Assembly: GCA_026874595.1 (NCBI GenBank)
Contig: CM049313.1
Coordinates: 46,632,159-46,696,158, forward strand
Length of the DNA: 64,000 bases
From: Sipunculus nudus
Lineage: Eukaryota > Annelida > Sipuncula > Golfingiida > Sipunculidae
Direction: 5' to 3'
Positions 1 through 64,000 of the stretch are shown here, one piece after another. A model generated the notes under the pieces. The model did not search any database. It saw nothing but the letters and a program-made list of their open reading frames with translations, and had not been told where the DNA came from. A program made the translations under genes and the position numbers. Each line of letters opens with the position of its first letter. The first letter of the stretch is position 1.

Positions 1-266
1 AACTATTTCAATGAATTGGAAAAAAATTAAAGTAATTTTTTCAAGGCAGTAATTGTTTGTCAAATCAAATTTTAAAAAAATCAAATTAAATGTAAAATAT
101 ATAATTTTTAATTACACGCCACGTATGTTTTTTTTTAAATTATTTTCAATTATTTTATTTATTTCTCATGATATGCTTTTCTAAACTGTCTAATCTAAAG
201 TTACAGTTATTTAAAAATCTGTTTTGTTTGATTAAAATAATATGAGTTCCCCTAATAATTGTTTTA
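1..266. other. AT-rich non-coding DNA
   Basis: The stretch is AT-rich, with short A and T runs and no open frame or recognisable repeat apart from its merge into the TA microsatellite on the right. I see nothing else in it. Confidence 0.6.
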
Positions 267-273
267 TTATATA

Positions 274-344
<71 letters not shown>
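267..344. repeat. (TA)n/(GA)n compound microsatellite
   Basis: A TA run switches at about 313 into a pure GA run ending at 344. The open frame across it (poly Tyr-Ile followed by Arg-Glu) is a by-product of the repeat and not a gene. Confidence 0.95.
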
Positions 345-346
<2 letters not shown>

Positions 347-364
347 AATTATCTTCTAGTTTTG

Positions 365-1715
365 TCATGTCAAGCAAGTACCCCATTGAAACATCCTCAA
401 ATGAACATAACAAGCTAGTACCCCCTTGGAACATGTCAACTTATCTCAATGGACCATTTCAATAGTTTAAATGTCAATTGCCCCCCCCCCCCCCCCGCCC
501 ACATTTACTACCCTGAACATTACAATGGAGAATCCCTTTGAACATCTTCTACCCTGAACATGTCAAGTTAATATCCCTTTGAACATTTTCTACCCTGAAC
601 ATGTCAAGTGATTATCCCTTTGAACATCTGCTACCCTGAACATGTCTAGTGAATATCCCTTTGAATATCTGCTACCCTGAACATGTCTAGTGAATATCCC
701 TGGAACATTTTCTACCCTGAACATGTCAAGTGAAAATCCCTTTGAACATCTGCTACCCTGAACATGTCTAGTGAATAGCCCTGGAACACCTACTACCCTG
801 AGTATGTCTAGTGAATATCCCTGGAACATCTCCTACCCTGAACATGTCAAGTGAGTATTCCATTGAACATCTACTATACCCTGAACATGTCAAGTGAATA
901 TCCCTGGATCATCTACTACCCTGAACATGTCAAGTGAATATCCCTGGAACATCTACTCAACCCTGAACATGTCAAGTGAGTATCCCTTTGAACATCTGCT
1001 ACCCTGACCATGTCAAGTGAATATCCCTGGAACATCTATTACCCTGAACATGTCTAGTGAATATCCCTTGGAACGTCTACTACCCTGAATATTTCTAGTA
1101 AGTATCCCTTTGTACATCAACTACCCTGAACATGTCAAGTGAGTATGCGTTTTAACATCTGCTACCCGTAAAATGTTAAGTGAATATCCCTTTGAACATC
1201 TGCTACCCTGAACATGTCAAGTGAGTATCCCTTTGAGCACATACTGCCCTGAACATGTCAAGTGAGTATCCCTTGGAACAACTGCTACCCTGAACATGTT
1301 AAGTGAATATCCCTTTAAACACCTACTACCCTGAAAATGTTAAGTAAATATCCCAAGGAACAACTGCTACCCTGAACATGTCAAATGAAAATCCCTTTGA
1401 ACATCTACTATCCTGAACATGTCAAGGGAGTATCCCTAGGAACATCTACTACCCTGAACATGTCAAGTGTGTATTTCTTTGAACATCTACTACTCTGAAC
1501 ATGTCAAGTGTGTACCCTTTGAACATCTGCTACTCTGAACGTGTCAAGTTGTATCCCTTGGAACATCTTCTACCCTGAACATGTCAAGTGAGTATCCCTT
1601 TGAACATCTACTACCCTAAACATGTCAAGTTTGTATTCCTTTGAACATCTACTACTCTGAACATGTGAAGTGTGTACCCTTTGAACATCTGCTACCCTGA
1701 ACATGTCAAGTGAGT
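365..1715. repeat. 41-bp minisatellite, about 30 units
   Basis: Tandem copies of a 41-bp unit recur without a break. The unit contains ACATGTCAAGTGAGTATCCC followed by TTTGAACATCTGCTACCCTG. The first units (365-480) are degenerate and are followed by a poly-C tract at 481-496; from about 537 the array is regular. Variants alternate between CCCTTTGAACATC and CCCTGGAACATC, and between GTCAAGTG and GTCTAGTG. Because 41 is not a multiple of 3, minus-strand frames through it repeat the same short peptides (for example TRHVQGSRCSKG) in rotating frames; these are not genes. Confidence 0.95.
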
Positions 1716-3259
1716 ACCTAAAAGTAATCAAAGGTTTTCCATTTCGCCAAATAATGTTATTTGTCTCTCGGTTCCTTGGATAAGGCATCCTATACCTAGC
1801 TTTCTCTCTATTTATATATGTGTGTGTTACCTGTACCTTACAAGACATCTAACAGAATGTGCATTGTGTGTTCTCTTGAAAACGTAGAGTAAATTGTTAA
1901 ACAGACCTTTTTTAATTTGGATAAGTATCGGAAAAAAGAATAGTTTATACCGTATTGGAATGTATGGTCAAACTTTATACCTTGAATGTTTGACCTATAA
2001 ACATGTGGCTGTCGTATACAAAAGCGTATTTGTTCTCCTTGAATACAGAGAAAACATGTTTAAATCAGTGTGACTATTGTCGCTTGCATGGGATCACGTA
2101 CAGAACTCCCCTCTTGCGGTCTTGGGCGCCTGAAGTAATGTTAAGTGAGTGGCTGGTAATGGTCGCATTTGACGGGGACTGCTTCTTGAGGAGGCGGCCA
2201 CTACCGCGAGATGGAAACACTAATTCAGTAAACCCGCAGTGACGAATCGGCCGCGACAGTCCGCTTTGTGAAGTGGGCGGGCGTTCCTGATCACCAAGTG
2301 GGTGGATCAGAGGTTAAACATGGGCTAAACAAACTACCGTCCCCGGCTAATGCAATAGCGAGAACGCTTAGCCTTCTGAATAAAGAAAATTAAGCAAAGT
2401 GTACTCTGCTCAATTACCCCCTGAGTTACACTTAACAGCCCGACAAATGATGTTTCATGCATTAATCCTCCCCGTTTTTGCTACTTTTATAAATGTTTAT
2501 CAATAAACTGAAACCGTGTAGACTACCTCCCCTTTTCTTGATGCACTTATTTGTGAATTTTATAGAAAAGGAATAGATGTGTATGCAGGTAACCTCTCTC
2601 CCATTCTGAGGGTCTTCCCCAGATTTATTTCTCTTTTCCTATATGTGTGTCTTTTTTTTTCTTTTTTTTTTTTTCCTTTCTTATTTCTTTCTTTCTTTCA
2701 AACTTTTTTTTATCTCTGTGAATCTTCCTTCTTTCTTTCATCACCTTTTTTTTTTATTCCATCCTTAATTCCTTTCTTTGAATCTATGTCCAATTTCCTT
2801 CTCATATTCCTTTAGAACTTTCATTTTTCTTATCTTACTTTTTTCACCTTTATTTTTCTCTAATTTGCATATACATGAAACACGTTTGATTCAAATGTAA
2901 ATGACCTTGAACAAGGCTTTGGTCGGGCGAAAGCCTTTCGCTTTCCATTTAAATTTGCAGACCAATAATTGCCGTTTGCATATCCATAGCTGCTCCCCCC
3001 CCCCCCCACCCCCCAACCCCCCCCCCCCCCCGAGTTCAATTATTTGAAATTATTACCTATGATATACTGATGGTCCCAATGCCTGCCTATTCTAATCTTA
3101 ATGACGCTGATCTTAATTATTCAAATGAGATTGTAAAGTGTGCCCACAATTTTACACATATTTTCCTTTATAAATTAGAAAATGACTTTCCTTCCATCAA
3201 GATTCATCTTTAAAATATACTTCAGTCTTATCTATAAAGGACACATATAAGAAAACAAG
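1716..3259. other. Non-coding: GC-richer island, pyrimidine tract, poly-C tract
   Basis: The part at about 2040-2400 is higher in GC and complexity than its surroundings and has no long frame. It is followed by a T/C-rich stretch at 2620-2860 and a poly-C tract at 2994-3032. Short frames here come from low-complexity sequence. I see no gene. Confidence 0.5.
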
Positions 3260-3419
3260 GGTTTTTCAATTTCCAGAAGTTTCACGTTTGCATATAGTCT
3301 TGAGGCGCAGTATGGTGTAATATGGCAGGAACGTGGGCAAGGCGTGATTAGAGCGGGCAACTCGACGATTCAGCTCCAAGAATCGCCCATCAGGACAATG
3401 ATAGCGTGTAATGTGACCA

Positions 3420-3560
3420 AATTGTGTTCCGATTACTCCACTTTGTGCGTGTGGGCCGCCCGGGAGAGTCTTTCTTCGCTGCCATTTGTTGGCCAAATGT
3501 TATCATAAATACAGGATGAACGAGCCAGGCTGGTGCAATCAGTTAACAATTATTTACCCA
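3420..3560. other. Paralogous non-coding element, copy A
   Basis: Three blocks recur in the same order and almost the same spacing in a second element at 6580-6720. They are GTTCCGATTACTCC (3426), GCCATTTGTTGGCCAAA (3481) and ACAATTATTT (3546). No coding frame is shared. It lies in a GC-richer island (about 3260-3800). It could be a duplicated cis-regulatory element or an old dispersed repeat; the sequence alone does not decide. Confidence 0.5.
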
Positions 3561-3760
3561 AACCCAATGATCTACTGGCCCGAGATGGACTACAATCCTT
3601 TGTGCGTGTCTTTCAATGTGATAAATTGATAACGTTAAGCATGATCTTTGTCATGACCGCGGGGCATCTCCCTGGTTCCGTGGGACGCAGCATCCGGCCT
3701 CTCCATTCTGAATCAGGAAAGAACAAGACGAGAATTCAGCCTTTTATCTACCAAACACAA

Positions 3761-5917
3761 GACAGATTGGATTGCGGTGTGCCTAGTATGAGGGTATAGT
3801 CGTCGATGGTCGTGCGTTCCCAGGGTAGGCGGATGCGAGCCGGACTTGTTTTTGCAAGCATTTTCCTGTCGTATAAATTGACCTTTAAGTTGTACTCTCC
3901 GTGTCCAAATGAGGACTGTGTGTGATTACGGAGCCATTGAACTTGAGGCAAAAAAGACAATAAGAAAAGAAAGTAAGATACATTCAAAAAAGAAGGAAAA
4001 ATAGGAAATTCCAGTATGTGTGATATATGAGAAAAAAACATTATTTATCGGAAAATGTATTGTCTAAAGATACAGAGAAGAAGAGAACACAGATCAGTTC
4101 TACATTTTCTTCTTCTTTTTTCTTGTTTCATTTTCTTCTTCTAAAATCAATAAAGTGTCTTTCCTTTAATCCTTTTTACACAATATGCAAGTAGAAATTT
4201 CTTTATCTCCCTTTTCTTCTATTCCATCGTTTGTCTTATTTTTACATATTACATTCACTAAGCTCATATTTGTCTATTCCCAATTTGCAATAAATAATTA
4301 AGTAAAATTGCTAAATGTATTGAGTTCCAATAAAAGGCATAGCTGTGAGCATAGCCTTTGTAAGTTTCTAGGAGGTAGCTTCAATCTTCCTCCCACATAT
4401 AAATGACTTTTTTTAAACATATTACTCTTCTTATATTTTAAATCAAATTTGTAAAACGAAAGAGATATATATGCAACATGATATGGGTTAGCATGATATT
4501 TATAACGGATATTAGACAACCTATAAACATCCATGTATGTATACCCATTTAGATGTATTTTGGTACTTTGTTGACATTAGTTTACAATTTTAGCGGGAAC
4601 AAGCCGTAAGTCGACATTAATAAAGCTGCTGTCATGCGGGACGAAGCATTTTGTCACGTGATACCCCAGCCCCTTTTCACACGTGGCGACAGTGTCGCCG
4701 ATTTCATCGTTCGCCACCTGCAAGTTAATTGTTTAACCGTACCCGAACCGTAAAGACGTGGGGCTTATTTTACGATCTCGTGAGGGTATCTCGACGGGGG
4801 TTCCGGTAGTTGTGTTGACATTTCAATAGGTGTGAAAGCCTCGGCTATTTACTGCCGTGACTCAGATGAACCAAGATTCAAGTTTTCTACAGACTCTAAA
4901 TCTAATTATCACCGATTACGATGCCAGCTCCTCTCCGAAGGTAAAGAGTTTTTGCCTTAAGGTCGGCACCATGGGTCGCCAGGACCACCACGCCTAAATA
5001 AACTGCCCAAAACCGGGCATCATCCCTGCTGATACGTCACTCAAAGGGAATAAGAATTAAATCCCCTGATTGGAGGGTCACGGTGTAAACTACTTTAAGA
5101 TATTCTATAATTTTCATGCATGGATTTTGAGTGATGTGGCAGTTGACTATATACTTTTTTTGGCACAAATTATACAAAAACGCTATACGTGCATATAAAT
5201 CTGCATATTGTTTATTGTGATATGTGCATTGATACATGGCTGTCATGTGTTATTATATATGTTCCATTAAGGAACTAGTTTAGTAGTATATAGTTGATGT
5301 AAGTTTATATTCTTATATAATTACAGGTTTCGATACTTGATTTATTTTCCTCAATTTAACGATTCTGCATATGCTTAAGACAGTGTATTAAGCATTATGT
5401 GCCATAACCTACAACTGTAACTTTTTCATTTATTGCGGTTTTTGACTGTGAAATGCTCATAAATGCATGCGTTTTGAATGAATAATGGGAAGGCTTTTTG
5501 GTGTTACTTTCATCATTATGCATGGGCGAAGCTTGTTAAAAAATGAAATCAATCATTTTTAGTATCATAAGAAACTGCTTGTTTTAACGAACATTAGACC
5601 ACTAGCTAGTTTGTGTAGTTGTAAAGGGGAAATGTACATTTCTAATTCTGGATTTTTGCCAATCTAAATTTTAATATGTTGAAGAAGATACTTGCCCCAA
5701 TAAGTATAAAATTAAATTTTATACTGAACTTCTGAGTTTGCAATGTTATTTTCTATAACAATTATACAATTTGTCATATTTACATATTTATATGTATAAA
5801 ATCTGTGCAGTTAAAAATTTCCTTGAAATATATACACTGCATGCATGGTGCAAAGGCGTATATATATATGGCGTCAAGAAAATTTGACAGCTAAAGCTGG
5901 TTTTCGGAATCTTTTTT
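3761..5917. other. Non-coding DNA with a GC-richer island at 4590-5040
   Basis: The sequence is mostly AT-rich with no credible frame. The 4590-5040 portion is high in complexity and CpG, and contains CACGTG-type (about 4657) and short palindromic sites. It resembles a regulatory island, but no gene start is visible beside it. Confidence in a regulatory role is low. Confidence 0.35.
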
Positions 5918-5918
5918 C

Positions 5919-5990
<72 letters not shown>
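5918..5990. repeat. (TA)n microsatellite
   Basis: A TA run of about 70 bp with one G interruption near 5939. Confidence 0.95.
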
Positions 5991-6579
5991 GTAAATCACT
6001 TCCGTGAGTGCACATTAACCTCATGCATATATTGCCATGCAAGCCTATATATATAACTTGTCTGATATACTCGTCTTTCTTATATTATTATGAAATGGTG
6101 AGTTTAACAATTTTGGAATTATTTTAATATGTGCATTAATTTGATAAAATATATGACACCAGTCGATTAAACTACAACAAATATTCCAGTAGAATATGAA
6201 GAGATAAAACAAATAATAAAATGTTTCGTTTGGAATCCTGCTCTTCATATATGTATATATACTGTTAAGGAAAACAGGAATAAACTCAAAAATAGCTCTG
6301 ATAAATTCGCTTTACGTTTTTAATTTTCGAGTTCTATCCAGTGTATTTGATTGTCTTCATCCACTTACATTAGGCAGTACTATAATTACAAGAAAAGCGC
6401 AATGGACAAACATGAAACATACATGAAAAGTCATTTAGGGAATACTGGAAAGTTAAGATGTTCGCATGCTGACTCGGCACGGGTTTCTAAAAGACTGGAG
6501 CAGCTATATAGGTGTCTGCACGCACACCCTCTCCCGGCGGCTCGGCAGCTCACGGACAACCGGTCCTTAATTCTCTAGA
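5991..6579. other. Non-coding DNA
   Basis: AT-rich up to about 6460, then a GC-richer island begins that runs to about 6980. No convincing coding frame is present. Confidence 0.5.
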
Positions 6580-6720
6580 TTAAGTTCCGATCACTCCTAA
6601 TCACGCCAATAAATCCCAAGGGTATCCATTACTAGGAGCCATTTGTTGGTCAAAATATTGTGGCAAATAGAGGCTGCTTGAGCTTTCGTCGTGTAATCAT
6701 CCCACAATTATTTCTACAAA
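6580..6720. other. Paralogous non-coding element, copy B
   Basis: This is the partner of the element at 3420-3560: GTTCCGATCACTCC (6584), GCCATTTGTTGGTCAAA (6638) and ACAATTATTT (6704). The first-to-second spacing is 54 bp here and 55 bp in copy A; the second-to-third is 66 and 65 bp. Collinear blocks in the same orientation imply common descent. The ATTA/AATTA cores are typical of homeodomain sites, but that is only suggestive. Confidence 0.5.
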
Positions 6721-7789
6721 TCTGCTTCGCCCGGCGTCTTGAAAGCCCGCCTGATGCCATTGTGCGGAGCAATAACCCTTCCCGATTGATTTGACAAATC
6801 GACGGCGTTCACTAATCATCCATTTGGCGTGGTCGATATAAGAGGCACTGGGCGTTTTGGCGCGCTCCTAAATTGCGCCAAAAATGTCGTTTGGTGTAAC
6901 ACAAAATTACTCTCCTTTTTACCCCCATGCTGAGCCGCGCGCTAATTCCACCTTGGAGGATTTCTCTTAAGTAACTTTTATTTTTTCACTTTCAATCTTC
7001 ACATGAAGCTTTTTTGTTTAATTTACCTGTATTAACAAATATTGACATAAAAATATTTAACTTTAGTCGATCATGTGTTTTCATGGACGAAACGTGCGTG
7101 GAATCCGCCGTATAGAGTGATTCCATCAAATATAACTTGAAATATTATTGATATATTTTCGTGAGATGTATAGAAAAATATCATATGTTAGATCTGAACT
7201 TGACATTAACTGGTTCCTATACTTATCTTTATGATTTTCTGTTTTATCGAAGATGTTTTACATCACAGCAGTTGAATAAAAGTATTTAGATTTTAGCTCT
7301 ATATATATGATTCCCTTTCAAGCGAATTAAAAATGATAGCTCACAAGCTTTACTATGTATTATAATTATGTAGATTAAAGGATCGCGCTTTCATTTTTGT
7401 CATTTTGACTGAATGGCCAGAATTTCAACCATGACCAGTTAATCGAGTTTGTGAAAAAAATTAAATCACCTGTTATGGTTATTCAGATGAGGCATAAAAT
7501 TTAAATAACGCACCAGTGAATGCTTTCTGATGATGCAAGAGGCATCAAAAAGAAGCCAAAAAATCACAGGCCTTTTTTTGGGGTGGGGGCAATGTTACAA
7601 GTCCCGCTCCGTTGAAAGAGTGGGGACAAAGTACAACATCCCCCCCCCCCCAATCATTGGGCGTATATTAAACATGATTTTTTTTATTTTCGAAATAATT
7701 TCATCAATCATTTTACAGTTTCGTTATATTTTTCAAATTATGATTTTTCAGTCCAGGGATTTTGTCCTGTTTGTCATAAGGCAGGTGTG

Positions 7790-7833
<44 letters not shown>

Positions 7834-8026
7834 CATATCATGTGAGACGCCTCACTAAATTGTCAAAAAATGTTAGCCCGTGTCTGAGTTTTTATTAAAA
7901 TTATCAATAACAATGGATGAAAATACATGCTTCAGATTATGTAGTGCATGGGAGTTAAGAACATTATGTTATTTTGGATTTTGTCCTGTAAGGGAGGGGG
8001 AGGGGTTAAGAGAATTTGAAGAGGTG

Positions 8027-8029
<3 letters not shown>
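6721..8029. other. Non-coding DNA with a (GT)n microsatellite
   Basis: The GC-richer island continues to about 6980, followed by AT-rich DNA. A poly-C tract lies at 7640-7651 and a (GT)n run at 7792-7830. The 122-residue plus-strand frame ending at 7898 owes its poly Cys-Val segment to the GT run and is not a gene. Confidence 0.5.

Positions 8030-8092
<63 letters not shown>
8030..8092. repeat. (TA)n microsatellite
   Basis: An uninterrupted TA run of about 60 bp. Further TA tracts follow near 8120-8170. Confidence 0.95.
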
Positions 8093-8094
<2 letters not shown>

Positions 8095-8416
8095 AGGGGG
8101 GTTCAGCCGGTACAAGTCTATATATATCTATATAAATATACATATATATAATGTATATATATTATATATTAAATAAATAAATACATGTATTTACGTAAAT
8201 TATTATAGACGTAAATTCACTTTTCGCCTGATAAATACATTTTCCTATACGGTCATATGTATACATTTTTTTCTATCTTGCAACCAGGTTTATTTATAAG
8301 GTTTATTTATATTATTTAAACGTTGTGTAAGGCGTATAGAGAATGAACATTCAAATACAAGTGTTGAAAAACAACAAGAAGTAAGTAAAATTAAATATAT
8401 GTATTAAAATCAATTA

Positions 8417-8418
<2 letters not shown>

Positions 8419-8465
<47 letters not shown>
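8419..8465. repeat. (TA)n microsatellite
   Basis: An uninterrupted TA run of about 46 bp. Confidence 0.95.
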
Positions 8466-8468
<3 letters not shown>

Positions 8469-8769
8469 TATTATTATTTTCATTTAGGTATTTATTATTT
8501 ACATATTTTTATTGATAATGAAGTTGATCACTTGCGTGTTAATTCAGAATATTACTCTTTATTTAAACCAATCATTTGTCTTCATAATTTATATTTTATA
8601 TTGCATTTATTTTACTTATGGTCAACACATGAAAATACTCTGTAATGGTATCCTTTTTTCCTTTATAACATCATGGTATTTCTTGATATAGATGAATGTC
8701 TCCTCTCTTTAATATAAAGACTCGTGTTCCCTGTATTCAAATCCAGCCTGTTTTCATGACAGTCGGTGT

Positions 8770-9180
8770 TGAGATTGGATAATTAGGATTTGGTTGGTGG
8801 GAGAGTACTTTTACTGATTAGTCTAATTTCCCTGCCGCGCCAGATGTGAATGAGAAGCCCTCTCGTAATACCCAGGTCGCGGCGAACAAATCGACGAGAA
8901 TGCCAAGTGTTCTTCTAACTGCTGCTACAATGCGCCAACGGGGGACCGCCTATTAAACACATCAAACTGTGAAACGGGGAGGACTGTCCTCCCGGCAGGG
9001 GGCGTTGGGTGTTTACAAATTGCGGGCAATGTTGTGCCTCAACAATTTGTAAATTATATACCGTGGGGGCTTGACACTGAGGAGGGACGTCCCCTCTGTG
9101 ACGTAATTCTGGGGTTCTCTGTTACATCGTTTTCGTATGTGCTATGTAAACTTCAAGTTCACACGCATCGTGTCTTTGAG
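8770..9180. other. GC-richer non-coding island with a cluster of palindromes
   Basis: Within AT-rich surroundings this block holds the 17-bp palindrome GGGAGGACTGTCCTCCC (8977-8993), an 11-bp inverted repeat TTTACAAATTG/CAATTTGTAAA (9012-9022 and 9043-9053), the 10-bp palindrome GGGACGTCCC (9084-9093) and a TGACGTAA site at about 9099. No coding frame is present. It may be a regulatory element; function is unproven. Confidence 0.35.
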
Positions 9181-9291
9181 AAAAACGATCTATTCAGTTT
9201 ATAAATACCGTGGATTGTTGTAATGAAATACTAGACACCTTATAATTAGATGACCTTATTTATCCCTCTAACAGTCTTCGCCAGTTTTCCC

Positions 9292-9292
<1 letters not shown>

Positions 9293-9330
<38 letters not shown>

Positions 9331-9436
9331 TATATATATAAGTATATATATATATATATGCATGAAATATATATATATGCATTAAATATATATATATGCA
9401 TTATATATATATGCATTATATATTATGTATAAGATG

Positions 9437-9502
<66 letters not shown>
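9293..9502. repeat. (TA)n and TATGCAT-rich low-complexity block
   Basis: Two TA arrays (about 9293-9355 and 9437-9502) flank a region built of TATATATGCATT variants. Frames of Tyr-Ile on both strands come from the repeat. Confidence 0.9.
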
Positions 9503-9505
<3 letters not shown>

Positions 9506-10980
9506 TTGAAAATATCATGCAGAAATATAACACTGCATGGTAATGAAAAATTTGCACGAACAAATTTGTATCGATGTTTGCTTCATAACTTAAATCAGAA
9601 TATGCTACAATGGGCAAATTAATGAACACTAAAAAATAAACTTATACTGTGTCCAGAAGGAAATAACTATATGTATATGTAAAACATTAAAGTAATTGAT
9701 ATATACCGATATATATATATATATACAGTCATATTATAAAAATTAATTTGCATTTTGCTTCGGAAATTGGCCGGATTTCAGTATGGCAAAGTGTGAATAC
9801 GTCATGCACCTTGTTCGTCCATACAAATTAAAATACAAATCTTATTATTACCTCGGTAAATCAAGCAATAAACGAATAAATGAATTAATGAAAAGGAAGT
9901 CTACATTCAAACAGATCAGTGCACATGCAAAAACAAGCGAACACTATATAGATGGAGTGTATCTGAAAATTTATCAGATGAAACTTGGGAAACTTATAAA
10001 TTATTATATATGCATTATGAACTTATAATTTTAATTTGTAATAACGTATGCATTAGTAAGACGTACTTTTTAATAATATTTTTAGCATAATATTGTTTAA
10101 TATATACTGTTGATAATCAATGTTATAACAAGTAAGCAAGTATATTGTTGTTATTGTTATTATTTTTATTGTTGCTGCACTTATTATTAAACAGATTATA
10201 CTTATATAGTATAAAATACAATTTCCCAAGTAAGAAAATAAGGAATGTTAATACCATCTTTACGGGAAAAGAAATTAGGCCACTAAAAAAGAAAATACAG
10301 TAAAATATTCCACATATAGACTCTGTCACTATAAAAAAATGGAACTTTAAGAGGGCATATTTCTTTAGTTTTGAACATTTACCGATCATGTCAAAATAGG
10401 TGATTTTTCGAGAACCCGTAGAGAGGATTCAAAAGGTACATGTACTTAAATTTTGAAACTGCTCATAAGAACGACACACATTTTAGCGAGAATCCATAAT
10501 AATTTTTTAATTCCTTGAAAAGTTGGAGGCATGTAATACATGCAGTAACATAGAGCGATGCAGCGGAGGACGTGGTGTATATTTATCCTTGAAATGATAG
10601 ATCTCTGACAAATAGGAGCGGCGATCAACAATTATTTTGTGTGTGTGCGTGTGTGTGTGTGGCCTTAAATACCGCAAATATTGTAAAACCACGACCTGCC
10701 TTTCAGATCATGATATATGTCCTCGTTTATGGGAGCAGTTCCTTTATAGAACAGTTCCTTTATATTAGGATCATGATATGTTCTTGTATGGGCGCTGTGA
10801 TTTCTTAGAACAGTCGTTTTTGTGTGTGGCCTTGCCATAAATTTTGTTAAAGCACGACCTGCTTTTAGGATCATGATATTTTGACGTAATTTTCTCAGGG
10901 GGCGAGGTTATGTATTATATCATATTGATGCGCAAGGCTGCAGACAGTCATGTCATTCATTCATTGCTGTTGCCAACCGC

Positions 10981-10984
<4 letters not shown>
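9503..10984. other. AT-rich non-coding DNA
   Basis: It contains short ATT repeats (about 10145-10190) and a GT run near 10640-10660. The segment CTTTCAGATCATGATAT with neighbouring TTCCTTTATA recurs two to three times between 10690 and 10880 as a small local duplication. No gene is recognised. Confidence 0.5.

Positions 10985-11034
<50 letters not shown>
10985..11034. repeat. (TA)n microsatellite
   Basis: An uninterrupted TA run of about 48 bp. Confidence 0.95.
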
Positions 11035-11036
<2 letters not shown>

Positions 11037-11159
11037 GCAGTTAATCTTCATTCATACACAATAAGCAACGAATCATGATTTCAGACAAATGCAGGATCTT
11101 AGAAAATAGGTGCAGGTTTTACACACTGATATTGGTGATAGCCGTGAATACACTTCTCA

Positions 11160-11902
11160 GTAGGCATTTATATTTGGGCTGGTAAACCTAACTTTAGTCA
11201 TGATACAAGCCATGTGGGGGAATGCACTGGAATGGCCACCCGTTCTGTTGCCTTAGTATCGTGGTAGACAGCCGATTATCTTAACATTAGGCTATGGGTG
11301 ATGAATTAACACAAAAAGAATAAATGTCATTTCCTGTATCGTGTACTAGTTGGCTGCCGTCCAGTAACCCGTGTGAGTGACCCGTGTAGTCATGCATGCG
11401 GTCAGATATTCAACAAGGAATTTACCAATACGCTGAGTTCTCGCATATGCTAGGTATTGTTAGAAAGTATACTCAAACTAGAAAAGCACTTAGAGAATGC
11501 AGAACTTCGCCAAGGCAGCTCATTACCCCTATATGGCATTGTTAGAAATGCAGCATTTTTCCTTTGAAATTTCCTCGATCTAGATGGTGCATCCTGATCA
11601 CCCCAAAAAAATCAATAAATTATTCTTTGTATCATTGACAAGCTATCCTGAAATTTCATCAAAATCTGTTAATAACATTTTGAGTAATGTTGCTAACAGA
11701 CAAATAGACCGACAAACAAATAGACAAACCAACGCCGGAAAAAAACATAACCCCCGCAAAGGTAAAAAGTTAACGATTGGTTTAGTATATGTCACATGAC
11801 AGCGTAGTTGTAGGCCATGTATGAGGCGTTGTCATAAATGACGAAATATTTGCATCCTTATAGTGTGTGATGTAAAGGCACGCTGACTCTTAATGCCAGG
11901 AG
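11160..11902 (+). repeat. Dispersed repeat pair R1, copy 1 (interrupted)
   Basis: This block is alignable in order and orientation with 58250-58690. Shared stretches include GATACAAG, ACATTAGGCT, AATTAACACAAAA, GTTAGAAAGTATACT, TAACGATTGGT and AAATGACGAAA. Copy 1 is longer because a separate element (about 11486-11768) sits between GTATACT and TAACGATTGG, which are nearly adjacent in the other copy. No coding frame is conserved, so it is an old duplicated or dispersed non-coding repeat. Confidence 0.7.
11486..11768 (+). mobile_element. MITE-like element, copy A, inserted in R1
   Basis: The element opens near GAATGCAGAACTTCGCCAAGG (11495) and closes with CCCCCGCAAAGGTAA (about 11764). It contains the family stretch GAAATTTCATCAAAATCTGT, then GTTGCTAACAGACA and a row of CAAACA/GACAAA repeats. 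Relatives lie at 15730-16085, 16290-16450 and 43693-44065. The uninterrupted R1 copy at 58.5 kb acts as an empty site, confirming it as an inserted unit. There is no coding capacity. Exact termini are uncertain by about 10-20 bp. Confidence 0.7.
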
Positions 11903-13337
11903 GCCAAATGGCGCTACGTCCAGGATGTTCTGGTAGACTTTATACAAAACTTTCGAATGCAGAAGGATAGGGAAGAAGACGCCAATCCCGGCGCGGCTTT
12001 TCGGTATTAAGTGTATATAAATCTTTTTCCCGGACGTTTTTGGTCGAAAAAAGTGACACGCCCCGGGTGCCCCATCTTAATACTCCCCAGGCTTGGTCTA
12101 TGTTATTTGAAGGGAATATTGATTGATCGGTGCACTAGTGACTACATGGACTGTGTATACAGAGAACTAAAACGACATAATATATGCCCTTTTATCGTAA
12201 CCGTACACTTACTCGTTGATAGCGACAGAAATTCTGCACCTATATTGGGGACGTGAACTTCACGTGGTGCCCACGATAGTCGTGACAGCTCCTTTAGTAA
12301 GGGAACTTCCGTGGCAAGAAAACCTTAAATTCAAAATAAGTCCAAATATTAATATAATTTTTATCCTGTTACAGTGTACATTCGGTTGATATATTTATTT
12401 GTGAAATTCACAATCACTTTCATTCTTTTTAGTTTAAGAATGATTTTTTTTTAAATTTCTATTGAATCAATTGAAAATAAATTAAGACACATGAATGTGA
12501 ATTTCATAAAAACATAGATCCCATCAAATGAAATCTGAACCAGATTAAAATCATATACACTTTATTGGGTTTAATATAAATTTGAAACAACTTTCGGATT
12601 GATTTTATATGGAAGTATTTTTTGCAGGAATGTTACCTCAAGGCCTTATCAAATCGCAAAATTTCAAGGTTTTGGTGGGAAAAAAGGTTTTTGTTTCTCT
12701 GCCACGATTTTGCTCGTTATATGGAATTTCTGCGTATATAAATAAAACAAAATTTGTTATATAATAATATTATAAGGATTTCGAATAGGTATTCTTAAGA
12801 GTACAGACGAGAACACCTGACAGTTGATTTCAGTGCAACAATACTGCGCTGACATCTGGCGAGGAGGTTTAGAACAACTGACAGTCACTTCGGGCGAATA
12901 TATGGTTGGCACTATGCAGGCATGTTTTCGCATGTATTGTTCAGAGAAAGTTTGTCACCGGTGTAATAAATGAATCATGAATATAAAGTATGACGTTATA
13001 CATGGTATTTAGTCAAGTGACCCAAGGACTGATTCAGCAACACACAGAAACAATGCTGCCATCTGGCGAGCATATTTGGAACAACGAAACTGTCTCCAAG
13101 GGATTCTATCTAATATCATTTTACTGCTTGTGGATTGTATTTTTTTTTTCATGTACAAGGTCTTTGCTCATACGAGTCGAGAAATAATATATTTTCTTCT
13201 CTTTGATATTCATAAAATCAGCAAATATTTAAGACAGTAAACTAACCTGAAAAAAGGTTAAGTAGCTTTATGTGCACCTCTGACGCAGTCATTCTAAGTC
13301 TCCTTTAACCAGTGCTTGATTTGACTTGACTTGAAGA
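11903..13337. other. Non-coding DNA with a short local duplication
   Basis: Segments at 12832-12885 and 13043-13097 resemble each other (ACAATRCTG, CATCTGGCGAG, GGAACAAC). Otherwise it is AT-rich with no gene. The 81-residue frame at 12011-12256 has no recognisable motif. Confidence 0.5.
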
Positions 13338-13605
13338 AGTTTACGCTCGTCGAACAGCTACAGGTTGCCGAGGTGCGCTCCTTAAGCATGTTCTCTGAGC
13401 CAACAGACGCAATGCCAAACCAACCCAAGCAGAGAGACGCGAGAGATCACCACCGTACATCCCGAACCGGTGACCTTTCAGGAAAGCTACAGCATCCACA
13501 GTCCCAAAGGCAGAAGTAACCCACATTCCCTCCACCGATCCCAGCAGCGGAGACCCAGCCATGCCATTCGAGGACCGAACCCGATCTTTGTGAACGACAG
13601 TGTTT
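13338..13605 (+). repeat. Dispersed repeat pair R3, copy 1
   Basis: It aligns with 29155-29415 in the same orientation. Shared landmarks are GCGCTCCTTAAGC, TGAGCCAA.AGACG..ATGCCA, CCAAGCAG.GAG.CGCGA, CACCGT, CCAGCATC..CA.CCACA and a terminal TTGTGAACGACAGTGTTT-like end. It is GC-rich relative to its surroundings. Both strands have short frames, but reading frames are not kept between copies. It is unidentified, possibly a short interspersed element. Confidence 0.6.
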
Positions 13606-15729
13606 CGTATACTTTATACTTTATACTAGTTATACAAGTTTAAGCAAGTTTTTTCGTCATCATAACCACAGCTTTGATCAGCAAATTTTTCGGGGTTTCG
13701 CCACCAGGGTTAGCAAAGGTACAAAACTGACATCAGACCAATGAGAGCCGGGTGTCGCATTGTGCATCCAACTGTCTCTTTTAAATCTGTGATAATCCGC
13801 TCTCATTGGTTTGATATATAAAGTATGCAGCGGTTAAAGCGAAGGAGTAACAGAACGACTGCAGTGTATATTGTAGGAAGGGTATATATAAAATGGTGTT
13901 TGAAATTGGTCGAAAATCCAGGTACGATGATTGAGAGAATAATGCAACCGATGGTCGATTATTAATCGAATATTTCATGCACTCCCTCTAGGAGGACCCG
14001 TCGCCATTTTGACAGCACTTACATATTTCATAATTTCGCAGTTTCCCACCACCCGGTCTGATTTATACATTATCGAACATATCCTTTTTGTTTTTATTAA
14101 ATTAAATTATTTTTCCTAGATAATGTGACTTCTTTCCATGTGCATAAATAATCATTTTTCATAAAAAATAATGAAAAATCCAACAATCTAATCCATTATG
14201 AATAATAATCATTATCATAATCAATTTATCAACATTACGCAAATATGCACTTGCATCTCAATTATGAAAATCTTAAACTTAGAATTAAAATTTTTAAAAA
14301 GTGCAACCCCGAGATATCGTCGGTCTGAAGTTCGGGAGATAATCACAGGGACCTGTAAACATACCACCTATGTTAAATATGCATGAATTACAGTGTGTTC
14401 TCCTTAAAATATTATAGTATTTGCAAATAAAATCGTTTGCTTACTCTGTACACGAGTTGATAAGGCGATCAATGGCGCAGAACATAAAGTAGGTGCGCAC
14501 GCCACCTGTTGGCCTTATCGCGCAACTTCACATATCAAAAAGTTGTTTCTTCTGTGTGTCCTCTGTATTTCTTCTTTCATGTTTCTTCCCCTTGACTGGG
14601 AGTTGTCGCGGGCATGGACAAGATCGGGCCTGTGATCACGCAGTCTTGGTATGATAAACAGGCACTCATGAACTGTATTAACTCACAGCCAGATCCATAT
14701 CGCGTATAAAAAATAGGGTGGTTTCGCTGGGAAACTTTTGTATACAACCACACTTACTAACAGTGTGAGTTAATACGTATATCAAACAAACGATTATTTA
14801 CCTTTATATTTCATAATACCGCGCTCTCATTGGTCGGATTGATCATGGCTCTGAGCCAAAACCCGTGAAACAATTTACACAAACCCCTCTAAATGAAAGG
14901 AGTGGTTAAAGCCTTAGTGTCGTCAAACTACCTTTTTTTAATTCAGTTTATAAGTCCATAATATAATATGTAATTTATCCCAAAGGTATATACATAATAA
15001 GAATCCTTAGCATATCCTGTATTAGATCTGCTATATATGAAATATTTTTTTTCTCTATTGGTGAAAGATTTTAAAATTTTAAACCAGATTTGTATATTAC
15101 AAAAAAAAACGAGACGTATCTCGCACCTTGAAGCAGTTGTAGATTAGCAGGTCAAGTGCCCTGACCACATGAGTTTGTAAAAAGAAACGGAGATGCATAT
15201 TTTAGGCAAATACACAATAATAGATGGCGGGCTCAGCGTCTTGGGATAAAGAATTCACATGAAAGCCTGCACTGACTGCTGAGTTAAGAAAATGACGAAA
15301 TATTCTAATAATACCTCCTATTAAATTTCATACAACCATCATTCTACAATTTTCATTAAAGTACAAGTGCATATATAATATTTAAAGTTTGTAAAAGAAA
15401 CAATAATAAAAATATCAATATTAGCTTGTATAGAAGTGTTTAACTTATACTAAATACTAAGTATAATGTTTATACTTCATATAACGTGAAACTTAATTGT
15501 TTTAAAGTGCAACACAACGAAAAGGCAGTATGCTTGTGTATTATAATCAGGCGTACCTAAAAATTGACGACAAGGGCTTCATTTACTTCAATTTTAACAT
15601 GTATAATACATTTGTCTTAAAAAAGACATATACGTCATTACAAAGGTCAAAGGACTAATACACACGTCGTGGGCAAATTACTCAGACTGGGGAGTAGAAT
15701 ATTATATAGAAAGAAATCTGCATTCTAAG
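13606..15729. other. Non-coding DNA with inverted-repeat motifs
   Basis: It holds a 12-bp inverted repeat ACCAATGAGAGC/GCTCTCATTGGT (13737-13748 and 13799-13810), with the same motif again at about 14822. It also holds a 13-bp inverted repeat GTATTAACTCACA/TGTGAGTTAATAC (14675-14687 and 14764-14776). The rest is AT-rich with no credible gene. Confidence 0.5.
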
Positions 15730-16085
15730 GAATGCAAGTCTCGCCCCGTCAGGGGTCCCTATTATGGTATGCTCCCAACTTGTGTTTGCATTCACTTATT
15801 CGATACACAGGGTCATTTATGCATAAGATTCTGTGCATTTTATAATATACTTGTTTTAATAGACGTTCCAGATCATGTGCAGGATCTTCAAAAAATCTAA
15901 TCGATTCTTTATCAGTCCTTCCCGAAATGCCAAGAAAATTTCATGAGTTAATTTCGTGAGTTATGTTGTGAACAAACACCCACCCACAAATCCACACAAA
16001 CACGAACCCACACTCACACAAACACACACACCAACACACAAACACACGAATGGGGATGAACTCATACGCTTCTTGCTGAGGCAAT
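15730..16085 (+). mobile_element. MITE-like element, copy B
   Basis: It starts at GAATGCAAGTCTCGCCCC and ends with CTTGCTGAGGCAATA. Inside are AAATCTAATCGATTC, CCCGAAATGCC, GTTATGTTGTGAACAAACAC, a CA-rich run and ACACGAATGGGGATGAAC, all matching copies C and D. Terminal inverted similarity (CCTCCGCC...GGCGGAGG in the best-preserved copy) points to a DNA-transposon-derived MITE. It is non-coding. Confidence 0.65.
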
Positions 16086-16289
16086 AAACAGATAAAAATA
16101 GAAAAGTTAAACATTTTGATTTCAAATGCCGATGCAAATACAGTTCCATGGGCCATTTAAACAGAAGTCACCTCACTGATATACGCCCCCTACTAGCTGA
16201 AACACATTGTTGTAGGGGTATATATTTTGTCATTAATTGGTTTCGTTGCCATGGGCTCTAAAGGTAACTAGGCTGAACATGTTTTTTTT

Positions 16290-16450
16290 ATGAATCTAAT
16301 CGATTCCTTATTGGCCCATTCCAGAATTCCATGCACGACTGCATGATATATTTTGTGCACAAGCACACGAACATAACCACACACAGTTACACACACAAAT
16401 ACACGAACGGGAATGAACGCATAACTATCTGGTGGAGACATATAACATTA
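16290..16450 (+). mobile_element. MITE-like element, copy C (3' part)
   Basis: It repeats the second half of copy B: ATGAATCTAATCGATTCC, a CA-rich stretch with ACACGAACGGGAATGAAC, and an end CTGGTGGAGAC. The 5' half is not recognisable. The corresponding place in the second patatin block (about 23970-24000) lacks it, so it arrived after the duplication or was lost from copy 2. Confidence 0.6.
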
Positions 16451-16475
16451 AATAAGCGTATTCTTTTTTATATAC

Positions 16476-16600
16476 AATGTTACCTGCCGAAATATTGCCC
16501 TTAAACCGTTGGCTGCACAAGCGTGTTAGAAAATGGACAGGGCGTGAACAGTGGCGCAAACATAAACAAAGCGCGAACGCCAACTGCGTGTTTCGTTTTC
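16476..16600 (+). repeat. Dispersed repeat R2, partial copy
   Basis: TACCTGCCGAAATATTGCCC, AAACCGTTGGCT and GGGCGTGAACAGTGGCG match the start of the longer copy at 47818-48440 and, inverted, the end of the copy at 22337-22745. Non-coding. Confidence 0.55.
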
Positions 16601-17269
16601 CATCCAGGCATACGATCGGCGTTTCACAACCGTGCACTTTCATGTTTGGACCTAGTCAAACCTAGTCCTGATGTCCCTTTATGAGTAAATAACATTAGCA
16701 GAGTATTCAATGCAAACAACATTCGGTTGTGTCAACATTTGCGAAATAGGGAGTAAATAGACACACACATTATAAAAACTGATAACAAGAGCAAAAAGGT
16801 GATATATAACTACTTCTTGTAAAGAAACCATCACATTCCACTATATTAATTTCCTGTGGCCTGCTAGCTCTCAATGTTTATCAGTTGTAACGTGCCACTG
16901 ACTTTGACTTTAATGGTATGACAGCGATTGTGTGAAGGATTTCTGTCTTATGATTACATCTCCTCTGTATCTACAAGGTAAAATGCCGTTAAACAAGTAA
17001 ATACGTGACCAGGATGCTCCACAACGAAAGGAGTGAACAAAGTTTGCGCAGCATCTTATCCATATTAATTCATTTAATCGTTCTTTCTGGTCAACTGGAA
17101 GGGTCGTGACGAGAATTTATAACTTTTTAGTACTGAACATTAAATATAGATGAAACTGTGTGCAGCATTCTCATTAGTTTACCACTCAATTTCTGGCCGT
17201 CTACGGGTTCTTGAGATAACGGTTGGACCGTTTTTTTTTCAAGAAGCAATCTTTGTTCCGCAGTTGTTG
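16601..17269. other. 3' flank of the intact patatin gene
   Basis: This is downstream of the minus-strand gene and still alignable with the 3' flank of the second copy (24000-24705); for example GAGTAAATAA at 16684 and TTCAATGCAAAC at 16705, and the GCGGCCTG/GTGGCCTG stretch. No clear AATAAA signal is seen close to the stop, and no other gene is visible. Confidence 0.5.
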
Positions 17270-18706
17270 TTAATGACTCTGCTTTTGAATAAATTCTTTA
17301 AAGAAAGCCACGGTTGCAATCTCTGCTCTCTCAATTAAAAACTCTCTATCCTTGGTTTCCAATTCGAAATCAATTGCATCAATATAGTCAGTGTGGATCC
17401 CAACCGTACGATGTACGTCACCGGGATTAATACTCAGCTCCTTGAGAGTTGCTTCAATACTCTTGAAAAGAGCTGTGGCAAAATCACTTAAACCATTAAT
17501 ACTGCTCAGCCAATAACTCTCCTCTATGGCCGCTCGGAAGGGGAAGTTATGGCTGTCCATAAACCGTATAAGTTCGTCATGGGTCAGCTGCCCGTTGCCA
17601 TCGAGATCGAGCTCCTTGAATACTTCATCAGCATCGAAGCTCCTTCCAAACAGAATGTCCAGATACTCCTGGTCCACCTTCGTCAAAGCCAGTTTGAACT
17701 CATCAGCCGATATCAAGCTATCCCCGTTAGTGTCGGACTCATGCAGGGCTGTCCAGAAGACCTTTGCAGCATAAGCCATCTGTTGGCGGTGGTCAACCTG
17801 TCCCAGTACCTTGTCGCAGTCACGCGCATATTTCGTTGCCAGAGTAGTGTTAGGTCTCTTCAGTTTGGTGCCATTATATCGTTTTTGAAATTCCTTATAA
17901 GAAATACAATACTCCCCGGTAGTATACGTCATAACTCCTAGAGTCTTACCATTATATTCTCCGAATTGATCCTCTTGATTCCCCAATTTGTTTAGGAAGG
18001 CATCCTCTGGTTTCATGGACAGATACCAACCATCGTAGGCGAACAACGGGTAGTTGCATGTCATGGCGCCGTCTATGTAATAATTAATTCCATCATCTGT
18101 GTCCATAATCACAGGTTGAAACACTAATGGTATTGACATGGACATTCTGGCGGCCACTGCTATGGACATGGTCGGTGTAGTCTTCGGGTGGAAGTAGGCT
18201 GCTGTTTGGGTGCTGACATTACAAGCGACAAGACACAATTCTACCCCCTTTTCTTTGTACAACTGTCCAAACGTAATATCTGCTTTGCCGCATTTTTTAA
18301 TTAACACGTCATGTATGTAGTTCAAGACTCTGTCACCAGGGTTCCAACCGAATTTGTTGAACAAATTCGGCAGCAAGGAGAATAAACCAAAGGAAGCATC
18401 GCTCACCATTGCTTTGAAGTCTACTGTATATATATCGTACATTTCATCTATGTCACAGCCAATGGCCAGCAACATGGCAAGGAGGGCGCCACCGCTCGTG
18501 CCCACGTATCTCTTTATCTTTTTCAACAACCCGATTTCATCCATGACCTTGAAAGCTCCAAGGTAAGAGATCGTTCTGCTGCCTCCACCAGCGAGTGCAA
18601 GGTTTTCGAACTGGAAGTCATATTTTCTCACTTCCGGTGGTATATCTAGTTGTTTTTCTTTGAATTTCCGGGCGGACTCTGCTCTCGCGCTCGCCTCGTT
18701 ACCCAT
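17270..18706 (-). CDS. Patatin-like phospholipase with N-myristoylation signal and two EF-hands
   Basis: A 478-residue protein encoded in one uninterrupted frame. It is predicted to hydrolyse acyl esters of membrane lipids by the patatin Ser-Asp dyad. Seen: glycine-rich oxyanion motif GGGSR at residues 40-44, nucleophile elbow GTSGG with Ser71, and DGA with Asp212. C-terminal to this, two complete EF-hand loops lie at 325-336 (DTNGDSLISADE) and 367-378 (DLDGNGQLTHDE). The N terminus MGNEAS fits the myristoylation rule (Gly2, Ser6), followed by basic residues (R13, K14, K16, K18), so membrane tethering is likely. There is no signal peptide or membrane span. The start is secure: an in-frame TAA lies 6 nt upstream and the context is AAGA-ATG-G. 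Function beyond lipase chemistry and calcium binding is inferred. A frameshifted tandem paralogue lies 6 kb upstream. Confidence 0.92.
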   Translation of the reverse strand: MGNEASARAESARKFKEKQLDIPPEVRKYDFQFENLALAGGGSRTISYLGAFKVMDEIGLLKKIKRYVGTSGGALLAMLLAIGCDIDEMYDIYTVDFKAMVSDASFGLFSLLPNLFNKFGWNPGDRVLNYIHDVLIKKCGKADITFGQLYKEKGVELCLVACNVSTQTAAYFHPKTTPTMSIAVAARMSMSIPLVFQPVIMDTDDGINYYIDGAMTCNYPLFAYDGWYLSMKPEDAFLNKLGNQEDQFGEYNGKTLGVMTYTTGEYCISYKEFQKRYNGTKLKRPNTTLATKYARDCDKVLGQVDHRQQMAYAAKVFWTALHESDTNGDSLISADEFKLALTKVDQEYLDILFGRSFDADEVFKELDLDGNGQLTHDELIRFMDSHNFPFRAAIEESYWLSSINGLSDFATALFKSIEATLKELSINPGDVHRTVGIHTDYIDAIDFELETKDREFLIERAEIATVAFFKEFIQKQSH

Positions 18707-18848
18707 TCTTATTTAAGCAGTTTTTTACGAACAGATCTAATCAAGAATAAGATGTTAGCTGTACCTAGTATACTAATATGTCTTCACCTGTCTTCACAGC
18801 TGAATGGTCTGCTGGTCTAACGCACGGGACTCCAGGTAATGTAGGCCA

Positions 18849-18994
18849 CAGTGGCGTCAATTTATCTTCAAGGGTGGGGAGATGACTCGCAGGGTGGGGA
18901 GATGACTCGCAATCGCAATGGTGGGGGAGATGACAGGCGTGGAGGGTATTCAAAATTAGGATAAACAGACATGTTTATACATATATATATAAAT

Positions 18995-19027
<33 letters not shown>

Positions 19028-19302
19028 CTTTTATGGTTTGTGTGACACATATCAAATATATATCAATAAAGTATAAGGTTTTAAAAAATTAAGTACATGT
19101 TAATTCTAAACCATTTAGATATTACTATTTCATAGAAAACTAATAAATGTAACCAAAGACTATGATTCATTTGAAATATATAAATATTATTCTCTGAAAA
19201 GTGGGATGATTACATTGAGCATCCCCCCCCCCTTGCCAAAAAGTGGGGGGGGGGGGGGGATATATACCCCCCCCCCCCATCCCCCCTATATTGACGCCCC
19301 TG
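18849..19302. mobile_element. hAT-like non-autonomous DNA transposon (454 bp)
   Basis: The left end is CAGTGGCGTCAATTTAT. The inverted right end reads CAGGGGCGTCAATATAG, so there are short imperfect terminal inverted repeats of CAG...CTG type. The flanks are TAGGCCA (18842-18848) and TAGGCTA (19303-19309), consistent with a 7-8 bp target duplication. The inside is non-coding: two GGTGGGGAGATGACTCGCA copies, a (TA)n tract at about 18979-19028, and poly-C/poly-G at 19224-19280. It lies just upstream of the intact patatin gene and has no counterpart in the second copy. hAT is the best fit from ends and duplication length; no transposase is present. Confidence 0.65.
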
Positions 19303-20997
19303 TAGGCTAAAATGGCGGGCAAAGTAAAATCTTCCACACGTATCATGGTCAGCGGCCACCTTTGAACATGTATCATTTGAAGACCTTCATATTCAGTGCA
19401 CCGTGTTTACCCGCGTTACGTTCTGCTGACTGTACACTGTAATTCGCGGGTAAGTGACGCCTGTAAAGCTTATAAAACCATGACAACAACACCTGACATC
19501 CGCGTGTGTATTAACTTACTCCGCATACTTATTTTTTGTTTTCTAACATTCCTTAGTTAAAACTTCAATTTACTTCCAGTAATATACAAAACTATTTTTT
19601 AAACTGTTCATATTTGCCACACTAATGTCGATCACTGCAGTAGGCCATTTTTTATTACTCTTTTGTTTTAGGAAAGAAACAACAACATTTTATTGAAAGA
19701 TATAAATTAATCATAAAATTAATAGTAACAAACAGTTTTTTAAAATCTGATCATATCCGTTATAAAGTGGTAAAATCAAGACTCACAAATATATGGTATT
19801 GTATCAGTGACAGTCTGTTCATATCATTGCCAGGCGGTTTCATGTTATGTTTATTTGTTGCGATGAAGGGTAACTGCTGTAATGATTCGAATTCACCATA
19901 CTGTATTTTTCTGAAATAAAAAAAAATTAAAAAAAAGACTTGAATGATTTCACGCCACATTAAAGGTCTGATGGCGCCACTCTCCATTCGGAACATTATA
20001 GCCGTGAAATGCCTACAAAAAAGTGGTCGTTATTTTTTTAGGTGCATTGTCGCTGAACCAGGTTGGTCGTAAAGCGAGGTTTTTTATACTCTATTGCCCA
20101 GCAGGAATGTCCCGGGTCACGTATAGCTAGGTCGGCTTCATTGCTTCATGGGAAGTGGAAAGCACTCGTGTGATTAAATTGTTGATGCTAACTTTGCAAG
20201 TACCACAAGGTTTAAAAAAACCGAATCTTCAAACTTTGCATCTACAGTTGTGAAGTCTACTCTCAGCTGATCTAAATACGGAAAACAAGAAATTGACTTG
20301 GGAGTCTGTTTGCCTCAATGCTAATCAATAAAATTGACCTGGAAAAGGTTTTCATCCACCCACTGACATTAGTTACCCATTCATTGGCACATTTGGATGG
20401 TAGTGTGAACATGATTGATGAGGCAAAGTTGTGTAAACGGTTATATCTAAATGTTTACTTCTGTGGAATTTTCATTTAGGTTTGTGCAAACATACTTTTT
20501 AATAACTTTGGATCATAATATAACCATAATCAATGTTTGCATTTTTCTTCCACCAACTTGGATAAATGGCGGCCATATAAAAACAAGGGTTATATATATC
20601 ACTAAAATCCGTCATTTTAGACATGGATAAGGCAAGAACAATTTGATGATCCTCAATGAAAAGAACATTTCTTGGTTGATTCAAGTGTAATATTTCCTGT
20701 AGAATCAATTCCTGCTACCAAAATGTTTGTACTGCACATATTTTATTTGATAATTTGCATAAATTTGCATATTTGAATGAATCAGTGGAATTAATTATAT
20801 AATAAATTAATATATTTACTATTTGGCTTGTTAGTGGACCCCTAAACGGGATTCCCAGCCGGGAAACCATTACCAGCTCGTGCTTAATATCATCTCGGCG
20901 AAACGTCACTGAGGTGTAAACGCTTCCTTGCAAAGATCATGAGTTCATTATGTATGACCCGTGATCGCAAACATCACCCTTGTAAAAGTACGAAGAA
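19303..20997. other. 5' flank of the intact patatin gene
   Basis: The first part (19340-19470) aligns with 26340-26470 upstream of copy 2 through CAGCGGCCACC, TTTGAACATG, ATTCAGTG..CC, CCCGCGTTACG, ATTCGCGGGTAAGTGACGCC. The remainder is AT-rich with no gene. Confidence 0.5.
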
Positions 20998-21288
20998 TAA
21001 GGCAAAAAATGGTATGGTTCTCAGGCACTTTTTTTTTTTATAAAATCAGTGTGGGTGGGCGATATTTTAATTTTTTTTTTTTTGTATTTTTCGATCAAAA
21101 TGTCAAATGATCAGGGAAAAGTATGATTATAACAGAATTATTTTGCTAAACAGGTAAACTCTTGTCAGAATTGTATTATTTTATCTTCTTGAAAGATAAA
21201 AATCAAAATTTTGGATGCGGTGGGGGGGGGGGGGGGATTAAATTGACGCTGGCGGTGCCTGAACCATACCCCTTTTTTTTTTGCCTTA
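20998..21288. mobile_element. MITE-like element with ~30-bp terminal inverted repeats
   Basis: The left end TAAGGCAAAAAATGGTATGG continues GTTCTCAGGCAC. The right end (21255-21288), inverted, reads TAAGGC, an A-run, GGGGTATGGTTCAGGCAC. The ends are therefore imperfect inverted repeats. The interior holds T-runs and a poly-G tract (21222-21237) and no frame. Class is not clear; the target duplication is not resolved because TAA/TTA belong to the palindrome. Confidence 0.6.
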
Positions 21289-21649
21289 GCGTGGTGTTTT
21301 AAGACGTTAATTAGCTAAGTGACGTTGAGTGACCCGCATGCATCACTGCACCTGCCTGCCTATACCTTTTCAGTGGATCTATGACATATTTAAAAAATAT
21401 TAGCGGATGTATGACACATTTCAAATATATTTACTTAATCACATTTATAATATATTACAATAAGTATCAGGTTTTAGAAAAGAAAGTAAAATGTTTCCAG
21501 TAAAAGTTAACTGTAAACCAGGTTTAGATATAATATTTCATAGTAAACTCATAAATTGAACCAAAGTTTATCATTTTAATATTTATTCTATTATTTAAGT
21601 TCCAATATATAAAATTATTCTATGATTATAATTATAATAACATTAAATT
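21289..21649. other. AT-rich non-coding DNA
   Basis: The short similarity GTGGATCTATGACATATTT / GCGGATGTATGACACATTT (about 21373 and 21403) is a local tandem duplication. Nothing else is recognised. Confidence 0.5.
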
Positions 21650-21870
21650 AGTTTAGCTACATTATACCATTAGCATTACAATTAGCAGCAAACCGGTCGC
21701 AGTAAAAGTTTACAGCTTGATGCAATTTACAATGAACCTATGATACTGAAGTAATATAAAACTGTATAAACATGGAATCATCCGCATTAATAACACATGT
21801 AGCTCATTTAAGTTAAATCAATAATATATAAAGAATGAATAATATTGGTCTTAGTGAGGGCTGCAACGTT
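21650..21870 (-). repeat. Duplicated upstream block, copy 1
   Basis: It aligns with 27210-27430 (landmarks GCAGCRAACCRGTCGCAGT, GTTTACAGCTTG, ATATTGGTCTTAGT versus ATACTGGTCCTAGT). In the second copy a 102-residue minus-strand frame crosses the block; here that frame is interrupted by stops, so coding capacity is not conserved. It marks the far upstream limit of the recognisable patatin duplication. Confidence 0.5.
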
Positions 21871-22336
21871 TGTGAAAGCGTCTTCGGTCAGCTTTGTTCT
21901 GGTGAATACTGACGATCCCATACTTTTACTGTTGGGTGGAAGGAAGATGGAATGGACAGGTCACTATGGTAGTATCGGGGGATGGCATTTTCCTAGTCTC
22001 CATCTGAATCATCACAAAGCTTTTGCCGATTGTCAGGAATCTGGAGCACAGCCTTGTAAGCATCTTTGTTCCTTCACATTAATCTTTCATTAAGTTGCTG
22101 TGCGTGTGAGTTTCTCGAGAAATTCGATGCAGTTCATGGACCCTCTATTTGTGTTTCAGCAAGCTCTGCCATTCTGATACATATTTAGATTAATACAAGA
22201 TATTAAAAATACAAAATCCTAAAGCACTCTGGGGCTTGCTATCCGTCTTTGCTCGCAGTCTATATAAGAATATGTATCGATTAACAAGTTTCAGCAGGAT
22301 CCGGGTTATTAAAGGGATATAATCAGGAGTAATACT

Positions 22337-22745
22337 ATGCCTATTCTTTCACCTTATCAGTTCAGTTTTGTTTTTTACAAAAGTTTCCCAGCAATAGTAT
22401 CCCAGCACACAGTCTCAGTACCTCGCACACGGCTGTTTAACACCTTGTTATGGCTCTGCGTGTTGGTAAACACAGCCTACGTGTGTCTGTTTACAATAAC
22501 AAGGCCACGTGACCAGAGGTCCGAATATGAACCTCAACACGTGATGTTTTAGCCAGCGGGAATATGTATTACATTTTTTTTGGCCAAGTCAGTATAGGCA
22601 TCTCCTGATTGACACGTGTTATGTCCTACGTGCTGTGTTTATGTTGATACCTGTGATCGTGCCTGATACACTTTTTTAACACTCGTTTACAGAAGTAAGT
22701 AAACGGTTTCAAGGCAATATTTTGGCAGGTACAAATTAACTTTAA
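22337..22745 (-). repeat. Dispersed repeat R2, inverted copy
   Basis: It reads in the opposite orientation to 47818-48440. Shared stretches (plus strand here) are TCAGTTCAGTTTTG, ACAGTCTCAGTACCT, ACGGCTGTTTAACACCTTG, GTAAACACAG.C.ACGTGT, CATAAGGCCRCGTGACC-type, GGCCAAGTCAGT, GCATCTCCTGATTGACA and CCTGTGATCG. The copy at 48 kb carries about 220 bp more between GATGTTTTAGCC and GGTCCGA. Non-coding. Confidence 0.7.
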
Positions 22746-22846
22746 AGGGGAGAAGCTATTTTTAGTGTTAATTCAGGATGATTTATAGGTGATTGGGCTC
22801 CTTTAAGGTTTTCCTTACTTCAATAACTGAGTAAGAATTTGATAAT

Positions 22847-22908
<62 letters not shown>

Positions 22909-23867
22909 TAGTATATACAGACGCGAAAGGTACAAAAGGTTATTTAGATATTTCATATCTTGTTTTAAAGGGTTTACTTTCTTTGCTTTTCTGTAAAATA
23001 GGAAGAAACATATCACAGTTAGCTAATATCCTTTATTACATTTCTGTCTGTCTGTCATTCTGTTTAGGACGTCCCATTCTTACAGATCCTTGCTGGACCT
23101 TTCTTAAGCTTCTTAAGTTAGATTATATCACAACTTTTTGTCCACACAATACAGTCATCATGGACGTATATTCAATAGAAATAAAAAGACAAATGTTTGG
23201 TGTTTGGTATCAGAAGATGGAATCAACTAGTCCCTTTGAATTCATCATCACTAAAAAGTGAAATATACAAGGGTTTGCTCGAAAATGACAACCATATGGG
23301 TTGACAACATTTTTTAAATTGACACATTTGGGAGTCGTTATTAGAAATTGTGAAATATGCGAGACAAAGACATAATGTGAGAAATAGATATGCGGGGTGG
23401 GTTGAAATACATAACTCCCGTCTGTCGATTTTTAACCGGCCGGAAAAATCTAAAAGTCTCACCGGCCGTTGAGTGCCCGCATACCAACTGTTTCCTGCAG
23501 ATCACTAGATTTCTCCGGTAATTTGGGTCACTTTTGATTTCATTTCCAAGATTATTATTGGTGTCAGAAATTATAAAAAGATGGAATGGTAAGTTGAAAA
23601 TCAGCCGATAAAGTTATAGTGTAAAAATTTGCCAGCCCTGAGGTAAGATATGCTAGATTTTATATATTAAACATAAAAAAATTGAAAAGTACATCAATAC
23701 ATTTTGTGCACATTTTAAACATTGACAAAGTGGCAAACTAGTAATCACATTCATCATTCAGTAGTTCTGTATTTGCATCAGTATTTGCATTTGAGCAGAT
23801 CTCAGAAGTGAAAGATTTTGATTTTTTTAAATGCCATTAAAAAAATATAGAAGTCATCTTTAGTATA
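22746..23867. other. Non-coding DNA with a (TA)n microsatellite
   Basis: A TA run lies at 22851-22904. The 140-residue plus-strand frame that starts in the TA run (22839-23261) has no recognisable domain. CCGGCCGG-type palindromes occur near 23438 and 23461. No gene is called. Confidence 0.5.
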
Positions 23868-24705
23868 TGCGCCCCCTTCTTGTGAAATCGGAAAATGAAA
23901 ATTTCTGCTGGAATCACATTATTAGAGAAATATATTTTGTCGCTTATTGGTGTCGTACAAGGCATTGTGGGTACACAGCATCATTACAATTTACGTTTAT
24001 GAGTAAATAAACCTTTAAGAGTTAAATTATAAAAGAACACAGCATCAGCAGACTATTAAATGCAAACCACCTTCGGTTGAGTCAACTGTCATTTTTGTAA
24101 TGGGTTCATAAATGAGATGAGATTTCATGGATACCATATTTGCAAAATACGTAGCAAGAGAAAATGCAACAAATAGACAGAATCTTTTTATATGATGGAC
24201 CAAAACTCACCTTGAGGCAAAAGAAATATAAAATGTTCTTTTATAAAGAAACAATCACAAATGCCACTCTAGTTATAGTTTTCTGCGGCCTGTCATACTC
24301 CTATAATTACTATTCGTCACATACCATTGTCTTTGACAGTGACTTTTCAGAGACTTATCGTCTAATGAATCAAAGTGAATTTGTAAATATCCTACAAAAT
24401 TAAAAGATTTAACCCTTAATGTACAGGAAACATGAGGAAGCAATACAAAATATTACTTATACCGTGATGTCCGTGCCACAAAAACACCCAAGTTTATATA
24501 TTATGTCTTAACACAATTCTTTTCAAACAGTTTTGAACGGACTTTCTTACCCTGATCACTTCATGTATACTCACGCCATCTGTGAATCTGCAGTCGCCGG
24601 GCATTGTGACGGTCAGATTGTGACGCCTAAAAAACCTAAACAGCAGAGTCGTACACTTGTGAGTCCAATTCTGCGCAGTGTGCGATTCTGCGCAGTAGTT
24701 GTTAG

Positions 24706-26140
24706 TTACCCTACGTTTTGAATATATTCTTTAAAGAAAGCCAATGTTGCAATCTCTGCTCTCTCGATTAAAAATTCTCGATCCTCATTTTCCAGGTTGA
24801 AATCAGCTACATCGATATAGTCAGTGTGGATCCCAACCGTGCGATGTGTATCTTCTGAATTAAAACTCAGCTCCTTGAGAGTTGCTTCAGTGCTCCTGAA
24901 AAGAGCTGTGGCAAAATCACTTAAACCATTAATACTGCTCAGCCAATAACTCTCCTCTATGGCCGCTCGGAAGGGGAAGTTACGGCTGTCCATAAACCGT
25001 ATAAGTTCATCATGGGTCAGCTGCCCGTTACCATCGAGATCGAGCTCCTTAAATACTTCATCAGCATCGAAGCTCCTTCCTAACAGAATGTCTAGGTACT
25101 CCTGGTCCACCTTCGTCAATGCTAATTTGAACTCGTCAGCCGATATCAAGCTGTCCGCGTTAGTGTCGGAGTCATGCAGGGCTGCCCAGAATGTTTTTGC
25201 AGCTTTAGCCATCTGTTGGTGGTGGTCAACCTGTCCCAGTACCTTGTCGCAGTCACGTGCACGTTTCGTTGCCAGAGTAGTATTAGGTCTCTTCAGTTTG
25301 GTGCCATCGTATCTTTTCTGTAATTCCCTATAAGAAGTACAAAACCTCATGGAATTATACGCCATAACTCCTATAGTCTTACCATTATATTCTCCGAATT
25401 GATTCTCTTGATTCCCCAATTTGTTTAGGAAGGCATCCTCTGGTTTCATGGACAGATACCAACCATCGTAGGCGAACAACGGGTAGTTGCATGTCATGGC
25501 GCCGTCTATGTAATAATTAATTCCATCATCTGTGTCCATAATCACAGGTTGAAACACTAATGGTTTTAGACATGGACATTCTGGCGGCCACTGCTATGGA
25601 CATTGTCGGTGTAGTCTTCGGGTGGAAGTAGGTGGCTGTTTGGGTGCTGACATTACAAGCGACAAGACACAATTCTACCCCCTTTTCTTTGTACAACTGT
25701 CCAAACGTAATATCTGCTTTGCCGCATTTTTTAATTAACACGTCATGTATGTAGTTCAAGACTCTGTCACCAGGGTTCCAACCGAATTTGTTGAACAAAT
25801 TCGGCAGCAAGGAGAATAAACCACAGGAAGCATCGCTCACCATGGCTTTGAAGTCTACTGTATATATATCGTACACTTCATCTATGTCACAGCCAATGGC
25901 CAGCAACACGGCGAGGAGGGCGCCACCGCTCGTACCCGCGTATCTCTTTATCTTTTTTAACAACCCTATTTCATCCATAACCTTGAAAGCTCCAAGGTAA
26001 GAGATCGTTCTGCTGCCTCCACCAGCGAGTGCAAGATTTTCGAACGGGAATTCATTTTTTCTCACTTCCGGTGATATATCTAGTTGTTTTTCTTTGAATT
26101 TCCGGGCGGATTCTGCATTTGCGCTTGCCTCGTTACCCAT
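24706..26140 (-). pseudogene. Frameshifted tandem copy of the EF-hand patatin-like phospholipase
   Basis: It is the same architecture as the gene at 17270-18706, with about 48 of 478 residues different by hand count. The N terminus (MGNEAS, ATG at 26140), GGGSR, GTSGG, DGA and both EF-hand loops are all present. One extra base at about 25568 shifts the frame after residue ~191 (MSMS), and translation stops at 25526 after a short shifted tail; the remaining ~280 codons are open in the other frame. The nearby difference is not a simple homopolymer slip (an A inserted next to an A-to-T change), but an assembly error is still possible. In the first EF loop the fourth residue is Ala instead of Gly. 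If the frameshift is real, the lipase core loses Asp212 and both calcium sites. The 3' end differs (ends QNVG). Confidence 0.85.
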
Positions 26141-27209
26141 TCTCACTTGTACAGTTTTATATGAGCAGCTTCAGTCACGTGACTGTTGAGAATATGATGT
26201 AATTTGTCCTTGAGGTGTCCTTCGATTGTTTTAAATTGTCAATGGTCTGCTGGTCGCGGGCTCATGACATTGAGTATTCTAATCCACAAGTAATGGTCAA
26301 TGTTAAAAATTTCATATCTTTAACACGTTAATGAATATTGTCCGTGTCAGCGGTCACCTTTTGAACATGAATCGCTTAAACACGTTAATATTCATTGAAC
26401 CATGTTAACCCGTGTTACGCACTACTGACTCTATACTCCGTTATTCGCGGGTCAGTGACGCCCGTAAAGGCTCCTTCTCTGCCCTCGAGGAATACCCACC
26501 ACGGGGACATGCCATAAATAAACGTATTTATACCTCCAAAGGCTACGGATGCAATTATTATGTCGTCAGAGTTATTTGTGGATATGATTGAAATGTGACA
26601 TATAATTTGATATTATGAAAATCAAATCTTGGTGTAAATAAGCCCGGGGTGAGCGTTTTATATGGCATATATTTTTACCAGTGGGGATTATATCACGTGA
26701 TTACACGTTGATTAATGAAGCTCGATTACTCGACTCCTTTCTCGACTTAGGAAGAGCAATTAAAATCTCGTTGCAGATGATTAAGACTAATCTGAGATTT
26801 ATATTTACAAATGACAATGATTATTGTGTTGTTTGATGTAATACTTTATGCATAACTAGACCTGTTAAGTATTCATATCGTTTTGATAGAGACATCAATT
26901 TCAAACTTGTTTAACATTGCAATTTAAAAATCAGAATTCAAACATCTGGTTATGGCACAGGTTTTGTCGGGTTTTGCATCTTATATAATCACCCAAATTC
27001 CAGTTTTGTTAGAGTATTCCCCTATACACTTCTAGCATAGTCTACATGAGACTGAATAATATTGTTATACACCACGCATAATGTATCTCATTAGACAAAC
27101 CTTAGATAAAAGTTTTGTTTCGTAAAGTTGTTACAATAGCACACCGTCAGCCATTATGCTCAGTTTATAAAAAGCAATTAACGCGAGTTTAATTCCTAAT
27201 AACAATACA
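26141..27209. other. 5' flank of the second patatin copy
   Basis: AATGGTCTGCTGGTC (about 26240) and the 26340-26470 block match the upstream region of copy 1. Here the hAT-like insertion is absent. TATAAAA lies about 20 bp upstream of the ATG, too close for an ordinary TATA box unless the leader is minimal. The rest is non-coding, with a CTCGATTACTCGACTCC stretch near 26721. Confidence 0.5.
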
Positions 27210-27439
27210 ATGGTTTTATCAACATCAGTCGTAAATCGATAAGCAGCGAACCAGTCGCAGTTCAGGTTTACAGCTTGCTGTAACTTAAATTTAACTTCCG
27301 ACTCGCTGGCATCTAGTGTTCTCATCAGCATATGCAGTACCTGTACATTTAGCCGAATTAAGTTGAAAAATATGTCACTAATAACATAAAAGATGAACGA
27401 TACTGGTCCTAGTATATGTAAAACCCTCGGGAGAACCAA
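27131..27439 (-). other. Open frame in the duplicated upstream block, doubtful
   Basis: A 102-residue frame with hydrophobic stretches, overlapping the block shared with 21650-21870. Locally similar peptides (QAVN..CD.FAA) occur in the first copy but between stop codons. No family is recognised. It could be a decayed exon or chance; I do not call it a gene. Confidence 0.2.
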
Positions 27440-29154
27440 TAATCAGTATTCTCGGTCTTGAAAACTGCCTATATTACACCGTAGGATTGGGGACTGGTTT
27501 TTGAGTAAAAGGAAATCCATTGTGCAATTCTTGTAGAAAACTCGATCAGGACAAGTTTACTTTGTATAACAGTGAGTGATTGTTGTATCGGAACCAAGAT
27601 CGTGTAAACAAGTGTTAAAGAATAGGATAACCCGGAAAATCATATGTCGAAATGCAAGTGTTCGGACAAAAAATATCATGCCATAGGTAGTATCTAAAAT
27701 GATAAACACTGAAAATTACCCGAAGTGGAAATTTAGATGCCGGGTTAAGGGTTATACAAAAATGTATGAAAACTCAAATGATACCTGTAGCATAATTTCT
27801 TTATTTGCCAAACAGTCAAATCTATTTAAGAAGCTTTTGGAGAAATTCTGAGCAGCCGTAACAGGGTTCACACTCGACGGTTTGACCGGTTTATAGACTA
27901 AACATGTTATGTCTGCGATCAGAACTTCCTTACGGACATACCCGAGACGGTGCACCCCATACGGCCCACTCTGACACAACAGAACCATTGTTGTCAATCT
28001 ACCAAAAAGTATTCAAATTGTTTCCATCATCATTGTTGAAGAATAGGTCATAGATAGAGGGACACTTGGTTAAATTTCGGCCAATCTGGATGCGGATCCT
28101 GGCATCGGCGGAGGCTGGCGCTCTGTAAGTTCTTATTAATTACAAAATACACACCAAAGTGCGACACTTAAGGAAAAAGAATCATTTCCGTTACTTTACC
28201 CCTATATTTAATGCTAATATAAGAAGTCAACATAACGAAGAAATAATTATCCGAGACCGTTTTTTTCTGTCTCTTTGACACTGGAAATGAAACCCAGGCA
28301 GGAAAGACGCTGTTATCTGGATTCTGGTTGTCATGTAGTTCGCTTTGATCAGCGCTAAAGTAATAAAATACAATGAAATAAAACAAATACTGCAAACATA
28401 AAATCGAAACAAATCAAACCATTAAAACTTATACAGACTTGCTGAAAGTAAATTAAAACTACACGGCGTTAGCACCAGTTGGTGATATGTATGTATTTTT
28501 GATACCATAAGCTCGCAGCTGTGTTAGTCTCTTTTGTTGACACACGATGTCGCTTCTTATCACATGTTTATGCTTGGGCAAGTGCTATGTCAGGTAAACG
28601 TGTGACGTCAAAGTTCCACTTTAGAAATTACTAATTTAGTAATACATATTGCTTTTATTCTTCCCTTCAAATTTAGGGCTGACCTTGTAAGAAATGCTTA
28701 GCTTTTGATGAGATCTAGCATTTTGGTCAGAGGGGTTTTCCCCGAATTGACAGTGTTCATAAATGTGCAAATAGCTTTATAACAAATCACACAACTTCAT
28801 GATTTCTGTGTGGAAAAAATAAAAAGAAAAATTGTTTTTCTTACAGGAATTAGGTTCAGTTTATACATGATCTATATCAAAATTTTTTCTATATGCAAGT
28901 GTGATGTAGACTATATAATTATAATATAATGGAATATGTTTGGTTGACCTTTATCTGCTGGGCTTTGTTGCAATGAGGTGACTAATGCCCAGTGGCATCT
29001 GTGCGTCACTATAGTAACCATTATGACGTCACACCTATGGTCTCTTGGAGAGAGAAGTTTCTTCTGTTACGTCATACATGTAAGACGGACGTATTTCCTG
29101 ACTGATTCAAGATTTTTTTTTTTTTTTTTTTTTTTTGCCTTATCGGTTGATGAA
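27440..29154. other. Non-coding DNA
   Basis: No convincing frame. A poly-T tract of about 26 bases lies at 29110-29135. TGACGTCA-like sites lie near 28604 and 29024. Confidence 0.5.
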
Positions 29155-29415
29155 GTCAAGACTACAGCCCTGCGCGCTCCTTAAGCGTAATTTTGAATGA
29201 GCCAATAGACGTGATGCCACCGAGCCAAGCAGGGAGCCGCGAATTAAGGGCCGCCACCGTTATACCCGCACCAGTGACCGAGGAAAGTTCCAGCATCTTC
29301 ATCCACAAAGCCCCCAGCGGGCCACGTTCCGGCACCGGCCAAAGCAGCAGAGACCACCCCATCCAGAGTGCAAAACTCGATCTCGAACGATTATGAGCGA
29401 ACATTGTTTTCTTCA
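29155..29415 (+). repeat. Dispersed repeat pair R3, copy 2
   Basis: This is the partner of 13338-13605, GC-rich against an AT-rich background. The minus-strand frame 29162-29416 overlaps it, but the other copy does not keep the same frame, which argues against a protein. Confidence 0.6.
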
Positions 29416-30559
29416 TCAGCAGAGACGTATTTCCAGGCCCTATATATTATCATATAAGGTGCACATGCTGGATGCACTGGAAAAGTTGTTTCTATCGAGT
29501 GTTTGGCATTATGTTATACATCAAACTCAAGATCAACACCTGAAATTTTATTTTTGTCCAGAAAAACAGGGGTTCCGTATCTCATTTTTCCGCTAGTGAC
29601 CAGTTTCTGTAGTGCACTATTATTTACCACAGATGTCGCCACCTGCCAAGCCAGGCACACACAATCAGCACTGACATATTCAATCGCCTCAGGTAGTACT
29701 AAAAATATATGGCTCAGCTGGGAATAAAATATAATTAAAAGTCTCCTGTCTCCCATCATCTGGAAACAATATACTTTTCCTCATACATTAAATGCCTAAT
29801 ATGTTCTGCTGTGCTGCAATATTTAGTGCCTGTTCACCACAAATGGGCCGACCTTGACCGGACGCGGAAATAGGTCACTCTAACCTACATTTATCCCAAC
29901 CTGACCCGAATTATTTTTTTTTAAAGTATATCCAGATAGTTCTTACTTGTTCGACCACAAAGAAAGTTCGGGACCAGTACCGCATAGTTTAGGTCCCCTG
30001 TTAGTCCGAGCAAGTGTCGGCCCACACCTGGTGAAAATGGCCATTTCTGCTTCACAGGACCGGGCCCTCTGCTTTTGCATTGTATCAAGGTTTCACACAT
30101 CCTACTGGAATTTGTTTTATTTATTCAAAGTAAGATATGGTTTTATTTTTTGTTTTTTGTCTATTGTTTATTAAAATTCAAACTTGCAGGTTTGTATGTA
30201 TACATCATATATGGATACTAGACTTAAGAAACAGATACTTGATGACAACTAAAAACATGTAACAAATTTTCACGCTAACTGTTCAAAACTAGTCAAACTC
30301 AAATTAATATTTCTAATTGAAATTCATCATTAACTGTACACAAAGCATTAAAGGAACACCAAAACTCCTAAAATTTCTGCTTACTACGACTCTTCTTTCC
30401 ATTCACATGAAATATATTCTTCCCTTATTCGCCTCCTCACTAAACTGAAAAAAAAAATTAATCTATAGAATTAAAAGGCTTACTTTCCAACCGTTTCTTT
30501 CTATTTACCCATAAAGCAAACTCACCATTAATTAACAAAAAAATTTAGTAATTGAATAC
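29416..30559. other. Non-coding DNA downstream of the LINE
   Basis: No gene recognised. Several short frames at 29.4-29.8 kb overlap on both strands without motifs. The LINE's 3' untranslated tail may extend into 30.45-30.56 kb. Confidence 0.4.
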
Positions 30560-33488
30560 AAGTTTTATTTAACATTCGCCATTTGTGGCTGAACCCAAAA
30601 ACAAATAGTAATCAGATTCAAACATATATTTTGGTCTGCAACCCTACAAAATAAGTAATTTATCTTTGTCCAAAAATTGAAAGCAACAGAACAATCTGTT
30701 AATATGTGGAGGTAAGTATACTTTCCTCCACATACATCATATAACCCACTATTTAAAAATCCACATTTAAATAAACAATCATTCGTTGGTAAAGCAAAAC
30801 GTATTAATCTCCAGTACAAATCTAACTGATACTTCTCATTTACATTATTATAGCATCTGCTGATAACATGTTTACATTCTAAATTATTATTAAAAACTTG
30901 CTTCTATTTATCCACACAGCGTGGTATCTTTATCTTTATATCCATAACTCTATAATATATTAACTTCGTTGTAAATCGATCAAATGAAATACTGCAATTT
31001 TTATCTACTTCAATGATAAAGTCCTGGCTGAATGTCGATTCTCTTCCTGACCTCAATGTACTAATCCATGACGACGGAATACTCTTAATTGATGATAGAT
31101 ACTGACTTCTCGACCACTTAGACTCTGTTATATTTAAATTACTTATCAAATCATCATATCTGTGAAAATAAACTAAGCGCCTGTTCCAAATATCTTTAAT
31201 ATCACGTACACCTTTATCCATTAGAAATCGGTTAAAATGAGTATTATTTTCTTCATCAACTATATATGGATTTAAGAACAATGGCTGATATAATAAAACA
31301 CTTTTCTCATTTGAAAAATTACGTTACACATTCAATCTACTCTATGAATCCAACATTTCACGATAAACTAATGGTTGGTGTGCGCAGTTCCTTGAATTTG
31401 CCTTGTAAACTAATCCTAAAATATCTGTCCACAAATTTACCCCTTTATACATACCAATAAAATATTCTAACATTTTTCTACATTTATGTTCCATATTTTT
31501 ATCTAGCTAACCAGGATGCTCTTTGAGCCATAATTTTAATTTTAAAATTTATTAGATTCTGACCCCCTTCTGTCTCTAGGCAGAGTTATAACATCTTTTG
31601 GCACTAGATGTCGCTTATAATTCCAAAAGAAACTCACGATCAACTGCTCAATTTTCTCAATTACCCATGATGGTACATGCAATACATTAGAAAAATACCA
31701 AACACCACTTGATGCTATTGCATTTGCTACCGTAGTTTCCCAACATACGACAGATTTCTCAAAGACCACAAATACAACACACTTTTTAATTTCTTAATTT
31801 TTGGATCCGAATTTTCTTTATAAGTATCCACATTGCAAAAATATAAACCTAAAATTTTAACGCGATCGGAGGTCCAATTTATATTGGCTGGTTTATCAAG
31901 TCGGCCGATATTCCCTCCCAGCCACAAACCTTCTGTTTTATCAAAATTAAGCTTGGCTCCAGGCGCTTTCTGAAAAAAAGTGGAAAAGGGATAAGCAATT
32001 AATTGGAAACGCATCAGACAAAAATACAGTGGTGTCATCCGCATACTATGCTATTTTTAATTCTGTATTATCCGGTAATGTTATACCTTTAATCCTCACA
32101 TCAGCTCTGATAGCATTTGCAATTATCTCAGCCAAAATTACATATAATAAAGGGCTCAATGGACAGCCTTGACGGGTGCCCTTGAATAACCTAAAAAAAG
32201 ATAACAAATATCCATTAATCTTAACAGAACTTTCCACGTCACAATAACACAACTGTATGCATTTAATAAACCTAATTCCAAAACCAAACTTATTAAAACA
32301 TCTAAACATAAAACCCCAATCAAAACGATCAAAAGCCTTTTCCTGGTCGATACATAGTAAGGCTGCAGGTATATTTTTTTAATCTGGTATATTCAATAAC
32401 ATCTCGTATTAATGATGTTGTTTGCGAAACCGATTGGTCATTCACTTAACATGTCTGGTCATTATTCATGATAAAATGTAATAATTTCTTCAAACGGTTA
32501 GCTAAGTATTTAGTCATAATTTTATAGTCCACGTTAAGAAGAGAAATTGGTCGCCATTTTTTAACAAATAACGATCCCCTTTTTGTATACTTAGGAAATA
32601 ACACCACGTCTTTGTGATGTGAAAAGTTTTCCATTTTCGTATGCGGTATTTATAACATTAATATAATCCCTCCCCAAAATATGCCAGAATCGTTTATAAA
32701 ACTCGGCTGATAGATCGTCTATTCCAGGACTTTTATTATTTTGAAAGCTTTTAAGTGTCTCTGTTGCTTCTTCCAAAATAATATTTCTTTCACAATTGGC
32801 TGCCTGTTCTGACAACAATTTACTAGAAACAAAGGAAAGAAAAGAGTCCTGTGTTTTGGAATCAGCGGGCTCACACTTGTATAATCTTTTGTAGAAGGAC
32901 ACCCCCGCACTGAGCATTGAATGAATATATATCTGAATGGACCTCCCCGGCGTCGTCCTTAATCCCACTTATAGTCCGCTGAATCCCCCTTTGTTTCTCA
33001 AGACCTATAGAGAATTTTAACATTTGTTTTTCCTCCTCCCGATATTGGACTCTGCACTGGATAGCCGCTGCTTTGGCTGTCTTTGTGTTAAAATCCTGTA
33101 AAAAAATTTCTAAATTTAGAAGCGTTGACACATTCACGTTTTCTCCTCGTTCTTGCCTGGATAGCTGTGAATTGTATTCTGTTTCTAATTTTAGTTTGAC
33201 CCTTTCTTTGGCTTGTGCTTTTTGTTTACAATACTCTCGAGTAATCATTTTTAAATGAAATTTTACCAGGTCCCACCATACTAACACATCTTTATATTTC
33301 ATTGTTTTCGTTTGCTAGAGATTCCAGAAATGTGCTATTTAATCGCCATAATAAGTATCACTTAAAATTGTATTTGCCAAAATCCTGGGCCTTTGGGTTC
33401 AACACACAAATCTAAAGATACACATACACATTCATGGTCAGATAATACATTACGTTTAATATTGCTGCTTTTTGAAGGTATGGTCCGG

Positions 33489-33490
<2 letters not shown>
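30560..33490 (-). mobile_element. Degenerate APE-type LINE (L1/Tx1-like), 5' truncated
   Basis: Running from 33490 down to 30560, fragments of one ORF2-like polyprotein appear in order. First is the end of an apurinic-type endonuclease (LSDHECV at about 33435, then KGPGFWQ near 33380). The linker follows, then the reverse transcriptase: KWRPISLLNVDYKI (about 32550), DQEKAFDRFDW (32322-32355), KGTRQGCPLSPLLY (about 32150-32190), YADD (32034-32045) and FDKTEGLWLGG (about 31920). The C-terminal region with a Cys/His cluster ends at about 30565. At least seven frame breaks or stops separate them, including a TAG directly before YADD (32046-32048). The 5' end abuts a (TA)n tract. It is inactive. 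Confidence 0.88.

Positions 33491-33535
<45 letters not shown>
33491..33535. repeat. (TA)n microsatellite at the LINE 5' end
   Basis: A TA run of about 44 bp begins exactly where LINE homology stops, so it may be the insertion target or a later expansion. Confidence 0.95.
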
Positions 33536-33544
<9 letters not shown>

Positions 33545-33632
33545 CATAAACAGACAAACAGTAAATCATGATTGCATACCTACTAATTATCTGCACGTCC
33601 CCTACCATAAATACGCCACTGATATCAACAGT

Positions 33633-33841
33633 AGGGGCCTGGATATCTGAGTGGTAAAACGCTCGGCCCCGGTGTGGCTATGAGAACGGGTTGTAGTGGC
33701 CCGTCCAAGACCGGTGGTTTTCTCCGAGTCCTCCGGTTTCCTCCACCCTTACCGACTACCGAGCGCCAACATCCGAGCCATTGAGAGTGCCTCGTATTAG
33801 TTATTATGACTAGTTGTACAATCCATGTAAAATAAATAAAG
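33633..33841 (+). mobile_element. tRNA-derived SINE
   Basis: The head resembles a tRNA, with a box A-like GGATATCTGAGTGGTAAAAC and a degenerate box B region (GAACGGGTTGTAGTGGCCC). Next comes the GGTTTTCTCCGAGTCCTCCG / GTTTCCTCCACC stretch seen in many animal SINE bodies, and an A-rich tail GTAAAATAAATAAAG. Length is about 210 bp. Family not named; no clear target duplication. Confidence 0.65.
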
Positions 33842-34737
33842 TTTATATTATATCAGTTCGATGGAATCTTTGTCTCAGGCGGTTGGATGAAGAACCTGAA
33901 AAACCAACAACACTAGAGTCAACAGTCAACACACTCAATGCTCAACAATTCTCGGATTTAAAAAACATTCTCCCTCCTCTGCTGCTCCTGCTTGTCACAA
34001 GTGATGTGTACAGTCGAAATTATGCACGGTATGTAAACTTTAAATATAAATATCGACTAAAATTTTTTAATGCAGGATATACCTAAAACAAAAATTAATG
34101 ATCTTAAGACTTTATTTGTAAAGTCCGGAGAAGATTAACAGTCTAATTTGTATAGTCCTGGGGCGCCCCTTTGTTGCAGATGTCATGCAAGCAGCCATGT
34201 TTGATCAGACGACAGGCTGTTTTTTTTACACAGGTGGTTTCAGACTCACAAATAAAATGGTTATAACATTTTAGATAACTATCATTATGTAAACTTGCAG
34301 TTGATATACCAATCAAACAGACTAGATGCATTTTTTTATGCAGACATCGTCCAGATATAAGGTGAGAAGCTGTCAGTTTCAAAGTTAGAACTAATTTTTT
34401 TATTTCTACACTGGAGTGATGGTATGGCGATACCACTACATGCAATACAACTTCAACTTGTATATATACCTCAAGTCGAAAGTGCGAACTCTTCATTGAA
34501 AAGGTTTAGACTGACCTGCGCAGCACAATAAAGGAAGAGCGCCTTAACAGTAACACGCCTGTTCTTTCACACATTCACAGGGATATACACTTAGATCTTC
34601 AGAAAATAACTGATATATGTTTGCCATTAAACTCCCAGGCGGATGATGCTTATGAAACCGATGGAGTAGCACTAAAAGTTCTGCCATTGCAAATAATTGT
34701 CACTCAATTCTTTCATCGGGCCATAAAATTTTAAGTG

Positions 34738-34740
<3 letters not shown>
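33842..34740. other. Non-coding DNA
   Basis: AT-rich, with two overlapping frames (90 and 117 residues) lacking any motif. No gene is called. Confidence 0.5.
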
Positions 34741-34809
<69 letters not shown>

Positions 34810-34912
34810 TTACTGGCGGAAAAAAGGTAAAGGCCTGCGGCCTCGATATTGGTGCTGCGCCCCCCCCCCCCCCCCCCATCTTCAATACTTCAAATCCTGG
34901 ATACGCCCCTGC
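34741..34912. repeat. (TA)n plus poly-C end of a dispersed repeat
   Basis: A TA run (34741-34806) is followed by a unique stretch, a poly-C tract (34860-34878) and CTGGATACGCCCCTG (about 34898). The terminal ATACGCCCCTG resembles the hAT-like end TTGACGCCCCTG at 19291-19302. A matching left end was not found, so this is probably a truncated relative. Confidence 0.5.
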
Positions 34913-35576
34913 AACCACATTTTTTGTGGAAGAATTAATAGAAAATAATGATAAGGAAAATAATCTTTACTGTTATTTTTTATAGGCAAGTATTTTATAT
35001 GATAACATAATGAGATTTGGAATACGTATGCTTGACCTTTATCTGAGCTGCTGGTTTCTGGGAGTAGGATTTTTTTTCTGTTCTGTTACACAGATGTACA
35101 TGTGCATCATGGAGAACGGCTGGATAACCCGCATTAGTAAAAGATGACATTCCATCATCATAAAAACGAAAGAAAATACACCCATCCGATCTCCCTTCTT
35201 CACCAAGCGTGCAAAAGTTCAGTTTCTTTCTCCAGATGGCGCTCTCATCAGGTACCTTTGGCATATTCTCCACACAGAGGATTTTACCTATGAACATCAT
35301 TTGCCCCAAAAGATCTTGCCCCTGCGTGGAGGTTGCCTTTTCCAATCCTGTATTACCTATCATTCTCTTCTCTATATTTTCGCTTTTTTTTAATTGACTT
35401 TTAAGTTACACTGCATTTCACAAATACCGTAAACTAGGAGAGACGGGGGAATTAAAATTATATTTCTCATGTTTCAACACCACGGATTGAAGCAGACGAC
35501 ATTGCCCTAAATTCAAGGTCCGTCGGTAGGGGTCTCCATTCACAAGCAAAGCTTTCTTCAGCACTCACTCCTTCTA

Positions 35577-35614
<38 letters not shown>

Positions 35615-36467
35615 GCACAAGAGGGTGCACATATACACACACGCACGCATACAAACCCGTCACACTGGAATACAAATGTGTTGATCTTTAAGAAAGCTTT
35701 TCACGAAAGCAAGGAAATAACATAATTCAGACAGGGATCGAACATTCTCCTTCACGCACACAAACGCGCATACAATTAAATATAAATGTGAAGATTTTAA
35801 AGAAAGAGTTGTGACAAAACCAAGGAAATAACATATATACACTACAGATAGAGACAAAGCAAATATATATACTGATATTTAAAACTATTTAAGAACTCTA
35901 CATAAATCATAAATGTTAACCAAGGAAAGCTCGTCCGCCTCCATGGTATAATTATTTGGTCAAACAGAGCAGATTTTTTTCTGCTTCAATATTATAATGT
36001 TACAGGTGAGTCACGGTGGCCGAGTCACGTGGTTATGCATGCTCGAATGGCGTTGCTGGTTTTTGTGCGCGCCACAGTTCGCTGCGTACATATAAAGCGC
36101 TAACCTGACTCGCAGGTACACTTTAACGGCGACAATAATTTACGTGACATCCTTCGTGAAAAAAGTGACCCAGATGCTCAATCCTGTTTCCCTCATAAGT
36201 AACCAGAGCATTTACAACGCGCCATGTCCATGCTTCAGCTAAAGGAAAAGAGAATTCTTATTCTATAAATGATAAAATAACCTCTGCCCACCACGGATGA
36301 CATTCCTGCATCATTCACCGCAACACGGCCGGCCATCACGACACGGCATACACATACAGATGTACATAGTAAAAAAAAAAAGATCAAATGGTCGCATTTT
36401 ACAGACTGTTCTTTGCAATTCAATTTTTCAGTATGGAGTTTATTTTTATGATATTTATTATTCTACT
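34913..36467. other. Non-coding DNA with (TC)n and a local tandem duplication
   Basis: A (TC)n run lies at 35580-35612. Segments 35636-35745 and 35755-35865 are diverged tandem copies (CACGCA..CATACAA, GAAAG, CCAAGGAAATAACATA). A TATAAAG sequence at about 36091 follows GAGTCACG and CACGTG sites and looks promoter-like, but no gene follows. Confidence 0.45.
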
Positions 36468-36576
36468 GGGATCATCATCATCATCATCATCATCTTTATA
36501 TTATTATTAGTAGTAGTAGAAGTAGAAGTAGAGGTAATAGTATTACTATTAGTATTAGTATTATTATTACTACTAC

Positions 36577-36621
<45 letters not shown>
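36468..36621. repeat. Mosaic trinucleotide repeat
   Basis: Successive blocks of ATC, ATT, AGT, AGA and ATT triplets form about 150 bp. It gives poly-Ile/Leu in one frame and poly-Asn on the other strand, which are not genes. Confidence 0.95.
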
Positions 36622-36622
<1 letters not shown>

Positions 36623-37110
36623 GTCATTAATGTGGCTAACAATGATATATACAAAATTTAATAAGAATAAATTGTCAATAAAAAAAGGAAATATCCCGAG
36701 AAACAGAAATTCATCTACCACCAATGCTTTAATGCGTTTTTATTAATTACTAGCAGTACACCCATATTTTCCACATGTGACCTGTGCCATCCGGGTTTTA
36801 GTGTGAAAGCAAAATGGCAGCCCCCATAAGCGACTTCGAGAAATACGATGAAATAAACTTTTCAGGGCGAGGGCATTCGACACGAAAGTACTCAGAGGAC
36901 AGCCACCAGGCGAGGATCTCTCCGGCATTTTTATATAAACGCTCAAAACCTCAAATTATAGAAGGATTAATCCTGTATACAGTCCACAACCTTGGGACTG
37001 TCATAAGCTACTCATGCACTTAGAACTTAGAGGGGTCTAATAAATGGAGATAAATGATTTTTTAAAATAAATGATGGGTCAAGCAGCTGAACGTATGTGT
37101 AACTTCCGAA

Positions 37111-37170
<60 letters not shown>

Positions 37171-38215
37171 CTTCACTAGTGAAAATTAAGGAATTGCTCA
37201 CACTAGTTTGAGAAAACATCCCCGTTTCAATAATAATGAGTCACTACATTAGCTGAGGTGGTACAATAAAATACGAACAGTTGTATGTAAGGCACTCGGT
37301 ATATACACGAGGAACCATTTAGCTACTATATAATAATTTAATACAGGGGACTAGAGACACAAATTGCCCCCCCCCCCCCCCTCCACCACTATACCCATGT
37401 TTTAACTAGAAGAGTGTGGCATCAGTGATGCCCTAATATTCAAAAAACCTATTAAAATCCTTATTAAATTCGAAATCCGTGCAAAACACAAAAAGGATAT
37501 TTTTAAAATGCATGATTAGCTTGTAAACAACATACAGATATGAACAAGAGACTCGATCAAGGTTAAGGTCTTATATTGACTCGTGTATTGTTTTTGATAA
37601 TAGGTAACAACTGTTATCAAAAATATGTGGTTGTCATGTTCGTGAACAATAAATGTGTACTTATTGCATAATATGATAAAAGCTCCGGTTATTTCAGAAT
37701 CTGTGTATATATTGTTTTAGGTTTGAAGCCTGTAGTGTTTTCATTTACTGACTTTTCCGAAGAAAAGTGGAGAAGACCACAGAAAATAATACATCAGAGG
37801 TTGCGCCACCTGAAGGTAAGTCGTGTGGTGAGTACGCCGTAAAAAAATTTGGTGAGGAATTTAGTGGAAATTTTAGAGATATTTGATTAAAGAATGGGGG
37901 TGGGACGGACGGACGCGGACCATTTTAGAAAGCCCTCCCTCCTACGGCGGGTGACTTTAATGAAAGACTAGGGTTTTTTTTATTTAAAGGATTTAAGATT
38001 TCTCTAATGTGTAAATCACTCCCGCTAAAATATCATATTTTGTCTGAATAAGTTATTCAATAAACATACCTTTTTTCATAATATACACTTAGAATATATA
38101 AAATAAATAGAAACTATTTCCATATATATATAAGGACACCCTGAAATCTACTGTACCTATGAAACATTTCGCATGTTTGTTAATATATTATTTGCAAAAA
38201 TAAACTAGAATACGG
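36622..38215. other. Non-coding DNA
   Basis: It includes a (TA)n run at 37114-37169, a poly-C tract at 37368-37383 and AT-rich remnants. GGTTGCGCCACCTGAAG at about 37798 resembles the module repeated at 38.3-39.05 kb. No gene. Confidence 0.5.
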
Positions 38216-39348
38216 GTAGTCGACAAGCGACTACGTGTATCCGCCGAAAACAGAGTGTGACGGGTGAAGTGAGGCATGGATAGAATGGCAAGGGAAAATA
38301 GAGTGAGGTGTGTTGCATATTAGCATGGATGTCTGCAGCCAAAATGTGTATGTAGGTTGCGTCACCTACCACAAAATCCAGAAAACTGTCAAAGTTGTAT
38401 ACATATGCAAAAAGTCAAACAACTGCCGAGATATGAGTGATTTTATCCCACAACAGAAAAACAGACGGACGCTGTGCAAAAATAGTTGCAGGTTGCGCCA
38501 CCAGTTTTGCCTATGATAAAGACCTATGTGGGATCTATACACATGCAAAATTTTGGCCCGATCGGTCAAACGGTTCCCGAGATATAAACATAAAAGTAGG
38601 TGGCGCCACCTGCCACACAATCCAGAAAGCTATCCAAGATGTATAAACCTGCAAAATTTTGGGCAGGTTAGTCAAACCACTGCAATGATATGAGTGATTT
38701 TATCCCACGGCAGACAAACAGACGGACGCTGTGCAAAAATGGTTGCAGTCGGCGTCACCAGTTTTGCGTATGATAAAGAGCTTGTGAGATCTGTACACAT
38801 GCAAAATTTTGCCTAATCGGTCAAACGGTTCCCGAGTTATGAGCTTGAATGTCTGCAGCGTAAACGTGAATGAAGATGGCGCCACCTGTCATTAAATCAA
38901 GAAAGCTGTCAAGGATGTATACACATGCAAAATTTCAGGTGGATAAGTCCAACCAATGCAGAGATATGAGTGATTTTATCCCAAGGCAGATGAACAGATG
39001 GACGCTGTGCAAAAATGGTTGCAGGTGGCGCCACCATATTTTATGTATGTTATAAAGCTATCCAAGGGCTACATTTGTGCAATTTTTTTCCTGATCGGTC
39101 AAACTGTTCCCGAGATACGTAGGTTTATGTGTCAAAACAGACGCACAGATGGACGCAGAGCGCATAGTAAAGGTCAGAGGTCAAAACAAAATCGGGGCGC
39201 AGCAGTTCACATGTGGCCCGAACATAATCCCGGGTTTCGTAAAATTCCGCCCAGCGGTTACGGAGGAGTTCTCCGGACACCTACGCGGGGGCAGCGGCGG
39301 CGGTTGGATAAAAACATAGTATCCGCAAAACTCTGTTTTGGCGGATAC
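38216..39348. mobile_element. Non-autonomous element with inverted ends and internal tandem array
   Basis: Inverted arms GTATCCGCCGAAAACAGAG (38237-38255) and CTCTGTTTTGGCGGATAC (39331-39348) enclose about 1.1 kb. Outside the left arm is a 7-bp stem hairpin GTAGTCG-acaag-CGACTAC (38216-38234). The right arm is itself half of a hairpin with GTATCCGCAAAAC (about 39319-39331). The interior is an array of about 257-276 bp dimeric units that carry GCGCCACC, CAAAATTT, a TCAAAC motif and ATGAGTGATTTTATCCCA. This layout (subterminal inverted repeats, 3' hairpin, central tandem repeats) recalls Helentron-associated elements described in bivalves, but the assignment is inference. Confidence 0.55.
38340..39055. 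repeat. Internal array of ~270-bp dimer repeats
   Basis: The phrase ATGAGTGATTTTATCCCA recurs at 38433, 38690 and 38966 (periods 257 and 276). Each unit has two related halves of about 130-140 bp. The 14-bp perfect palindrome AGGTGGCGCCACCT (38598-38611), or variants of it, marks each half boundary. Frames crossing it are not genes. Confidence 0.8.
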
Positions 39349-40045
39349 AATTATGAATGATTGCACATCTGCTACCTTATACTATTCTAATACATTTATT
39401 TCAGAACATGGACGATGATTGTGCAATAACTGCAAGAAAATGCGTTTGAATAATACCTTATATACATGGTCAGTGCATCCAAAAATAATACCATAAAATA
39501 CAATATTACTTAACTGTCTGATCATGACATGCGACGTTATAAGTAAGTATATACGTCAAGGAAGTTATGTTTTACCAGTGCATGTATGTTTGTTGTTGTT
39601 TGTCTTTTTTTTTTTTTTTGTCAATTTGGATGATTACGCAAACGCTATGCCGGTCATGTTAGTGGAGTTTACTGTATTCACAAGCTCAAATACAGTACAG
39701 TTTAACAATGACGTACAACAAGGATAGATAACACTGACATTAAGCACACAACTAGCATAAACAGAGTTACACATAGGCTTTATGTATTGAGGTGACGGCG
39801 TGGTTTTGATACCTTCTCACGTGAAAGTCACGCAGCGTTACGTGAGACAGGCCATTAGTCAGCCCGACATATCTGATGGACATGTGTCACGCATCAGAAT
39901 ATACGTCTATATTATACAGAACATTTTGTTCCTGCCCAAAAATAAAGATTTCTCGTGGTCATGTCGGTGGCAAACATATGGATACATGAAGTTATATGTT
40001 TTCATTGAATTATTCGCCAATTTTTTCCAAACGTTGTTGGATGAC

Positions 40046-40058
<13 letters not shown>
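39349..40058. other. Non-coding DNA
   Basis: No gene; a short poly-T tract lies near 39607-39620 and a (CA)n run at 40044-40058. Confidence 0.5.

Positions 40059-40121
<63 letters not shown>
40059..40121. repeat. (TA)n microsatellite
   Basis: A TA run of about 60 bp, preceded by (CA)n and directly followed by the satellite array. Confidence 0.95.
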
Positions 40122-40123
<2 letters not shown>

Positions 40124-40130
40124 GACTGAT

Positions 40131-42335
40131 ACGTATTGATGGCTCTAGATGGATGGTGTGAACAATAATTGATGATTCTTGGTGGATAGAATGGACAAAA
40201 TATTGATGGCTCTGGATGGATGGTGTGAACAAAATATGATGATTCTTGGTGGATACTGTGTTGATCGCTCTGGATGGATGGTGTGGACAATAATTGATGA
40301 CTCTTGGTGGATAGTGTGGACAGAATATTGATGGCTATTGATGGATGGTGTGGACAATAATCGATGACTCTTGTTGGATAGTGTGGACAAAATATTGATG
40401 GCTATGGATGGATGGTGTGGACAATAATTGATGACTCTTGGTGAATAGTGTGGACAAAATATTGATGGCTCTAGATGAATGGTGTGAACAATAATTGATG
40501 ATTCTTAGTGGATAGAGTTGACAAAATATTTATGGGTATGGATGGATGGTGTGGACAATAATTCATGATTCTTGGTGGATAGAGTGGACAAAATATTGAT
40601 GGCTCTGGGTGGATGGTGTGAACAATAATTGTTGATTCTTGGTAAATACTGTTGACAAAATATTTATGGGTATGGATGGATGGTGTGAACAATAATTGAT
40701 GATTCTTAGTGGACAGAATGGACAAAATATTGATAGCTCTGGATGGATTGGGTGAACAATAATTGATGATTCTTGGTAAATAGTGTTGACAAAATATTTA
40801 TGGGTATGGATGGATGGTGTGAACAATAATTGATGATTCTTAGTGGACAGAATGGACAAAATATTGATGGCTCTGGCTGGATTGGGTGAACAATAATTGA
40901 TGATTCTTGGTAAATAGTGTTGACAAAATATTTATGGGTATGGATGGATGGTGTGAACAATAATTGATGATTCTTGGTAAATAGTGTTGACAAAACATTT
41001 ATGGGTATGGATGGATGGTGTGAACAATAATTGATGATTCTTGGTAAATAGTGTTGACAAAACATTTATGGGTATGGATGGATGGTGTGGACAATAATTG
41101 ATGATTCTTGGTAAATAGTGTTGGCAAAATATTTATGGGTATGGATGGATGGTGAGAATAATTGATGACTCTTGGTGGATAGAATGGACAAAATATTGAT
41201 GGCTCTGGATGGATGGTGTGGACAATAATTGATGATTCCTGGTAAATAGTGTTGACAAATTATTTATGGGTGTGTATGGATGGTGTGGACAATAATTGAT
41301 GACTCTTGGTGGATAGTGTGGACAAAATATTGATGGCTCTGGATGGATGGTGAGAACAATAATTGATGATTCTTGGTAAATAGTGTTGACAAAATATTTA
41401 TGGGTATGGATGGATGGTGTGAACAATAATTGATGATTCTTAGTGGACAGAATGGACAAAATTTTGATGGCTCTGGATGGATTGGGTGAACAATAATTGA
41501 TGATTCTTGGTAAATAGTGTTGCCAAAATATTTATGGGTATGGATGGATTGGGTGATCAATAATTGATAATTCTTGGTAAATAGTGTTGAAAAAATATTT
41601 ATGGTTATGGATGGATGGTGTGAACAATAATTGATGATTCTTGGTAAATAGTGTTGACAAAATATTTATGGGTATGGATGGATGGTGTGAAAAATAATTG
41701 ATGATTCTTGGTAAATAGTGTTTACAAAATATTCATGGGTATGGATGGATGGTGTGAACAATAATTGATGATTCTTTGTAAATAGTGTTGACAAAATATT
41801 TATGGGTATGGATTGATGGTGTGGACAATAATTGATGACTCTTGGTGGATAGTGTTGACAAAATATTTATGGGTATGGATGGATGGTGTGAAAAATAATT
41901 GATGATTCTTGGTAAATAGTGTTGACAAAATATTTATGGGTATTGATGGATGGTGTGAACAATAATTGATGATTCTTGGTAAATAGTGTTGACAAAATAT
42001 TTATGGGTATGGATGGATGGTGTGAACAATAATTGATGATTCTTGGTAAATAGTGTTGACAAAATATTTATGGGTATGGATGGATGGTGTGAACAATAAT
42101 TGATGATTCTTGGTAAATACTGTTGACAAAATAATTTATGGGTATGGATGGATGGTGTGAACAATAATTGATGATTCTTAGTGGATAGTGTGGACCAAAT
42201 ATTGATGGATCTGGGTGGATGGTATGGACAAAATATTGATTTCTCTGGGACGATGGTTCGGACACAACATTGATGGATCTTGGTGGATAATGTAGACAAA
42301 ATATTGATGGCTCTGGGTGGATGGTGGCTTTGCAC
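40131..42335. repeat. 67-bp higher-order satellite (two related ~33-bp monomers)
   Basis: About 33 copies of a 67-bp dimer. One half is typified by GATGGATGGTGTGAACAATA then ATTGATGATTCTT. The other is typified by GGTAAATAGTGTTGACAAAA then TATTTATGGGTAT, or GGTGGATAGTGTGGACAAAA then TATTGATGGCTCT. The halves are themselves homologous. The two kinds of second half alternate in blocks, with the GGTAAATAGTGTT type dominating from about 40900 to 42150. Minus-strand frames repeat peptides such as HQYFVHSIHQESSII in rotating frames because 67 is not a multiple of 3; they are artefacts. Confidence 0.95.
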
Positions 42336-42708
42336 CGCTTTCACCCGAATTTCCAGGCCAATTCCTCACCCACCCCTCTAAAAAATCCCGAAGATGCAGC
42401 AAATAGCAGCAAGCAAATGCTACACATACAGAAAAACGGTAAATTACAAAGTTTCAATCTGTTAAAGAATACATACTTTTTTAAACGAATTCTATATTCA
42501 ACACCACAATAAAAATTTCCTCGTGCAAGACTCCTTTGCATCTACTCCAAGTGCTCAAAGGATGAAATCAAATATGTGTTTGTAGTGACATTCAACCAAA
42601 TTAAAATAGTCCCCTTGGTATCAGAGAGTTACTGTGTTGATAGCTGAGATGTATCTTTGGTAACATTTCTGTATCCAAGATCTTAAGTAAATCGATTGCA
42701 TAACTAGA
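42336..42708. other. Non-coding DNA
   Basis: Unique sequence between the satellite and the transposon; no gene recognised. Confidence 0.5.
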
Positions 42709-42710
42709 TA

Positions 42711-43677
42711 CAGTAGAGCGCCGTATTTCCGAATGTCGAATTTCCGAAAATTCGTTTTTCCGAAAATTAAAATGAAGAACCGAAAATTTATTCGTATTTC
42801 CGTATTTTCAAGCATGTAAACACCTCAAATGAATTTTTGTAATTACGAGTCACTAAGGCCTTCAGTCAGGTGGTTAAGCCGAGTGGTGACCCTAATTAAT
42901 TAATGCTGGGCCGATGCTGTCGCCGGGGCAAAGGTGTGATAACTACAGCTAGTCGCGCAACGCCAGGCTCCGTATACCCCTGGTAAGCGGCTGAGCAGTT
43001 TATCCAAGAGTACTTGTATATTATCAACCATATCTCGTTTGTACTCAAGTAAGCTTAGTTCGTCGGCTTGGGCTGAAATGTCAGGCCAAACAAGGTAGCA
43101 ATTTACTCGCAAGAGTATTGGTCAGGTATCGTTCGCACCTCGCATGTGAACAAGTAGGTTTATATGCGAGGCCATAGCACGCGGGCCTGGTCATACTATT
43201 TATTCCGAGAGAACAATTGGGTCACTTACTTAAACTTGCTGTTATTCAGCTTATTAACTTTCAAGAAGAACACCAATCAAACACGGTCGCCTTGCTGTCA
43301 CTTGCCAGAGATACGGAAGAAAATAAAACGGACTGCGTTATGCGTGTGCCACATTGGTGCTAACCGAGCTACAATAATGGCGATGTTATTTTACCATTCC
43401 CTCCCGCGAATTATGTTTGGAAAAAAGGCACACAAGTATCCTAAAATCAGGTTAAAACAGGTATTAACTCTGCAATAATTCCGATATTATTATAAGTTCC
43501 GGTCGTAAATTACGTGGGTCGAAAAGAAACATGGTGTTTCCTCAGTAATATAGCGTTAAGTTAATCATTAACTGTCGTACGAAATTGGCCCAAGAGTCCC
43601 CGACTGAATATCCGAAAATTCATTTTCCGAAAGAAAAGCTTGTCCCCCGACTTTTTAGGAAAAACGGCGCTCTACTG
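42711..43677. mobile_element. pogo/Tigger-like non-autonomous DNA transposon (967 bp)
   Basis: It begins CAGTAGAGCGCCGTATTTCC and ends, inverted, CAGTAGAGCGCCGTTTTTCC, with subterminal AATTTCCGAAAATTCG / CCGAAAATTC repeats. The direct flanks are TA (42709-42710 and 43678-43679), the Tc1/mariner-pogo target. CAGTAGA..C..TTT(T)CCGAA ends are typical of pogo/Tigger elements. No transposase motif is visible in the interior; the frames inside are short and unmatched, so it depends on a helper or is dead. Confidence 0.8.
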
Positions 43678-43692
43678 TATATGTATACTCCT

Positions 43693-44067
43693 GAATGCAG
43701 GCCTCCGCCATGTGGCCGGTCCTAAATGCAGGGTACTCCACAACCCATGCATTCTTTTATTTATTAGCCCATATTTCCAGATTCAATGGTACATATGTTC
43801 CCAAACGAGTGTTTGCAGTCACTTATTCGGCTCATATTCCTATGTTCAATGGGGCATATGTGACAGGTGATTTGTAGTATTCCAGGATTCCGAATCATGT
43901 TTCGGACCCATACCAAAATCTTATCTTTCCTTCATTGCTCCATTCCCGAGCTCCCTGAAAATATCATAGGATTCTGTCCCAGATATTGCGTTAGGTATGT
44001 TGTGAACAAACGCACTAACACACACACGAATGTGGATGAACACATACCCTCCATGCGGAGGCAAATG
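43693..44067 (+). mobile_element. MITE-like element, copy D (best-preserved ends)
   Basis: It starts GAATGCAGGCCTCCGCCATG and ends CCTCCATGCGGAGGCAAAT. The exact 8-bp inverted pair GCCTCCGC (43701-43708) / GCGGAGGC (44055-44062) sits just inside the ends. It shares CCCATATTTCCAGATTCAATGG-type interior, ACTTATTCG, GTATGTTGTGAACAAACGCAC and CACGAATGTGGATGAACAC with copies A-C. It lies only 15 bp beyond the pogo-like element. Confidence 0.7.
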
Positions 44068-46362
44068 TTAGGCAGATGTTCTCTCTCTAGTTTTGTGAAT
44101 TAGGTTAGTGGACCGGGTTTACACGACGACATAACTTTTTGTGTTGTACTCTCTAGCTGAAAAATATCAGGGTTGGCAAATCAAAAGAACTGTTAGTAAC
44201 GATCATCGGTCTCGGGTGCTTGGGCGAGAGACAATCGATTGAGATAGAGTTAAACATCATTGAAAAAAAAGTTAATAGAGATTATTGGCATGTGATAACG
44301 ATGCGACATTTTTATGACCAAAGAGTCTGTAAAATTCATTTTATAATAATAGTTTATTGCAACTCATTAATTCATGAAGGTACACCATGTTGTTTTGATG
44401 GATACAGCCTCCGGCTACATGATTTCACTTAACTTGATTTATCTTGCCAGATTCTCAAACATTTCCACAGTCTTTAGTACAATTTTTTCCATGCGACACA
44501 GATTTGAATAACCTTTCTTTACTAGGACAGTTCTTATAGACTATATTAAGACTAAATTAATTTAAATCTATTCTTGCCAATACCCACGATTATCGTTTAG
44601 GTTCTTATCAGACCCATCGGTGCTTTGTTCGTATCAAAGCCTTCGGGTACCCCCCACCCCCACGCCGCCCCCAACCGGCATAGAGAGCAGGCTTAATAAT
44701 ATAGGGTATTTTGAGTTTATTTCTATATCAATATTTGAGTCAATATATGTTGTGGTTTGACTATCTATGATCCTCCAACGTGTAAAATTTAAACCATCAA
44801 ATACAATGTTTGTTTTCCTTTTATTTTATTTCTCCTGTCCGTATTGGTGCTAAATCTCAAATATGATTAAAAAATGACCTTTTGGCACAATTTATTCATA
44901 GTGACAGATTTGTACCTAAAATTAATTTTTTACCTTGTTCTAATTTCTAACGTCATATACTCCATTGCCAATTCCCCATTATCGCTCACTTGCATACAGC
45001 TATATTTATAATTGTTACTTTATTCGATACTTCTTTGTCCATTTTATTTTGCAGTCATAATTTATATTTATATAACATTCACGAAACAGAAACATAAACG
45101 GAAAATAATCGGTCGATTAGCTTATATCGGTTGAAGTCCAGTATCAACATGATCGAAGTTAATGATTTGCCAAGCGAGTGAGCTTGACAGCTAAATAAAC
45201 ATATCTGTCTAGAACTATCAGTGGCGTTCTCTCGAATATTCGGATGGCGTCATGCCAGAGGATTAAGAGGAACAAATATTAGACCCCCGTGTCCAGAGTG
45301 AACAAGTAAATGAAGCCGCAGAAAACATTGCGTTTCCGTTTTTTTTCTGTTGTTGTTGTTGCTGTTGTTGTCATTGTGGTTCATAAACATTCATATCATA
45401 GCCATGCTTCCCTAAGTCTTCGAAAACACGACTAAGACCCATCTTGGTCCAACCTCTGTATCTGCAATGATACCAGGAATATTAACTAACCAATATAAGT
45501 TGCGAAAGGAGATGAGTAGTTTGATGAGTAGAAGGGTAAGAAGAAGTCAGAGATGGCGGGTGTTGGTTATTGTTTTGTCATTAACAACCATATCGGTCTT
45601 TCATCATCGATCGATATACCAATAATCTAACCGGTCCTAAAATTTCCCCAATAGAGGCGAAAAGGGATTTCATATTGAGTATTAACTGATCATTTTCGGT
45701 TGCGAAAGGAGGTTGAGCAGGAGGTTGAGTAGGAGGATGAGTAGAAAAAGGAAGGGATGCCGTGTTTTGGTTATTTAGTCAGACTGAGCAGCCGCTGCTT
45801 CCTCAACCGAGCCAGCAATGAGAGAATCCATGATGACACATTGACGAACATTGAGGAACATGGGCATTCTGCTGTATACAAAATTTTACCAGCAAAACCA
45901 TCCTGCCATATGGCCTTACCACCTCCTTTCACCTGTTTTATACATTGATATAGTTGTGTGTGTGTGAGTAAACACAGTCCACGTGTCTGTTTACCATAAC
46001 AATTAAGATTTCATGACCTTAGTTCATAACTCCCAAAAAGGAGAAGCAACATGAAAAAAAGGAGCGTTGGCGCTATGTTTATATTTTACACCACTGACCC
46101 CGCCCGGTATAAGATGTTTTCCTCTTTTTTCCACATTTTCAGATATTATAATATTTTATTCAGAAAACACTATACTTCGTGTTTATTTAAGATACCTAGT
46201 ATGTGAATATGCACCTTAAACAACGATGAAACGTTAAAATTATGGCAGAATGTTCAAAGTTAACTTAGGGTTAATAAATTCTTCTGAATCAGTCCTATAA
46301 CATATGTCACACATATTTTATTACTCCTGCCTAGGTAAACTAGCAAACGCAATATAAATGGG
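44068..46362. other. Non-coding DNA with local duplications
   Basis: Two diverged tandem segments lie at about 45480-45595 and 45690-45780 (GGTTGCGAAAGGAG, GATGAGTAGAA, TTGGTTATT). A fragment of repeat R2 in inverted orientation lies at 45950-46012 (GTGAGTAAACACAGTCCACG). No gene. Confidence 0.5.
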
Positions 46363-46426
46363 AAAAATAATAATAATAATAATAATTATTATTATTATTA
46401 TTATAATTATTATTATTATTATTATA

Positions 46427-46468
<42 letters not shown>
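46363..46468. repeat. (AAT/ATT)n palindromic trinucleotide repeat
   Basis: AAT triplets switch to ATT triplets at about 46386, giving a self-complementary array. Confidence 0.95.
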
Positions 46469-47817
46469 CTTGTGTAAACATCCTTGCTCAAACATTTAAA
46501 ACTACAGATTTGTATATCAAAGCTTAACGACTATAGATTTTTTATTTATATGCGCGTGTGTTTGGGTATTTCTTTGTTCAGTCATTCAGTGACATAATCA
46601 TAAGAGTCTTACAGAAATTGTATACCATTGATACACTAAGAGTTCAGATACTATTACTTTTTTTCTTTTGTGTAGGTTGTACGATACATAATGGCTAAAT
46701 CACGGGAATTATGACTCAATCTTCTCGTGACAAACACCACTTGGTGTGGGAGAAGTGAAGGCGGGCTACGTGCCGCATTTTCACACAAGAGACATACATA
46801 CACTCCACCCGTCAATTTACAATATTAGATAATATCAGAGAGCTTTTGATGGGAAAGGCCAAACGAGATGTATCGCTACCAAACGATTTTTCTTGCTCCC
46901 AAGGAAAAGCCTCGTAATGGAACATATATAACCACGAGATCTCGGACTCGCGAGAGCCGGCCCAACTCCGTACATACAACAGACTGAGGTAATTTTTAGA
47001 TATGCATCCCAAAATTTCATTCTTTTTTTTTATTTGTCTATTTCCCCTTTAAATATTTCCCTGTACATGACGGTATACTGAAACACTACTGCAATATGCC
47101 ATTCAGATTAACATCAGTATGTACACAACAGCTTATATCTACTGTGCCATTTCACATTATATAACAAATATAGTCTATGAGGTCACAACTGAAACAGCCA
47201 ATCACAAGGAGACCTGTGATCCATGCTGACCTCCTCCTTTGGTGCAATCATTATTCTGTGCCACAAAACAATAATTATATTATATCATTAGATCATCACG
47301 CCTAACGATTACATTGTAAAATTATATTGAGCGTTTTAACAGATGTAAATCAATATGTTAAAAAATGATTAACACACAGTTGGCGGTTTGAAATAAAATG
47401 CAGCACCACGAATTGTACGGATGAGCATTCATGGCCAGTTGGTGGCATCTCCTGTTGAATGAAGACGAAAGAGACCAAAAACGATAAGAATGAAATGTTA
47501 TTTTATAGCCTCTTGGATTACAGGGTTTATCTGCCCATGACTAGGAATACAGAAGACAGAACCTGTCATTAAGACATCAGAACGAATCTCTCAAGTTCTC
47601 GCGAGCTTTCACTATTTCTCACGTAGCATTTTGCCTTTGAGGCACCAGTGGGTTCAAAGCGAGGGCTTTCTATTCCAAAGTTCAACACCTGAACCAGCAC
47701 CAGGCTATACGTCCTACCCCTTCACTATACGTTTTGATTGATTAAGTGTTATAGGATCCCAGTCACCTATAAAGCGTGTTTAATTAACACGAAAAATAGT
47801 TTCTTCTATTCTGAAAT
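46469..47817. other. Non-coding DNA
   Basis: No convincing frame or repeat. Confidence 0.5.
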
Positions 47818-48440
47818 AAATTGGTATCTGCCAAATTATTGCCCTGAAACCGTAGGCTTACTCCTGTACACGAGTACTGAAAACCGTGGACCGGGCGCGA
47901 TCACAGGCGTCAACATTAACACAGGAAGTGGGACTGTGTGTATGGCCCGGCCAACAACACCTGTCAATCAGGAGATGCCCTGACTGACTTGGCCAATAAT
48001 TTTTTACAGGTTTACGCTGGCTAAACATCGCGCCTTGCAGTTTCTGTGGGACCGTAAAGACAGGCCGACACTGTGCTTGTCAGTTCAGCTGAGGCCCCTC
48101 CTTGGACCTTTCGTACAATTCATTTGCGACAGGTTCCACTATTCAGCCCATGGACCGTAATGTCCATCCAGCAGAGATATATCAGAGGACTTGAAGGTCC
48201 ATGTTTATGTATGGACTAGTTTGAAAGAGTCCTTGTATTGGACATGTCGCGCATAGGCTAAATCGGACCACCGGTCACGCGGCCTTGTTATGGTAAACAG
48301 AGACACGTGGACTGTGTTTACTCACAACACAGGATCATAGCAAGGTGTTAAACAGCCGTATGGAAGGTACTGAGACAGTGTGCTTGGATGGTTCTGCTTC
48401 GAAACTTTTAAATAAAGCAAAACTGAACTGATTGTGTGAA
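47818..48440 (+). repeat. Dispersed repeat R2, longest copy
   Basis: It begins near GGTATCTGCCAAATTATTGC and ends near AAGCAAAACTGAACTGA. It matches, inverted, 22337-22745 and, in part, 16476-16600 and 45950-46012. About 220 bp at roughly 48020-48245 is absent from the inverted copy, so it is either an insertion here or a deletion there. There are no coding frames. Confidence 0.7.
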
Positions 48441-51400
48441 AGAACAATCATAATATTGTTCCTAAATATGTCCTTTTAAATTTATACTTCAGATATCGCG
48501 ACACACACTATGATTTAATAAAATATAATTATGTTAAATGATCTGTGTAATTATTTTTAGGTGATACGGCTTTCTTTTTTGTTCATTATCGTATTTTTGC
48601 ATTAACTTTGTTACGAAATAGAATTATTTTATTAAATATATATTCGTTATAACAATGTGTACTATTCCAATGTTAAAGAGCCATTTTGAGTCTGTATTCA
48701 CATATTTTATTTACCACGATTTGTTGCCTCGTTTAGAAGAACTTTTCACCCCAACAACGTATATAATTTTACCATTTTCCTTATCTAGAAAGCAAATTTG
48801 ATGAGTGCACAGTAAAACCTATAATCTATGGCGACAGAGTGCATCGAAAATTTTTTTGAGCGCTTCATTTTTTTATTTATTTTATGGTTAAAATCTTATT
48901 TGCAGAAACAAAAACAGTTACTGGCCCAAGTGGTGGGACTGATTTCTGTAATGTCAAATATCATACGACATCGCCGGAATCCATATAAGCTCAGTTATAT
49001 TTCACCAATATTCTTATACTTGTGACTTCTTTAATTCATTGCGAATTTATTGACTCTTTATACACTACCAATACTTGCGAATTCGTCTGTCAGTTCCTAT
49101 GTACCTCTAAAATACAATAGTCTCTTTCTGTCTCCAGGGATGGTTTCACTTTCCTATACAAACTAATGTGTCATTATAACGGCCTTTGAGAAAAATGCTA
49201 CATAGGATATACAATATTGCAAATTTGAAGGGTAACAACTTTAGGATTCAATTTTTTCGAGAGCATTTGCTTTGCTAGATCGTTCGTATGCTGTGAATGG
49301 TTTATAAGACTCCTGAATACCGTCACATATGGTCCCAGGAGGCGCCACCTACATTTAGTGCACTCTTTCTTGCATTCCTACATATAAAACATATTAATAC
49401 TGTATTGTTCAGTGACTGGCTGGGATATCATGAAAATTTGCAAAGTTCCATCTCCGCGAATGTTTTTTCTTGGTATCATGGCTTTCTATGTATCTTTTTT
49501 TCCCGCGAGTGTTATGTCCATAGTAATCATGCAAAGACAGAGCCAGTTCCATTTCATACACATCTGGTCATGTCTTTGCATTTTTTAAGTAAATTTTCTG
49601 ATGGAAATGTTGGTTGTTTTATAGATTTTCTTTCATCAGTTGGCGATATCGGAAATCTTCAAACAATATATATATATATATATATATATAAATGGAGACC
49701 TATTGTCTCAGACATTATAGTGTGGTTGGTGGGTCAGCTAAGAGCAACGCGTTTGAGGATACAATGAGGTTTCTTTCGGACCATACATTATTTTATCCCT
49801 AATTTTTCATGGTCCGCAAAAAGAGTCCCAGATAATGATTCCATATATATTCTGCATCACAGCTTATTTACATCCATAATATTTACCGTTCAAAAATATA
49901 TTCGAAAAAAATCAATATAAGCTTTTGTCATTTTTTATGAAAAAAATAACGTTTATGCCTTATGTTTTCATGATCTAAATTAACCTGAGATGAGAGCCGT
50001 TTAAGGCCATGTATATGTAACCGCTTAACCTTACTCTGGCTCTTCATAGGTATTTATTTCACTGTGATGTTTTAATTAAAGCACAAAATTGATTCTTTCT
50101 CACATGAGTGAATCACATGAGAGGTAATTAGGTCATCGTACGTGACAAAAAAAATGAAAAACCACGTGTAACTCCTTGATAGACGCGTGTTCTGTGTTCC
50201 TGATTTGGTAGGATGATAATTCAGTAAAAAACTTGCTGAGTCAATCCCGTTTTCCGGTTCAAATTGTAAAGAAAATGCCGCTGAAATTGCCATTCAGTAA
50301 TGGCTGTGTTTATACCCCAATCGAATAAAGATGTATCTGCTCCATTATCAAATGAAGGAATATGAATGATAATACATGTATATGACAATTGACGGGATGT
50401 TTTTACACATGAAACCTTCAGATTTTTTTTCGCTCGGACCCACTTAAAGAATACATGTTGTTAAGAACTGAAAATAAGTGACAAATTGTTCATATCACCT
50501 CGACGGTAACTGGATTGAACCTTGAATCCTCACATTCAATGTTCAACTACTTGTCAACACGTCACACCTACTTTATATTATGTATATTATTTCCGTGTAC
50601 GATATTTGCATAACTTCCACTCGCCAATACAGCCTATTAATCTTTCTATATCGCTATTAGCTATCTACAATATATTTACCTGCTTCCATCAACAACTTTG
50701 TGTTTTGCTCTCAAGCTTTTAATGTTATCCGATTACCTGCCATTGTCTTGCCATGCTGTAATGTATGGCAATCAAGAATTTTTATCAAGTAGTTATGTTT
50801 CATATATGGTATACATTTAAGCACAACTCAGGTTTATTGTCATCTGTTAACCTTTTTACAAATAGTTACCCCAATCATCCGCCACCCTCACCTGCCGCCG
50901 ATAATTATTTGGTCGTAGTGTTGGCGAAAGGACGAGAACATACGGTATAATGTCTTTTTTGTGAATGTCAATAATGTTGCTATTCCCTTTGCTGTAGGGA
51001 ATTATAAGGACATTTTAAACTCTCAAAAAAATATTACTTTAACTGCGAAAAAAAAATCTTCTGAATCAGTCGATTTTCCTACATCAGTTAAGACCTTCCT
51101 AGAGATTTATTTCGGTAAAAACTCGGGTCTGTCCCTTTCTCAGGAAGGTTATTTCAGGAGGTCTCCAGTTAAAGGAATAAAAATCGTATATGCAATAAAC
51201 TTATTTTTTTATTTATTTATTTTTTTTTTGCTTCTAAAAATGTGTCATCAGGGGAAGTGTGGAAAAAATTTGTAAAAAAAGTCAGATACGGGTATTTGGG
51301 TATATTCTGGTATACATTAGGTTATACACAAAGCAATAAACCTTACGTGTTGAATAGACCTGCGTGTTAAATAACTCAAAGCTCATATTGTTAACAACAC

Positions 51401-51923
51401 ATATGTATTTACTAAAATTCTGGGTCCGGTCGGCTCTATCATGTACAATCCTTTATATTAAATAGGAGGATCTCCCCGGAAGAAATATATTTATATATAT
51501 AAGGTAGTTATGCTAGGTACTGCTTCCGACTACAAGAATCTGACCTGAAAGACATCACTAGCCATAATCTGATATTTCATCAAACTTAGATCTGGATTCC
51601 GGCCTCAGGCCATCAATATTCACTTTACCCTCTGACCTGTCATTATCATATTATTTTTACCAAAACATGTTATTATCTGTCGAGATAATGACTGGGTACC
51701 ATTGACATTCAGAAGTCAGGAAAAAGTTGGTTTGATTTAAGCACTGGGACTTCCGAAAGTTCCCACCTTGTATATTCGACTTGTCATTCGATATTCCTTG
51801 TTTGAATTCTTACATGGATTTATTTAATTGATTTTGACCGCAAGGTCTTCTTTGTTAAAGGGTCCAGTTTGATGCTAAGCCTGGAAATTGTCTCTGCTTA
51901 CTTCTAGATAATCATATATTATG

Positions 51924-51965
<42 letters not shown>

Positions 51966-54559
51966 TATATATATTAATTATTTGATATTCAATTTAGAAA
52001 TATACGTTTTTTATCAATTTCTGTACTATGGTCCAATCAGCAGCAGTTAAAAAAATTGATTTTACACGTAACATCGGTTCTTTACTGCCATCTTTGGAGT
52101 GGAAATGTAATAATTTTTTTTTATTTCAAGTTAATGCCATTCCTTAAATACCTTATATTTAATTCCAAACTTACAACGTTTCAATATCATATACTTTATG
52201 TACTCTAACTATATATATTGTAAACGGGAAATCAAATCTGGAGTCCTTCCTCTTCCATCCTTTTTTTTAATTAATAATAAGTTGAAATTACAGAAATATT
52301 ACCGATTTATTTAAAATCTATACAGGCTTCACACAAGGTTTAGCTGTAAAAATGAAATACAAAAAGTTTTTTTGAAGTTTAATTTGAATTGCATACTTTC
52401 CATAATTCCAGTTGGCATTAGACATTCTTCTAACAGAATTGTATACGAATATATGACAGAATCAATTACGTATACGCGCATCATACATTTATCACTTACT
52501 TTATTTGTGAAGTCAATCACGCAAAAGAGTGCTTAACTTATAGATTACACATGAGTAAAAACCAAATCCATATGTAACCATTAATATATTGGAAACGGGC
52601 AGCATTTAGTAACGATATATCGTTTAAGTGACTATTATACAGTTCACAGCTTGATACCCATTGCCATAATATTATCAAATAATAAGCAAAGTATTGACAA
52701 CATTAAGTTGTCTGCATTGTGTAATAATTACTTTTGAACAGTTATGTCGCAAAATGTTTGATGATTAATACGTGTTGCGTGTCACAAGTCAAGGATGCCC
52801 ATTTATCGCAAGTCACACAATTTGTCATTTTTTAACCGATGCCAGTTATAAATTAATATTGCCGACAACCGTATACTGTAGGCCTGAACATACTTACATC
52901 ATATTTAACTTAATGAGAAAATTGAAATTGTTTCTGAGTATAATATGGATACTCACATGTGTTTTGTATAATGAGTGTTATTCCGAATGTAAAATATTAT
53001 ACCACCAAGAGAAATTAAAAATGCCTAACTAACTTTGCTGAAAACATCTGTTACTGTGTCTCACAAGGACAGGGTCGCGAAATAGTAACCATTGTGTTGA
53101 TAAGATACATGAGATATGAATATGTATGTATGTATGTATGTATGTTTATATATTTTAATTCTTTTTATTTATGCAAATCTAATTCTACAGAATTATCTTT
53201 TTTAATAATACATTGTAACGTATAACCTCTAATGTGCATTTTTTTTGTTTAGGATATTCAATTATAAGTATTCAGTGTTCCTTCATAAAATCAGTTCATT
53301 TTAGACTATTCTCGGGTGATAAAAATGGACATGCAATGCCAAAAATAGCAACATGAGAACCGGGTTATACACGAGATCCCTTCTTTATCTCCACAATTAA
53401 GACAGAAAATCGAAATGATATTCTCAGTAATTTAAAGGTTATTTTAAATATCTAAACTTCATTAATCTTTCATATAAGGTACGGAATTACTAATCAAACA
53501 AAATTCAATCGTTTGGTTTAAACCTTATTTTGGCTTTTGGCCCAGGATTTTATCGTTACAAATGAATGTACATCGTATTTTGTATAGATTTCTGCATGAG
53601 GCCCGTGACTAGATTTTGTACGCCAGGGTTTCATATTCACTATATTGGCGACGTGAAAATTATCGCGAAAAAAAGCTTGGTGAATAAGACGCTTAACCCT
53701 GACAGGTGTACAGTAATTTATTCTATTACCTCAGTTTAATCTCACGAAAATTTTGCCGATTATGTCAGCACAAGCATACATTTTATATATCCCGCAAGTC
53801 TTCTTTCTGTTACTTACCATGTAAGTATTGTATGTTATGTACATATAATACCGGCTTTTGTTATAGATTAGGTCAATGGCCTGTCAGTGTCACTGTCTAT
53901 ATAATGTGGACGACCGTATAAGTATGATAAGAATGATAGTGTATTCACGTATTCTCTCTGGATTTCATGTAATTGTCAGCACGAGGAATGATAACTTTAA
54001 AGACACTATCTTTTCCGAAGTAATATTTCAAATTATCTTCTTGTATTCATTAAAGAAAAATAAAATTAAAAGAACGGAGAAAAATAACAATTTACTAGTC
54101 TAACAATCATATAATTTTGCCTGTTGATGTGTATATGTATCTGTATATATAGTTATCGTTTTTGAGTGAAAGGTCACTGATGCATGGCAAAACATCGCCG
54201 AGTGACTGTTTGAAAGGCACAGAAAAACTCTTTCTGACAAAAATCTGACGAAACATCCGATTATATCTGCATATTCTAAATGAAAAGTTGTTTCCTGTTT
54301 ATATAATTACTATTTTATCACTGTTTGAAGATATAAAACTTCTTTATTAAACATTTATCATTTTTAAAACGATCTTTCCGATGTCTAAAAAGGCGCGACA
54401 TTGCACGCCATCGGGACATTATCAAATTTTATGATTAATAAATGAGCAACTGCTGGTTGACGGTAATATGCATTAGTCCGTGAAAAGTGTTCCTTAACGA
54501 TATATCTCACTGGTGAAAGCAAAATATATTCAATGTACAACCGTCCATCATTTTCATTT
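48441..54559. other. Long AT-rich non-coding stretch
   Basis: It contains (TA)n at about 49665-49690 and 51925-51975 and a (TGTA)n run near 53122-53150. The largest frame (49297-49767, 156 residues) crosses the TA run and has no recognisable motif. No gene is called. Confidence 0.5.
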
Positions 54560-55210
54560 CAATGACTTTATTAAATGTTACACGCTCGTGGCGATGTGGG
54601 TGCGGAAAAAAACTAAGAATAATTAAATCACCGATAGACGACAGGTGGGAGTTTGAATGTTCACTTTAATTACTCGATTCCGTGACTTAATTTATATATT
54701 GACCCAAATAAAAATGCAAATGAACGTGTGTGAAGAACCGGTGAATTGCCTTTTCCGTTAGACGGATGGGAACTGCACAAAAAATATAAATAAAAAAAAT
54801 GAACATGGTAACCATGTATTGGGTATCTTCTCACGGTGATGGTTCGGTATCTTTACCCGACATTTATATATCGTACCTCGTGGTTAAATCCGATCTCTTT
54901 TGCCTTCACAAGATTGTCAATTATCAGACACGTGTAGAAGAAACCATCATAGACGAGGAAAACGAAAAACAATAACCATGGTGGCCGGGTTACGGAATGT
55001 TTAACCGATGCTTGAAGCGAAGGGATCACGCACAACAATTAACTCCTCACGTACGTTTATATATCAACCACTATTTAAAGTCGCTCACATGGTCATCTTG
55101 AGGTCGTGGCTAGTAGGCGGAACTTGAGTCTCCGAAAGTTGACTCCGAGAAAGAAGAAACGATACATTGATAAAGAAGAAGTTTTTTGGACATTAATAAG
55201 TAAGTGAATA
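54560..55210. other. GC-richer island with promoter-like features
   Basis: ATTTAAAG (about 55073) lies about 125 bp before a consensus splice donor GTAAGTG (55200). CACGTG-like and TAATTACTCGATT sites lie upstream. This would fit a non-coding first exon on the plus strand, but no downstream exon could be identified, so it is only a suggestion. Confidence 0.2.
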
Positions 55211-57039
55211 TTTAACATCAAGGGGGAAAGAATTAAGGTACACTTAGTCTCGATACAAGTGTTAGTTTAATTTAACAAGATAATAAGAAGCTTCGCTTCA
55301 GATATTAGTGTATTTATAAATAGAAGGAATGTATCGAATGTGTTAAATATCAATGTATGAGCATTAAAATGCTATAAATTAAGTGTAAGAATTTAATATT
55401 AAAGTACAAATTTAAATTTTGCTAGAACGTTTTGTCAAACCGACAACGTATGTACATGAGAAGAGAAAGGAAACTTCTTAGGTAAATAACTTTGTACAAA
55501 TTTAAATAACGGTTATAATCAGTGATCTGAACATGTGTATCTGTTTAATCTAAATATATTCAATTCTAACGGATGTATACCATTTTTCATCTTACATGAA
55601 ATGAACTGAGATCTCTGATAACATTTAATGTGTAAAGCTACGGCTTGCACAGGTTGTAACATCATTGTATTATCCTATGCTTTTTGAAACCAGTTTTGTA
55701 TAGTAATTTTAGTTAAGTGTCAGCTGCTTCTGTATTTTACTGTTTAAGAAAACGTTACTTTTTTAACTGGGTCGTTCAATAAAAGGAAAAGCTTAGAATA
55801 CACATGTTCAATCATTAGGTTGTATATCATTAAGGTTTTTTTTGGCGGGGGAGGGGGGCTTTTCAATTAATTTATTCTGTATACTTGGCCTTCAGTTCAT
55901 AATTGCTAAGTATTTATAAGCAACTTTGTAAGATCGGGTATTTAGTATGTCATTTATTATTTATAACATAACGATTTCAGAGCATAACGTTACACTAGGA
56001 ACATGTGTAGGGTTTCGTATTAACCATATTTAACAGATTATAAAGTAATCAAATTTTAGGTTTTATGTAGACATATTTCTGCCTAGCATTTACCTGAAAA
56101 CTTTTTAAAAGAATTATACTTGCATTCAGCGCCAAAGGATAAGGGATCGCCTTTGAGGAGGAGGGCGAGGGCAAAATTAACTTTTTTACCTCAGCTTCTC
56201 ATAAGGCATTTAATTTAATTAGAATAGCACAAGGAACTTGATTTCTTTTATCATACTTAGTAACATATATCCTGTTTTGACACATATATATATATATTTG
56301 CTATACATACATGTTCTATATACGTTTATAAGATCAGATATTTAATAAAGACATAAAAAATAATATATAAAAAATATATATTTAAGGAAAGTAACCTTTT
56401 TTCTTATTCTCTCCTGCCATCAATTTCTTTCATTATGCATGTTCACGTGCGTTTATATATGTATGAGTGTTTATGTATTATCCAGAAATAAGGGCTCCTT
56501 TTATACTAGTCGGTCAAATGATGACAACTGGTGCAACAGCCTGAACGTGCATTAGGTCTCGCATGTTAAAGCATTCACGTCGGCCCCGCCAAGGTTTGAT
56601 TACTATTGTGAAGGTATACTCTCGTAAATGTGACGGTGCCAAGCGGACCACACACATTTTTTCTTACTTATTTCAATCCTTCCTTTCTTGATATGTAACA
56701 TGCTCTGCAAAGTATGATAAAAATTACATGCATCCAATGTAACTTCCAGAATTCCACCATCATTCTGCCGTTTTAACTTCTATTTATATATGTTAGGCCT
56801 GACTAAGGCCTGTACTGTCCCGTTTCTCTTTCACAATATAAATCTTAAGATAAAGATAGGCATGGATACTGCGTAATAGTTTCACAAATTCTTCTTTGTT
56901 TCCTGTTGACTGCTCAAAACACATGGCACCCTCCTCAGACACGGTGAAACCGTATAAAATGGACGGTCACATGAGCACAGGATAAAATGTTCAGTCACTG
57001 TATTCATGAATAGGATATTTTTCAGCGCTAGACCTGCTG
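55211..57039. other. AT-rich non-coding DNA
   Basis: No gene or repeat recognised, apart from a short poly-G-rich stretch near 55844 and TA tracts near 56285. Confidence 0.5.
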
Positions 57040-57044
57040 TTGCG

Positions 57045-57190
57045 CTACAAGTCGCAGGGGGTAAAAACATGTTTCTTCTTCTGTGACTTGTCGAGCGACT
57101 CATTAAAACGTGCGACTTCACCTGATTCACGGTGCGACTTGTCACAGAACAACCGGTTATGCGATTTGTCGCGCGACAAGTCGCACCCAT
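57045..57190. repeat. Cluster of GCGACTTGTCGC-type palindromic motifs
   Basis: Variants of GTGCGACTTGTC or its inverse occur at 57051, 57084, 57112, 57133 and 57160-57185. The last is a 26-bp near-perfect palindrome centred on GTCGCGCGAC. The overlapping frames on both strands (peptides with repeated DKSH) arise from the motif. Confidence 0.6.
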
Positions 57191-57876
57191 TATGGCAGGC
57201 TTTAGGCGCTCCAAAATATATCCTTTCAATATTTGCAAACCAATGCCTATTTTCGGGTGGAGAGGGTGGACCAATTGTGGTTAGGACCTTTACTATAGGT
57301 GACAGTATAGTAAAAGAATCAAACGGAAGGCGAACACAAAATCTGGTATCACATGCCATTCTCCAAGAGACGAGATAGCGAGTTTGACAACTTTTATATA
57401 ATTTTTGTATTTTTTGCAACTTTTAGAAACAGTCCTTAATTCACATATTGGCTTAGTGGGCGCCAGCCCAGCGCTAAAAATCTAGGGCACTCGATCTTCT
57501 GCCTAAAAACTGTACCATTAAGTTTATTTGCTTACTTATTTTAAATTACATAACTCATAATTTTATACTCAAAAAGGTCACAAGAAACTGTTTATACCTT
57601 GTACATAATGTAACATCGACATAAAGCTTTGTGCTTTATTTGTGAGCATTTACCTACTTTTGTATACATATTATATAGATGCTTTATATTTACTAACAAA
57701 TGTAATATCAATATTTAACCTTCAGCAATGTTCCCCCAATATTAAGTAAACCAAGAAGAGAAGAGGGATTTTAGTTTATTAAGACCAGATGCTACTAAAA
57801 GTGTCCTCCAAAGGTCCATCAGTCCAGTGCCTTCAATCAATTTATACTAGAATTTAACAGAGGGTCAAATAATATA
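57191..57876. other. Non-coding DNA
   Basis: No gene recognised. Confidence 0.5.
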
Positions 57877-57878
57877 TA

Positions 57879-58024
57879 CAGTGAAACCTGTGTAATAAGA
57901 CTACCCATGAGGTCTTAATTAACAGGTAGTTTTATAAGACAGGTCAGGTATAACCTATGTGAAAGCTTCGGTTCACCAAAGGGTGATCTTAACTGACAGG
58001 TGATCTTTCAGAGAGGTCCGACTG
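57879..58024. mobile_element. 146-bp MITE with TA target duplication
   Basis: The left end is CAGTGAAACCTGTGTAATAA; the right end inverted is CAGTCGGACCTCTCTGAAAG. The flanks are TA on both sides (57877-57878, 58025-58026). CAGT..(A/G)ACCT ends and TA duplication indicate a Tc1/mariner-superfamily derivative. Non-coding. Confidence 0.7.
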
Positions 58025-58249
58025 TATGTTGAAGAAAATACAAAGCTACCCCCCCCCCCCCTTTTTTCGATGTAATACACCTGAGAAATAGAAAAAAATA
58101 TACGGTTAATACTGAAATAAAATCGCCGGATTTTGCGTCTGGCATAGCTTTCCTACTTTTGCATAGAGTTAAGTATCTCGCCGGTCACACCTGTTTACCT
58201 GTGAAATGATGCTGGGTCCAGTCTTTTCTTATATCCTTTATCCGCGCCA

Positions 58250-58690
58250 GGGTTAGCCTAACTTGAGTCGTGATACAAGACATATCAAGGAATGCATCGC
58301 ATAATCTTTACATTAGGCTGTGAATGATCAAATTAACACAAAAGAATACATGTGAACTCACGAATCAAACTGAAACTCTGTCTCTATTGTAACGGGTCAT
58401 TTCCTCTATCATGTATAAGTTGGTTGCGTACAGTAACCCATGCGAGCCATGCTTGTATTCATGCGTCAGATATTAAACAAACAGACTTTCAACGGAATTC
58501 TTCTCGCTCAGGCTGGGTGTTGTTAGAAAGTATACTAAAAAAAGCTAACGATTGGTCTGGTTTATGTCAAGTGACACGTACATGTAGGCCGTCAGTCGTT
58601 TTCAGAAATGACGAAAATATTTGCATTCTAATAGATGTTTAAAGTGCTTTCCTCGTTGAAGGATGTAACGGCCCTCTGACAGCCAGTCTG
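58250..58690 (+). repeat. Dispersed repeat pair R1, copy 2 (empty site)
   Basis: It matches 11160-11902 without the ~283-bp MITE insertion: GTTAGAAAGTATACT is followed almost directly by GCTAACGATTGGTCTGG. Confidence 0.7.
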
Positions 58691-59201
58691 AAGCCAGTTG
58701 TATTATATTGATAAATCAGAATTTTCAAAATACATTCAGCTTAAAATCATTAGTCGCATCTTGAACCTTAACCGCCAAAAGGCCCACTTATAAACCACGA
58801 ACACAGAAATGTAACATAAAGGCAACGCCAGTGTAATAGCAGTTTACCGTCCAACGAAAATGAGTTGTACTCTTTGTCGCTGGAGTAGAAGAAATGGTTC
58901 TGAAGGTAAACAAGAAGTATAACCACGGAAATGCGGTTTGGCGTTTCAATAAGACATTACTCCCGGAATGTTCCCAGCTGTTTGTAGTAAACCTGAACGG
59001 CTGAACCCTATAGGAACAGCATGACAGGACCCAGTGTATAATGTCTTTTTCATTCAACTACCCGCGCAGCCTCCTGGTTATTGTATTCTTTGTTATTCTT
59101 ATTTTTGCCAATTTACTATATTTCTCAGTTCTGTATGATAAAAAGGACCTCCAGCTTTGCAGGGATTTGATGTAATGTTATATATACCGATAAATAAATA
59201 A

Positions 59202-59260
<59 letters not shown>

Positions 59261-59382
59261 CATGTATATATAACAAAATGTGAAGCGCGTCATTTATCAT
59301 ATTGAGTGGAAGCAATACGTCGTCTGATTTTGTCTGTCTGTCAGCCTCTTTTCATTCTGCAAAAAGATGGGGAAAAAACAAG

Positions 59383-59414
<32 letters not shown>

Positions 59415-60942
59415 TAATCGCGTAAACAAACAATCATATAAATCACGCAATATATACAATATAATAAATTAGTACAATTTAAAAGTTACAGTTAGTCAGT
59501 CTTGAAAAGAAAATCCGTCGTATATTTTGTCTGAGTCAACAAATTAAAAAAACTTATCACGACTCTATCATACATACACATGTCATTACTCACGTATTTA
59601 TGCATTATATATGTTCATATATTATAGTTATTTTAATCATCTTGTCTTTTCTTTTTTATTTACCGTCCGTGTATTCAATTCACAATATATCTCATGATCA
59701 ATACATATAAATCGCTATTTCAATGAGAATTTCTAAAGACCATATCACGTGACAAACCTTCATTCGTTGATAGTTTTCATGCATGGAGGCGTTCTACTAT
59801 TATTCAGATTTAGCAGATACAATCCTCTTTTGCTAACCAATGAATATTCATCACTATACCCGATACGGGTCAAGCCCAGGCCGTCGTTTAATTGTGATCT
59901 TTATGCGAGCGCGCGAAACCTGTAATACAGTTTTAGTAAGCCCGGTATTTATGGGTATAATTGTGTATGTATTTGACCCACGCATTAGTGAACATAATAA
60001 CACAGACTGAAGCTATATCACTGCCCTGCCATAAACATAAGACGGCTTGTGCAGTATACCCATTGGGCTCCTGTGTTAAACGCTGGTTACAATAGCGGCA
60101 TAAAAAGGACACGCTTTAAATAAGTGATCTTTCGGAGGCGGCTTCGTTGGTTGACTCTAATAAGGCCTGTGATACTATACACAATGAATACAGTGTTTTC
60201 CCACGAAATGGCTCATTCTAACTGTTTCCTGGCAAAACCTGTACTTAAGCGCCACAAAACCATGGGAGCTAGACTTCTTACCCAGCCAAGCACACAAATA
60301 CAAGGCTCCTTTTGCTCTCTTCCCAATCAATCTCAGGACGTTGCTTTGTTGCAGACCCACCTGCCCCGAGCCCTAGGGAGATTCCCACGCATACGGAAAC
60401 CGAGAGGTTCATCGACACCGCATGCCGATGGATAGATGGATGGATGGTATGTTGGCAATCCTTCAGCTGGACTCGGACCCTTGTTTTAGCTTTGGTAACC
60501 TAGCTTTATGATGTAAAGTTCACTCATACAGCTAGATAACCAAAGAAAAAATGAGGGTCTATCTGCAACTCATCAGGAGAAGATGCTGGGATGCTGCTTG
60601 ACCGGATGCTGTTCATCTTCTTAATCTTCTCGAATGGATTTGTATCTCTTCATCTTCTGGGTGTCATACGTTAATTCTCCGGTTGACCGTCATTGTATGC
60701 TTAGATATAGACTTTAGGTTTGATTTTAAAATATTTTCTAAATATTCTGAATTTTCCATAATTTAATCTGTAAATCTCCTACTATCTTGTTCTACTTTCT
60801 TATCTTGAGGACTTAGTTTTGTTTTAGGCCTTATCTTTTTTTTATAGTTTCATCTTTTATCTTCTTTATCTTAGTAGCTTAATCTCTCCGCTTGTCTTGA
60901 AACTTTTTTATAGTTAGGTATGACTTCAGAATTTAGTTTCAC

Positions 60943-60992
<50 letters not shown>

Positions 60993-63900
60993 ACCTGTAA
61001 TTCATATGATTCATTACAGAATGAGTTTATGGTGTATTTACAAGTTAATATTTATAACAATTAATTAGAAGTCAGAGATTTAATATCTCATAACATCATA
61101 ATCAAACAAACCGATTTGTTTAATACTTATTGGGAAAGTTAATGGTCTGTTCGGCAGACATGTATTTGGTTATTATTATTAGATAAAAGAACATATTAAA
61201 CTTTATGAACTTGCTAAATGCTAAATTTAGATTATTAAATGAAGATAAATTCCCACATATATTTTACGGGTTGAAATATTGATGAACGAATAATGGTAAC
61301 AGGAAAAGATTTTAATGTAGTTATAGCTGTAAATATAGAAGAATGTATTATATCTAGCATTATAGGTAAGTTTTATTATACTTTGATAATGTTCATATAA
61401 CCTATACCTTTATTTCATTAAGCATATCCTTATATATTTATAATGTGTAAAATCGATGGCAGGTGAAAAATATTGCAAAGTGTAATATTATTCAAGTGTA
61501 ACGAAAAAAATGCTATTACAATTACTGCATGAACATGTTTTACGTATATCGTCATTAGCCTGGATTTGTTTAAATATTTTTTCTCTTAAAATGAAAGGTT
61601 CAAGATGGTATAGTTACTATTTCTGATGATTTGTAATAAGCATAATTATTAAATATGGTATGGTACCTCTAAACATCTTTTTAAACGTATTTTAGAATAG
61701 TAAAGTTTTTTGCTCAAAATATGTTCTGAAGTGCATCTATTTTATCACCATTTGTTTTTCATCATTTTGCATCCGGGTAAAAATAAAATAAAACTTATTT
61801 TTAAAATGTCTTGGAAATGTTTTCCGAGTATACGTGTGAGTCACCATTGTGGTTTTGCGATGCTTGATTGTGAGTAATCGACGACATAAAAAAAATGCCA
61901 CGCTGCCGTGTTTGTGGTCAATAAATGCAGGGCGTTTTTGATAAACACATCACATCCTCCTCACCTGTCGAATACCAGGTGATGCTACAACCATACCACA
62001 ATACCGTGACATCGGTAACGGAATTTAATAAGGAGCGGCATCTTAATATATAAAAAAGATACCTTTTGGCCGTTGCTCACCTTTTGCAACAAACAGAGAC
62101 CTGTAGCTTGTTAATCATATATGATATTTGCCTTTAGATAAATATATTTTGACACACACCTGCTTGGAGCAAGTAGACTCGATGGTTTAATGGTGACATT
62201 GACTAAAACGCGCACAGGTGAACAGGCTTTCGTATGCATGGTTAAGCTCTGAAGCAGTCACCACAACCGAAGATAAACGTAGTGTCGGCCCCACAGTAAT
62301 AAAAAAATGTTCACGGGTAATTAACTCTGCATCAAGCATGAATTTCATCTTTTGGAGTTTCCGATTTGGAGGTAAACCAGTACAGCGGTCGGAAAAGCAG
62401 CCAAGATGTCAGGGCCTTCAGGTGCATCGCTTGTGATCTCCACTAAAGAGTTTCTACCACCCTTGCACCTTTTTTCCTGTTGCCTCCTGTTAAGAAATGA
62501 AGCCAAAACGGTCTAAAACTACTGAAAAATTGTAAACCACTACTTTCATTTGTTTCTCTTTATTTTTAATAACCTTACTTCAATTTTTTTAATTCGTGAG
62601 TAACTCATGTTACTTTCCAGAGATTATAACTTCTTACCTGTTTTCCTTTTTCTTGTACTGTGTGTTATTCGTTTTCAGCACACATTTGGTCGGAATTTAA
62701 TCGGAAAACGGTACGAATTCCATTAGAAATTATCATATATATGAAACCAGCAGACCCCCCCCCCCTTCCAACGCAACCTCTGCATTTATACAGACAACAA
62801 TAGTAACATCTTTGATATTTAAAAATTTGTATATTTTTCTGAAACAGAGTTTAATGGATAATTCACTTTTGTATTTAACATATTATGGTATAAATATAGA
62901 GCGCTGTCGATATCTTAGAACGGAACAGGAAAGTTTTAACAGCCAAGTGTGGAATGCAAATTAGCGTGACGATAACACCTGATCCCGCCCTAAGCCTCGT
63001 TTTCACATAAAATCAGTGGACTGTGTCGTCTGCACTCTCACCAAAGATGAGAAGACTGATTGTGGAAAATCAATCGCTTAATACCCTTCGTTAAAGTATC
63101 TATAAATGACAGCAGCTACATTGATCTGATACTGCATACAAAATCACGTTCCGATGAACGCTTTTCCAGTATTTTGAGATATTAACGACATGATTTTGAG
63201 TGTTCAACTTTTAAAGGAATTGTATGGTTCTTTCATTTCGTGGAGTGCGCCTTTTACCTGCGGTGGCTGGATATTACCTAGCCTTTTTACTGTGAACTGT
63301 TTTGCAATTAGTATTATTTCGGTATTTAACACATGCTGAGTAAACGATGGCTTAAGGAAGGCATTCAAAAACAGGCTTCTGTGACATAAGAAACAAATTA
63401 TGGTCACAAAGTTTAACTTGGATAGTGAGCGTAGTCTAATAATTTCATTTAATTATACGAGCAATAATTATAAGACCTGATAATAACTATAGCCTCGCAG
63501 AGAAAAGTTATTTAAATTTATGCTTCTATATGTATAATTACAGTCATTGGGTTGTAGATTTGTTATAATGCAAAGTTTTTTTTCCGAATTTTACTTAAAG
63601 GTATTTTGCAAGGTTAGATTATGTATAATGTTTGTGTCTAATACTTGGTAATTATGCAGTTAAACGTGTCATTATTATCTCGTTAAAATGCTTGCCAAAG
63701 ATATTTTGCAAGTGCTAAGTCATTACACTTAATGGCTATCTGATGTGAAGAAAAAAAAAAGATACCCACCATGCAACGCGCGTTACACCACAGGGAAAAC
63801 TTTCTTAAACTTCAATAGCTCAATTTTTATCCGGGGTATTTCTTGCGTTACCTTGGAAACAACGGGGGTCGTGTGCCAGTTATTATCAGTTCTGATGTTT

Positions 63901-64000
63901 GCTCCAGATTACAGCTCTGTGCAGGGTAAATGTGTCACTCAATATGCGCCTGCAGCCTTTGCTTCTTGCCGTCGCCTGTGGTGTTGTAAATGTTCGCAAA
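58691..64000. other. Non-coding DNA to the window end
   Basis: It holds (TA)n runs at about 59193-59258 and 60946-60988, a poly-C tract at 62755-62765, and GC-richer islands near 59740-60120, 60120-60480 and 61820-62060. No gene, splice-supported exon or RNA gene could be supported. Confidence 0.5.

Follow-up and report, generated by a model that had tools for sequence, protein, structure and literature searches.

Patatin lipases catalyze through a Ser-Asp dyad. In cytosolic PLA2, an enzyme of group IV, the effect of calcium is mediated by a membrane-docking C2 domain, which is separate and lies at the N-terminus, and calcium sensors of the recoverin type (neuronal calcium sensors) combine an MGxxxS start with four EF-hands and a myristate pocket and have no enzyme domain. 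N-myristoyltransferase recognizes residues G2 and S6, the rule being MG followed by Ser or another small residue at position 6.

In the part of a 2026 review considered here, patatin enzymes are divided into a D-segment, which carries the Asp, a regulatory segment, which spans strand 5 through strand 6 and includes a loop, and a C-terminal patatin segment, and many patatin lipases are described as dependent on partner proteins that act at the flexible regulatory segment (PMC12871566). Patatin effectors of the VipD/ExoU type have Rab5 or ubiquitin as their activator in trans, and Rab5 opens VipD by shifting a loop of the regulatory segment (PMC12871566). Dimerization of iPLA2 beta (PNPLA9), which is calcium-independent and is inhibited by a separate calmodulin, involves a helix of the same segment, and the PNPLA2 residues implicated in interaction with ABHD5 also sit in it (PMC12871566).

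The locus described here belongs to the sipunculan Sipunculus nudus and lies in a stretch of 64,000 nucleotides (the window), in which a single open reading frame encodes a myristoylation signal and a patatin lipase with an EF-hand pair set inside it, as judged from the frame and from Pfam. Neither part is new: patatin and EF-hand are both known, and calcium-regulated lipases of related fold exist. The difference lies in the arrangement. Bacterial patatin-like phospholipases (about 350 aa) share with the window protein the whole patatin domain and the last helix-strand-helix (30–41% identity over the best segment across 80 GTDB loci of the at least 354 relatives listed), but no EF-hand match was found in the 46 of these 80 that were scanned, and the cassette described below is absent from those aligned. 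VipD/ExoU-type effectors (4akf, 4kyi, 3tu3) carry extra domains and are activated in trans, whereas the window protein has an internal EF-hand pair; with the VpdC effector model (NCBIfam NF043045) it scores 62.4 bits against a cut-off of 1000 and is not a member. For the animal PNPLA enzymes (PNPLA9/iPLA2 beta and PNPLA2/ATGL), EF-hands in cis are not mentioned in the part of the review considered (PMC12871566), in contrast to the pair found here. Cytosolic PLA2 (1cjy, 5iz5) has its C2 domain, while the window protein has an EF-hand pair inside the catalytic domain, and CDPK and other EF-hand enzymes carry their EF-hands C-terminal to the catalytic domain, while here the enzyme is a lipase with the pair inside it. 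The MGxxxS start and EF-hands are shared with the neuronal calcium sensors, but those have four EF-hands and no catalytic domain; with one pair inside a lipase, the window protein falls outside their class.

Scanning viral and genome collections with a single protein gave nothing useful, tblastn produced no match in phage sequences and 12 plasmid records covering the patatin part only, and in a search of viral contigs for family-specific patterns none of 84 stretches was confirmed. Among the 50 VIA-align entries listed there is no structure with patatin and EF-hands in one chain, a result that excludes nothing. A patatin/EF-hand protein is not named in the titles and abstract openings listed by literature searches, for some of which these are the first 10 or 20 of many rows, most subscription papers lying outside their scope; in the part of PMC10470789 considered, the EF-hand is that of a phospholipase C. 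The EF-patatin family may well be already predicted, though unnamed, in invertebrate proteomes.

Anatomy of the encoded protein

The open frame of the window gene begins with an ATG, three codons after an in-frame TAA, and encodes 478 aa with zero internal stops. The intronless frame, the MGNEAS start, the GGGSR, GTSGG and DGA motifs and the two EF-hand loops reported by the initial annotation are all confirmed (Table 1). They are beyond chance, since the same positions are kept in paralogs and dN/dS is well below 1 among the intact intronless copies. Elsewhere in the window there are two tandem arrays, at 501–1713 (41-base unit repeated 29.7 times) and 40134–42240 (67-base unit, 31.6 times), and an open reading frame on the minus strand (31727–32044) that by eye resembles part of the reverse transcriptase of a non-LTR retrotransposon.

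Table 1. Features of the lipase gene and of the broken second copy, in window coordinates (residue numbers refer to the window protein)
Feature	Position	Strand	Evidence
Lipase gene, intronless, intact, 478 codons	17270..18706	-	ORF scan, Pfam, retrogene clade
MGNEAS, codons 1-6, predicted N-myristoylation signal (G2, S6)	18689..18706	-	M1, G2, S6 invariant in 12/12 members
GGGSR, residues 40-44, oxyanion-hole glycines	18575..18589	-	G40-G42 in 12/12 members; Pfam patatin
GTSGG, residues 69-73, nucleophile elbow with Ser71	18488..18502	-	Ser71 in 11/12 members
DGA (D212-G213-A214), residues 212-214, catalytic Asp212	18065..18073	-	Asp212 in 11/11 members with data
Strand 5 of the patatin sheet, residues 254-261 (KTLGVMTY)	17924..17947	-	Model strand 255-261, pLDDT 84; intron position
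Inserted cassette, residues about 262-405, regulatory segment	17492..17923	-	Alignment A3, profile comparisons, Pfam on 54 members
EF-hand loop 1, residues 325-336, DTNGDSLISADE	17699..17734	-	Pfam, family alignment; helix-loop-helix in model
EF-hand loop 2, residues 367-378, DLDGNGQLTHDE	17573..17608	-	Pfam, family alignment; helix-loop-helix in model
End of regulatory segment, residues 406-439: helix 406-423, strand 6 (434-438)	17390..17491	-	Model; matches bacterial patatins
C-terminal patatin segment, residues 449-477, helix 451-477	17276..17362	-	Model, pLDDT 92-95 over 451-470
Broken second copy, 5' piece, matching residues 1-193, 94% identical	25526..26140	-	Patatin
Broken second copy, 3' piece, matching residues 193-475, 88% identical	24706..25557	-	EF-hands

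The Pfam Patatin family (PF01734) matches residues 36–221 (E 5.3e-26, 92.4 bits against a cut-off of 27.7) with all of its signature residues present, namely the oxyanion glycines G40–42, the GxSxG nucleophile S71 and the DG[GA] aspartate D212. In the predicted model, and in VIA-align matches to VipD, PlpD and patatin, the regulatory and C-terminal segments complete the fold. The window protein is probably a patatin-like (phospho)lipase, a predicted lipid acyl hydrolase. The Ser-Asp dyad and EF-hands proposed by the initial annotation recur across the family; the prospect it raised of homologs lacking the dyad or the EF-hand residues throughout is not borne out, as the family keeps Ser71, Asp212 and the EF-hand loop residues. 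The one exception at Ser71 is gene C (C5:39911156-39919690), where the nucleophile is replaced by Gly and EF-hand loop 1 is degenerate; it is possibly a dead enzyme or a pseudogene.

Within the first 21 residues, M1, G2 and S6 are the only invariant positions among the 12 members whose ATG start could be read. Averaged over all pairs, identity is 1.0 at positions 1, 2 and 6, 0.56 at position 3, 0.08–0.33 at positions 4–5 and 7–20, and 0.24 at position 21. All 12 proteins start with MG and have Ser at position 6 (e.g., MGNEAS, MGNSTS, MGSGAS, and MGGCKS), so that the MGxxxS rule invoked at the outset holds throughout, with variable residues from 7 to 21. The 12 starts are not independent, as they include three intronless copies and the genes E, F, and J, which are close to one another; those of genes G and H were read by eye from the sequence, and gene K, a poor model with the aligned start LGNHAS and no Met, stands outside the 12. 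Since M1, G2 and S6 are the sole invariant residues while their neighbors vary, the myristoylation signal is conserved. Constancy confined to the residues read by N-myristoyltransferase is good evidence, not proof, that family members are acylated. The model also predicts an N-terminal helix at residues 2–17.

The EF-hand_1 family of Pfam matches with 43.1 bits (cut-off 25.4) and two stretches at E up to 1, both within residues 321–386. Both loops are canonical predicted calcium sites of 12 residues, with acidic or polar residues at positions 1, 3, 5, and 9 and Glu at position 12, and their flanking helices appear in the model at modest confidence. Across the family, loop 1 has Asp at position 1 in 8 of 11 members, and Asp at position 5 and Glu at position 12 in all 11; loop 2 has Asp at position 1 in 11 of 11 and Glu at position 12 in 10 of 10.

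The cassette that contains this pair occupies a spot where bacterial relatives have about 20 residues. Alignment and the predicted model show the EF-hand pair as an insertion within the patatin domain, after strand 5 and before the helix leading to strand 6, and thus place it in the segment that serves the activation of other patatin lipases. The left edge of the cassette is uncertain: the KTLG/ETLG pairing of strand 5 is clear in alignment A3, partial in A1, and absent from A4 and from the full profile alignment, and it is slightly preferred after removal of the insert. The pLDDT is modest across the EF-hand region, with low confidence at residues 264–304. In gene A, an intron-bearing relative described below, an intron falls after residue 260, within the strand 5 region. 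Pfam detected no EF-hand in any of the 51 bacterial and viral relatives scanned, and the EF-hand cassette is absent from the 46 bacterial relatives scanned, i.e., those of the 80 loci that were put in alignment A4.

Intron-bearing family and intronless copies

The window chromosome, C8, is a contig of 80.9 Mb that carries Wnt exons as well; 36 Wnt-family matches, on C1, C8, C9, C15, and C16, mark an animal host. A contig of this size with Wnt exons rules out a bacterial contaminant as the source of the window gene. The bacterial-looking patatins of the assembly (L001 on C113 and L004 on C138) are different genes, ordinary in appearance, on short contigs with bacterial-looking neighbors and with no EF-hands in the frames listed. 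As a separate observation, ten COX1 genes are open under the bacterial code on the non-chromosomal contigs C60, C61, C62, C66, C72, C74, C75, C89, and C123; nine of the ten frames are 577–578 aa long, with nearly equal scores, and our guess is that they represent several bacterial genomes, perhaps symbiont strains.

The window protein has 81 matches in its own genome. Six of them correspond to five intronless copies on C8, and the remaining matches have the size of exons and fall chiefly on C5, some of them on C1, C2, C3, and C7. Gene models were built for most of the matched regions (loci on C3, C7, and at C5:1.58 Mb were left out) by aligning the protein across introns with a purpose-written spliced aligner, gene A serving as the query for the other genes. 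Because this aligner enforces GT-AG, the splice signals are not independent evidence; independent support comes from shared intron positions, open frames and a wrong-strand control, in which gene A scored 172 versus 1652 on the right strand. Gene A (C5:39882648-39894178, minus strand) has an open frame of 478 codons in 12 exons, with 67% identity to the window protein. Full-length models free of stops and frameshifts were obtained for genes A, D, E, F, and G, with 12 coding exons each; these five have 11 intron positions and phases in common, the last of F being off by one residue at an alignment gap. Gene B has all 11 introns in common but needed three frameshifts and one spurious one-base exon. 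Eight of the 11 positions are matched in gene C, nine in H, and seven in J, each of which has one extra intron, as aligner noise; the shortfall lies toward their broken or cut ends, H and J being cut by the range taken and the 3' end of C not being found. B2, I, and K were dropped for want of a usable gene model.

A myristoylation signal, a patatin domain and an EF-hand pair are the standard architecture of an expanded multi-gene family in this genome. The initial annotation had called the combination unusual for an animal; in this genome it is no one-off, and the EF-hands lie inside the patatin domain rather than beside it. Both the intron-bearing family and the broken second copy in the window had gone unreported. 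This second copy (24706–26140, minus strand) is intronless, about 93% identical to the window gene in DNA over the parts compared, and split into two pieces by a frame break near residue 191–195.

Three of the five intronless copies are intact and two are broken, the other broken copy (L105) by two stops. Compared with gene A, the window gene is a single exon with no indel and with all 11 introns missing. A maximum-likelihood tree was built from 61 proteins: 51 from bacteria or viruses, 7 encoded by intron-bearing genes and 3 by intronless ones, with genes C and J omitted. Within the intron-bearing family it unites the three intact copies in a single clade (100/97), sister to gene A (100/98). 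The intronless state is therefore derived, and most simply all 11 introns were lost together. Between the intronless copies and gene A dS is 0.99–1.11, and among the intact copies 0.33–0.39, so the retrocopy event is old and the clade multiplied later. Other marks of retroposition were sought around this old event: no 9-mer is shared within 300 bases on either side of any of the five copies, so no target-site duplication was found, and the A runs past the stop (A9 after 30 bases in the window copy, A7 after 51 bases in L104) are not shared. Homology of the intronless copies to the window copy is mostly coding only, with at most 110 bases upstream and a few short weaker patches; between the two copies in the window it starts 28 bases ahead of the ATG and ends 11 bases past the stop.

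These data support the window gene as a retrogene with an intron-bearing parent family in the same genome, and we regard its anatomy and this origin as very nearly certain. Retrogene origin, lateral transfer and intron loss had all been offered at the outset; the first is upheld, and lateral transfer is unsupported for the gene as such, because it nests in an intron-bearing host family on chromosome-sized contigs. An intronless state that is ancestral, reached by separate losses, or brought in with a gene from a bacterium is highly improbable. The patatin domain is closest, in the collections searched, to bacterial enzymes, and the lack of a target-site duplication would fit such a history, but the intronless copies nest beside gene A in the 11-intron family, the EF-hand cassette is found in none of the 46 scanned bacterial relatives, and all 11 introns are missing without an indel; direct transfer of this gene from bacteria is rejected on the same grounds. 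Where the family as a whole, whose deeper descent may be bacterial or ancient eukaryotic, joins the bacteria is unsure, because long viral branches stand beside it in the tree and L103 has an odd letter make-up. It is quite unlikely, too, that chance keeps the frame open in a window copy that is already dead or decaying. Two of the five copies are broken, and pairs that include a broken copy also have dN/dS below 1 (0.32, bounds 0.20–0.54, and 0.44, bounds 0.28–0.71), which makes past and present selection inseparable; against this stand 478 open codons at a dS of about 0.33–0.39, dN/dS of 0.26, 0.30, and 0.27 for the intact pairs (bootstrap bounds 0.18–0.41), and retention of all catalytic, EF-hand and G2/S6 residues. 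We conclude that the window gene is probably functional. A tentative reconstruction of the earlier history is that an EF-hand pair, on four exons with phase-0 introns on both sides, was inserted into the regulatory segment of a bacterial-type patatin, yielding a calcium-gated membrane lipase that later spread as an intronless retrogene.

Calcium and the regulatory segment

Our preferred reading, held with some confidence, is that of a probably functional retrogene from a family of N-myristoylated patatin lipases in which the EF-hand pair acts as a calcium switch in cis. Myristate and basic residues would hold the enzyme at the membrane. Calcium bound by the EF-hand pair would reposition helix 406–423, strand 6 and the lid loop at 440–447, and movement of the lid would open or close the active site, gating the access of a presumed substrate to Ser71 in one direction or the other. 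Other patatin lipases recruit an activator in trans; here one of that kind would be carried in cis. Whether calcium switches the enzyme through the regulatory segment we consider an evenly balanced question.

Two other roles for the EF-hands deserve consideration. The pair may control exposure of the myristate, so that the enzyme would shuttle between membrane and cytosol under calcium control, as in recoverin. The co-occurrence of an invariant G2/S6 signal with two EF-hand loops in one protein and the predicted helix at residues 2–17 are consistent with such a switch, which we nonetheless judge unlikely, given a single EF-hand pair compared with the four EF-hands and myristate pocket of recoverin, and its embedding ahead of the last helix-strand-helix of the lipase, which points to catalysis. 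Alternatively, the EF-hands could be structural, stabilizing the enzyme by constitutive binding of calcium or magnesium with no switching. In favor of this are the loop residues conserved across paralogs and an EF-hand region modeled with modest confidence and with no proven contact to the lid; the position of the cassette in a segment known from related lipases as flexible and regulatory, as presented in the part of the review considered (PMC12871566), speaks against a purely structural role and leaves it rather doubtful. Should the EF-hands be merely structural, the finding is that of an expanded, uncharacterized lipase family.

If the preferred reading, a calcium switch in cis, is correct, a calcium sensor inside the regulatory segment would provide a natural single-chain test of active-site gating. 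The retrogene clade supplies an intact copy, free of introns, whose expression needs no splicing. On the preferred reading, calcium signaling would gain a direct path to lipid cleavage at the membrane, unlike that provided by the C2 domain of cytosolic PLA2.
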